DNA of 44,432 nt from Fundidesulfovibrio agrisoli (GTDB lineage Bacteria; Desulfobacterota; Desulfovibrionia; Desulfovibrionales; Desulfovibrionaceae): NCBI RefSeq assembly GCF_022808715.1, contig NZ_JAKZKX010000007.1:1-44432 (forward strand), in the 5' to 3' direction. The notes beneath the pieces are model-generated. The model ran no database searches. It was not told the origin of the DNA and saw nothing but the letters and a program-made list of their open reading frames with translations. Positions 1 to 44,432 of the stretch are shown piece after piece; within the stretch, counting starts at the first letter, position 1, and each line of letters starts with the position of its first letter. The position numbers and the translations under genes are program-made.

Positions 1-49
1 TGAGCGGCGCGCGCCGATATATCGGAAGAATATCAACGCGCGCCGCTCA
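1..49. repeat. Perfect inverted repeat at window start
   Basis: Arms TGAGCGGCGCGCG (1-13) and CGCGCGCCGCTCA (37-49) are perfect complements. Inside lies a second palindrome, CCGATATATCGG (14-25). There is no T-run, so a terminator role is doubtful. It sits at the very edge of the window, so the context to its left is unknown. Confidence 0.5.
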
Positions 50-280
50 GGCAGGCCCCACCGGGAGACGGCCCGTCGCAGGGCGGAAGTTTGTCGATGG
101 TGAAACGTTCCAGCGCCTAAAATTGCGAAGCGAAATGGGATTCCAAAGGGAGGAACTCCCTTTGGCCGCCGGAGGCATCTTGATCTCTCGGCTTTCTTTC
201 TGGGGAGCGCCTCCGGCGGGCAAAGGGCCTTCGAGCCTCTGCACTCCCTTCCGGCTTCGCGTACCGGCTCGATCCTTCGG
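50..280. repeat. Gene-free stretch with short palindromic intergenic units
   Basis: No credible gene is seen. At 143-165 there is a perfect 10-bp stem (CCAAAGGGAG, loop GAA, CTCCCTTTGG) followed by GGCCGCCGGAGGC. The same design recurs at 41443-41463, and related units are at 40641-40699 and 41324-41346. A second, degenerate unit containing GCCTCCGGCGGG and ending in GGCTTCGCG follows at about 210-260. These look like a dispersed REP-like family confined to gaps between genes. Confidence 0.5.
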
Positions 281-940
281 CTAGGCGTGCAGCCCCAGCA
301 CCCGGGAGAGCAGCGCCTCGGCGTTGCGCTCTGCCTGGAGGTGCTCCTCCTTGGTGAGGCCCGCGCCTTTGGCGATCATGCTCCGCATCTCGGCGGAGAC
401 GAGATCGCCGGGGGCGTGGGCGTCGTTGTCGATCACCAGCCCGGCCCCGCACTTGCGGGCCATCATGGCCACGTGGCCGTTGGTGAGGCTGTGGCCCTTG
501 CGGGTGGTGATCTCCAGGAGCACGCCCTTCTCGGCTGCCAGCAGGGCCTCCTGCTCGGTGATGAGCCCCGGGTGGGCCAGCACGTCCGCCCCGCCCTCGA
601 TGGCGGCCAGGTTGGTGCCGCGCGCCACGGGCTCCACGATGGTCTCGCCGTGCACCACCACAAGCATGGCTCCCGCGCGCCGGGCCTCGGTGATGAGGCC
701 GGGGATCAGCCCAGGGGGCACGTGGGTCAGCTCCACGCCCACTGCCAGGTTGATGTCCAGGTAGGGCCCGGCCTCCTGGGCGAAGCGCTGCAGGTTCTCC
801 AGGATGAGGTACATGTTGGAGTGGTCCGCGTGGTCGGTGATGGCCAGCCCCTTGTATCCGGCCTTGGCGGCGCGGCGGGCCAGTTCCGCCGGGATGAGCT
901 CGCCGTCGGAGAAGGTGGTGTGGGTGTGCAGGTCGATCAT
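281..940 (-). CDS. PHP-domain metal-dependent phosphoesterase
   Basis: A 219-residue protein made almost entirely of one PHP domain, the metal-dependent phosphoesterase fold shared with histidinol phosphatase and the YcdX family. Visible metal-ligand motifs are the N-terminal HTHTTFSDG (His5, His7), ITDHADHS (about 35-42), a histidine in VVHGET, LAHPG, and the C-terminal DNDAHAPGD. The start follows the preceding gene's stop by 6 bp, with AGGG as ribosome binding site. It is the last gene of the miaB operon. The substrate cannot be read from the sequence. It may be a phosphatase acting on a small phosphorylated metabolite or on nucleic-acid ends. Confidence 0.85.
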   Translation of the reverse strand: MIDLHTHTTFSDGELIPAELARRAAKAGYKGLAITDHADHSNMYLILENLQRFAQEAGPYLDINLAVGVELTHVPPGLIPGLITEARRAGAMLVVVHGETIVEPVARGTNLAAIEGGADVLAHPGLITEQEALLAAEKGVLLEITTRKGHSLTNGHVAMMARKCGAGLVIDNDAHAPGDLVSAEMRSMIAKGAGLTKEEHLQAERNAEALLSRVLGLHA

Positions 941-946
941 GTGGCC

Positions 947-1432
947 CTACATCTTGTATTTGGTGTCGGCGGGGTTGTAGCTTTCCAGAATGTCGGTCCA
1001 GTCGTCGGTGCCGTCGGTGGCGATGCCCGGCTTGGGCTTGTTCTCGGCCAGGGCCTCCACCACGGCGGGGGCCACCAGGATGGGGGCCTTGGCGCGCAGG
1101 GCCAGGGCCACGGCGTCGGAGGGCCGGGCGTCGATCTCCACTTCCTTGCCGCCCTGGTCCACGCTGACGATGGCGAAGAAGGTGCCGTCGGTGAGCCCGG
1201 TGACGGAGATGCGCAGCACCTTGCCGCCCAGGGCCTCGATGGAGGAGAGCAGCAGGTCGTGCGTCATGGGCCGGGGCAGCTTGACGTCGTTGAGCGTCAG
1301 CGAGATGGCCATGGCCTCCATGGCCCCGATCCAGATGGGCAGGGTGGTCTTGTCGTCGAGGCTCTTGAGCACGAGCACGGGGGCCTGCGTCTCCTCGTCG
1401 AGGGCGAGGCCGGAAACCTTCATTTCGATCAT
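947..1432 (-). CDS. Bifunctional nuclease family protein (DUF151)
   Basis: A 161-residue protein of the bifunctional nuclease (BFN/DUF151) family. The family core is visible in LKSLDDKTTLPIWIG near the N terminus and in the segment IDARPSDAVALALR at about 100-115, the usual family signature. Plant and Thermotoga relatives are reported to have nuclease activity, but the bacterial role is poorly known. The chosen ATG (1432) overlaps the miaB stop as ATGA, and a GGGGGAGA ribosome binding site lies inside the miaB end. An in-frame ATG 18 bp upstream is less likely. The overlap implies translational coupling to miaB. Confidence 0.85.
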   Translation of the reverse strand: MIEMKVSGLALDEETQAPVLVLKSLDDKTTLPIWIGAMEAMAISLTLNDVKLPRPMTHDLLLSSIEALGGKVLRISVTGLTDGTFFAIVSVDQGGKEVEIDARPSDAVALALRAKAPILVAPAVVEALAENKPKPGIATDGTDDWTDILESYNPADTKYKM

Positions 1433-2760
1433 GGCAGTATCTCCCCCCATAAGGAATGCTTTTTGGCCTCCGTCACGCGCACGTTGACGATGCGCCCGAA
1501 CAGGTCCGGGCTGGCCGGGGCCAGGAAGTTCACGGTGCGGCCGTGGGCGTCGCGGCCGCGCCAGGCCGGGGCGTCGGAGTCCCTGCGCTTGCCGGGCCCT
1601 TCCACGAGCACCGGGGCCACCGAGGAGACGAGCCCCTGCAAAATGGACTGCTGCCGGGCATTTTGCAAGGCCTGAAGCTCGTCGAGCCGCCAGGACTTGA
1701 TCTCGGCGGGGATCTTGGGCTCCATCTTGGCGGCGGCCACCCCGGGGCGGTCGCTGTAGATGAAGGAGAACGAGCCCTCGAACCCGGCGCGGGGTATCAG
1801 CTCCAGCGTGGCCTTGAAGTCCTCCTCGGTCTCGCCGGGGAAGCCCACGATGAAGTCCGTGGTGAGCGAGATGTCCGGGCGGGCACGGCGCAGGGCGTCC
1901 ACGATGCCCAGGTATTTCTCCACGGTGTAGTTGCGGCCCATGCGCCTGAGCACGTCGTCCGAGCCGGACTGCACGGGCAGGTGCAGCGTGGGGCAGATGT
2001 TCTCAAGCTCCCCGAAAGCGGCCACCACCTCGGGCGCGATGTCCTTGGGGTGCGAGGTGGTGAAGCGCACCCGCTCGATGCCGTCCACGGCGGCCACCGC
2101 GCGCAGGAGCTGCGGGAAGCTGGTGCCGTCGCCGCCTTTGTCGCGCCCGTAGCTGTTCACGTTCTGCCCCAGGAGCGTGACGTCCTTGACGCCGCGCTCG
2201 GCCAGGGAGCGGCACTCGGCCAGCACGGCCTCCGAGGCGCGCGACTTCTGGCGGCCGCGCACGTAGGGCACGATGCAGTAGGTGCAGAAGTTGTCGCAGC
2301 CCTGCATGATGTTCACGAAGGCCCGGGGCGAATCCAGGGGGCCGGGCAGGGCGGCGTCGCGCTCGATGTAGGAGTCGGAGAAATCGAGCAGCGAGACGCG
2401 CAGCCTTGGCTCCCGGGCGATGCGCGCCATGGCCTGCGGGGCCTGGGCCACGCCGTCCGTGCCGAAGACGAGCCGCACGAAGGGGAAGCGGTTCCAGAGC
2501 TTGGCCCCCACCTGCTGGGCCACGCAGCCGCCCACCGCGCAGAACAGCCCCGGCTCGCGCTCCAGGTGCTCGGCGATGCGCCCGAGCTCGCTGTAGAGTT
2601 TCTGCTCGGGCTTTTCGCGCACGGAGCAGGTGTTGACGATGAAGGCCTTGGCCTGGTCGGCGGGGGCCTTCTCCCATCCCATGTTTTCCAGCGAACGTGT
2701 CAGCCAGCCGGAATCGGCGGCGTTCATCTGGCAGCCGAACGTGAAGACGTGAAACTTCAT
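1429..2760 (-). CDS. miaB: tRNA-2-methylthio-N6-dimethylallyladenosine synthase MiaB
   Basis: A 443-residue radical-SAM methylthiotransferase that adds the 2-methylthio group to i6A37 of tRNAs reading UNN codons. The N-terminal MTTase domain begins FTFGCQMN and holds further cysteines (NTCSVR and the VGGCVAQQ segment) for the auxiliary 4Fe-4S cluster. The radical-SAM cluster motif is CDNFCTYC (CX3CX2C) near residue 155, followed by VPYVRGRQKSR. The C-terminal 65 residues fit a TRAM RNA-binding domain. Length is normal for MiaB. It is the first gene of a tight three-gene minus-strand operon with the DUF151 and PHP genes. Confidence 0.95.
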   Translation of the reverse strand: MKFHVFTFGCQMNAADSGWLTRSLENMGWEKAPADQAKAFIVNTCSVREKPEQKLYSELGRIAEHLEREPGLFCAVGGCVAQQVGAKLWNRFPFVRLVFGTDGVAQAPQAMARIAREPRLRVSLLDFSDSYIERDAALPGPLDSPRAFVNIMQGCDNFCTYCIVPYVRGRQKSRASEAVLAECRSLAERGVKDVTLLGQNVNSYGRDKGGDGTSFPQLLRAVAAVDGIERVRFTTSHPKDIAPEVVAAFGELENICPTLHLPVQSGSDDVLRRMGRNYTVEKYLGIVDALRRARPDISLTTDFIVGFPGETEEDFKATLELIPRAGFEGSFSFIYSDRPGVAAAKMEPKIPAEIKSWRLDELQALQNARQQSILQGLVSSVAPVLVEGPGKRRDSDAPAWRGRDAHGRTVNFLAPASPDLFGRIVNVRVTEAKKHSLWGEILP

Positions 2761-2856
2761 CCTGCCATACTAATGCATGGAAGGGGCGCGGTAAAGGGCG
2801 GGAGCCGGGGCCCTCGTCGAGGTGGATCCGAGCGGAAGGCTCAGTGAGGCTTGCCC

Positions 2857-2885
2857 TTGCCAATGTGTAGCCTAAAAGCTACATT
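2857..2885 (+). promoter_or_regulatory. Toxin-antitoxin promoter with operator palindrome
   Basis: TTGCCA (2857-2862), a 17-bp spacer and TACATT (2880-2885) form a sigma-70-like promoter. The inverted repeat TGTAGC-N6-GCTACA (2866-2883) lies across the spacer and -10 box, the expected place for autorepression by the antitoxin. The predicted transcription start falls at or within a base or two of the toxin ATG at 2892. Confidence 0.6.
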
Positions 2886-2891
2886 CCTTGC

Positions 2892-3215
2892 ATGTTCGAA
2901 CTGCGCGATTACGTCACCCCGGAGGGCGTGGACCTCGTCCGCGCATGGCTCGCCAGCCTCCGCGACGCTAAAGCGCGCGCCCGCATCCACCTGCGCCTTA
3001 ACCGGCTGGCGGGTGGCAACTTCGGGGACTGCAAGCCCCTGCGGGAGGGCGTCTGGGAGTTGCGTGTCGATGTCGGCCCGGGATACCGCGTCTATTACTC
3101 CCAATACGGGAAGACCGTCATCCTTCTGCTATGCGGGGGCGACAAGCGCAAGCAGGACGGCGACATCGCCCGGGCGACAGCCTGCCTGAAAGATTTCAAG
3201 GAGCGAGTGGAATGA
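2892..3215 (+). CDS. RelE/ParE-family toxin (addiction module killer protein)
   Basis: A 107-residue type II toxin of the RelE/ParE superfamily, in the HigB-like killer subgroup. The family pattern is clear: MFELRDYVTPEG at the N terminus, the basic stretch RARIHLRLNRLAGGNFGDCK, then GVWELRVDVGPGYRVYYS and LLLCGGDKRKQDGDI near the C terminus. Members of this fold typically cleave mRNA at the ribosome or poison gyrase; which applies here is unknown. The ATG has no Shine-Dalgarno sequence and coincides with the predicted transcript start, suggesting leaderless translation. Its stop overlaps the antitoxin start as ATGA. Confidence 0.9.
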   Translation: MFELRDYVTPEGVDLVRAWLASLRDAKARARIHLRLNRLAGGNFGDCKPLREGVWELRVDVGPGYRVYYSQYGKTVILLLCGGDKRKQDGDIARATACLKDFKERVE

Positions 3216-3541
3216 GCCAGATCGACAAGGCGTCCGTGTCTTATGAGGCCGGGATCGTCGAAGACCTGCGCGCCGACCCGGATTTCGCGGCCGAATACCT
3301 GCGCGCCGCCCTGGAAGACGAGGAGAACCCCGAGGCTCTGCTCATGGCGTTGCGCCACGTGGCCAAGGCCCTGGGCGTGAGCGAAGTGGCCGAGAAGGCC
3401 GGGGTGAACCGCGAGAGCCTGTACCGGGCGCTCTCCCCCCGTGGCAACCCGACCCTCAAGACGCTGCGCGCCGTAACCAAGGCCATGGGGCTGCGGGTCA
3501 CCGTGGAGAAGATCGGGCCGCAAGCCCATCCGGCGCATTAG
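3212..3541 (+). CDS. HTH antitoxin of type II toxin-antitoxin pair
   Basis: A 109-residue antitoxin with an Xre-like helix-turn-helix of the addiction-module antidote family. The DNA-binding segment runs at about 57-95: ALGVSEVAEKAGVNRESLYR, then a basic stretch SPRGNPTLKTLRAVTKAMG. The N-terminal part is acidic and probably wraps the toxin. The start chosen is the ATG that overlaps the toxin stop (ATGA), with GGAG at 3200-3203 as ribosome binding site. It likely binds the palindrome at 2866-2883 to repress its own operon. It ends 13 bp from the convergent kinase gene. Confidence 0.9.
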   Translation: MSQIDKASVSYEAGIVEDLRADPDFAAEYLRAALEDEENPEALLMALRHVAKALGVSEVAEKAGVNRESLYRALSPRGNPTLKTLRAVTKAMGLRVTVEKIGPQAHPAH

Positions 3542-3554
3542 CCACTGCGGAGCC

Positions 3555-4169
3555 CTAGCCGACCCCGAACCAGCCCTTGAAGCGCTCCAGCACCGCGTCG
3601 CGCATCTGCTCCGCGCTCAGTTTCTCGGCGTCGAGCACCAGTTCCGCGCGCGGGTCTTCCTCGAAGGGCACGTCTACGCCGACAACCTGGCCCAGGCCCT
3701 CGAACTTCTGGCCCGTGGCCTTGCGCTTCACGGCCTTGGCGTAGAGCCCGGCCATGACCAGCCCCTCGGGCCGGGCGGACTCCCGGCGCATGGCCGTGGC
3801 CACGCCGCAGCGCAGGTGGACTTCCGCGAAGCGCTCCACCAGCCCCCGCGCGTGGTCCCGCATGGAGCGCAGGGGCGCGGTGCCGTCCATGAGCACCACC
3901 CTGCCCTCCCCGGCCAGGGCGGCGGCCTCCTCAGCGAACATGCGGTAGGCCTGCTCGCGCTCCCTGGCGGTGTAGAGGGGCCGGGGCGTGTAGTGCTTGC
4001 GCCGGGCGTCCATCTGCAGCCAGACCGGGGCCAGCCCCCTGCGCGTCAATTCATCCGCCACGGCCTTGGCCACCGTGGACTTGCCCGACCCGGGCAGCCC
4101 CGTGAACCACAGCACCGCCCCGGCCCGCTCCGCGAGCGGGCCGTCCGACTCCGCAGCCAGGGCGCTCAT
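3555..4169 (-). CDS. P-loop kinase related to adenylylsulfate kinase
   Basis: A 204-residue P-loop kinase. Walker A is GLPGSGKST at about residues 24-32, and the rest resembles the adenylylsulfate-kinase/COG0645 fold. The substrate loop reads LQMDARRKHYTPRPLYT rather than the DGD..R motif of true APS kinase, and a Walker-B-like VVLMDGTAP follows. This argues against APS phosphorylation proper and suggests another small hydroxylated substrate. The start overlaps the upstream phosphotransferase stop as ATGA, so the two kinases are translationally coupled. In other proteobacteria an APH domain and a P-loop kinase of this type are fused in one polypeptide. Confidence 0.75.
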   Translation of the reverse strand: MSALAAESDGPLAERAGAVLWFTGLPGSGKSTVAKAVADELTRRGLAPVWLQMDARRKHYTPRPLYTAREREQAYRMFAEEAAALAGEGRVVLMDGTAPLRSMRDHARGLVERFAEVHLRCGVATAMRRESARPEGLVMAGLYAKAVKRKATGQKFEGLGQVVGVDVPFEEDPRAELVLDAEKLSAEQMRDAVLERFKGWFGVG

Positions 4170-5290
4170 GCCAGGTACTTGTTGATGCCGCGCCAGTCGA
4201 AGCGGTCATCCGCCAGAACGTTCTCCAGGAAGCGCAGCAGGCCCCGGCGCACGGGCTCGGGGTGGTGCGGGTACCACTGGGGCGAGGCGATCACCAAACC
4301 CCGGAACATATAGAACGGCGCGATCACGTCCAGAATCTCCTCGTCGTGGGTGCGTTCCAGGTAGCGCTCCCAGAAGGCGGTGTAGAGTTGCTCCAGCGGG
4401 CCGGAGAGCCTGGGGGAATCCGTCTGTCCGTAGAGCGAGAAGAGCACGAAGTTGAGGCTCATGGTGGCCACGTCGTCGGCGGGCTCGCCGAACTCGCCCC
4501 GGCTGCGGTCCAGCACGTGGAAGTCGTAGCGCTCGCCCTGGTCCTCCACCAGGACGTTCCAGGGGTGGAAGTCCCCGTGCACCGGGCTCAAGCGCTTGGT
4601 GTAGGCGCGCAGTTTCCAGCGCCAGTCCACCACGCGGCGCTCCAGGGCCTGGAATCGCTCCGGCGGGAAGAGGTCGTAGGGATGGGGGTAGGCGTCCACC
4701 AGGCCGAAGATGCACTCCGAGGCTCCGATCAGGTTGCGCACCCGGCGCAGGTAGAGGTCCGGGTTGTCCACCCGCTCGGAGTGGATGTCCGCCAGCCAGT
4801 CCGCGAAGGATGTCGCCAGGGCCACGTCCTTGGGCGCGGCCTCGGTGCGGCCGATGCGCTCCAGGTGGCGGTAGTAGTCCTCGCCTTCGAGCAGTTCGGT
4901 GAGGATGAAGAACTCCTTGGGCTCCTTCACGCCCACCATGCGGTCGGCGGAGTCGAAGTAGCCCAGGCCCAGGGACCTGGCGTGGCGCGGCAGGCGGCCG
5001 GAGGTTTCGTGCTGGAACATCAGGATGGCGGCGCGGTCCCAGTAGAACTGGTGGCCGTACTTGTCGCCGCGCATGATGGAGAGCACGGCGGATTTCACCC
5101 TGCCCTCCACCGAGAACTCGATGCGCAGCGGCTTGCCGTAGCCGAACTCCTTCATGCCCTGGGTGCCGGTCTGGCCGATCTCGCCCAGCCAGCTCAGGCG
5201 GGCGCTTTCTCCGAAAGCCTCGCGAAGGTAGGCCTGGATCTTCTCGGCGTTGACGCGCAGGGGGGTCTTTTCCTCGGTGCCTGTTCTCAT
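4166..5290 (-). CDS. APH-family phosphotransferase
   Basis: A 374-residue protein with an aminoglycoside phosphotransferase/choline-kinase-like fold. The catalytic loop is VHGDFHPWNVLV (about residues 240-251), matching Brenner's HxDxxxxN. The metal-binding aspartate follows in FHVLDRSRGEFGEPADD. The N-terminal half supplies an ATP-binding lobe with an FILTELLEGEDYY hinge. There is no sign that it is a drug-resistance enzyme: it is chromosomal, has host codon use and is coupled to a second kinase. The start is an ATG with GGAGCAGG upstream. The substrate is unknown; a sugar or small metabolite is plausible. Confidence 0.8.
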   Translation of the reverse strand: MRTGTEEKTPLRVNAEKIQAYLREAFGESARLSWLGEIGQTGTQGMKEFGYGKPLRIEFSVEGRVKSAVLSIMRGDKYGHQFYWDRAAILMFQHETSGRLPRHARSLGLGYFDSADRMVGVKEPKEFFILTELLEGEDYYRHLERIGRTEAAPKDVALATSFADWLADIHSERVDNPDLYLRRVRNLIGASECIFGLVDAYPHPYDLFPPERFQALERRVVDWRWKLRAYTKRLSPVHGDFHPWNVLVEDQGERYDFHVLDRSRGEFGEPADDVATMSLNFVLFSLYGQTDSPRLSGPLEQLYTAFWERYLERTHDEEILDVIAPFYMFRGLVIASPQWYPHHPEPVRRGLLRFLENVLADDRFDWRGINKYLA

Positions 5291-5413
5291 GGCCTGCTCC
5301 TGCGGGCCCCGGGCGTCGTCAAAAGGCGCGCCCGGCGGCGATGGCTCGGCGGTGATGGCCCGGCCGGAGGGCCGGGAACCCAGTATCGCTCAAAGCGAGG
5401 CCCGCAACAACAC

Positions 5414-7033
5414 CTATTGGCGCGTTTCCCTGCCCAGGTAGCCGAAGTACTCGTGGTCGCTGGCGAGCATATGCCGGGAGACCACCTCGTCGAGCAGGAA
5501 GGTGAACAACTGGCCGGAGGAGAGCTGCCTGCGCTCGAAGCGCTCGGCCAGTTCGCTGGCCTGGCTCACGAGCATGCGGTGCGAGCGGGCGTGCTCCTCC
5601 ACCATGGGGTAGCCCGCCGCGCGCAGGACCATCTCCTCATAGCTGAAGTGGCGCCGAATCTGCTCCATGAGCTTGCCGATGAGCGCCCTGCACTCGCCTT
5701 CGGGGCATTCCACGGCCACGGCTGAGAGCAGCTTGTTGGCCGTGGCGAATATCTCCCGGTGCTGGGCGTCCAGGGCGGCGTCGCCGCATTCCAGGGCGCT
5801 GTCCCACTCCAGGCGCACGAAGCGGGCCACGTCCGGAAAGAGGTCCGGCGGGGCCTGGGCCTCGCCGATGGCCACCTCCACGCGGTCGCGGCCCCGGCGC
5901 TTGGCCAGGTAGAGGGCCTGGTCGGCCAGGGCCACCAGCTGCTGCCAGCTCTGCGCGGCCGGGTTGCACTCGGCCGCGCCGATGCTCACCGTGACGCTCA
6001 GGGGGCCGCCGCCTCCCTTGATGGAGGCTTCGGCCACGGCCTGGCGCAAGCGCTGGGCGATGGCGCAGGCCTGGCGGATGTCGGTCTGGGGCAGCAGGGC
6101 CACGAACTCTTCGCCGCCGTAGCGCGCCCAGACGTCCTCGGTGCGCAGCTGGGCCCGGGCCGCGTCGGAGACGGCGCGCAGCATGGCGTCCCCGGCCAGG
6201 TGGCCGTGCTCGTCGTTGAAGCGCTTGAAGTGGTCCACGTCCAGCAGCAGGCAGGAGACGGGATTGTGGTGGCGCGCCCCGCGCGGCCACTCCACGCGCA
6301 CCATCTCGTCCAGGGCCATGCGGTTGGCGGCCTTGGTCAGGGGGTCCTGGCGGGCCAGGGCGTTGACCTCCTTCTGCAGGAGCTGCGAGGTCAGCAGCAC
6401 GAGCAGCGTGGTGAGCACCACGCAGGCCACGATGGAGGCACCCACGAACTGCGCCTGGGAAAGGGTGGGCATGGCGACGGCGTCGGCCCCGGCGATCACG
6501 CCGCCCACCGCGCGCCAGACGACCGAGGCCGCAAGCAGGGCGTGGATCGCGGCGATCAGGCGCAGGGTGGAGGCCAGGGTGGCCTCCCGGCTGGTGAGGC
6601 AGGCCCGGATGACCAGCAGGTCGAAGGCCACCGCCGCCCCGCTCAGGACGACCACCCGCACGGCGTAGTCGTCCCGGGCCAGGGTGAACCAGACCAGGAG
6701 CCCCAGGGCCAGGGCGCAGAGAACCGCGCCCCGGCGCCAGGGTGGGTTGCCCCCGGTTGCGCGCACGATGCCGAAATTGAAGACCATCATCCCGGCCAGG
6801 AGCAGGCCGTTGGCGAGCAGCGCGCAGCACCATGGGGGCACCCAGGCGCGCAGGCCGAGCAGGGTCAGGCCCAGGGCGGAGATCAGCGCGCCTGCGCCCC
6901 ACTCCCGCGCGGGGGGGAAGTTGCGGTGGATTTTCCAGACGTGGAGCAGCACGCAGGCCTGGGCCGCCTGGCAGAGCGACCAGACCAGGAAGAGGGGGCG
7001 GAGGTCCGTGCTGAAAATGTCCAATCCGTGCAT
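5414..7033 (-). CDS. Membrane diguanylate cyclase with C-terminal hemerythrin domain
   Basis: About 539 residues. The N-terminal 215 or so hold several hydrophobic helices of a membrane sensor module. A GGDEF domain follows, with DPLTKAANR, LLLDVDHFKRFND and an intact active site RYGGEEF (about 304-310). An RTED inhibitory site lies five residues before it, predicting active, product-inhibited cyclic-di-GMP synthesis. The C-terminal 130 residues are a bacteriohemerythrin domain with the iron ligands in DAQHREIF, HFSYEE, EEHARSH and HMLASDHEYF. This pairs an oxygen-binding di-iron site with c-di-GMP output. The ATG at 7033 is preferred; a TTG 99 bp upstream lacks a ribosome binding site. Confidence 0.9.
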   Translation of the reverse strand: MHGLDIFSTDLRPLFLVWSLCQAAQACVLLHVWKIHRNFPPAREWGAGALISALGLTLLGLRAWVPPWCCALLANGLLLAGMMVFNFGIVRATGGNPPWRRGAVLCALALGLLVWFTLARDDYAVRVVVLSGAAVAFDLLVIRACLTSREATLASTLRLIAAIHALLAASVVWRAVGGVIAGADAVAMPTLSQAQFVGASIVACVVLTTLLVLLTSQLLQKEVNALARQDPLTKAANRMALDEMVRVEWPRGARHHNPVSCLLLDVDHFKRFNDEHGHLAGDAMLRAVSDAARAQLRTEDVWARYGGEEFVALLPQTDIRQACAIAQRLRQAVAEASIKGGGGPLSVTVSIGAAECNPAAQSWQQLVALADQALYLAKRRGRDRVEVAIGEAQAPPDLFPDVARFVRLEWDSALECGDAALDAQHREIFATANKLLSAVAVECPEGECRALIGKLMEQIRRHFSYEEMVLRAAGYPMVEEHARSHRMLVSQASELAERFERRQLSSGQLFTFLLDEVVSRHMLASDHEYFGYLGRETRQ

Positions 7034-7188
7034 TTCGTGCAATCCCGCCCCGTGGGCAGTTCCGGTGAAGCCCGGACTTTTGGAGGTTGCCGTAAACGCC
7101 GCCATCCGACGCTTCGCCAACCCATACCACAATGAGAGGATTTTTCAATTCGAATGATCGAAATAATTGCCCGCTCCGGCGAGACGGG
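7034..7188. other. Intergenic region upstream of the cyclase
   Basis: No separate gene is supported. The minus-strand frame stays open from the cyclase up to a TTG at 7132, so a longer N terminus is possible. The T-rich patch near 7140-7170 probably contains the cyclase promoter, but no clear -35/-10 pair is seen. Confidence 0.35.
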
Positions 7189-7223
7189 AAAAAAGAAGCC
7201 GCCGGGCGCTGGCCCGGCGGCTT
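7189..7223 (-). terminator. Rho-independent terminator of the cytochrome-cutA-PfkB operon
   Basis: Read on the minus strand, the 12-bp stem AAGCCGCCGGGC/GCCCGGCGGCTT (7196-7207 with 7212-7223, 4-nt loop) is followed by C and six T. It lies beyond the palindromic element that directly follows the PfkB-family gene. Confidence 0.8.
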
Positions 7224-7303
7224 GGATGCGTCTGGGAGGCCGCCCGTGAGGGCGGCGCTTCGGGGGGGGCGGCTAGCAGCCCGGTGATAAAGTTGGATTT
7301 CGC

Positions 7304-7424
7304 AGCCTGTTCAAAAAACTCGCTGGCAAGGCGCAAGAAAAAGTCAAGGCCGAAGCGTAGTTGGCATACGTGAGGGTTTGACTTTTTCGCCGCAACGCAG
7401 CCAGCGAGGATTTTTCAACAGGCT
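7304..7424 (-). repeat. 121-bp palindromic element, copy 1
   Basis: Ends are AGCCTGTTCAAAAA and TTTTTCAACAGGCT, giving terminal inverted repeats of about 24 bp. An inner inverted repeat AAAAAGTCAA/TTGACTTTTT is nested within. Copy 2 at 13413-13531 is closely similar over its whole length. The element begins 1 nt after the TAA of the PfkB-family gene and reads in the same orientation relative to that gene as copy 2 does to its own. It could be a MITE-like repeat or a conserved 3'-UTR structure. Confidence 0.8.
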
Positions 7425-7425
7425 G

Positions 7426-8364
7426 TTACTCCCCGGCCTTGCCGTAGTTGGCCTCATAGCGGGCCCAGAACTCCTCGGGGGTGAAACTGTGCTCCTGGGT
7501 GCCGTGCCGCTCCACGCAGTAGGCGGCGGCCACGGCGCCCATGCGGGCGGCCACGGCCAGGCTCTTGCCGCGCGCCAGGCCGCAGAGCAGGCCCGCCCGG
7601 AAGGAGTCGCCCGCGCCGGTGGGATCCTTCACGGCGGAGACGGCGGCCGCGGGCACGGTGGACTCCACGCCCTTCTCGTTGATGGCCACGCCGTTCTCGG
7701 CCAGGGTGGTGATGAGGGTGTCCACCCGGTGCAGGATGGCCCCCTTGCTCAAGCCGGTGGCGTTCATGATCATCTGCAGCTCGTAGTCGTTGGTGATGAG
7801 GAAGCTCGCGCCGGTGAGCATCTCGGCCAGGTCCTCGCCGGAGAAGGCGGGGATGTTCTGGCCTGGGTCGAAGAAGAAGGGGATGCCCAGCTCCTTGTAG
7901 CGGGCGCAGTAGTGCTTCATGTCCGCCAGGCAGCCGGGGGCCACGATGCCCATGGTCTTGGCCGGGTCGAAGCCCTCAACGCTGAAGCCGGACTGCACCT
8001 TCATGGCCCCAGGGTTGAAGCCGGTGATCTGGTTGTCCGACTGGTCGGTGGTGATGTAGGCGCCCGGTGTGAACTCCTCGGGCACGCGGCGGATGCCCTC
8101 CATGCTCAGGCCGAGCTGGGCCAGCCAGGCGGCGTAGGGCTCGAAGTCCTTGCCGGCGGAGGCGATGATGGTGGGTTTCTCGCCCAGCAGGCTCATGGTG
8201 TAGGCGATGTTGCCCGCGGTGCCGCCGAACTTCTCGGTGAGCCCGTCCACCAAGAAGCAGACATTGAGGATATGGATCTTCTCGGGAAGGATATGATCGG
8301 CGAACTTGCCGGGAAAGGTCATGATCCGGTCGTAGGCCACCGACCCGGAGACGAGGATGCGCAT
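7426..8364 (-). CDS. PfkB-family carbohydrate/nucleoside kinase
   Basis: A 312-residue ribokinase-superfamily kinase that transfers phosphate from ATP to a sugar or nucleoside hydroxyl. Family signature 1 is KFGGTAGNIAYTMSLLG (about residues 45-61). Signature 2 is DPTGAGDSFRAGLLCG (about 249-264), carrying the catalytic aspartate and anion hole. It resembles deltaproteobacterial proteins annotated as adenosine kinase, but specificity cannot be fixed from sequence. The ATG has AAGGAG upstream and starts 9 bp after cutA. It is the last gene of a cytochrome-cutA-kinase operon. Confidence 0.85.
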   Translation of the reverse strand: MRILVSGSVAYDRIMTFPGKFADHILPEKIHILNVCFLVDGLTEKFGGTAGNIAYTMSLLGEKPTIIASAGKDFEPYAAWLAQLGLSMEGIRRVPEEFTPGAYITTDQSDNQITGFNPGAMKVQSGFSVEGFDPAKTMGIVAPGCLADMKHYCARYKELGIPFFFDPGQNIPAFSGEDLAEMLTGASFLITNDYELQMIMNATGLSKGAILHRVDTLITTLAENGVAINEKGVESTVPAAAVSAVKDPTGAGDSFRAGLLCGLARGKSLAVAARMGAVAAAYCVERHGTQEHSFTPEEFWARYEANYGKAGE

Positions 8365-8373
8365 CGAGGCTCC

Positions 8374-8697
8374 TTAGCTGTTGGGACGGGTTTCGGCGGC
8401 CACCCAGTCCAGGAAGTCGGGGTTGCCGTCCGCCACCGGCAGCACCACCACGCAAGGCACTTCGTAGGTATGGAGTTGGCGTACACGGGCCACCACGGCT
8501 TCGGCAAGCTCGGAACGCGTCTTGGCCACGAAACAGGCCTCGCGCTCGTCCTGGACGGCCCCGTCCCACCAGTACAGGGAGCGCAGGCCGTCCAGGATGT
8601 TGACGCAGGCCACGAGCCGCTCCTCCACCAGGGTCCGTCCGATGCGCAGGGCCTCCTCGGGGCTGGGGGCTGTCACGTAGACGAAGCTGACGGCCAC
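8374..8697 (-). CDS. cutA: Divalent-cation tolerance protein CutA
   Basis: A 107-residue CutA1 homologue, a trimeric ferredoxin-like protein linked to copper and divalent-metal tolerance and structurally akin to PII. Family motifs are FVYVTAPSPEEA, LVEERLVACVNIL, SLYWWDGAV and the C-terminal YEVPCVVVLP plus FLDWV. The predicted start is GTG at 8697, 1 nt beyond the upstream cytochrome stop, because the family normally begins a few residues before the first beta strand and no ATG fits. It is translated in the cytochrome-cutA-kinase operon. Confidence 0.9.
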   Translation of the reverse strand: MAVSFVYVTAPSPEEALRIGRTLVEERLVACVNILDGLRSLYWWDGAVQDEREACFVAKTRSELAEAVVARVRQLHTYEVPCVVVLPVADGNPDFLDWVAAETRPNS

Positions 8698-8698
8698 G

Positions 8699-8986
8699 CT
8701 ATTCGCACACGGGCTTGCTGCCGGGCTTAAGCCCCGCGAGGTAAGCGACCACGGCGGGCTTGTCCTTCTCGCTGACCTGCGCGCCCTTGCCCATCATCCT
8801 GGTGACGGTGGCGTCCCAGGCGGCCTGGTCCTTCTTGCCAAGGGCCGTGCAGACGCGCTGGGCGTTGTGGCACTTGGTGCAGGCGGCCATCACGGTCTTG
8901 GAGGCGTCCTGGGCCAGGGCGGCCCCGGCGAGGAAGGCGGTCATGGCGGCGGCGCACAGGCAAGAGGCAATCAACGGACGTTTCAT
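8699..8986 (-). CDS. Small periplasmic c-type cytochrome
   Basis: A 95-residue exported monohaem cytochrome. A signal peptide (MKRPLIASCLCAAAMTAFLA onward, cut near ALAQ-D) directs it to the periplasm, where haem attaches at CTKCH (Cys36, Cys39, His40). Methionines in RMMGKG are candidate distal ligands. The rest fits a short cytochrome c fold ending VVAYLAGLKPG. The ATG at 8986 is preceded by AAGGAGA. An upstream in-frame extension exists but lacks a signal-like start. It is the first gene of the operon with cutA and the PfkB-family kinase; its redox partner is unknown. Confidence 0.85.
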   Translation of the reverse strand: MKRPLIASCLCAAAMTAFLAGAALAQDASKTVMAACTKCHNAQRVCTALGKKDQAAWDATVTRMMGKGAQVSEKDKPAVVAYLAGLKPGSKPVCE

Positions 8987-9099
8987 TTGAGGGTCTCCTT
9001 GCGAAGGTTTTCTACAGACTTCCCCGATACACCAGGCCCACTGAAAAGCAAACCATGTAAGGCTTGCGCGCACAGGCCAGGCGCGGCTACCATGCGCCC

Positions 9100-9762
9100 A
9101 TGGACCGCGAAACCCTGCTGCTAGCGTATTACAAGGCCATGCTGGACGCCCGTGGCCACAGGGGCTGGTGGCCCGCCGAGACGCCCTTCGAGGTCTGCGT
9201 GGGCGCGGTGCTGACCCAGAACACCGCCTGGACCGGCGTGCGCAAGGCCATCGACGCACTCAAGGAGCACGGCTGCCTCGACCCCGAAGCCCTGGACGCC
9301 CTGCCCCTGGAGCGCCTGGCCGAGCTGATCCGCCCGGCGGGCTACTTCCGGCTCAAGGCCCAGCGCCTGAAGAACCTGCTGGCCTACCTGCGCGAGAGCT
9401 GCGGCTTCGACCTTGCGGCCCTGGCCGCGCGCGACATGCCCCAGGTGCGCGAGGAGCTGCTCGGCGTGCGCGGGGTGGGCCCCGAGACGGCGGACTCCAT
9501 CCTCTGCTACGCCCTGGGCATGCCCAGCTTCGTGGCCGACGCCTACACCCGGCGCATCCTCTCGCGACATGGGCTCTTGCCCGAGGACGCCGGGTACGAC
9601 GACATGCGCGACTTCTTCATGGACGTGCTGGAGCCCGAGACCGCCCTGTACAACGACTTTCACGCGCAACTGGTGGGCGTGGGGCACCACTTCTGCAAGA
9701 CGCGCGCGCCCCTGTGCGGCGAGTGCCCCCTGGGGCCGTTCCTGGACAACCCGCCCGGATGA
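9100..9762 (+). CDS. HhH-GPD base-excision glycosylase (endonuclease III-like)
   Basis: A 220-residue helix-hairpin-helix DNA glycosylase. The HhH is LLGVRGVGPETADSILCYA (about 123-141), and the catalytic aspartate is in FVADAYTRRILSR (about 146-158). The helix after AVLTQNTAWTGV is typical of endonuclease III and MagIII. The C-terminal Fe-S loop reads CKTRAPLCGECPLGPFL: the first three cysteines are spaced CX6CX2C but the fourth position is leucine. It lies divergent from the cytochrome operon. The start is the ATG before DRETLL. It is probably a MagIII-like alkylpurine or endonuclease III-like enzyme. Confidence 0.85.
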   Translation: MDRETLLLAYYKAMLDARGHRGWWPAETPFEVCVGAVLTQNTAWTGVRKAIDALKEHGCLDPEALDALPLERLAELIRPAGYFRLKAQRLKNLLAYLRESCGFDLAALAARDMPQVREELLGVRGVGPETADSILCYALGMPSFVADAYTRRILSRHGLLPEDAGYDDMRDFFMDVLEPETALYNDFHAQLVGVGHHFCKTRAPLCGECPLGPFLDNPPG

Positions 9763-9949
9763 TTACGGAGGCTAACCGCCCGGAACACATGGCACGAGCG
9801 GGGTTTCCCCGAACGATTGGCATTGCGTTTTGGGGTGAAACCTATTAACCCCACCCGATGAATCCCAGCCGGTCGAACCGCCGGAGGGCCAGTGCGGCCC
9901 CGGCGCCGCCCGGCGGGCATACGGCCTTTTTTCCGCTGGAGGCTATTCT

Positions 9950-11239
9950 ATGTCCCGCATCACCAAGGCCGGGCTCGCCCTTCTCGTGGTGGCCCTGCTT
10001 CTCACCGCCGGTCTGGCCCTCGCTCAACAGGAGGACCGGTTCGGCCCCCTGAAACGCTTCAGCCAGGTGCTCGACCTGGTGGAAACCAACTACGTCAAGA
10101 ACGTCACCCGCCAGGAGCTCATCGACGGCGCCATCGTCGGCATGCTCCAGCAGCTCGACCCGCACTCCAGCTTCCTCACCAAGGAGGACTTCAAGGAGAT
10201 GCAGGTCAGCACCTCGGGCGAATTCTCGGGCATCGGCATCGAGATCAGCGTGGAGAACGGCCGCATCACGGTCATCTCCCCCATCGACGACACCCCGGCC
10301 GACAAGGCGGGCCTCAAGGCGGGCGACATCCTCGTGGAGATCGAAGGCCAGTCCACGCAGGACATGTCCCTCATGGACGCTGTGCAGCGCATCCGCGGCC
10401 CCAAGGGCAAGCCCGTGAACCTCACCATCGTGCACAAGGGCAGCAACAAGCCCGAGAAGTACCGCATCGTGCGCGACGCCATCCCCATCATCTCGGTCAA
10501 GGGCACCGAGGTGGACCCCGGCTACCTGCTGGTGCGCATCACCCGCTTCAACGAGAACACCACCAGCGAGCTGCGCGACGTGGTGGGCAACTACACCAAG
10601 TCCGGCAAGGAGCTGAAGGGTATCATCCTGGATATGCGTAACAACCCCGGCGGTCTGCTTGACCAGGCGGTGAGCGTCTCCAACTTCTTCATCTCCAAGG
10701 GCCGCATCGTGACCATCAAGGGCAAGCGCGACGAGCAGCGCAAGGACTTCGACGCCAAGAAGGCCGCCGGAGTCGAGGCCAACATCCCCCTGACGGTGCT
10801 CATCAACGCCGGTTCGGCCTCGGCCTCCGAGATCGTGGCCGGCGCCCTGCAGGACAACAAGCGCGCCCTGCTGGTGGGCGACAAGACCTTCGGCAAGGGC
10901 TCGGTGCAGACCGTGATCCCCTTGAACGACGGTTCCGGCATCAAGCTGACCACCGCCCTGTACTACACCCCCAGCGGCCGCTCCATCCAGGCCGAGGGCA
11001 TCGAGCCCGACTTCAAGGTGCCCCTGCAGGACGGCGACAAGGAAAAGGATCTCTTCGCGCAGGGCCATCAGGTGCGCGAGCGCGACCTCTCCCGCCACTT
11101 GGACAACCTGGGCCGCAAGAAGCAGTCCGACGGCTCCGACCCCAAGGTCAAGATCAAGGAGCTCCTGGACAAGGACAACCAGCTCAAGCTGGCCCTGGAG
11201 CTCATCAAGTACGCCCCGGTGACCTCGGCGGCCCAATAG
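9950..11239 (+). CDS. Carboxy-terminal processing protease, S41 family
   Basis: A 429-residue periplasmic serine protease of the CtpA/Prc family. It has a signal peptide (cut near ALAQ), a helical lead with the LDPHSSFLTKEDF motif, a PDZ domain (about 75-160, with FSGIGIEIS and ADKAGLKAGDILVEI) and a peptidase core. The catalytic serine lies in NAGSASASEIVAGAL (about 286-300) and the lysine in FGKGSVQT. Such proteases trim or degrade periplasmic proteins and lipoproteins, often cell-wall hydrolases. A GGAGG ribosome binding site precedes the ATG. The deacetylase gene follows after 7 bp, consistent with a cell-envelope role. Confidence 0.93.
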   Translation: MSRITKAGLALLVVALLLTAGLALAQQEDRFGPLKRFSQVLDLVETNYVKNVTRQELIDGAIVGMLQQLDPHSSFLTKEDFKEMQVSTSGEFSGIGIEISVENGRITVISPIDDTPADKAGLKAGDILVEIEGQSTQDMSLMDAVQRIRGPKGKPVNLTIVHKGSNKPEKYRIVRDAIPIISVKGTEVDPGYLLVRITRFNENTTSELRDVVGNYTKSGKELKGIILDMRNNPGGLLDQAVSVSNFFISKGRIVTIKGKRDEQRKDFDAKKAAGVEANIPLTVLINAGSASASEIVAGALQDNKRALLVGDKTFGKGSVQTVIPLNDGSGIKLTTALYYTPSGRSIQAEGIEPDFKVPLQDGDKEKDLFAQGHQVRERDLSRHLDNLGRKKQSDGSDPKVKIKELLDKDNQLKLALELIKYAPVTSAAQ

Positions 11240-11246
11240 GTAGAAC

Positions 11247-12284
11247 ATGCCCCCCAAACGCCCCGGTTCAAAACCCCGGCGGCGCTCCACGAAATCAAAG
11301 CGCGGCCAGGGCAAAGCTCCGGCCGCGCTCGTGTTTCTCGCGGGCGCGGCCGTGGCCCTGCTGGTGATGTTCTTCGGCTACGCCTTCTTCTACCTGCCCG
11401 CCCAGAAGACGCCCCCCGCCAAGCCCCAGACCGCCCAAGTGCAGGCCCCGGCCCAGGCCCCTGGCAAGCCCGCGCAGGAGGCCGCCCAGGCTCCCGCCGC
11501 CTCCCAGAACCAGGGCCAGGCCCCGGCCCAGGCACCGGCCCAGCCCGCCGCCGCGACGCAGGCCGAAGGCCAGGCCAAGGGACAGCCCGAGCCCCAGCCC
11601 GCGCAGCTCCCCACGCCCTCGGGCCCGCTCCTGACCATCGTCATCGACGACATGGGCGGCTCCAAGGAGCAGGCCCAGGAGCTCCTGGACCTTGGCTTCC
11701 CGGTGACCTTCTCCATCATGCCCAACCTGCCCCACACCCGCGACGTGGACGAGATGGCCGCCAAGGCCAAGCAGGAGGTCATCCTGCACCAGCCCATGGA
11801 GGCCAGGGCCCAGAACGCCGCACCCGCGGGCACCCTGCGCCCGGGCATGAGCCCGCGCGAGGTGGCGGGCATCCTCTCCGCCCACCTGGCCCAGGTGCCC
11901 CACGCAGCCGGCGTGAGCAACCACCAGGGCTCCCACGCCACGGAGGACCAGGCCCTCATGGACGCCGTGATGGCCGAGCTCAAGCTGCGCCCGGCCCTGT
12001 TCTTCCTGGATTCGCGCACCTCGGACAAAAGCGTGGCCGCCAAGGAGGCCGCCCGGGCCGGTGTGCCCGTGCTCTCCCGCGCGGTGTTCATCGACGCGGA
12101 GCGCGGGCAGCAGGCCGCCATGCTGGCCCTCAAGCAGGCCGAGCGGGAGGCCAAGGCCAAGGGCAGGGCCGTGGCCATCGGCCACCCCCACCCGGAGACC
12201 ATCGCCGCCCTGGCCGGTTGGGCCATGCGCCGCGACAAGGGCGTGACCGTCGTGACCCTGGGCGCGCAGCTCAAGGGCGGTTGA
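11247..12284 (+). CDS. Divergent polysaccharide deacetylase family protein
   Basis: A 345-residue membrane-anchored protein. A basic N terminus precedes one transmembrane helix (about 27-48). A long Ala/Pro/Gln-rich spacer (about 50-125) follows, then a C-terminal domain starting LLTIVIDDMGGSKEQA, the mark of the divergent polysaccharide deacetylase (YibQ/DUF610) family. Catalytic-site motifs seen are IDDMG, ILHQPMEA, GVSNHQGSHAT and FFLDSRTS. It is proposed to act on envelope glycans in the periplasm. It follows the S41 protease by 7 bp, a pairing common in this lineage. Confidence 0.88.
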   Translation: MPPKRPGSKPRRRSTKSKRGQGKAPAALVFLAGAAVALLVMFFGYAFFYLPAQKTPPAKPQTAQVQAPAQAPGKPAQEAAQAPAASQNQGQAPAQAPAQPAAATQAEGQAKGQPEPQPAQLPTPSGPLLTIVIDDMGGSKEQAQELLDLGFPVTFSIMPNLPHTRDVDEMAAKAKQEVILHQPMEARAQNAAPAGTLRPGMSPREVAGILSAHLAQVPHAAGVSNHQGSHATEDQALMDAVMAELKLRPALFFLDSRTSDKSVAAKEAARAGVPVLSRAVFIDAERGQQAAMLALKQAEREAKAKGRAVAIGHPHPETIAALAGWAMRRDKGVTVVTLGAQLKGG

Positions 12285-12322
12285 TTTCCGGGCCTGGGCC
12301 GTCACCATTTCGCCGCCCGGTT

Positions 12323-12351
12323 TTGACTTTTTCGCAATTTGCGGCCATACC
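12323..12351 (+). promoter_or_regulatory. Sigma-70-like promoter of the ABC importer
   Basis: TTGACT (12323-12328), a 17-bp spacer and CATACC (12346-12351). The predicted start is near 12358, giving a leader of about 105 nt before the binding-protein gene. Confidence 0.5.
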
Positions 12352-12359
12352 CTCCCGGT

Positions 12360-12397
12360 CGGGGATGCCTCCTGGCAGAGGCGCGAAACCATCCCCG
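12360..12397 (+). promoter_or_regulatory. Structured leader of the ABC importer
   Basis: CGGGGATG (12360-12367) pairs with CATCCCCG (12390-12397), enclosing GCCTC/GAGGC (12367-12371 with 12378-12382). A second potential stem, GGCGCC/GGCGCC, follows at about 12416-12436. The fold sits right at the predicted 5' end of the mRNA. It could be a regulatory leader or a stabilising hairpin; it matches no riboswitch class I recognise. Confidence 0.35.
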
Positions 12398-12463
12398 CAA
12401 GGGTCACGAATCCACGGCGCCCGCCGCACAGGCGCCGCCGCAACCACCCCTCAAGGAGCAGGC

Positions 12464-13411
12464 ATGAAACGCTTCCTCGTCCTCTCTCTGGCCGCCGCGA
12501 TGCTGTTCGCGGCAAGCGCCGCCCTGGCCCAGACCAAGGTGATCTCCATCACCCAGATCGTCGAGCACCCCGCCCTGGACAACGCGCGCAAGGGCTTCAT
12601 GGACGGCCTGAAAGAGGCGGGCGTGGACGCCAAGTTCAACGTGCACATCGCCCAGGGCAACTCCGCCACCAACGTGCAGATCGCCGGGCAGATGCTCGAC
12701 GAGAAGCCCAACCTGGTGCTGGCCATCGCCACCCCGGGCGCGCAGGTCTGCGCCCAGAAGATCAAGGACATCCCCGTGCTGTTCACCGCCGTGTCCGACC
12801 CCGTGGGCGCGGGCCTGGTCAAGACCATGCAGGCTCCCGGCGGCAACCTCACCGGCATGACCGACATGCCCCCCGTGGACAAGCAGATCGAGCTCATCAA
12901 GACCATCCTGCCCAAGACCGCCACCATCGGCATCGTCTACAACGCTGGCGAAGCCAACTCCGTGAGCCAGGTCAACGCCGTGAAGGCCGCCGCCGCGCCC
13001 CTGAACGTCAAGATCGTGGAGGCCACCGTGGCCAACTCCGGCGGCGTGTACCAGGCCGCCAAGAGCCTGGTGGGCAAGTGCGACGCCGTGTACATCCCGC
13101 TGGACAACACCGTGGTCTCGGCCTTCGAGTCCCTGGTGAAGGTCTGCGACGAGAACAAGCTGCCCCTGTTCAGCTCCGACAACGAGTCCGTGGGCAAGGG
13201 CGCCATCGCGGCCCTGGCCGTGGACTACTACGCCATGGGCAAGCAGACCGCCGCCATGGGCAAGAAGATCCTGGACGGCGCCAAGCCCGCCGACCTGCCC
13301 GTGGAGAGCCTGAAGAACCTGGACATCCACCTGAACCTGAAGGCCGCCAAGGCCCAGGGCGTGACCATCCCCGAAGCGGTGGTGGCCAAGGCCGTGAAGA
13401 AGTTCGAGTAG
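12464..13411 (+). CDS. ABC transporter substrate-binding protein (TrpX-like)
   Basis: A 315-residue periplasmic binding protein of the ABC_sub_bind family, often labelled TrpX. The signal peptide ends near ALAQ-TKV. Family motifs include ISITQIVEHPALDNARKGF, AIATPGAQ, LFTAVSDPVGAGL, GIVYNAGEANSV and the DAVYIPLDNTV segment. Relatives bind tryptophan, tyrosine or other small organic ligands; the ligand here is unknown. AAGGAG precedes the ATG. A palindromic element and a terminator (13413-13589) separate it from the permease, so the binding protein can be made in excess over the membrane parts. Confidence 0.9.
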   Translation: MKRFLVLSLAAAMLFAASAALAQTKVISITQIVEHPALDNARKGFMDGLKEAGVDAKFNVHIAQGNSATNVQIAGQMLDEKPNLVLAIATPGAQVCAQKIKDIPVLFTAVSDPVGAGLVKTMQAPGGNLTGMTDMPPVDKQIELIKTILPKTATIGIVYNAGEANSVSQVNAVKAAAAPLNVKIVEATVANSGGVYQAAKSLVGKCDAVYIPLDNTVVSAFESLVKVCDENKLPLFSSDNESVGKGAIAALAVDYYAMGKQTAAMGKKILDGAKPADLPVESLKNLDIHLNLKAAKAQGVTIPEAVVAKAVKKFE

Positions 13412-13412
13412 C

Positions 13413-13531
13413 AGCCTGCCCAAAAATCCCGCTGGCTGCGTTGCTGCAAAAAAGTCAAACCCTCACGTATGCCAAATACGCATCGGCCTTGACTTTTTCT
13501 CGCGCCTTGCCTGCGAGTTTTTGAACAGGCA
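13413..13531 (+). repeat. About 120-bp palindromic element, copy 2
   Basis: Starts AGCCTGCCCAAAAA and ends TTTTTGAACAGGC. It is the reverse complement, in window terms, of copy 1 at 7304-7424, and shares the inner AAAAAGTCAA/TTGACTTTTT repeat. It begins 1 nt after the TAG of the binding-protein gene and has the same orientation to that gene as copy 1 has to the PfkB-family gene. Confidence 0.8.
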
Positions 13532-13558
13532 GCGAAAGCAAGTATGTCATCAATCCGC

Positions 13559-13589
13559 GGGACGGGGGCGACCCCGTCCCTTTCTTTTT
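13559..13589 (+). terminator. Intrinsic terminator between binding protein and permease
   Basis: GGGACGGGG (13559-13567), loop GCGA and CCCCGTCCC (13572-13580) are followed by TTTCTTTTT. It lies inside the ABC operon, consistent with attenuation of the permease and ATPase genes relative to the binding protein. Confidence 0.8.
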
Positions 13590-13689
13590 GCGCCCGCCGC
13601 CCTGCCCCCCACCTTTGACAAAACGGCTTTTTCCGGGCACAGGCAGTGGGTTTTCGCGCTCATCGCGACCACACCGGGGTAATGCACGC

Positions 13690-14574
13690 ATGTCATTTTA
13701 CGCTTTCATCGGCGCGCTCGAACAGGGCCTCGTCTACGGGCTGATGGTGCTCGGGGTGTACCTCACCTTCCGCATCCTCGACTTTCCCGACCTCACCGTG
13801 GACGGCTCCCTGCCGCTTGGAGCGGCCGTCTCCTCCGTGTGCATCGGCGCCGGCATGGACCCCTACCTCTCGTTGGTGCCCGCCACCCTGGCCGGGTTCT
13901 GCGCCGGGGCCGTCACCGGGCTTCTGAACACGCGGCTCAAGATCCTGCACCTGCTGGCCTCCATCCTGACCATGATCGCGCTGTACTCCATCAACATCCG
14001 CATCATGGGCCGCCCCAACTTCACCCTGCTGGGCAAGTCCACGGTGCTCGACTCCCTGACGGCCTTCGGCCTGCCCTCCTCCATGGCCGGGACCTGCCTG
14101 TTCGCGGCCTTCACGGTCAGCGCAGCGCTGGCGCTCATCTGGTTCACCCGCACGGAGCTGGGCCAGGCCATGCTGGCCACCGGCGACAACCCGCGCATGA
14201 TAACCGCCCTGGGCGTGAACACCGGCAACATGATCGTGCTGGGCGTGGGCCTCTCCAACGCATTGGTGGCCCTGTGCGGGGCGCTCGTGGCCCAGAACCA
14301 GGGCGCGGCGGACGTGAACATGGGCGTGGGCACCATCGTGGCCGGGCTGGCCTCGGTCATCATCGGCGAGACCCTCCTCGGGCAGGGGCGCATCTCCAGG
14401 ATGATCATCGCGGCGGTGCTCGGCTCCGTGGCCTACAGGCTGGCCATCGCCCTGGCGCTTGGGGTCAAGCTGGGCGAGTTCTCCTTCTCCCCCAGCGACC
14501 TGAACCTGATCACCGCCTTCATCGTGGTGGCCGCGCTCACCGCGCCCAGGCTCAAAAGGAAGATGGCCCGCTGA
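13690..14574 (+). CDS. ABC transporter permease (TrpY-like)
   Basis: A 294-residue inner-membrane permease of the branched-chain-type BPD_transp_2 family that partners with TrpX-like binding proteins. Eight or more hydrophobic helices are visible, beginning with ALEQGLVYGLMVLGVYLTF. The conserved loop FRILDFPDLTVDGSLPLGAA is a family hallmark, as is TELGQAMLATGDNPRM, the probable contact with the ATPase. The start is the ATG at 13690 near GCACGC; the ribosome binding site is weak. Its stop overlaps the ATPase start by 1 nt (TGATG). Confidence 0.9.
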   Translation: MSFYAFIGALEQGLVYGLMVLGVYLTFRILDFPDLTVDGSLPLGAAVSSVCIGAGMDPYLSLVPATLAGFCAGAVTGLLNTRLKILHLLASILTMIALYSINIRIMGRPNFTLLGKSTVLDSLTAFGLPSSMAGTCLFAAFTVSAALALIWFTRTELGQAMLATGDNPRMITALGVNTGNMIVLGVGLSNALVALCGALVAQNQGAADVNMGVGTIVAGLASVIIGETLLGQGRISRMIIAAVLGSVAYRLAIALALGVKLGEFSFSPSDLNLITAFIVVAALTAPRLKRKMAR

Positions 14575-15368
14575 TGCTTACCCTCAAGAACATCACCAAG
14601 CGTTTCCACAAGGGCAGCGTCAACGAGGTGCTGGCCTTGAACGACGTCAACCTGGACATCCGCCAGGGCGACTTCATCGCGGTCATCGGCTCCAACGGCG
14701 CGGGCAAGTCCACCACGCTCAACTGCATCGCGGGCGGCTTCTTCCCGGACCAGGGCAGCATCACCCTCGACGGCGCGGACATCACCGCCTGGCCCGAATA
14801 CAAGCGCGCGCGCTTCATCGGCCGCGTCTTCCAGGATCCGCTCATGGGCTCCGCCGCCTCCCTGACCATCGAGGAGAACATGGCCCTGGCCGACCGCCGC
14901 GGCAAGCCGCGCGGGCTCTCGCTGGGCGTCAAAAGCAAGGACCGCGCCCGCTACAGGGAGCTGCTCTCACAGATCGGGCTGGGCCTCGAAGACCGCCTCA
15001 AGGACAAGGTGGGCCTGCTCTCCGGCGGGCAGCGCCAGTCCCTGACCATGATAATGGCCACCATGGTGCGCCCCGAAATCCTGCTGCTGGACGAGCACAC
15101 CGCCGCCCTGGACCCCAAGACCGCGGCCCAGGTGCTGGAGCTGACCCAGCGCATCGTCGATACCCACAAGCTGACCACCCTTATGGTCACCCACAACATG
15201 AACCACGCCCTACGCCAGGGCAACCGGCTGATCATGATGCACCAGGGCAGCGTCTTCCTGGACATCGAAGGTGAGCAGAAGGAGCGGTTCAGCGTGGAGG
15301 ACCTTCTGGAGCGCTTCTACACCCTCAAAGGAGAGGAATTCTCGTCGGACAAGATGTTGCTGGTGTAG
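14574..15368 (+). CDS. ABC transporter ATP-binding protein (TrpZ-like)
   Basis: A 264-residue ATPase that energises the importer with the two upstream genes. Walker A is GSNGAGKST (about 41-49), the signature loop LLSGGQRQS (about 143-151), Walker B EILLLDEHTAALD (about 162-174) and the switch histidine in MVTHNMNHAL. Walker B ends DEH rather than the usual DEP, a variation common in this subfamily. The ATG overlaps the permease stop (TGATG), implying translational coupling and equal stoichiometry. Confidence 0.93.
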   Translation: MLTLKNITKRFHKGSVNEVLALNDVNLDIRQGDFIAVIGSNGAGKSTTLNCIAGGFFPDQGSITLDGADITAWPEYKRARFIGRVFQDPLMGSAASLTIEENMALADRRGKPRGLSLGVKSKDRARYRELLSQIGLGLEDRLKDKVGLLSGGQRQSLTMIMATMVRPEILLLDEHTAALDPKTAAQVLELTQRIVDTHKLTTLMVTHNMNHALRQGNRLIMMHQGSVFLDIEGEQKERFSVEDLLERFYTLKGEEFSSDKMLLV

Positions 15369-15455
15369 CGCGTTTCAAGGACAGGAGTTCTCCCGCCCGG
15401 GCGGCTTTCGCCGTCCTGGCCTCCGGTTCAACCCCAACGTAAGGAAGGCATCTTC

Positions 15456-15872
15456 ATGGAACTCACGCTCTGCCTCATCAAGCCCGACGCTGTCCGCCGC
15501 GATCTCGTGGGCAGCATCCTCTACATGATCGAGAAGGCCGACCTCAAGATCGTAGCCATGAAGATGCTCAAGCTGGACCTGCCCCTGGCCCAGGGTTTCT
15601 ACCACGTGCACAAGGAGCGCCCCTTCTTCGGCGAGCTGACCGAGTACATGGCCTCCGGCCCAATCGTGGCCGTTGTTCTGGCCGGCAACAACGCCATCAA
15701 GCGCTACCGCGAGCTCATGGGCGCCACCGACCCCGCCCAGGCCGCCGACGGCACCATCCGCAAGGTGCACGCCATCTCCAAGGGCGAGAACTCCGTGCAC
15801 GGCTCCGACGCCCCCGAAACCGCCGCCTTCGAGATCGGCTACTTCTTCAACGCCACCGAGCTGGTGGGCTGA
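15456..15872 (+). CDS. ndk: Nucleoside diphosphate kinase
   Basis: A 138-residue NDP kinase that balances NTP pools by phosphate transfer through a phospho-histidine. The N terminus (LCLIKPDAV) and the active-site motif ENSVHGSD, with catalytic His115, are present. The loop before it reads [12 protein letters not shown] rather than the common GTIRGDFA form, a variant seen in other deltaproteobacteria. A leader of 87 bp lies between the ABC ATPase and this gene, with AAGGAAGG before the ATG. proC follows 4 bp after its stop, so the two are probably co-transcribed. Confidence 0.95.
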
Positions 15873-15876
15873 CGCC

Positions 15877-16680
15877 ATGAAAGCCGCCATCTCCTTCATC
15901 GGCACCGGCAACATGGGCGCGGCCCTCATCAAGGGCCTCTCGGGCATGGACGGGGTGAGCCTGAACGGCTTCGACCTTGACCGCGAGAAGCTGAACGCCC
16001 TGTGCGCGCAGTGCGCCCTCCACGCCGTGGACACCATCCACGGGGCCGTGGAAAAGGCGGGGTACGTGCTCATGTGCGTGAAACCCCAGCAGATGAAGGC
16101 GGTGCTGGCTCAAGTCCATCCCGCGCTCACCGCGGACAAGTGCCTCATCTCCATCGCCGCCGGGATCACCCGCGAGCGGCTCTCGGAGTGGATCGGGCAC
16201 GCCTGCCCCGTGGTGCGCGTGATGCCCAACACCCCCGCCCTGGTGGGCGCGGGCGTTTCCGCCGTATGCCTGGACGACCCGCACCTCACCGCGGAGCAGA
16301 AGGAAGTCGTGCAGGCGATCTTCGCTTCCGTGGGCAGCGTCCACGTGCTGGAGGAGAAGCTGTTCGACTCCTTCACCGCCGTGGCGGGCAGCGGCCCGGC
16401 CTACGTCTACTACTTCATGGAGGCCCTCATCGAGGCGGCCCTGGCCGCCGGGCTGCCCAGGCCCATGGCCACGAGCATCGTGAGCGAGCTCATCGGCGGC
16501 TCGCTCAAGCTGGCCAACGAGAGCACGACCCACGTGAGCGTGCTGCGCGAGATGGTCACCTCCCCCGCGGGCACCACCATCGCCGCCCTGGCCCACATGG
16601 ACCGCATGGCCATGCGCGCCGCCATCATCGACGCCGTGGAGGCGGCGAGGCGGCGCGGGCAGGAGCTGGGAGCCTCCTAG
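15877..16680 (+). CDS. proC: Pyrroline-5-carboxylate reductase
   Basis: A 267-residue enzyme for the last step of proline synthesis, NAD(P)H reduction of pyrroline-5-carboxylate. The Rossmann motif is FIGTGNMGAALI (about 7-18). Further family motifs are CVKPQQM, VRVMPNTPALVGAG, and the C-terminal signature GSGPAYVYYFMEALIEAAL with LREMVTSPAGTT. Length is typical. It starts 4 bp after ndk and is followed by a strong terminator at 16704-16731, so the transcription unit ends here. Confidence 0.95.
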   Translation: MKAAISFIGTGNMGAALIKGLSGMDGVSLNGFDLDREKLNALCAQCALHAVDTIHGAVEKAGYVLMCVKPQQMKAVLAQVHPALTADKCLISIAAGITRERLSEWIGHACPVVRVMPNTPALVGAGVSAVCLDDPHLTAEQKEVVQAIFASVGSVHVLEEKLFDSFTAVAGSGPAYVYYFMEALIEAALAAGLPRPMATSIVSELIGGSLKLANESTTHVSVLREMVTSPAGTTIAALAHMDRMAMRAAIIDAVEAARRRGQELGAS

Positions 16681-16703
16681 AAGCATCACCACCGAAAACA
16701 AGG

Positions 16704-16731
16704 GGCCGGTCCATGAGGACCGGCCTTTTTT
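16704..16731 (+). terminator. Intrinsic terminator after proC
   Basis: GGCCGGTCC, loop ATGA, GGACCGGCC (16704-16725), then six T. It closes the ndk-proC unit. Confidence 0.9.
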
Positions 16732-16933
16732 GTCTGCAACGGCGCGCGAAATTTGTCGTGCTGCGCGCCGCGCGATATCCCGGCTGTTCCCGTCTTCTCG
16801 GCTCCCCGCGTCCGCCGCCCTCCCAGGCTTCCCCGGACGCCTTCCCCTGCGCGGGAAGTGGAGCCGATGCCGTCGTCGACCGGCCTGCGCGGCCGTTTTC
16901 GTAAAGGTTTCCGATGCGTGCCGGCACGCCGTT
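16732..16933. other. Gene-free GC-rich stretch
   Basis: No gene is supported. A GGCGCGC/GCGCGCC inverted repeat at about 16741-16770 could terminate minus-strand transcription coming from 17129-17656. Confidence 0.3.
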
Positions 16934-17119
16934 TCAGGCGGCCTGCGGCCCGTTGCCCCGGACCTGATAATATCCGGGCGCGGCCTTGGTCCGGCCCGCC
17001 GCCCCGAACGGGATCAACTTGCCGTCGCGTTTTCCCTGGCCGTCCGAATCGGGGCGCACGCGGGTCCCGAACGAACCGTTCACCACCACCGGACGCTTCT
17101 TGGCGGGCAATGCGCTCAT
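16934..17119 (-). CDS. Possible small protein, 61 residues
   Basis: A short minus-strand frame that begins only 9 bp after the stop of the module protein at 17129-17656. Its upstream GGCAGGG could act as a ribosome binding site. The sequence is basic in the first half (ALPAKKRPVVVNGSFGTRV) and contains a central DSDGQGKRDGKLIPFG stretch. There is no signal peptide, membrane segment or family I recognise. Tight spacing suggests co-transcription from the sigma-28-like promoter, but the frame could also be a chance opening in GC-rich DNA. Confidence 0.35.
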   Translation of the reverse strand: MSALPAKKRPVVVNGSFGTRVRPDSDGQGKRDGKLIPFGAAGRTKAAPGYYQVRGNGPQAA

Positions 17120-17128
17120 TGCCCTGCC

Positions 17129-17656
17129 TCAGGCGGCCGTGCTGGAGGTGGTGGTGTCGCTGGTGGAGCTCGTGGTGTCCACCCCGCTCAGGGCGCTGTC
17201 GATGATGGAATCCATCTTGGCCATGGGGTTGTCCGTGCGCATGGCCCCGGCGAACTTCATTGCCGCATTGCCGTTTCCGTTGCCGCCCGAGCTCATGGGC
17301 GCGCCCTTGGGCTTCTCCATCTTCAGGCTGTCCATGCTGCCGGTCTTGGCCGCTTCCGCGAACTTGGCCGACATCTCGCTGAGCATCTTGGAGTCGCGCG
17401 AGTCCGTGGAGTTCTTGGCCTCTTCCGCAAGCCCGTCGGAGATCTTCTGGGCCACTTCCTTGAATTTCTCGGGGTCGCTGCTGGCCAACTGGCTCAACTG
17501 GTTCATCCGCTTCGCGCCCTCGGAAATTTTTGCCTTGTCCTCCGTGGAGAGGCCCGCAACCTCAGCCGCCGAGGTGCTGTCCGAGGTCTGGGTGGTGCCA
17601 GTAATCAGGCTCGAGGCGTAGGTCTGGCTGGTTGAAAGGCTGCTGATTGTGCTCAT
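17129..17656 (-). CDS. Ser/Thr-rich module protein A (one module)
   Basis: A 175-residue protein of no family I recognise. The N terminus is Ser/Thr-rich (MSTISSLSTSQTYASS). A conserved module follows at about 50-113, with core motifs SSDPEKFKEVA (59-69), SEMSAKFAEAA and TGSMDSLK. After a Gly/Asn-rich linker a tail reads AKMDSIIDSALSG, then a Ser/Thr run. The same layout occurs twice in protein B at 18125-19069. It contains no Cys or Trp and no cleavable signal peptide. GGAGGT lies 9 nt before the ATG. A near-consensus sigma-28 promoter lies just upstream, suggesting flagellar-regulon expression. The function is unknown; a flagellar-exported or surface protein is an inference. Confidence 0.8.
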   Translation of the reverse strand: MSTISSLSTSQTYASSLITGTTQTSDSTSAAEVAGLSTEDKAKISEGAKRMNQLSQLASSDPEKFKEVAQKISDGLAEEAKNSTDSRDSKMLSEMSAKFAEAAKTGSMDSLKMEKPKGAPMSSGGNGNGNAAMKFAGAMRTDNPMAKMDSIIDSALSGVDTTSSTSDTTTSSTAA

Positions 17657-17692
17657 GACTGTTGTACCTCCGCAAACAAGATGTTTCCAGGG

Positions 17693-17719
17693 TTATCGGA
17701 TGCATTGCCGAAGAGTTTA
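17693..17719 (-). promoter_or_regulatory. Sigma-28 (FliA)-like promoter for protein A
   Basis: On the minus strand, TAAA (17719-17716), 15 bp, then TCCGATAA (17700-17693). The FliA consensus is TAAA-N15-GCCGATAA, so 11 of 12 positions match at exact spacing. The start would be near 17686, giving a leader of about 30 nt that includes the GGAGGT site. Such promoters serve late flagellar and motility genes. Confidence 0.65.
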
Positions 17720-18035
17720 GAACTGAAATGGACGATAAATTTTATTTTTTATTTCATTCCTGAGGTGTAACCTATTTCAAACCTGGATTTTACGTCCAAA
17801 TAAATCAAGCAACGACGCCATGTTCTGCGAAATCAGAAAAAGTTACACTCCGATGTGACATTTTTCCAATAATCTGCATTTTTTTGGGCGGAAAATTTTT
17901 CCTTCCGCATACTAACGAGTGTATTGCATTGAAATATATCGCTTTTATCCTCATTCAGATGGGAACCCAAATCCGGACCACTCCCCTTCAACGCGCAACA
18001 CCTCAACATTTTTGATATATTTAGGAGGATACGCA
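17720..18035. other. AT-rich divergent intergenic region
   Basis: This is the only long AT-rich stretch in an otherwise GC-rich window, with A/T runs near 17730-17760 and 17870-17910. No gene is credible here. It separates the two module proteins and probably binds regulators of both. AT richness could also mark recently acquired DNA or a site for a nucleoid protein. Confidence 0.5.
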
Positions 18036-18052
18036 CAGGCACTTTCGTTGCT
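18036..18052 (+). promoter_or_regulatory. Sigma-54-like promoter for protein B
   Basis: GGCAC (18038-18042), five bases, then TTGCT (18048-18052). The invariant GG and GC dinucleotides are exactly 10 bp apart, as required for the -24/-12 class. The -24 box lacks the preferred T (CAGGCAC rather than TTGGCAC). The start would be near 18063, about 62 nt before the ATG. Confidence 0.5.
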
Positions 18053-18124
18053 TTCGCACGGGCGGCAGGTTCAACAGACCGCGAAATTCCCATCGCGGGA
18101 AAGGTTACAACGGAGGTGAAAAAA

Positions 18125-19069
18125 ATGAGCATCAGTAGCATCAGTAGTCAGAACCAGCTCTACTCGATCTACGGCATCCAGGACATCGATCAGTCCCAGA
18201 GTTCCCAGACAACCACCAGCAGCTCCACAACCTCGGAGTCCGACAAGACGAGCTTCTCCAAGATGGGCCAGATGATGAGCCAGCTCTTCTCGCTGCAATC
18301 CTCCGACCCGGACAAGTTCAAGGAGGTCGCCCAGGAGATCGCGGACGACCTGGCCAAGCAGGCCTCCTCGGCCACCAGCACCGGCCAAGCCACCATGTAC
18401 AGCGACCTCTCGGCCAAGTTCTCGGAGGCGGCCCAAACCGGCAGCATGGACAGCCTCAAGCCCCAGGGGCCGCCGCCCCCGCCCCCCGGCGGCGCGTCGG
18501 CAGGTTCCGGCCAGGGAGGAGACATGCAGGCCGGGTTCGACGAGTTGAACAGCATCATCTCGCAGAGCCTCGGGAGCACGAGCAGCACGTCGAGCGACTC
18601 CACCAGCCAGACGAGCTCCGGCACGTCCGGCAAGGACCTTTTCGCCCAGCTTGCCAGCCTGCAGTCCAGCGACCCGGCCAAGTTCAAGGAGGTGGCGGCG
18701 TCCATCTCCCAGCAGTTGGCCGACCAGGCCAAGAGCGTCAGCGACCCGGGCGAGAGCGCCTTCCTGAGCGACATGTCCTCCAAGTTCGCGGAGGCCTCGA
18801 CAAGCGGCAGCATGGACAGCATCAAGCCCAAGGGCCGCCACGGGCATCACGGCTCGAGCCAGGGCGGCACCACGCAGAGCGGCACGGCGGATTCCAGCAC
18901 CACCACGTCCGCGAGCACGGACACCACCTCGACCAGCACGGCCGGTTCCACGGACAGCACGCAACTGGACGCCATCAAGATGTTCTTCCAGAACCTTGAG
19001 AGCACCATGAGCGCACGCCTGGGCCTATTGGGATCGACGACGGGCACCACCACCGCGGCGGCCGCCTAG
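18125..19069 (+). CDS. Ser/Thr-rich module protein B (two modules)
   Basis: A 314-residue paralogue of protein A. It has a Ser-rich N terminus (MSISSISSQNQLYSIYG), module 1 at about 48-113 and module 2 at about 170-236. Both contain SSDPxKFKEVA, a DLS/DMS-x-KF-x-EA segment and GSMDS-[LI]-KP. Module 1 ends in a polyproline stretch and a tail ELNSIISQSLGS, like the tail of protein A. The C terminus has LDAIKMFFQNLESTM. There is no Cys, Trp or cleavable signal. The ATG is set by a perfect GGAGGTGA site; the GTG inside that site is not used. No known family is recognised. Internal duplication and divergent regulation with protein A suggest a two-component structural or secreted pair. Confidence 0.85.
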   Translation: MSISSISSQNQLYSIYGIQDIDQSQSSQTTTSSSTTSESDKTSFSKMGQMMSQLFSLQSSDPDKFKEVAQEIADDLAKQASSATSTGQATMYSDLSAKFSEAAQTGSMDSLKPQGPPPPPPGGASAGSGQGGDMQAGFDELNSIISQSLGSTSSTSSDSTSQTSSGTSGKDLFAQLASLQSSDPAKFKEVAASISQQLADQAKSVSDPGESAFLSDMSSKFAEASTSGSMDSIKPKGRHGHHGSSQGGTTQSGTADSSTTTSASTDTTSTSTAGSTDSTQLDAIKMFFQNLESTMSARLGLLGSTTGTTTAAAA

Positions 19070-19461
19070 CTGGCCGCCAAGTTGGGCGTTCGCAAGGCCG
19101 GAAAGCCGGGCTGATCGCGCTTCGATCGTGCTTGGCGGGAAGGCTTCGCCACATGCGAACGTGTGGCTGCATCAAGATGGCGCGGCCTGCGCAGGATGCC
19201 CCACGGGCAGCAGACGGCCGCACATGCCCCTCCATCCGCCGCTCCAGGCGGAGGCTGCCGCCACGGACCGGCGGGGCGGGTGGAGACGGGCGGAAATTTA
19301 CAGGAGGCTGGCGGCGGCCCGCCTCCGCGACGATGTTCCCCGCGCTGCGAAACGCGGGGCCGGGCCCGGGCGTCCAGCTCCCTCTCCCTTCCCTGGACGC
19401 CCGCCTACAGGCCCGCGCCGGGGAGCGCCCTCCCGGGGCGCTCCCCAACCGGGCGCAAATC
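19070..19461. other. Gene-free region with tandem perfect hairpins
   Basis: No gene is supported between protein B and the convergent cold-shock gene. Three perfect stem-loops follow one another: CCCCGCG/CGCGGGG (19338-19359), CGGGCGTCCAG/CTGGACGCCCG (19367-19403) and GGGGAGCGCC/GGCGCTCCCC (19420-19446). A fourth is annotated as the cold-shock terminator. They could end transcription from both sides or form a structured 3' UTR. Confidence 0.5.
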
Positions 19462-19489
19462 AAAGCCCCGCGCGGGGGCGCGGGGCTTT
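19462..19489 (-). terminator. Probable terminator of the cold-shock gene
   Basis: Perfect 11-bp stem AAAGCCCCGCG/CGCGGGGCTTT with a 6-nt loop, 25 bp past the stop. On the minus strand it is followed by GATTTG, so the U-tract is weak. Confidence 0.55.
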
Positions 19490-19514
19490 AGAACTTACCG
19501 GTGGGAGAAATTTG

Positions 19515-19721
19515 TCAGGCGGGGCGGATCACGTTGGTGGCCTTCATGCCGCGCTCGCCGGTGACCATTTCATAGAGGACTTTCTCGCCCTCGCGCAGGG
19601 TGCGGAAGCCGTCGCCCTGGATGGAAGAGTAGTGGACGAAGATGTCCTCCTGCCCTTCGCCGGTGATGAATCCATAACCCTTTTTATCGCTGAACCATTT
19701 TACCGTGCCCTCGAGTACCAT
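19515..19721 (-). CDS. Cold-shock domain protein
   Basis: A 68-residue CspA-family protein, a single OB-fold that binds single-stranded RNA and DNA and acts as an RNA chaperone. RNP1 is KGYGFI and RNP2 is IFVHYSSI, both intact, after the canonical GTVKWFSDKKG. The start is fixed by AAGGAGGG before the ATG that opens VLEGTVKWF; an in-frame ATG 33 bp upstream is excluded for lack of a site. A sigma-70 promoter lies just upstream, so it is monocistronic. Confidence 0.93.
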   Translation of the reverse strand: MVLEGTVKWFSDKKGYGFITGEGQEDIFVHYSSIQGDGFRTLREGEKVLYEMVTGERGMKATNVIRPA

Positions 19722-19755
19722 TCCCGTACCCTCCTTGAAAACTTCTATGGTCATA

Positions 19756-19783
19756 GTTGTATCGGGACGGAAAAAAAGGTCAA
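19756..19783 (-). promoter_or_regulatory. Promoter of the cold-shock gene
   Basis: Minus-strand TTGACC (19783-19778), a 16-bp T-rich spacer, and TACAAC (19761-19756). The predicted start near 19749 gives a leader of under 30 nt, unlike the long leaders of enteric cold-inducible csp genes. Confidence 0.5.
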
Positions 19784-19802
19784 CGGCGAAGCCGGTAGGG
19801 TT

Positions 19803-20750
19803 TCACGAAAATACCGCTTCCAAGCCCAGTAACAGTGCGCTTGCGCTCACGCACAGCGCAATTGAAGAGATGATTATCAAATTCAAGAGCGTTTTGACGG
19901 ATTCTGCTTCCCAGGCGCAATCCGCGGGTCCGAGCAACGGCTTCTCCACCTCCTGCCCGAAATAGACCGCCCTGCCCCCCATGGACGCCCCGCACAGCCA
20001 GGCCGCCGCGCTCATGGGCCAGCCCGCGTTGGGGCTGGCCATGCGGGCGGCGTCGGCCCGCACGTTGGCCCGGGCTCCGGCGGTGGGCAGCCCCATGAGC
20101 GATGCGGAGAAGATGAGCACCCAGGCGGAAAGCCGCGCGGGCACCCAGGCCAGCAGGTCGTCCGCGCGTGCCCCGGCCCAGCCGAGATGCTTGAATCGTT
20201 GCGTCTTGTAGCCCCACATGGAGTCCATGGTGGAGATGGTCTTGTAGAGCCACAACAGCGGCGCGCCCCCGAGGCACAGGTAGAGGAACGGGGCCACGAA
20301 GGCGTCGCAGAAGTTTTCGCTCACGGTCTCGGCCAGGGTGCGCCACTGCCCGGCCCGGTCCAGGCCGGAGGTGTCGCGGCTGACGAGCATGCCCAGGGCG
20401 CGCCTGGCCTCGTCGTCACGTCCGGCCCCGATGAGCCGCGCGGCGGCCCTGGCCTCGCGCAGCAGTTGGCCCAGGGCAAGCCCGGCGTAGGCGAAGTACA
20501 GCGAGACGGCCCAGCCGAACACAGGGAGGCGCCCCAGGTAGTAGACGCAGGCGCAGGCCGCGTAGCTCAGCAGAAAGGCCGTGGCCGTGCCGTAGATTTG
20601 TTGCAGCCCGGCGGGGCAGTTGCGCACAGGGCGCTCCAGAGCGTTCAGGGCCGCGCCGATGAGGCGCACGGGGTGGGGCCAGCGGTGGGGGTCGCCCAGG
20701 GCGGCGTCCAGCGCCACGGCGGCCAGGGGCAGGAAGGTGTGGAAGTCCAT
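19803..20750 (-). CDS. cbiB: Adenosylcobinamide-phosphate synthase CbiB/CobD
   Basis: A 315-residue inner-membrane enzyme that joins the aminopropanol arm to adenosylcobyric acid in cobalamin synthesis. Family motifs are ALDAALGDPHRWPHPVRLIG at the N terminus, SRDTSGLD, the ETVSENFCDAFVAPFLY segment, and YKTISTMDSMWGYK in the middle. The C-terminal half holds MASPNAGWPMSAAA and a final hydrophobic helix. The start (MDFHTF) is the conserved family start; its ribosome binding site is weak. No cobalamin riboswitch is visible upstream, and no other cob genes are in the window. Confidence 0.93.
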   Translation of the reverse strand: MDFHTFLPLAAVALDAALGDPHRWPHPVRLIGAALNALERPVRNCPAGLQQIYGTATAFLLSYAACACVYYLGRLPVFGWAVSLYFAYAGLALGQLLREARAAARLIGAGRDDEARRALGMLVSRDTSGLDRAGQWRTLAETVSENFCDAFVAPFLYLCLGGAPLLWLYKTISTMDSMWGYKTQRFKHLGWAGARADDLLAWVPARLSAWVLIFSASLMGLPTAGARANVRADAARMASPNAGWPMSAAAWLCGASMGGRAVYFGQEVEKPLLGPADCAWEAESVKTLLNLIIISSIALCVSASALLLGLEAVFS

Positions 20751-20770
20751 GGATGCGGGGTATGCCCGCG

Positions 20771-20803
20771 CGGCCCCGCCCGCGTCAAGCACGGGCGGGG
20801 CCG
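20771..20803 (-). terminator. Strong hairpin after the autotransporter gene
   Basis: Perfect 12-bp stem CGGCCCCGCCCG/CGGGCGGGGCCG with a 9-nt loop, 12 bp past the autotransporter stop. There is no U-run, so termination, if any, is likely Rho-assisted. Confidence 0.4.
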
Positions 20804-20815
20804 GGGGTGATGAGT

Positions 20816-23800
20816 CTAGAAAGTGTATCGGAGGCTCAGGCTCGCTGCCAGGTTCTGGTAGTCCCTGCGGAACAGATCCGCACCGACGCGCGCCGCCACC
20901 TGGAAGCGCCTGGTGCAGTCCACCGTCAGGCCCGCGCTCACGGCGGCCCAGTCCGTGGCCGGGGCAACGGTCTTGGTGGTGAAGCCGGAGCTGGCGATGC
21001 CCAGGTAGTTGGCGGTGATGTCCCGCCCGCCGCTCAACCACTCGTGGCCCCAGAGCACGCGGGCTTCGGGCGTGACGCGCAGGCCGCCGAGCTCCATGGA
21101 CTTGGCCACGCGCCCGCCCAGGCCGGTCTGCAGGGAGGCGTCCGTCCGGCGGCGGACGGAGAGGCCCAGAGGCCCGGCCCCGGCCTCGTCGAAGCCGTCC
21201 TGGCCGATGAGGGCGTAGCTCAGGGAGGCCACCGGCCCGAAGGACCAGCCCTCCGTGCGCCACTCGTAGCCGCCGCCAGCGTTGGCGAACAGGTTCCAGC
21301 CGTTCCAGGTGGATTTCTCCGTGAGCGAGCCCGTGGGCACCGAGATGGTGCGCCGGGCGTGGTAGGTGTCCAGGCCGCCGTGCAGGGTGGCCTCTCCGAA
21401 CCAGTTCTCGCCGTACCAGGTGGTGGAGAGGCCCAAGGTGGCGGTGTCCACGCGCCCGTCGCCGGAGGCCGCGCCGCCCAGGCTTAGGCCGCGCCCGGTG
21501 TAGCCGCCGAAGACCGCGCCCGCCAGGCTGTCGCTGACGCGGTAGTCGAAGCCGCCCAGCACGCCGCCGGAGAAGGAGCTGTAGGGCGTGCTCCCGTTGG
21601 TTGCGCCCTGGTACGCGGTCATGCCGAAAGGCTTGAGGAACACCCCGGCCCTGTCGGCCTCGCCCCCGGCGGCCACGGCCTGGGGCGCGCCGTTGCGCAG
21701 GGCGTCCACGTCCTGCACGGGTGCGGTCCCGGCGTCGAAGGGGCCGGAGAAGGCGGCCTGCTCCTGGCCGGAGCGCAGCCCGTGCAGCCGCCCCTGGACG
21801 GTGGAGGTCAACAGCCTGCCCGTGTCGAACCCGCTCTGGGTGAATGCGTCGTAGGGTTCGGGGTGCAGGTGGTCCAGGGAGGAGGAGATGCTGGCGGGCG
21901 AGGCCAGGTCCAGCCCGAGCAGGGCGTAGGCCATGATCCCGGTGGCGCTGTAGGCGGCCAGGTTCAGCCCGTTGCCCGCCGAGGCCGCCCGGGAGTTGCT
22001 GGCGAACATGGCGTAGGGGTTGCGGAACACCTCGGTGAGCACCCCGCTCGGCGTGCTCACGGGCTGGAAGCTCACAATGTAGGAGGGGAAGGTGCTGGAG
22101 GCCCCGGCGAAGGCCCCGGTGAGCCCGCCCGCGGCGCTGATGGTCTGCCAGGCCACGCCCGTGGGATAGAAGGCCAGGGGCGCGCTGACCGCGAGCTGGC
22201 CGCCGTTCAGGGTTGCGCGGCCCTGCACCTTGAGCAGGTCCGCCTGGCCGGAGGGGTCCACCTCGTCAATGAACACCGCCGTGGGGCCCTGCACGTAGTC
22301 GCCGGTGGCGTTGAGCGTGCCGATGGACCCGCCCGGCGAGACCATGCCGTTGTTGTTGAAATTGCCCAGTGTGCCGTACCCGCCCACCAGGGTGCCGGGG
22401 TTGGAGGTCAGGCTGCCTCCCAGCGATCCCCCGGCCGGGAGGAAGAGCGTGCCGCTGGCCAGCAGGGCCTGCCCGGAGTAGGCCGAGCCGTTGCCCGCCA
22501 TGGTGGTGACGCCTCCGCCGGTGAAGGTGAACGCGCCGTAGCCCGTGAAGGGGCCGCTCAGGGTCACGGGGTATCCGGCATTGTCCAGGGTGCCGCCGCC
22601 ACCGCTGACCTCCAGCCTCCTGGCCGTGGTCAGCGGGGCCGCCGCCTGTAGCCCGCCGCCGTTGAAGCTCACCGCGCCGGAGGGGTCGCCCAGGTTGGCG
22701 TCGGAGGCGATGTTGAGCATGCCCCCGCGCAGGATGGTGCCGCCCGAATAGGTGTTGGCCCCACGCAGGTAGAGCGTGCCCGCCCCGGCCTTGGCCACGG
22801 AGCCCGTGCCGGAGATGACGCCCCCGTAGCTCTTGCCCGTGCTGATGTCGTAGATGATGGCGCCGTTGTCGATGATGTCGCCCACGATGGTCACGTTCTC
22901 GTTCATGGAGAACACGGCGTTGTTGTTGACGGTCAGGTTGAAGAAGCTGCTGGCGTTCTCGGGGCTTGGGTTGAGCACCCAGTTGGCGGCCGCTCCGGAG
23001 TTGCCCACCACGAGGTTGGTCACGCCCAGGAACTGCACGCCCGTGGAGCCCTGTCCGTAGAGGTTCACCAGGTTGTTGCCGCTGCCCAGGTCCACCTTGC
23101 CCACGAGGTTGGCCCCGGTGTCCAGGGTCACAACGTTGTTGGCCGTCCCCCCGATCCAGCCGCCCGCGCCGTCGGGCCGCCCGGCCCGGATGGCGTAGCC
23201 CGCCCCGCCGCCGGAGTTGTCCACCCCGCTCACGGTGCCCGTGACGTAAACATACATGGCCTCGGAGGAGCCGATGGCCACGGCCAGGCCGTTGGCGCTG
23301 GCCCACACGCCCCCTGAGACGTACAGGGGCGTGCCCCCGCCGCCGTTCAAGCTGCCGCCGCTGAATATGCCCACGGCGGTGTGCCCCGCCGCCTCGGCCA
23401 CGACCCTGCCCGCCATGCCGCCGGAAACGGTCAGCCCCCCGGCCCCGTACATGCCGTAGGCGATGTTTCCGCCCGACTGGGCGTGGACGATGCCCGTGCT
23501 GGCCACGGAGCCGATGTTCACGGCGTCGCCAGTGGCCGCGAGGCCATAGGCCCCGGAACCGGTGGTGGTCCGCGCCGTGACCGTGCCGCTGAGCGACCCC
23601 AGGATCTGCAGGTCGTCGGCGGCGCGCATGCCGTAGGCGGACCCGCTGGCGGAAGTTGCCGTGATCGACCCGGCCATGTTCCCGGTGACCCGCAGGTTGT
23701 CGCCGGTGGAGGTCATGCCCGTCGCGGTGCCGGCCCCGGCCTGGGCGGTGATGGCGGTGTTGGCGGAGACGGTGCTGACCACCAGTTCTGTGCCGCCCTG

Positions 23801-24304
23801 GGCGCCTACGCCTGTGCTGTCGCCGGCTCCAGAGGCGCTCGAGGAGAAGTTTATGGCGTTCGCCCCCCCGAAGGAGAGGCGCTCGTTCATGGTGACAGCG
23901 GCCGTGGCGCCCGGCGGGGATACGATGGTCACAGCGCCCCCGGAGTTGTTCGAGAAGGTCACGGGGCTGTTGAGAGTGGGCAGGGCCGAGATCAGGGTGA
24001 TCGTGGAGCCGGGGATGCTGAACTGGATCGTGTTGGACCCGGCCCCGGCCGCGTTGAGGTCCAGCATGGCCTGGCGCAGGGAGCCCGGGCCGGAATCGTT
24101 GCTGTTGGTCACGGTGAAGGTGCCCGCGAGGCACAGGGCCGGACTCAGGGTCAGGGCCAGCAGCAGCGCGAGCAAACCCGGCAGCCGAAGCTGGCGGCCC
24201 GCATTTGCTGCCCGGAGGGCGGCGGAGAGGGGCTTGGGCTGCGTCTCCGTAACGCGAATGCTGTCCGGATCGTGAGAGCGGCGAGCGGCGGGCAGGTACG
24301 ACAT
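20816..24304 (-). CDS. Autotransporter (type Va) with beta-barrel translocator
   Basis: About 1162 residues. An unusually long N-terminal extension (about 55 residues with basic stretches) ends in the hydrophobic segment [21 protein letters not shown], a likely Sec signal. The passenger (about 65-850) is rich in Gly, Ser, Thr and Asn, begins [18 protein letters not shown] and contains a passenger repeat of the kind [17 protein letters not shown], predicting a beta-helix. The last 270 residues form the barrel, ending in the expected aromatic LSLRYTF. The passenger function is unknown; adhesion is the usual guess. The start at 24304 has GGAG upstream; an ATG 12 bp earlier is also possible. Confidence 0.88.
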
Positions 24305-24392
24305 GCGATACTCCATGAACACATTGGGTTACGAAGCATATGCAGATTGTTCCTGAAAAGGACAAGATATTTCTTAAAACCTTACAAGACGG

Positions 24393-24424
24393 AAAAGCCC
24401 CCGCGCCGTGTGGCGCGGGGGCTT
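24393..24424 (-). terminator. Intrinsic terminator after the chemoreceptor
   Basis: Minus-strand stem AAGCCCCCGCGCC/GGCGCGGGGGCTT (13 bp, loop ACAC) runs into TTTT. It insulates the chemoreceptor gene from the autotransporter downstream. Confidence 0.8.
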
Positions 24425-24454
24425 GGTGATAGGATGGCCGTCGGGTGAGGGGCG

Positions 24455-26026
24455 TCAGCTCGCCAGCGAGCGGATGGCGCTCTCCAACTGGCCCGCGAGG
24501 CGCGCCAGGGCGTCCACGCCGTTGGAGGCCCCGCCCATCTCCTGGGAGGTCTCCTGGCTGACGCGGCGCACGTCGTCCACGGCGCGGGCGATCTCGTCGC
24601 TGGCGGCGGACTGCTGCTCCGCGGCGGCGGCGATGCCCCGCACCTGGTCGGAAGTGGCCTCGGCCAGGTCCACGATGCCCTTGAGGGCCTCGCCGGACTC
24701 GCGGGCCAGGCGGGTGGCGCGCTGCACGGCCTCGGCGGCCTGGTCGGTACCGGCGATGCTCTGGCCCACGCCGGTGCGGATGGCGCCGGTGACCTCGCCC
24801 ACCTCGTGGGTGGCGGTCATGGTCTTCTCGGCCAGCTTGCGCACCTCGTCGGCCACCACGGCGAAGCCTCGCCCGGCGTCACCGGCGCGGGCTGCTTCGA
24901 TGGCGGCGTTCAGGGCCAGCAGGTTGGTCTGGTCCGCGATGTCTGAGATCACGCCCATGATGCGTCCGATGGCCTCGGCGCGCTCGGAGAGGCCGTCCAT
25001 GCTGCGCTTGAGGGTGGAGGTCAGCTCGTCCACCTGGAGGATGGCCTCCACGGCCTTGCCCACCACCTGCTCGCCTTCGCGGGCCTTGGCCTGGGCCTCG
25101 CCCGCGCTCTGGGCGGCGGTGCCCGCGTTGCGCGCGACTTCCAGCACGGTGGCGTTCATCTCCTCCATGGAGGCGGCGGTCTCCTCGGCGCGCTCGCTCT
25201 GCACGCGCGCGCCCCGGCTGGCGGCGTCCACCTGGGAGGTCAGGGCCCGGCAGGTGGAGGCCAGCTCCCGCGAGATGGCCTCCACCACGGACACGGTCTC
25301 CATGATGGCCTGACTCTGGCGGGTGATGTGGTCTTCCTTGGTCCTGATCTCGGTGTAGTCCAGGTACATGCACAGCCCGCCGCTGACCTTGCCGTCCAGG
25401 TCGTGCAGGGGGGAGAGGGCCGCCTGGATGAAGCGGGTGTTGCCCTTGAGGTTCTTGAACTCCACGTCGCGCACGACGCCCTGGTTGTTCTCCATGATGT
25501 CCACGATCAGGGCCTTTCGGGTCTTGTCGCCGTAGAAGAACTCCGAGAAGAACATGCCCGGGTAGTCGGAGGGCTTGCCGCCGCGCTCCAGCATCTCCAG
25601 GGCGCGGTCGTTGCACATCACCAGGTTTCCCTTGATGTCCACCAGGGCGTAGGGCACCAGCACCGCCTCGGTGAAGCCGCGCCAGTTGCCCAGGGTCAGC
25701 TTGAGCTGCCCGATGAGGCTGTCCAGGGAGGACTCCAGGGCGTCCAGCTCGGCCACGCTGGGGGCCGGGAGCCTGGCCCCGAAATCCCCGCCCGCGACCT
25801 TGGCCATGGCCTGGTTGATCTCGCTCAGGTTGTCGCGGACGCCGCCGAAAAGCAGCCACCCGAAGCCGAGCCCGGCCAGCACCCCGGCGGCGAGGCCGAC
25901 AAGCTGGGCCGCGCCGGAGGAGAGCCCCAAGGGGCCGGAGGCCAGGACGAAGGCCGCGTACAGTACAAGGGGGGAAAGGACGCCGAGCAGGACGGCCCGG
26001 AACCTGATGGATGCGGAGTGGAGCAT
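24455..26026 (-). CDS. Methyl-accepting chemotaxis protein with PAS domain
   Basis: A 523-residue chemoreceptor. Two closely spaced N-terminal transmembrane helices (about 10-65) leave almost no periplasmic loop. A HAMP-like segment, a PAS domain (about 130-245, with [20 protein letters not shown]) and the cytoplasmic signalling coiled coil follow. The CheA/CheW hairpin tip, [20 protein letters not shown], is intact. The input is thus probably cytoplasmic, for example redox state or a small ligand in the PAS pocket. The ATG at 26026 has GGAGGT upstream; a longer frame is disfavoured. Confidence 0.92.
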
Positions 26027-26060
26027 GACTGACCTCCAAAATGCTTGAGAGGAACGCGGG

Positions 26061-26084
26061 GACATCCGATCCCTGCCGGATGTC
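26061..26084. promoter_or_regulatory. Operator-like inverted repeat upstream of the chemoreceptor
   Basis: GACATCCG (26061-26068) and CGGATGTC (26077-26084) are perfect complements separated by 8 bp, 35 bp before the ATG. It may be a regulator site or a leader hairpin. Confidence 0.35.
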
Positions 26085-26161
26085 GCGATATTATGGCATG
26101 ATGTCTCAAGAAACTGAATACCCCTATCGCAAGGGGCCGAAATACGTCCCCGAACGGAGTT

Positions 26162-26647
26162 TCAGGAGGGCTGAAGCGTTTCGGCCTCCAGGCCGCCGGT
26201 GACGCGCAGGGCTTCGTAGAGCAGTATGGAGGCCGCGTTGGCTATGTTGAGCGAACGCACGCAGCCCCTGATGGGGATGCGCACCAGGTGGGGCTGGCCC
26301 GCCAGCAGCTCATCCGGCAGGCCCTTGCTCTCGGAGCCGAAGACCAGGCAGTCGCCGTCGCGGTAGGAGAACTCGTGGTAGGGCGCGCCGATGATGCCCC
26401 GGTGCCCCGAGGATGTGAACACCAGCCTCTCAGGCCGCACGCCTTCGAGCATGGTCTGCCAGTCCGGCCAGACGGTGAGGCGCACGTGGGGCCAGTAGTC
26501 CAGCCCGGCGCGCTTGAGGTAGCGGTCGGTGAGCTTGAAGCCCAGGGGCTCCACCAGATGCAGGGGCATGTCCGTGGCGGCGCAGAGCCTGGCGATGGAG
26601 CCGGTGTTCTGGGGGATTTCCGGAGTGTAGAGGATGAGCTGGATCAT
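26162..26647 (-). CDS. trmL: tRNA (cytidine(34)-2'-O)-methyltransferase TrmL
   Basis: A 161-residue SPOUT-class methyltransferase that modifies the wobble nucleotide of tRNA-Leu. The family order is intact: LYTPEIPQNTGSIARLC at the N terminus, PLGFKLTDRYLKRAGLDYW, and the C-terminal knot LVFGSESKGLP and RIPIRGCVRSLNIANAASI that bind S-adenosylmethionine. Length matches TrmL. The first residues IQLILYTP fit the family start; the ribosome binding site is weak. Confidence 0.93.
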   Translation of the reverse strand: MIQLILYTPEIPQNTGSIARLCAATDMPLHLVEPLGFKLTDRYLKRAGLDYWPHVRLTVWPDWQTMLEGVRPERLVFTSSGHRGIIGAPYHEFSYRDGDCLVFGSESKGLPDELLAGQPHLVRIPIRGCVRSLNIANAASILLYEALRVTGGLEAETLQPS

Positions 26648-26703
26648 GATGTTGCTGCGAACGCCTGAGATTCCGACCGCCTCCGCAAGGCCGTGATGCG
26701 GCG

Positions 26704-27036
26704 TCAGGGCTTGGGGCGGCTCTTGCCTATGCGCGTCTCGTCGCGCGTGTAGATGTCGCCCTTCTTGTCGATGCGGCCGGTGTAGGCCCCTGTGGGACCG
26801 TAGGAGCGCCCCTGCCCGTCGATGCGCCCCTTGTAGTTGCCGTAGCGGTCGTAGGCCTTGCCGTCCTCGCCTGTGCGGCCCACGTAGTTGCCGTAACGGT
26901 CGTAGGTGCGGCCGTCCTGCTCCACCCGACCCTGATAGAGGCCGTTGGCGTCGTAGATGTCCTGCTTCTGGGCCAGGGCGGGGGCCGCCTGGGCCAGGCA
27001 GGCCAGCAGGAGCAGATACGCCGGTGCGTTGCTCAT
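26704..27036 (-). CDS. Exported protein of five YDRYGNYxGR-type repeats
   Basis: A 110-residue secreted protein. A signal peptide (about 1-22, ending PALAQ) is followed by five tandem repeats of about 15-17 residues with the pattern [YF]-x3-G-x-Y-x-GR-x3-[DG]-G, for example YDRYGNYVGRTGEDGKA. The regular aromatic and glycine spacing predicts a small closed array of beta hairpins, like the so-called beta-flower proteins. The C terminus is basic. GGAGG precedes the ATG. The function is unknown; it stands between trmL and a tRNA gene. Confidence 0.75.
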   Translation of the reverse strand: MSNAPAYLLLLACLAQAAPALAQKQDIYDANGLYQGRVEQDGRTYDRYGNYVGRTGEDGKAYDRYGNYKGRIDGQGRSYGPTGAYTGRIDKKGDIYTRDETRIGKSRPKP

Positions 27037-27091
27037 CGCGCGCCTCCATCAGGAAGGGTGCTTTCCGGGCCGTGATGCACGCCGCTCGCTG

Positions 27092-27123
27092 AAAAAAGCA
27101 AAGCCCCGCAATTGCGAGGCTTT
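27092..27123 (-). terminator. Terminator of the tRNA-Val gene
   Basis: Minus-strand hairpin AAAGCCTCGCA/TTGCGGGGCTTT (with one mismatch), followed by G, C and six T, 12 bp past the encoded CCA. Confidence 0.7.
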
Positions 27124-27134
27124 TGAGCTTTCGG

Positions 27135-27210
<76 letters not shown>

Positions 27211-27217
27211 GCCGAGG

Positions 27218-27246
27218 TAAATAGGGAAACAGGCCCGGCTTGGCAA
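27218..27246 (-). promoter_or_regulatory. Promoter of tRNA-Val
   Basis: Minus-strand TTGCCA (27246-27241), a 17-bp spacer and TATTTA (27223-27218), with the tRNA 5' end 8 nt downstream. Confidence 0.6.
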
Positions 27247-27339
27247 GCACTTTTTTTACAGATTGATTACCGTGCCGCTTTGAGGCAAGGAAACACCGGG
27301 GCGCGAACCCCCGCCACACCACGATCAAGAAGGTTCTCC

Positions 27340-28362
27340 ATGCGTCTACTCGTCACCGGTGGGTGCGGCTTCATCGGCACCAATTTCGTCTACATGATGC
27401 TCGAGAAGCATCCCGAAGCGGTCATCGTCAACCTGGACAAGCTGACCTACGCAGGCAACCGCTTCAACCTGCTGCCCGTGGAGCGCCAGTACGGCGGCTC
27501 CCGCTATCATTTCATCCACGGCGACATCGGCAACGCCGAGCTGGTGGCCCACGCCATCACCACCCACAAGATCGACGCGGTGGTCAACTTCGCCGCCGAA
27601 TCCCACGTGGACCGCTCCATCGCCGACTCCACCCCCTTCGTGCTCACCAACGTGCTGGGCACCCAGACCCTCTTGGAGACGGCCCGCCGCCTGGGCGTGC
27701 CCAAGTTCGTGCACGTCTCCACCGACGAGGTCTACGGCACCCTGGGCCCCACGGGCAAGTTCACCGAGGAGACGCCCATCGCGCCCAACAGCCCCTACTC
27801 GGCCTCCAAGGCCTCGGCGGACCTCATCTGCCGCGCCTTCCACGAGACCTACGGCTACGCGGTGACCATCACCCGCTGCTCCAACAACTACGGGCCCTAC
27901 CAGTTCCCGGAGAAGCTCATCCCGCTGATGATCCTCAAGGCTTCGCGCGGCGAGAGCCTGCCCGTCTACGGCGACGGCATGAACGTGCGCGACTGGATCT
28001 ACGTCACCGACCACTGCCGCGGCGTGGAGCTGACCCTGCTCAAGGGCCGCCCCGGCCAGGCCTACAACTTCGGCGGCAACGCGGAAAAGCCCAACATCGA
28101 GGTGGTCAAGACCATCCTGGCCTCCCTGGGCAAGCCCGAGAGCCTCATCAGCTACGTCACGGACCGCCCCGGGCACGACCGCCGCTACGCCATGGACTAC
28201 TCCCTGGCCCAGCGCGAGCTCGGCTTCGAGCCCGAGGTCACCTTCGAGCAGGGCATCGCCCGCACCCTGGCCTGGTACCAGGAGAACACCGACTGGCTGG
28301 AGCAAGTGCAGAGCGGCGCCTACAGGGCCTTCATGGACACCTGGTACGGGGAGCGCAAGTAA
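27340..28362 (+). CDS. rfbB: dTDP-glucose 4,6-dehydratase
   Basis: A 340-residue short-chain dehydrogenase/reductase enzyme that makes dTDP-4-keto-6-deoxyglucose, the second step toward dTDP-L-rhamnose. NAD binding is at GGCGFIGTNF (about 7-16), the catalytic region HVSTDEVYG (about 126-134) and the YSASK active-site tyrosine and lysine (about 155-159). NNYGPYQFPEKLIP and DWIYVTDHC are also typical. The start is the ATG before RLLVTGG, with AAGAAGG upstream. Its stop overlaps rfbD as TAATG. rfbA and rfbC are not in the window. Confidence 0.95.
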   Translation: MRLLVTGGCGFIGTNFVYMMLEKHPEAVIVNLDKLTYAGNRFNLLPVERQYGGSRYHFIHGDIGNAELVAHAITTHKIDAVVNFAAESHVDRSIADSTPFVLTNVLGTQTLLETARRLGVPKFVHVSTDEVYGTLGPTGKFTEETPIAPNSPYSASKASADLICRAFHETYGYAVTITRCSNNYGPYQFPEKLIPLMILKASRGESLPVYGDGMNVRDWIYVTDHCRGVELTLLKGRPGQAYNFGGNAEKPNIEVVKTILASLGKPESLISYVTDRPGHDRRYAMDYSLAQRELGFEPEVTFEQGIARTLAWYQENTDWLEQVQSGAYRAFMDTWYGERK

Positions 28363-29225
28363 TGAAAGTCGCAGTGTTGGGCGGGCGCACCGGCCTGTTG
28401 GGCATGCCCCTGACCAGGGCCTTCGAGGCCGCCGGGTTCGAGACACGGCCCATCGGCCGCGCCGACTTCGACATCTGCGACCCCTCGGCCACGGGGGCCT
28501 TCCTGGACGAGTTCCAGCCCGACTGGGTGGTGAACGCCGTGGCCTACACGGCCGTGGACAAGGCCGAGGACGAGCCCGACGAGGCCGGCCGCCTGAACCG
28601 GGGCCTGCCCCAGATGCTCGGCAAGCTCTGCAAGAACCGGGGCGTGGGCCTGTTCCACTACAGCACCGACTTCGTGTTCGACGGCAGGAAGACCACCCCC
28701 TACACCGAGGAAGACCCCACCGGCCCCCTGTGCGTCTACGGGCAGAGCAAGCTCGACGGCGAGAAGGCCCTGGCCCAGGCCGCCCCGGAGAAGCTGATCG
28801 TGGCCCGCGTGGCCTGGCTCTTCGGGCCGGACAAGAAGAACTTCGTGCACACCATCCTGAACCTGGCCAAGCAGCGCGACGAACTGAGCGTGGTGCACGA
28901 CCAGATCGGCTCGCCCTCCTACACCCCGGACCTGGCCGCCTACTCCGTGGCCCTGGTGCGGGCGGGGGCCACCGGGCTCTTCCACCTGGCAAACGCCGGG
29001 CGGGCAAGCTGGTGCGAGCTGGCCAGCGAGGCCGTGACCGCGGCCGGCCTGAGCTGCCAGGTGCGGGCCATCACCAGCGACCAGTGGCCCTTGAAGGCCA
29101 AGCGCCCGGCCTACTCCGTGCTCTCCACGGCCAAGTTCACCGAGGCCACCGGCGTGTCGCCGCGCCCCTGGCTGCAGGCCCTGCGGGAATACGTGTTCGC
29201 GAGCCTGGAAGTGGGGCCGGAATAA
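28362..29225 (+). CDS. rfbD: dTDP-4-dehydrorhamnose reductase
   Basis: A 287-residue reductase for the last step of dTDP-L-rhamnose synthesis. The N-terminal nucleotide-binding loop is GGRTGLLG (7-14). The substrate region includes NAVAYTAVDKAEDEPDEA, HYSTDFVFDG and the active-site YGQSKLDGE (Tyr and Lys). The family normally begins with a glycine-rich GxxGQLG loop, so RTGLLG is a slight variant. It is coupled to rfbB by a 1-nt overlap and followed by a strong terminator. The product likely feeds lipopolysaccharide or glycan synthesis. Confidence 0.93.
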   Translation: MKVAVLGGRTGLLGMPLTRAFEAAGFETRPIGRADFDICDPSATGAFLDEFQPDWVVNAVAYTAVDKAEDEPDEAGRLNRGLPQMLGKLCKNRGVGLFHYSTDFVFDGRKTTPYTEEDPTGPLCVYGQSKLDGEKALAQAAPEKLIVARVAWLFGPDKKNFVHTILNLAKQRDELSVVHDQIGSPSYTPDLAAYSVALVRAGATGLFHLANAGRASWCELASEAVTAAGLSCQVRAITSDQWPLKAKRPAYSVLSTAKFTEATGVSPRPWLQALREYVFASLEVGPE

Positions 29226-29245
29226 CGCCACCCATGAATTGAAGA

Positions 29246-29271
29246 AAGGCGGCCCAGGGGCCGCCTTTTTT
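29246..29271. terminator. Bidirectional terminator between rfbD and the phytase-like gene
   Basis: AAGGCGGCC, loop CAGG, GGCCGCCTT (29246-29267), then T-rich sequence on the plus strand. On the minus strand the stem runs into TTTCTTC, so it may also stop the convergent operon. Confidence 0.8.
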
Positions 29272-29318
29272 GTTTCCGGGCCGCTGGCCCGGGGGAAGCA
29301 AGAAAGCGTTGTCGCGCC

Positions 29319-30704
29319 CTAGTAATCCACCACCTTCTTAGGCAGCGTGACCAGCCAGAGCCTCGGCACCTCCCTGGTGGGGCGAATGCCGAACACGGCC
29401 TTGCTGGGCTGGTCGCCGTAAACCAGCTTCTTGCCGTCCGCGAGCATGTAGGAGGCCGGGTTGAGGCCCGGGGTGCCGTCCTTGTTGGCGGCGTAGCCCG
29501 ATATCTGTCCTTCCAGCCCGAAGCCGTGGCCGCTCATGAAGGCCAGGGTGCGCCCGTCGGAGAGCAGGGTCATGCTCTCCACGAAGGGTTCGTTGAAGCC
29601 GGAGGCCTGCAGGTCCAGCACGAGGGTCTTCTTCGCCAGCCGGGTGCCCGCCTTGGCCCACTGCGCGGGTTCGACCAGGATCTCGGTGGGCTTGCCCTCC
29701 TCGTTGAACACGCGGCTGATGTTGTGGCCCTGGGAGAGGTCCGCCGCGAAGACGAGGCTGCGTGGCTTGCCCTCCTTGTCGATGCCCTGCTCCAGCACGA
29801 GCACCTTCTTGTCGGCGTAGGCCACCGGGTCGCCGGTGACCACCTGGGCGCGGTCCGGGAAGGTCTCGGTGTCTATGGGGTAGGCAAGCTGGCGCACCCG
29901 CTCCGAGTCGGGGTCGTACTCGATGATGCGGCTGAACACGGCGGGCACGCCGTCCACCGAGAGCACGCCGCGCATCATGGTGTGCACCTTGCCCACCGGG
30001 CTCAGGCTCACGCCGGAGAACCCCCAGCCGGGGCGGTGCGTGGCCAGGTAGGCTTCAAGTTCGTCCCCCGCGCCGAGCACCTCCAGCACGCGGCCGTCGC
30101 TTGGGGAGACGCGCAGCAAAGCCGGGCGGTAGCTGTCCGCGATCCAGTAGACGCCGCGCTTCACGTCGAAGGCCACGCCCTGCGGGTCGTATCCGCCCGG
30201 GGCGAAGGGCAGCCTGCCGAGCCCCAGGTCCAGCGGGACCACCACGGGCGCGCCGGTCATTTTAGGCATGGGGGGCAGGCCGCTGGCGGGCTTGCCGTCA
30301 TCGTCGCGCAGGGGGATGGCCCCCACGAGCTCGGCCTTGTTGCCGGAGAGCTTCATGGTCACGATGGAGGGGTTATAGCCGGGGAGCACGAACAGGTCCG
30401 ACCCGGTCCAGGCGTTGTCCTGCTGCACGGTGGGGCCGGGCAGCACAGGGCCGCGCCCGGTGAGGGTGTGCAGCACCATGGACCCGTCGGACTGGGCGAT
30501 GGCGCAGTTGAGGCCGAAGCCCACGCCGGGCACGAGGCCCTGGGGGAAAAGCTGCTTCAGCCCGGCCGGAACCGGGATGTGCATGTTCTGGGGGATGACC
30601 ACCTCCGCCGAGCGGATGGCGGCAGTCTGCGCGCGGGCCGGAACGACAAAGGCCGGGAGCGCCCAGACGGCGAGGAACAGCGCGGCGATCAAACGCGCGG
30701 GCAT
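29319..30704 (-). CDS. Exported phytase-like (esterase-like) protein
   Basis: A 461-residue periplasmic or secreted protein with a signal peptide (cut near ARAQ). The middle carries the phytase-like domain pattern: YDPQGVAFDVKRGVYWIADS, RPALLRVSPSDGRVLEVLG and GFSGVSLSPVGKVHTMMRG, matching the beta-propeller family called esterase-like activity of phytase. A later part holds KVLVLEQG and VESMTLLSDGRTLAFMSG. AGGAGG precedes the ATG. It lies 19 bp after the sigma-54 response regulator, so kinase, regulator and this protein probably form one operon. The substrate is unknown. Confidence 0.8.
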   Translation of the reverse strand: MPARLIAALFLAVWALPAFVVPARAQTAAIRSAEVVIPQNMHIPVPAGLKQLFPQGLVPGVGFGLNCAIAQSDGSMVLHTLTGRGPVLPGPTVQQDNAWTGSDLFVLPGYNPSIVTMKLSGNKAELVGAIPLRDDDGKPASGLPPMPKMTGAPVVVPLDLGLGRLPFAPGGYDPQGVAFDVKRGVYWIADSYRPALLRVSPSDGRVLEVLGAGDELEAYLATHRPGWGFSGVSLSPVGKVHTMMRGVLSVDGVPAVFSRIIEYDPDSERVRQLAYPIDTETFPDRAQVVTGDPVAYADKKVLVLEQGIDKEGKPRSLVFAADLSQGHNISRVFNEEGKPTEILVEPAQWAKAGTRLAKKTLVLDLQASGFNEPFVESMTLLSDGRTLAFMSGHGFGLEGQISGYAANKDGTPGLNPASYMLADGKKLVYGDQPSKAVFGIRPTREVPRLWLVTLPKKVVDY

Positions 30705-30723
30705 GCAAGGCCTCCTGAAGCCG

Positions 30724-32107
<1,384 letters not shown>

Positions 32108-32121
<14 letters not shown>

Positions 32122-34555
32122 GCCCCGCCCCCTCCTTCGCGCCCGCCAGGGGCAGGCGCACGATGAACTCCGCCCCACCTTCGCTGCGCGCCACCACCGT
32201 GCCGCCCATGTCCTTCACCAGGCCGTAGACCACGGCCAAGCCCAGCCCCGTGCCCTTGCCCACCTCCTTGGTGGTGAAGAAGGGGTCGAAGATGCGGCCC
32301 AGATCCTCCTGGGCGATGCCCGGCCCGTTGTCCGACACCGAGAGCACGCCCTGCCCGCCCTCGACGAAGGCCCGCACGGCGATGGCCCCGCCGCCGGGCA
32401 CGGCGTCCAGCGCGTTGATGAGCAGGTTGGAGAGCACCTGCTCCAGGGCGGAAGCGTCGGCCAGCACCGGTGGCAGGCCCTCCGGGGCGTCCACCTCCAG
32501 GCTGACGCCCGAGGCCGCCGCGTGGGCCTGGAACACCCCGGCTGTCTGGCGGGCCGCGCCTGCCAGGTCGCACGGGCCCGGGGCAGCCTGCCTGGGGCGC
32601 ACGAAGTTGAGCAGGTCCCGCAGGACCTTCTGGGCCGTGCGGGTGTGCTTGAGGATGACCTCCACGTCCTCGCGCCCCGCCTGGCCCTCGCCCATGGAGG
32701 AGCGCAGCAGCTCGCCGTAGAAGAGGATCACCCCCAGGGGGTTGTTGATCTCGTGGGCCAGGCCCGCCGCCAGGCGGCCTACGGCCAGCAGCTTCTCGTT
32801 CTGCTGGGCCAGCTCCCGCATGCGCCGCTCGCCCGTGACCTCGCGGGCGTAGGCCACCAGCCGCACGCCCTGGCCCCTGTAGTCCGGCAGGGGGTAGAGC
32901 GAGGCCATGAAGGTGCGGTCTCCGGGCAGGCGCACCTCCCGGACGACGGGCTCCTCCAGTGCTTCGGGAGGGCCGCCGTCCCCCAGGCGGACCGCCTCCA
33001 CGCCCAAGGCCCCCAGCAGCCTGGGCCTGCCGTCGCCGTCGTCCGGACCGGCCAGGGCCTGGGCCGAGCGGTTGGCCAGCAGCACCCTGCCCTGCCCGTC
33101 CAGCAGGGCCACCGGGTCGGAGATGCCCTCGAACACGGCCTGGAGCATGTCGTTCTGGCGCAGCAGGTTGTCCAGCGCGTCCATGTTCTCGAGCACCACG
33201 CCCAGCTGCTGCCCCACCGCCAGGAGCACCTCCTGCGGCAGGTTCTCGGGCTGGCCGCCCGGCGCCCAGCAGATGGTCAGCACCCCGAGCGTGGTGTCGG
33301 GCGTCTGCACGGGGATGTTGGCGCAGCCGTGCTGGAAGTCCGCCACGCCGCCCCCGGCCAGGCTCTGCCAGTGGTAGGGCACCGGCCCGGTGTCGCCGGG
33401 GTCCGGCCAGGAGCGGGTGCCCCCGGTTATCCCCGAGGCCATGGTGCAGCAGTAGACGACACGCTGGGCGTTGAAGCGCCTGGCGATGAGCTCCAGGCAG
33501 GCGTCCAGCAGCTCCACCCTGTCCTGGCTGCGGTTGAAGCCGCTGAGCAGGTTCACGAACAGGCCCACGTCCGCCCTGCGGGCTTCGGCCTCGCGGGAGA
33601 GGTCCTGCGTGCGCACGGCCACCATGGACTCCAGGTTGGAGGCGTAGGATTTGAGCTGCGCCCTGGCCTGGCTCAGGCTGTCCGCGAAGTGCTCCAGGGA
33701 GCCGAGCATCCCCTCGATCTCGTCGGAGCGCTGCAGCACGGTGCGCGGGGCGTCCAGCGGGGCCGCGTCCGGGAAGTGGCGCGCCATGACCACCTGGGCC
33801 CGGCGCAGGTTGTGCACCACCAGGCGGTTGAAGAAGAAGTAGATGGTGCCGAAGAGGATCAGCGCGCCCACGCTGAACATGAGCACGAAGCCCAGAGTGG
33901 CGCCCCTGATGCGCAGCTCGCTGGCGCGCATGGGCAGGCGCACCACGTGCGCCCCGGCCAGCTCGCCCTCCTTGCGGCCGAAGCCCCTGTCGGCCCCGAA
34001 CGTCGCCACCAGGTCGCGCGGGGCGTCGGCCGGGTCGCCGTGGCAGCGCAGGCAGAAGCCCTGGTAGCGCACGGGCTGGGCCATGATGAAGGTCTCCTGC
34101 CCGTTCTCGTCGACGAGGGCCTCGGCCCACTCCAGGTCGGAGTCGCGCTGGAAGCGCTGGATGAAGTCGCGCTCCAGCCCGGCGGCTTCCAGGTCCGGGC
34201 TGCGGGCCCCGATGGCCACGCGCCGGAAGCGGTAGGAGTCCGCATCCTTGCCGCCGCCCTGCCCCCCGCCGCCCATGGCCGCGCGCGCCAGCGCCGTGCA
34301 GGACATGGCCTCCAGGAGCCCCTCGTTCTGAAGCAGCGGCCCGGTCATCACCGGGCGCAGGTTGTTCTGCACGTACACGTGCAGCGACTCCACGCCCCTC
34401 AGGATCACCTGGGCCTTGCCGCGCGTCTCCTGCTCCAGGGTTTCGCGCAGATACTGCTGGAGCAGGTAGACGAAGAAGACGCCCGCCACGGCCATGATGA
34501 CCGCCAGGCCGATGATGAACTTGGTCTGCAGGTTGCGTGGCTTGAAGAGGCTCAT
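32108..34555 (-). CDS. Histidine kinase with c-type haem sensor domain
   Basis: An 815-residue membrane kinase. TM1 (about 13-32) and TM2 (about 220-242) flank a periplasmic DUF3365/Tll0287-like domain with a haem-attachment motif CLRCH (168-172). A HAMP-like region, a GAF domain (about 340-460) and a PAS domain (about 470-570) follow. The H-box is AAGLAHEINNPLG (His601), with ATPase motifs NLLINALDA, DNGPGI and GTGLGL. The haem suggests redox, gas or oxygen sensing in the periplasm. GGAGG precedes the ATG. It is co-transcribed with the sigma-54 regulator, its probable partner. Confidence 0.9.
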
Positions 34556-34643
34556 GGTCGCGCTCCCTCCGCGCCGGGGGAGCCGGGGCGGGCTTGACTG
34601 GCGGCCTTGCAGGGGCCAGATGAATACTACTGGAGGAGACGCC

Positions 34644-35177
34644 GTGACGAGCACCTGCCTCGATGACGGATACGAAATCTTCTGGGTCACCCGGACCCTG
34701 GCCGTGGGCGCCATGCCTTGCAAGCCCGAGCACGTGGAGCTGCTCAAGGCCGAGGGGTTGTGCTGCGTGCTCAACCTCTGCGCCGAGTTCTGCGACCTGG
34801 CGGACTACGAGCGCGACTACGGCTTCCAGGTGCGCTACCTGCCCATAGACGACATGGGCGTGCCCGAGCCCGGCCCGTTGACCTCCGCCCTGGAGTGGGT
34901 GGACGCCTCCATCGCGGGGGGAGACAAGGTGCTCATCCACTGCCGCTTCGGCATGGGCCGCACCGGGCTGGTGCTGGCCTGCTGGCTGGCTCTGCACGGG
35001 CTGTGCCTGGATGCCCCGCCCGAGGAGCTGGCCCGGGCCGGCCTGGTGGGCTGCGCCCCGCGCGCCCGCCCAGCCTCGCCGCAGCAGCGCCGCTTCGTGG
35101 ACGGGTGGCTGGCCCGGCAGGGGGTGCGGCGCCCCGGCTTGTGGCGCACCCTCCGCCGGAAGCTATTCGGTTCCTGA
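34644..35177 (+). CDS. Dual-specificity protein phosphatase
   Basis: A 177-residue cysteine phosphatase. The P-loop HCRFGMGRTG matches HCX5R(S/T)G, with a general-acid aspartate in IDDMGVPEPG about 30 residues earlier. It has no signal peptide and is cytoplasmic. The start is GTG at 34644, because a strong GGAGGAGA site lies directly before it; an ATG 24 bp upstream has only AGGGG. It is divergent from the haem kinase, with under 90 bp between starts. Substrates are unknown: phosphotyrosine, phospho-Ser/Thr or lipid-like phosphates are all possible. Confidence 0.85.
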   Translation: MTSTCLDDGYEIFWVTRTLAVGAMPCKPEHVELLKAEGLCCVLNLCAEFCDLADYERDYGFQVRYLPIDDMGVPEPGPLTSALEWVDASIAGGDKVLIHCRFGMGRTGLVLACWLALHGLCLDAPPEELARAGLVGCAPRARPASPQQRRFVDGWLARQGVRRPGLWRTLRRKLFGS

Positions 35178-35205
35178 GCGGGGGGGCGCGTCCCTGCGTC
35201 CCCAT

Positions 35206-35229
35206 GGGTGCATTCCGAAGAACGCACCC
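35206..35229 (+). terminator. Hairpin after the phosphatase gene
   Basis: GGGTGCATTC (35206-35215), loop CGAA and GAACGCACCC (35220-35229), a 10-bp stem with one mismatch, 29 bp past the stop. There is no real T-run, so it is a weak terminator candidate. Confidence 0.35.
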
Positions 35230-35331
35230 TGTAAACTCCGGTTAGCAAAACACCAGCGCCCTGTCCAGCCCCAATCTCACTATATCCTATCAAAACAGCT
35301 TGTTACAATTAATTGCAGCCAGCGTGGCAAG

Positions 35332-35348
35332 TTGGCACCGCGATTGCT
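35332..35348 (+). promoter_or_regulatory. Consensus sigma-54 promoter
   Basis: TTGGCAC (35332-35338), five bases, TTGCT (35344-35348). The GG and GC are 10 bp apart, and both boxes match the TTGGCAC-N5-TTGCW consensus fully. The predicted start is near 35359, over 200 nt before the next likely gene. Confidence 0.75.
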
Positions 35349-35358
35349 AATACAGACG

Positions 35359-35490
35359 CGGGTTGGTTGTAGTGAGGCGATGCCGCGAGAAGAGAGCGCT
35401 CGCGAGCGTCAGCTCACCGAGTCGAGAGGCATGGGCTGTGCCCGGTCTCTTCCTCAGGGAGGGCCGCGGGGATGACGATCCTCGCGGCCC
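35359..35490 (+). ncRNA. Candidate sigma-54-transcribed structured RNA
   Basis: From the predicted start the transcript would contain several nested complements: GTGAG/CTCAC, ATGCC/GGCAT and CGCGAG/CTCGCG. It would end in a 12-bp stem-loop (35461-35472 with 35479-35490). The only credible reading frame is 31 codons from the ATG at 35380, with GAGG upstream, whose stop lies inside the final stem. It may be a small RNA, a small-protein gene or a long leader of the next gene. No known RNA family is recognised. Confidence 0.35.
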
Positions 35491-35569
35491 TTGCATTGTG
35501 AAATCATTCCTTTGCCATTTCCGCATTTTCCACTTGCCTTTCATCATTCCTTGACTAACTTCTGCCTAC

Positions 35570-36796
35570 ATGGCCCCATTAGCTCACGACATCAGGCAAG
35601 CCTGCCGTTTTGAAAACCGCCTGGACATGCGCTGCGAGATCACGAACATGATCGAGCAGGCTCCTCCGGCCGTGCGCGTCGCTATCCTGCACCTGCTGGT
35701 CTCCATCAAGACCAGCCTCGACATCCTTGTGAAGCGCCCCGACTTCCTCGGCCTGGAAACCCCGGTAAGAAGCTGGGAGGAGCTGCTCACCTGCCTCACC
35801 GAGCTGCGCCTCGACCTGGACAGGGTGAAGTCCTCCCGTTTGGCCCGGCTGCGCCACTGCCACCCGCACTTCGTGGAGCTCGAGCACCGCTTCGAGCTGC
35901 TCAAGCGCGCCTACGAGCGCAGCACCCTGACCATCGAGATCATCTACGAGCTGATCGCCGCCGGGCAGGAATTCACCACGGCGGAAGAAGTGCTGGAGCA
36001 ATCGGGAGAGATACTTCTGCGCGAACTCGGGGCGGACCTGTTCGTCTGCCGCCTGCGCGACGAGGAAGGCAACTGGATCAACGTGGCCGCCTCCGACGCC
36101 GAGAACCGCCAGACCCCCATCTTCGTCTGGGCCATGGAGGACTCGCTCCCCAACCACCCCGTGATGCGCGCCGTGCACGAGCGCGGGGTGTTCCACGTGC
36201 TCTCCAACGACCTGCGCGGCCTGGAGCGCGGCGGCGAATCAGTGGACTGCATGGCCTACCAGGAGGGCTACCGCTCCCGCCTGGCCTTCCTGCTGCGCTC
36301 GGACTGCTACGCCTTCGGGGCCATCAACCTCTATTCGCACCAGCCCGCCTTCTTCGACCGCTACGACTCCCAGTTCCTGGCGGACGCCTCCAAGATCATC
36401 TCGCTCACCGTGGGGCGCCAACTCGAGGTCGGCAAGGACGCCCTGGCCAAGGCCGCTGGCGGCATGGCCCACGTGGGCAACAACGTGCTGGGCATCATGA
36501 TGAACTACAACGCCCTGGTCATGGAGGAGCTTGAATTCCTCGCCGGGGACGTGCGCGCCGCCCTGGAGCGCCCGCTGCCCAAGGAGGCCGAATCCCTGGC
36601 CGCCGAAGTCGGGGAGCTGCGCGACCTCCTCAAGGAGCTGGACCTGGAGCGCAAGGTCAACTCCCTCAAGGGTGTTGAGGAAGCCATCCTGCGCCTCAAG
36701 GCCGCCATCGAGAACCTGCTGGCCCAGGTGCACAAGCCCGTGATGATGCCCTACGTGCGGGGGCAGGAAGTGCTGGATCTGGAGCACACGGGCTAG
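35570..36796 (+). CDS. GAF-domain protein with histidine-kinase-like H-box, no ATPase
   Basis: A 408-residue protein. The N-terminal 110 residues are helical, a GAF-like domain runs about 130-285, and then comes KAAGGMAHVGNNVLGIMMNY around His301, resembling the H-box of kinases with HxxNN. A coiled-coil tail follows (about 320-395) and the protein ends without any N, G1 or G2 ATPase box. It could be a phosphotransfer or dimerisation scaffold, or a decayed kinase. The ATG at 35570 lacks a ribosome binding site, as does the next ATG at 35627, so the true start is unsure. It lies downstream of the sigma-54 site at 35332. Confidence 0.75.
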   Translation: MAPLAHDIRQACRFENRLDMRCEITNMIEQAPPAVRVAILHLLVSIKTSLDILVKRPDFLGLETPVRSWEELLTCLTELRLDLDRVKSSRLARLRHCHPHFVELEHRFELLKRAYERSTLTIEIIYELIAAGQEFTTAEEVLEQSGEILLRELGADLFVCRLRDEEGNWINVAASDAENRQTPIFVWAMEDSLPNHPVMRAVHERGVFHVLSNDLRGLERGGESVDCMAYQEGYRSRLAFLLRSDCYAFGAINLYSHQPAFFDRYDSQFLADASKIISLTVGRQLEVGKDALAKAAGGMAHVGNNVLGIMMNYNALVMEELEFLAGDVRAALERPLPKEAESLAAEVGELRDLLKELDLERKVNSLKGVEEAILRLKAAIENLLAQVHKPVMMPYVRGQEVLDLEHTG

Positions 36797-36807
36797 ACCC
36801 GCCTCCC

Positions 36808-36836
36808 TTGACAGCCCCTCCCCCCGTTGTTAGCTC
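36808..36836 (+). promoter_or_regulatory. Promoter of the hrcA-grpE unit
   Basis: TTGACA (36808-36813), a 17-bp spacer and TAGCTC (36831-36836). The predicted start near 36843 falls inside the CIRCE element, so bound HrcA would block initiation. Confidence 0.55.
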
Positions 36837-36837
36837 T

Positions 36838-36864
36838 CTGGCACTCTCAAGACCGGAGTGCCAA
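36838..36864 (+). promoter_or_regulatory. CIRCE operator
   Basis: CTGGCACTC, 9 bp, GAGTGCCAA. This matches TTAGCACTC-N9-GAGTGCTAA at 15 of 18 arm positions, with exact spacing. The right arm also overlaps GGAG (36855-36858), the likely ribosome binding site of hrcA. Confidence 0.8.
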
Positions 36865-36867
36865 CCC

Positions 36868-37908
36868 ATGCTGGACCAAGCCCTGACCCCGCGGGAAATC
36901 GAAGTCCTCACGGCCATCGTGGAGGACTACATCGCCAAGGCGCAGCCCGTTGGCTCCCGCACGGTCTCCAAGTCCGGCAGGTCGCACCTCTCCCCGGCCT
37001 CCATCCGCAACACCATGTCCGACCTGACGGACAAGGGCTACCTGGCCCAGCCGCACACCTCGGCCGGGCGCGTGCCCACGCCCCTGGCCTTCCGCCTCTA
37101 CCTGGACCAGGTGATGCAGCTGCGCCCCCTGGCCGTGCCCACCCAGCAGATGATGCAGGCCCAGCTCGGCAACGCCGGCCTTGAGATAGACGACATGCTG
37201 CGCCACGCCTCGCGCCTGCTCTCGCGCGTCTCCAACCAGGTGTGCATGGTGCTCGCGCCCAGGCACTCGCAGGCCCTGTGGCGGCAGATCGATTTCGTGC
37301 TCCTGCGCCCCGGGCTGGTCATGGCCATCCTGGTGCTGCAGGGCGGGCTGGTGCAGAAGCGCGTGGTCAGCGTCGCGGAGGACATCCGCGCCGACGATCT
37401 GGTGCACTTCGGCAACTACCTGAACCATCATTTCCAGAACCTCACCGTGGCCCAGGTGCGCTCCCGCATCATCGCGGAGATGGGCGCGGCCGAGCGCGAG
37501 CTGTCCTCCCTCACGGGGCGGGCCATGCGCCTGGCCATGGACGCCTTCTCCGCCACGGAGACGCCCGAGGTGTTCGTGGAGGGCACGCTGAACATGCTCT
37601 CCCAGCCGGAGTTCTCCGACATCGCGGCCATGCGCGACATCCTCAAGGCCCTGGAGGATCGCACCCGCCTGCTGGAGGTTCTGGACAAGACCATGGACGA
37701 ATACCGCACCGTGGTCGTCCTCGGCGAGGAGGCCAAGGTGGGCGACCTGGCCGCCTGCGGCCTGGTGAGCGCGCCCTACGGCCCGCAAGGCGCGCCGCTG
37801 GGCTCCGTGAGCGTGATCGGGCCCATCCGCATGGACTACGCCGAGGTGGTGCCCCTTGTGGATTACACCGCCCGGCTGATATCGACCATGCTGGGCCGCC
37901 ATTTCTAG
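36868..37908 (+). CDS. hrcA: Heat-inducible transcription repressor HrcA
   Basis: A 346-residue repressor that binds CIRCE and is kept active by GroEL. The N-terminal winged helix is clear: LTPREIEVLTAIVEDYIAKA and the recognition region LSPASIRNTMSDLTDKGYL. The GAF-like and dimerisation regions follow, with IGPIRMDYAEVVPLVDYTA near the end. The start is the ATG right after CIRCE; an in-frame ATG further upstream would lie within the promoter and is rejected. grpE follows after 50 bp. Self-repression through the overlapping CIRCE is expected. Confidence 0.95.
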   Translation: MLDQALTPREIEVLTAIVEDYIAKAQPVGSRTVSKSGRSHLSPASIRNTMSDLTDKGYLAQPHTSAGRVPTPLAFRLYLDQVMQLRPLAVPTQQMMQAQLGNAGLEIDDMLRHASRLLSRVSNQVCMVLAPRHSQALWRQIDFVLLRPGLVMAILVLQGGLVQKRVVSVAEDIRADDLVHFGNYLNHHFQNLTVAQVRSRIIAEMGAAERELSSLTGRAMRLAMDAFSATETPEVFVEGTLNMLSQPEFSDIAAMRDILKALEDRTRLLEVLDKTMDEYRTVVVLGEEAKVGDLAACGLVSAPYGPQGAPLGSVSVIGPIRMDYAEVVPLVDYTARLISTMLGRHF

Positions 37909-37958
37909 CCCGCCCCCCAGGCCGCAAAGCATTTCCAAGCATTATCAAGGAGCGATGC

Positions 37959-38474
37959 ATGACGCTTGAAAACGATACCCCCGAAACCCCGGCCGAAGAG
38001 GCCGCCCCCCTGACCCCCGAAGAGGAGATCGCCGCGCTCAAGCAGGCCGTGGCCGCCGAGACCGACAAGCGCCTGCGCGCCCTGGCCGACGCCGAGAACC
38101 TCAAGAAGCGCCTGATCCGGGAGAAGGAGGAGTTCGTCAAGTTCGCCGCCGAAGGCGTGCTGGCCGACCTGCTGCCCGTGCTGGACAACCTGGACCTGGC
38201 CCTGGCCCACGGCCGCACCGTGGCCGCCTGCAAGGACGTGGTCATGGGCGTGGACATGACCCGCAAGATCTTCCTGGACACCCTGGCCCGCCATGGCCTT
38301 GAGCCCTGCGGCCAGGCGGGCGAGGAATTCAACCCCGAGTTCCACGAGGCCGTGGGCATGCAGCCCGGCGGCAAGACGCCCCCCAACCACGTGATCCAGG
38401 TCATGCTCTCGGGCTACCGCCTGCGCGGACGCCTGCTGCGCCCGGCCAAGGTGCTGGTGAGCCAGGGGGAATAA
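37959..38474 (+). CDS. grpE: Nucleotide exchange factor GrpE
   Basis: A 171-residue GrpE, the ADP-release factor for DnaK. An acidic unstructured N terminus (Pro/Glu-rich, about 1-25) leads into the long dimer-forming coiled coil (LRALADAENLKKRLIREKEE). The C-terminal beta-wing contains FNPEFHEAVGM and VMLSGYRLRGRLLRPAKVLV, all standard. AAGGAG precedes the ATG. It is co-transcribed with hrcA; dnaK follows 158 bp later with its own promoter. Confidence 0.95.
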   Translation: MTLENDTPETPAEEAAPLTPEEEIAALKQAVAAETDKRLRALADAENLKKRLIREKEEFVKFAAEGVLADLLPVLDNLDLALAHGRTVAACKDVVMGVDMTRKIFLDTLARHGLEPCGQAGEEFNPEFHEAVGMQPGGKTPPNHVIQVMLSGYRLRGRLLRPAKVLVSQGE

Positions 38475-38499
38475 TCCCGCTATTTTCGGGGTGTACCCC

Positions 38500-38527
38500 T
38501 TTACACACCGATTATCCGACTTATTAT
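38500..38527 (+). promoter_or_regulatory. Separate promoter for dnaK
   Basis: TTTACA (38500-38505), a 16-bp spacer and TATTAT (38522-38527). The predicted start near 38534 gives a leader of about 100 nt containing the hairpin GCGCCCG/CGGGCGC (about 38541-38559). No CIRCE is seen here. Confidence 0.55.
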
Positions 38528-38632
38528 CGGGTCTCGAAGCGCCCGCCCAGCGGGCGCAACTTATGAGAAGACATAATCCGGTTCCCAAGCGACACCGGTA
38601 GACATCACCCCCCTCAAGGAGGAACGGATTCA

Positions 38633-40549
<1,917 letters not shown>

Positions 40550-40579
40550 CCGCGCCGACGCGACTACAGAGATGACGAG

Positions 40580-40611
40580 GCCCGGCCGGGGAAACCCGGC
40601 CGGGCTTTTTT
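40580..40611 (+). terminator. Intrinsic terminator after dnaK
   Basis: GCCCGGCCGGG, loop GAAA, CCCGGCCGGGC (40580-40605), then six T. Confidence 0.92.
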
Positions 40612-40640
40612 AGTAGGGAGAGCGAAGAGAAGAGGGATGT

Positions 40641-40699
40641 GCCTCCGGCGGCCAGGGGCGCTGCCCCTGGACCCCGCGAGAGGGAGTTCCTCCCTCTCG
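40641..40699. repeat. Palindromic intergenic unit
   Basis: GCCTCCGGCGG, then stem CCAGGGGC/GCCCCTGG (40652-40670, loop GCT), then a perfect stem CGAGAGGGAG/CTCCCTCTCG (40677-40699, loop TTC). The latter 23 bases recur exactly at 41324-41346. It is in the same family as the units at 143-165 and 41443-41463. Confidence 0.6.
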
Positions 40700-40744
40700 A
40701 CTCCCTTTCGGCTTCGCGCCGGGCGCGGTTACGAGCCGACCGTG

Positions 40745-41053
40745 CTAGTAGGTGTTGGCCAGGCAGACCCAGCCGAACTGCTTGGAGCCGGGCACTTCAA
40801 CGTAGGCCCAGCCCTCGCCGTCGTTCCACCAGACGTTGAGCGGCTGATTGTGCGCGAGCTTCATGACCACGCCGCTGGTGGTGCCCTGCCCGTCGCGCAG
40901 GGGCAGGTCGGTGAAGCCAGCGCGCACGACCTTGCCCGTGTTGGAGCCGATCATGGCGGGCTCAACGTACAGGGCCGAGGCCGGAAGCGCGTAAAGGACC
41001 GTCGCCACGATGGCGCACGCCACCCCAACCAACCATTTGCGATTGCGATTCAT
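40745..41053 (-). CDS. Exported SH3-like domain protein
   Basis: A 102-residue protein with a signal peptide (about 1-28, cut near ASA) and one bacterial SH3-like domain. Typical elements are the short strands KVVRAGFTDLPLRDG, the SGVVMKLAHNQPLNVWW segment and the closing GWAYVEVPGSKQFGWV. Such domains bind peptidoglycan or peptides in the envelope. AAGGAGA precedes the ATG. It is alone, convergent with dnaK beyond a repeat unit. The specific ligand is unknown. Confidence 0.8.
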   Translation of the reverse strand: MNRNRKWLVGVACAIVATVLYALPASALYVEPAMIGSNTGKVVRAGFTDLPLRDGQGTTSGVVMKLAHNQPLNVWWNDGEGWAYVEVPGSKQFGWVCLANTY

Positions 41054-41496
41054 GAGGTTCTCCTTGGGGTTAGAATTGAGGCCGGAGCGCGGCGCTTAAC
41101 GCGCCGGTCGCCCGGTCACGCTCTCCTCGCACATACAGCAGTGAGAAGGTGGGATCAGCTCCAATTCTATACGGAATGCGCGCGTGATGGGCAAGAATCT
41201 TGTGAGGCCCTTTGCGGGAGGAACGGACTGGCGGGGTGAACCAGATGCCCGGGGCGGATGCCCGGGGCAGATTCACGAGGCGGGCGCACGAGGCGGAGCT
41301 GGGTGGCGCCGCCCTGGCCCCCGCGAGAGGGAGTTCCTCCCTCTCGACTTCGCGGGGGACAAGTACTGTTGGGTTTTCCTTCGTCCCGTGGTCGCCAACC
41401 GCAGAAGTAGGACGAAAAAGAGGCTCGTAATAATATGGGGTTCCAAAGGGCGAAGCCCTTTGGCCGCCGGAGGCCTTCTCCCCCCAGCGCTCTCTC
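41054..41496. repeat. Gene-free region with two palindromic units
   Basis: No gene is supported. Stem CGAGAGGGAG/CTCCCTCTCG (41324-41346) is nested in an outer CCCCCGCG/CGCGGGGG repeat. CCAAAGGGC/GCCCTTTGG (41443-41463, loop GAA) is followed by CCGCCGGAGGCC. The first 120 bases presumably hold the SH3-protein promoter, but no clear boxes are seen. Confidence 0.55.
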
Positions 41497-42027
41497 CTAC
41501 CCCAGCCTGTCCGCCAGCCGCCGCAGCAGCGTCGCGGCCTTGGCCCGGATGCCTACACGGGACTTTCGCGCAGCACCGCCGTGCCCGGCCAGTTCCGGCA
41601 GCCGCTCCAGGATGGCCCTGGCGGCGATCTCGGCCCCGGCGCGGGTCAGCCCCGCGCAGTGCGAGAAATGCTCCTTGGGCTTGCCCTTCACGTGCTTCGT
41701 CAGCACCCGGCAGCAGGAGGAGGCGTGCGCGCCCTTGAACCTGTCGTGAATCTCCCGCGAGACGCGGCGCACTTCGGCGGAGGGAAGCTTCCCGGAAAGA
41801 AACCACGAGGCCGCCAGCACCGCGCCGGACATGGCCCCGCAGGCGCACCCGGCCTCGCCCAGGCCCTGGCCGAAGCCCATGGCCAGGCCTCTGGCCCGCT
41901 CGCGCGGGAGCCCGCCGCCCAGGGCATCGTTCAGGGCGCAGAAGATGGCCTCGGCGCAGTACATCTCGCGGGAGAGAAACAAACCCTTCGCAACGTCCGC
42001 AATGTTTCCGATCAGCACTTCATGCAT
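41497..42027 (-). CDS. C_GCAxxG_C_C family protein
   Basis: A 176-residue protein of the cysteine-rich C_GCAxxG_C_C family, often found in anaerobes and related to a domain of split-Soret cytochrome. The motif cysteines are visible: MYCAEAIF, then EAGCACGAMSGAVLA (the GCAxxG core as GCACGAMSG), SSCCRV and HCAGL. These probably bind a metal or a redox cofactor, but no haem CXXCH is present. The start at MHEVLIG is chosen because the upstream part is unlike the family; its ribosome binding site is weak. It is divergent from the LppC-like gene. Confidence 0.8.
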   Translation of the reverse strand: MHEVLIGNIADVAKGLFLSREMYCAEAIFCALNDALGGGLPRERARGLAMGFGQGLGEAGCACGAMSGAVLAASWFLSGKLPSAEVRRVSREIHDRFKGAHASSCCRVLTKHVKGKPKEHFSHCAGLTRAGAEIAARAILERLPELAGHGGAARKSRVGIRAKAATLLRRLADRLG

Positions 42028-42180
42028 GCACACTGGGTGGCAGCAGCGGCCGTAAAATGCAACCCAGGTTTTTCCGATGTCTCGCGGCCCTCTCCATCGC
42101 GCCCCCCAATCCTTGATTTGAGGCCCAAGCGGAGCTACAAGAGGCAAATCCCACGCACATCCTCACAAGGGTTCACCCGC

Positions 42181-44301
42181 ATGAGCACCACCCGCACTTT
42201 CAGCGTGCTTTTCATCCTGCTTCTTTTCGCCCTCTCCGGCTGCACGGGCTTCAACCTGGGTCCCGACACCCCGCCCACCAACGCCCAGGAGCAGGCAGCG
42301 CTCCAGAACAAGGCCGACGAGGCCTGGCATGCCGGTAAAAGGGAACGCGCCCTGAGCCTCTACCAACTGGTGCTGCAAGGCCAGGCCCTCACCCGCGAGG
42401 CCAAGCTGCTGGCCCTGGAGCGCTCCGCCCGCCTCGCCCTGGACCTGGACCGCGGCCCCGAGGCCAAGCAGGCCCTGGAGACCTGGGCCTCCGTGGAGCC
42501 CAAGGCCAAGTCCACCTGGGAGTGGACCGAGCTGATGGTGGCGGCCATGGACCGCTCCGGGCAGGACCGCCAGGCCGAGGAGCTGCTGGCCAAGATCATC
42601 CAGACCAGGGGAGCGGCTTTTTCCTTCACCAGCCAGGCGGGCATCGAGCTGGCCCGGCGCTACGCCTCCCGCGATTTCGCCAGCCAGGCCGCCCAGGTGC
42701 TGCGCACGCTGCACGCCAAGGCCCCCAACCGCAAGGCCCGCGCCCAATACGAGGCCGACACCGCGCGCATGTTCTCCAAGCTGAGCCCCAAGGGTTTGAC
42801 CGCCATGCTGAGCACGGTCAACGAGGCCAACCACAACGTCTTCCCCTACAACCTGGCCGCCTTCGAGGACGCGCGCCGCACCGCCCTGTACAACCCCGGC
42901 GAGATGGGCAAGGCGCAGGAGCTGGCCGACAGGCTGGCCAAGTCCTCCGACCTGGCCGACAGGGGCCTGCCCGGCCGCATCCTGGCCAAGGGCGTCGAGG
43001 CCGCCACGGGCGCCGTGGCCGAGGCCCCGCCCCTGCCCGAGAAGGATGTGGAGCCGGTGAAGCCGGGCTCCGTCTCCGTGGCCATGCTCCTGCCCCAGAC
43101 CGGGCAGCTGCGCGGGCTGGCGGGCAAGGTGCTGGCCGGGGCCAACGCGGCCAAGGCCCAGCTGGCGGCCCAGGGCATCCAGGTGGACATCCGCGTCATC
43201 AACACCGACGACCCCAACTACGTGGACCAGCTGGTGGCCCTGCCCCATGAGGTCATGCTCGTGGGCGGCCCCATGCACACCAGCTACTTCAAGAACCTGC
43301 CCCAGAGCGGCGAACTCTCCCGCCGGGTGTTCCTCTCCTTCACGCCCGAGGTGGCCGACGCCGAGGAAGGCAAGCAGATCTGGCGCTTCTTCTGGAGCCC
43401 GGCCGACGAGGTCAACGCCGTGCTGAACCTGCCCATCGAGGAGGGCCTGAACAAGTTCGGCGTGCTCTACCCCGAGGACCGCATGGGCAAGCGCCTGGCC
43501 GACGCCTTCACCTCCGCCGTGGCCGCCCGCGGCGGCGAGGTGACATCCATCCAGCCCTACCCCCCGCAGGACGTGCCCAAGTGGGGCGAGATCGTGCGCA
43601 CCATGGTCAGGGCCACGCCCAAGGGCACGGACGGCAAGAGCTTCAACGTGCGCCCGGACTTCCAGGCCGTGTTCATCCCGGACGAGCTCCAGCGCGCCGA
43701 CCACATCATCGGCCAGTTGCAGTACTACCAGGCCGACTCGCTCATCATCCTGGGCCCCCAGCTTTGGACCGAGGCCCTGGGCGGCGCGCAGAAGCCCAAC
43801 ATCTCCCCGCCCAACTACCGCTACGCCTTCTGCTCCGGGGCCTGGTGGGCGCAGTCGCCCTCCAAGGCGGTGGGCGAGCTGCGCACCCAACTGGCCAGGG
43901 ACAAACAGGGCGAGCCCGATTTCTGGAGCGCCCTTGGCTTCGACTTCATCCGCCTGGCCGCCAACACGGGGGCCATGCCCAAGGACCCGGCCCCCTCCGA
44001 GGTCACCGCCCGCCTCAACGAGGCCTCCAAGAAGATGGAATGGGCCCTGGCCCCCATCACCTGGGACGGCTCCGGGCACGCGCGCATGGCCATGCACTTC
44101 CTGCGCCCCTCGGTGGAGGGGCTGGCCGCCGTGGACCGCGAGGGCTTCAAGGAGCGCCTGGACGCCGCGACCAACAAGCCCGCCGCGGGCGCCGTGCCTC
44201 CGGCCGCTCCGGGGACTATCCAGGCTGCTCCAGGCCAGGCCGCTCCGGCTCCGGGCCAAGCTCCGGCCCCCATGAGGCCCGCCCCGGCTCCGGCCCAATA
44301 G
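42181..44301 (+). CDS. LppC-like lipoprotein (penicillin-binding protein activator)
   Basis: A 706-residue lipoprotein. The signal peptide ends in a lipobox LSGC, giving an acylated cysteine near residue 21. The N-terminal 270 residues are helical repeats of TPR type. A type I periplasmic-binding-like domain (about 295-650) follows, with SVAMLLPQTGQLRGLAGKVL and GVLYPEDRMGKRLADAF, the LppC/LpoA pattern. The C terminus is a Pro/Ala/Gln-rich tail. LpoA relatives activate peptidoglycan synthases from the outer membrane; that role is inferred. Its start is the ATG at 42181. Confidence 0.85.
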   Translation: MSTTRTFSVLFILLLFALSGCTGFNLGPDTPPTNAQEQAALQNKADEAWHAGKRERALSLYQLVLQGQALTREAKLLALERSARLALDLDRGPEAKQALETWASVEPKAKSTWEWTELMVAAMDRSGQDRQAEELLAKIIQTRGAAFSFTSQAGIELARRYASRDFASQAAQVLRTLHAKAPNRKARAQYEADTARMFSKLSPKGLTAMLSTVNEANHNVFPYNLAAFEDARRTALYNPGEMGKAQELADRLAKSSDLADRGLPGRILAKGVEAATGAVAEAPPLPEKDVEPVKPGSVSVAMLLPQTGQLRGLAGKVLAGANAAKAQLAAQGIQVDIRVINTDDPNYVDQLVALPHEVMLVGGPMHTSYFKNLPQSGELSRRVFLSFTPEVADAEEGKQIWRFFWSPADEVNAVLNLPIEEGLNKFGVLYPEDRMGKRLADAFTSAVAARGGEVTSIQPYPPQDVPKWGEIVRTMVRATPKGTDGKSFNVRPDFQAVFIPDELQRADHIIGQLQYYQADSLIILGPQLWTEALGGAQKPNISPPNYRYAFCSGAWWAQSPSKAVGELRTQLARDKQGEPDFWSALGFDFIRLAANTGAMPKDPAPSEVTARLNEASKKMEWALAPITWDGSGHARMAMHFLRPSVEGLAAVDREGFKERLDAATNKPAAGAVPPAAPGTIQAAPGQAAPAPGQAPAPMRPAPAPAQ

Positions 44302-44432
44302 AGTCCGGCCCTTAAAGAGTCCGGATCAAGAGAACCGGACGCCATACCGCCACGCCAGAAGCGGGGGCGCCCCCCCGGGCGGCCGCCCGGGGTGGGGGCC
44401 AAACCCCCCCAACCGAAAAACCAGGGGGTGGG
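44302..44432. other. Trailing region, G/C-rich and low complexity
   Basis: GTCCGG/CCGGAC can pair at about 44319-44340, a possible weak terminator. Bases from about 44360 on are C-runs and G-runs around a CCCGGGCGGCCGCCCGGG palindrome. No gene is present. Confidence 0.4.

Follow-up and report, generated by a model that had tools for sequence, protein, structure and literature searches.

In E. coli, the flxA gene is FliA-dependent and is described as playing no evident part in the making of flagella or in motility (PMC4183435). The FliA sites of E. coli, that of flxA included, have the form TAAA-N15-GCCGATAA that is considered here, and many of those listed there change little in a fliA deletion (PMC4183435), so that a site alone does not prove regulation. 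In Campylobacter, the Feds are the products of sigma-28 genes outside flagellar assembly (PMC6196472).

Here we analyze a divergent gene pair encoding two serine-rich proteins, A and B, in the window, by which we mean the whole stretch of 44,432 nucleotides of Fundidesulfovibrio agrisoli DNA under study. The smaller gene, that of A, has a putative promoter of the type used late in flagellum building, and this suggests a so far unrecognised family, defined by a small module, that is linked to the flagellum and may be exported. The family resembles FlxA in two relatives from the genus g29, where a coiled coil after the module gives weak matches to the FlxA-like family PF14282 (E 4.4e-5 and 5.8e-5, under the cut-off), but A and B have no PF14282 match and the module itself lies outside PF14282. 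The Feds differ in that they are known from host colonisation, whereas the module family was found here mostly in Desulfovibrionaceae, and we claim no sequence relation between the two. FlgM (PF04316) is a small late flagellar export substrate with which the family shares only a word resembling D-x-V-S-L-S, as judged by eye, and a relation to FlgM was rejected on a profile comparison that gives it a probability of 0.2% (7 FlgM sequences, from 30 FlgM loci).

The Gene Pair and Its Repeat Module

The original prediction of a divergent pair sharing a repeat module is confirmed, with one copy in A and two in B (Table 1). The start of B is taken as the ATG at 18125 instead of the GTG at 18116 given in a mechanical list of open reading frames. 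The region between the genes had been called AT-rich, and its 468 bases do have a GC content of 42% vs 62–73% across the window. Ser and Thr together account for 30% of A and 34% of B, and a composition count bears out the earlier statement that both lack Cys and Trp, while the statement that neither has a cleavable signal agrees with our own judgement, made by eye only, that no signal peptide is seen in A or B.

The three modules are 53–57% identical to each other (A/B1 39/68, A/B2 37/66, B1/B2 35/66). When the genome is searched with A as the query, B is found at E 4.6e-22 and 1.5e-10, so the similarity between A and B cannot be put down to chance. The search also gives a fourth, weaker copy of the module on contig C21 (E 3.4e-6). 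In a comparison with G009, the nearest sampled relative, dN/dS is 0.11 in the module of A and 0.41 outside it, and 0.25 and 0.45, respectively, in B. This pattern indicates that the genes are real and that the module is their constrained part, as had been predicted from its conservation between drifting linkers, and together with the E value of 4.6e-22 it rules out chance similarity of the two proteins. The C-terminal helix of A is unconstrained in the same pair of genomes (dN/dS 0.79 over 19 codons). Most members of the family share a plan in which a Ser-rich start and a word resembling D-x-x-x-I/L-S precede the module and a helix-like end follows it, the linker after the module often being rich in Pro or His. 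Neither Cys nor Trp is present in 32 of 39 family proteins and 20 of 24 distant ones, vs 7 of 29 background ORFs of 120–350 aa.

The AlphaFold models, based on an 11-row alignment for A and a shallow 4-row alignment for B, predict that the module consists of three helices between low-confidence Ser/Thr-rich arms. In the model of A, the module helices span residues 38–60, 62–82, and 86–105 and are followed by a C-terminal helix (144–159), with low-confidence ends; the pLDDT block means are 83–89 for residues 51–110 and the mean for the whole protein is 62. The model of B (mean pLDDT 54) contains the three-helix module twice, each time followed by a low-confidence helix. Two short tails that had been described as recurring after the module, DSIIDSAL in A and NSIISQSL in B, are both present and both fall inside modelled helices, the one in B at low confidence. 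Structure prediction, which had been proposed as a check, thus gives three-helix models and no confident fold match in the PDB, none being found at E ≤0.001 among the matches listed (for one search the best 50 of 76). There is no PDB sequence match for B up to E 1, and the module profile has six matches to PDB sequences, mostly designed helical proteins, at E 0.05–0.9, none being better than 0.05.

Table 1. Positions of the genes, modules, modelled helices and upstream elements at the A/B locus (window coordinates).
Feature	Position	Strand	Remarks
Gene of protein A	17129..17656	-	175 aa, one module; orthologues in 6 other sampled genomes of the same genus
Gene of protein B	18125..19069	+	314 aa, two modules; ATG start at 18125
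Module in A (residues 45-112)	17321..17524	-	Profile match, 68 residues; three modelled helices
First module of B (residues 45-112)	18257..18460	+	Profile match, 68 residues; three modelled helices
Second module of B (residues 169-234)	18629..18826	+	Profile match, 66 residues; three modelled helices
C-terminal helix of A (residues 144-159), modelled	17180..17227	-	Holds DSIIDSAL; seen again in relatives; pLDDT block means 65-71
Helix after first module of B (residues 134-149), modelled	18524..18571	+	Holds NSIISQSL; low confidence, pLDDT <50
C-terminal helix of B (residues 279-303), modelled	18959..19033	+	Low confidence, pLDDT <50
Putative sigma-28 (FliA)-type promoter of A, TAAA-N15-TCCGATAA	17693..17719	-	1 mismatch, spacer 15, 36 nt before start
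Motif TGTAAC[CT]TT, copy 1	17839..17847	-	Repeated word upstream of module genes
Motif TGTAAC[CT]TT, copy 2, just before B start	18101..18109	-	11-base form RAAAGGTTACA: one of two in the genome
Palindrome-like GGAAAATTTTTCC	17890..17902	.	By pattern, no chance test; similar words upstream of some relatives

Comparison With Known Families

Neither A nor B reaches any cut-off in Pfam or NCBIfam. Among eight relatives that were scanned whole, two narrowly pass Pfam cut-offs, L026 for PF00639 (26 vs 21.7 bits) and the B protein of L008 for PF11333 (24.4 vs 22.7 bits, the match covering 34 of 81 positions), so that the absence of a known family is not absolute for the family as a whole. What had been predicted in this respect holds for the proteins of the window and not for these two relatives, and it is with this exception that the label unrecognised stands for the A/B family in the libraries searched. 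The Pfam terminal domains of the flagellar axial proteins (flagellin, FlgK, FlgL, and FliD) are not matched in A or B. A structured RNA was rejected since Rfam has no match at the gathering score in 16600–19500, and a mobile origin was rejected as well, with no relative in viral contigs and no relative of the L051 protein, which was the plasmid query in place of A and B, in plasmids. A literature search gave no paper that we recognised as treating the module family, although an unnamed family could escape such a search.

Distribution of the Module

Among 199 Desulfovibrionaceae genomes sampled, 36 carry the module at E ≤0.001, comprising all seven of the window's genus, 14 of g25, nine of g29, and six others, one of which (G107) has a weak match interrupted by stops. 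Genus g25 is probably Solidesulfovibrio, as g25 proteins are identical to Solidesulfovibrio ones (L041–L043, L048, and L049). In a sample of the phylum the module is seen only in Desulfovibrionaceae (4/395). A scan of public genomes gave 12 loci, including a Myxococcales MAG and Limnoglobus roseus; L052, which by eye lies in an ORF of another kind, was taken for a chance match and rejected as a family member. A widened profile detects the module in 10 of the 297 genomes from the class of Limnoglobus and in 8 of 282 from the phylum of the MAG, both starting genomes included, and from the taxonomy of the records we take these groups to be Planctomycetia and Myxococcota.

The divergent A/B pair is present in all seven sampled genomes of the window's genus. 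Elsewhere, a single-module gene stands alone, the genes are in tandem, or they lie on separate contigs, so the homologues in the same divergent layout for which the original prediction had looked do exist but are seen only within the genus. Locus L045 contains three module genes on one strand. One of the three (L045:9463–9843), immediately upstream of a gene that has a single module, encodes a short paralogue whose N terminus resembles a signal peptide, which suggests that the module may serve outside the cytoplasm. In genome G005 the module genes are spread over different contigs; two more of them lie close together at L129:3410–5380, the longer one being up to 371 aa.

A Putative Sigma-28-Type Promoter Upstream of Many Single-Module Genes

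The sigma-28 motif was first noticed in the upstream sequences, and it was scored in 44 module genes with spacers of 14–16 allowed. Sites matching TAAA-N15-GCCGATAA with no more than two mismatches precede 26 of the 44 (13 with no mismatch, nine with one, and four with two), all with a spacer of 15, and among 2640 shuffles this level is reached by 67 (eight with one mismatch and 59 with two). The distance to the start is 25–42 nt in 25 of the 26 genes; for L016 the scored site lies far from the start, and a two-mismatch site in the usual position was identified by eye. The 26 sites are those of the A genes in all seven genomes of the window's genus, of 14 out of 14 genes in g25, of one gene in g15, and of four in g29, where four of the nine module-bearing genomes were scored. 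The sites of L008, L012, L016, and L022 have two mismatches, which 2–7% of shuffles of the same sequence also reach. The 18 without a site are nine two-module genes, four rows from L025 and L045 that represent two genes seen twice, and L027, L031, L004, L050, and L051, and the start of the two-module gene of L012 is probably misplaced. At B, the best site has five mismatches. No sigma-28 promoter was found at the single-module genes of L025, L027, and L031 or at L004, a paralogue in the window's genome, and in the 24 relatives from Planctomycetia and Myxococcota no site has two mismatches or fewer, the best having three.

In 25 loci (418 kb, both strands), which were picked for holding module genes and in which some regions are present twice, 12 sites have at most one mismatch, and all are directly before module genes, vs one site for a scrambled motif; one of the 12, before a module gene of G005 (L128), is additional to the sites scored above. 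Among 287 control ORFs in the same loci, called mechanically with the first ATG as the start, none has a site with two mismatches or fewer. The putative sigma-28 promoter is seen only at single-module genes, in genera g1, g15, g25, and g29 and in G005, and the membership of A in the sigma-28 regulon is well supported as a prediction from these data. Across the window's genome, the strict pattern occurs four times, always with a spacer of 15, vs five times for a reversed control. One strict site is just before a FlgM-family match and another is before a gene taken, by its look alone, for flgO. A strict sigma-28-type site is also present at L053 (C10:23430–23455, minus strand), 53 nt before a 63-aa ORF starting MSNKLGFETPVQQG. 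Three tandem flagellin genes have sites with one to two mismatches (spacers 15, 15, and 16), and the other four of the seven flagellin-domain genes scored have nothing better than four mismatches, an eighth such gene (L064) being outside this scoring.

Other Upstream Elements

The word TGTAAC[CT]TT, chosen after reading these upstream regions, has 16 copies in 259,757 bases (13 loci), every one upstream of module genes. Six divergent regions have two to three copies each, vs a shuffle expectation of 0.007–0.015, and elsewhere there are two copies in L046, which probably is of the same species as G118 given that their proteins are identical, and one in L132. This suggests that A and B may share a regulator acting through TGTAAC[CT]TT. 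The longer RAAAGGTTACA was rejected as a genome-wide regulon word, with two sites in the window's genome vs one for the control. In g29, an ECF-type sequence, TGTAAC-N17-CGTC, lies upstream of the sigma-28 site in all four genes examined (L028, L029, L030, and L033), making dual control of these genes by ECF-like and sigma-28 factors possible; the spacing is different in the window's genus. Three module genes of the Limnoglobus class (L070, L079, and L081) share GCAACTTT-N-CGATA some 70 nt ahead of their starts; the word was picked once these sequences had been read, and these are the sole three sites in the 142 kb of strand searched.

Genomic Neighborhood and Flagellar Genes

In G106, a genome of the same genus, the pair lies between two groups of genes. 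The first consists of flgK, a Flagellin_N/C-domain gene taken by its position for flgL, fliD, and a sigma-70-family gene whose size is ECF-like; the second, on the opposite flank, consists of cheA, cheW, and mcp. A flagellin gene is located 5–7 kb from the module genes in L124, L125, and L126 (Pfam-tested in L124 only), which is weak evidence because the window's genome has eight Flagellin_N matches. In the window itself, a proC-like gene (by eye) and ndk adjoin A, cbiB and an autotransporter adjoin B, and an MCP gene is found at 24455–26065. The autotransporter (20816–24316, 1166 aa) has a beta-domain and a passenger-associated repeat. The neighbors of the module genes in g25 are, by eye, not flagellar. 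The flagellar linkage is therefore strong in one genome and weak elsewhere, and of the consistent neighbors envisaged with the original prediction, A and B are such for each other throughout the genus, whereas flagellar ones are strong only in G106.

The window's genome has a single FlhA/SctV-family match, so that no second type III system is visible, which would leave the flagellum as the sole route of this type. The co-occurrence of FlhA with the module was discarded as evidence. FlhA is present in 190 of the 199 family genomes and in 35 of the 36 module carriers, and being nearly universal it proves nothing in this regard; among the distant genomes, all 18 carriers have a match and so do 8 of the 10 non-carriers, several of the matches being partial.

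Proposed Role of A and B

We put forward a mechanism in which A is a late flagellar gene product and an accessory substrate of the export apparatus, with B as its separately expressed partner or counterpart, and we give this about an even chance of being correct. The A gene would be transcribed by RNA polymerase carrying sigma-28 (FliA), and this would place its expression after hook completion and the exit of FlgM. The timing would match that of flagellin; sigma-28-dependent class III genes such as fliC are expressed after FlgM secretion (PMC7911332). The A protein is small and free of Cys and Trp; its Ser/Thr-rich N terminus is probably disordered, and the model shows a compact module of three helices and a further helix at the C terminus. 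It would most likely pass through the flagellar export apparatus as an accessory substrate with no structural role. Export is compatible with the composition, the low-confidence start, and the C-terminal helix of A, although these features are no proof of it, and no export signal was identified in A or B. After export, A would either be set free or stay attached to the cell surface or the filament, and there its module would bind a partner. B, with no sigma-28 promoter, would follow another schedule and may bind A or the target of A. The module, the putative promoter, the conservation, the genus-wide pairing, and the flagellar linkage in one relative are read from the DNA, and from there we infer export, surface location, and A-B interaction.

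The sigma-28 promoter applies equally to a different role for A, that of a cytoplasmic helper with a module that binds some flagellar protein. It could be an export chaperone, an adaptor, or a regulator of late steps in flagellar assembly or chemotaxis, and B would be a form made under other control. The helical module of the model and the lack of both a visible signal peptide and an identified export signal are in agreement with such a helper, but the joint absence of Cys and Trp is less common in background ORFs of similar size, a signal-peptide-like form exists in L045, and there is no profile similarity to FlgM, and we regard a helper as possible but rather doubtful. The L045 form is also in line with a family of surface or matrix proteins, for adhesion or biofilm, that use another export route and are merely coupled to motility by sigma-28 in some genera. 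Members in other genera and phyla that have no sigma-28 promoters, the richness of many members in Ser and Thr together with linkers rich in His or Pro, and the upstream motif common to A and B all favor this proposal, which we nevertheless consider unlikely, as no adhesin or sorting family was matched at cut-off in Pfam or NCBIfam.

The weak database matches raise the question of whether the module has diverged from parvulin (a PpiC-type peptidyl-prolyl isomerase, PF00639) or from DUF3135 (PF11333). At E values up to 1, PF00639 matches 16 and PF11333 matches 17 of 27 modules, and L026 and the B protein of L008 exceed the cut-offs. However, the module of A scores 18.4 bits against the parvulin cut-off of 21.7, both A and B are under the cut-off for DUF3135, and the one relative that passes it does so over less than half of the profile. 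The parvulin fold contains beta-sheet, whereas the models of A and B are all helix with no strands, and no parvulin is among the PDB sequence or fold matches listed (for one search the best 50 of 76). We therefore view descent from either domain as highly improbable.

Implications

In a broader and more speculative form of the flagellar export proposal, which we offer as a tentative possibility only, the module would mark a so far unrecognised group of small secreted proteins that occurs in three bacterial phyla. In Desulfovibrionaceae this group would have been recruited to the sigma-28 regulon and would leave the cell via the flagellum, with the divergent B as a two-module partner under separate control. 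Hypothetical Ser/Thr-rich proteins usually come with no lead as to what they do, and here the promoter, the neighborhood, and the phylogeny supply one, namely that of a putative late flagellar regulon member outside the known flagellar families. If A is exported, these bacteria would join those that secrete proteins through the flagellum, and the module would provide a new small domain to study.
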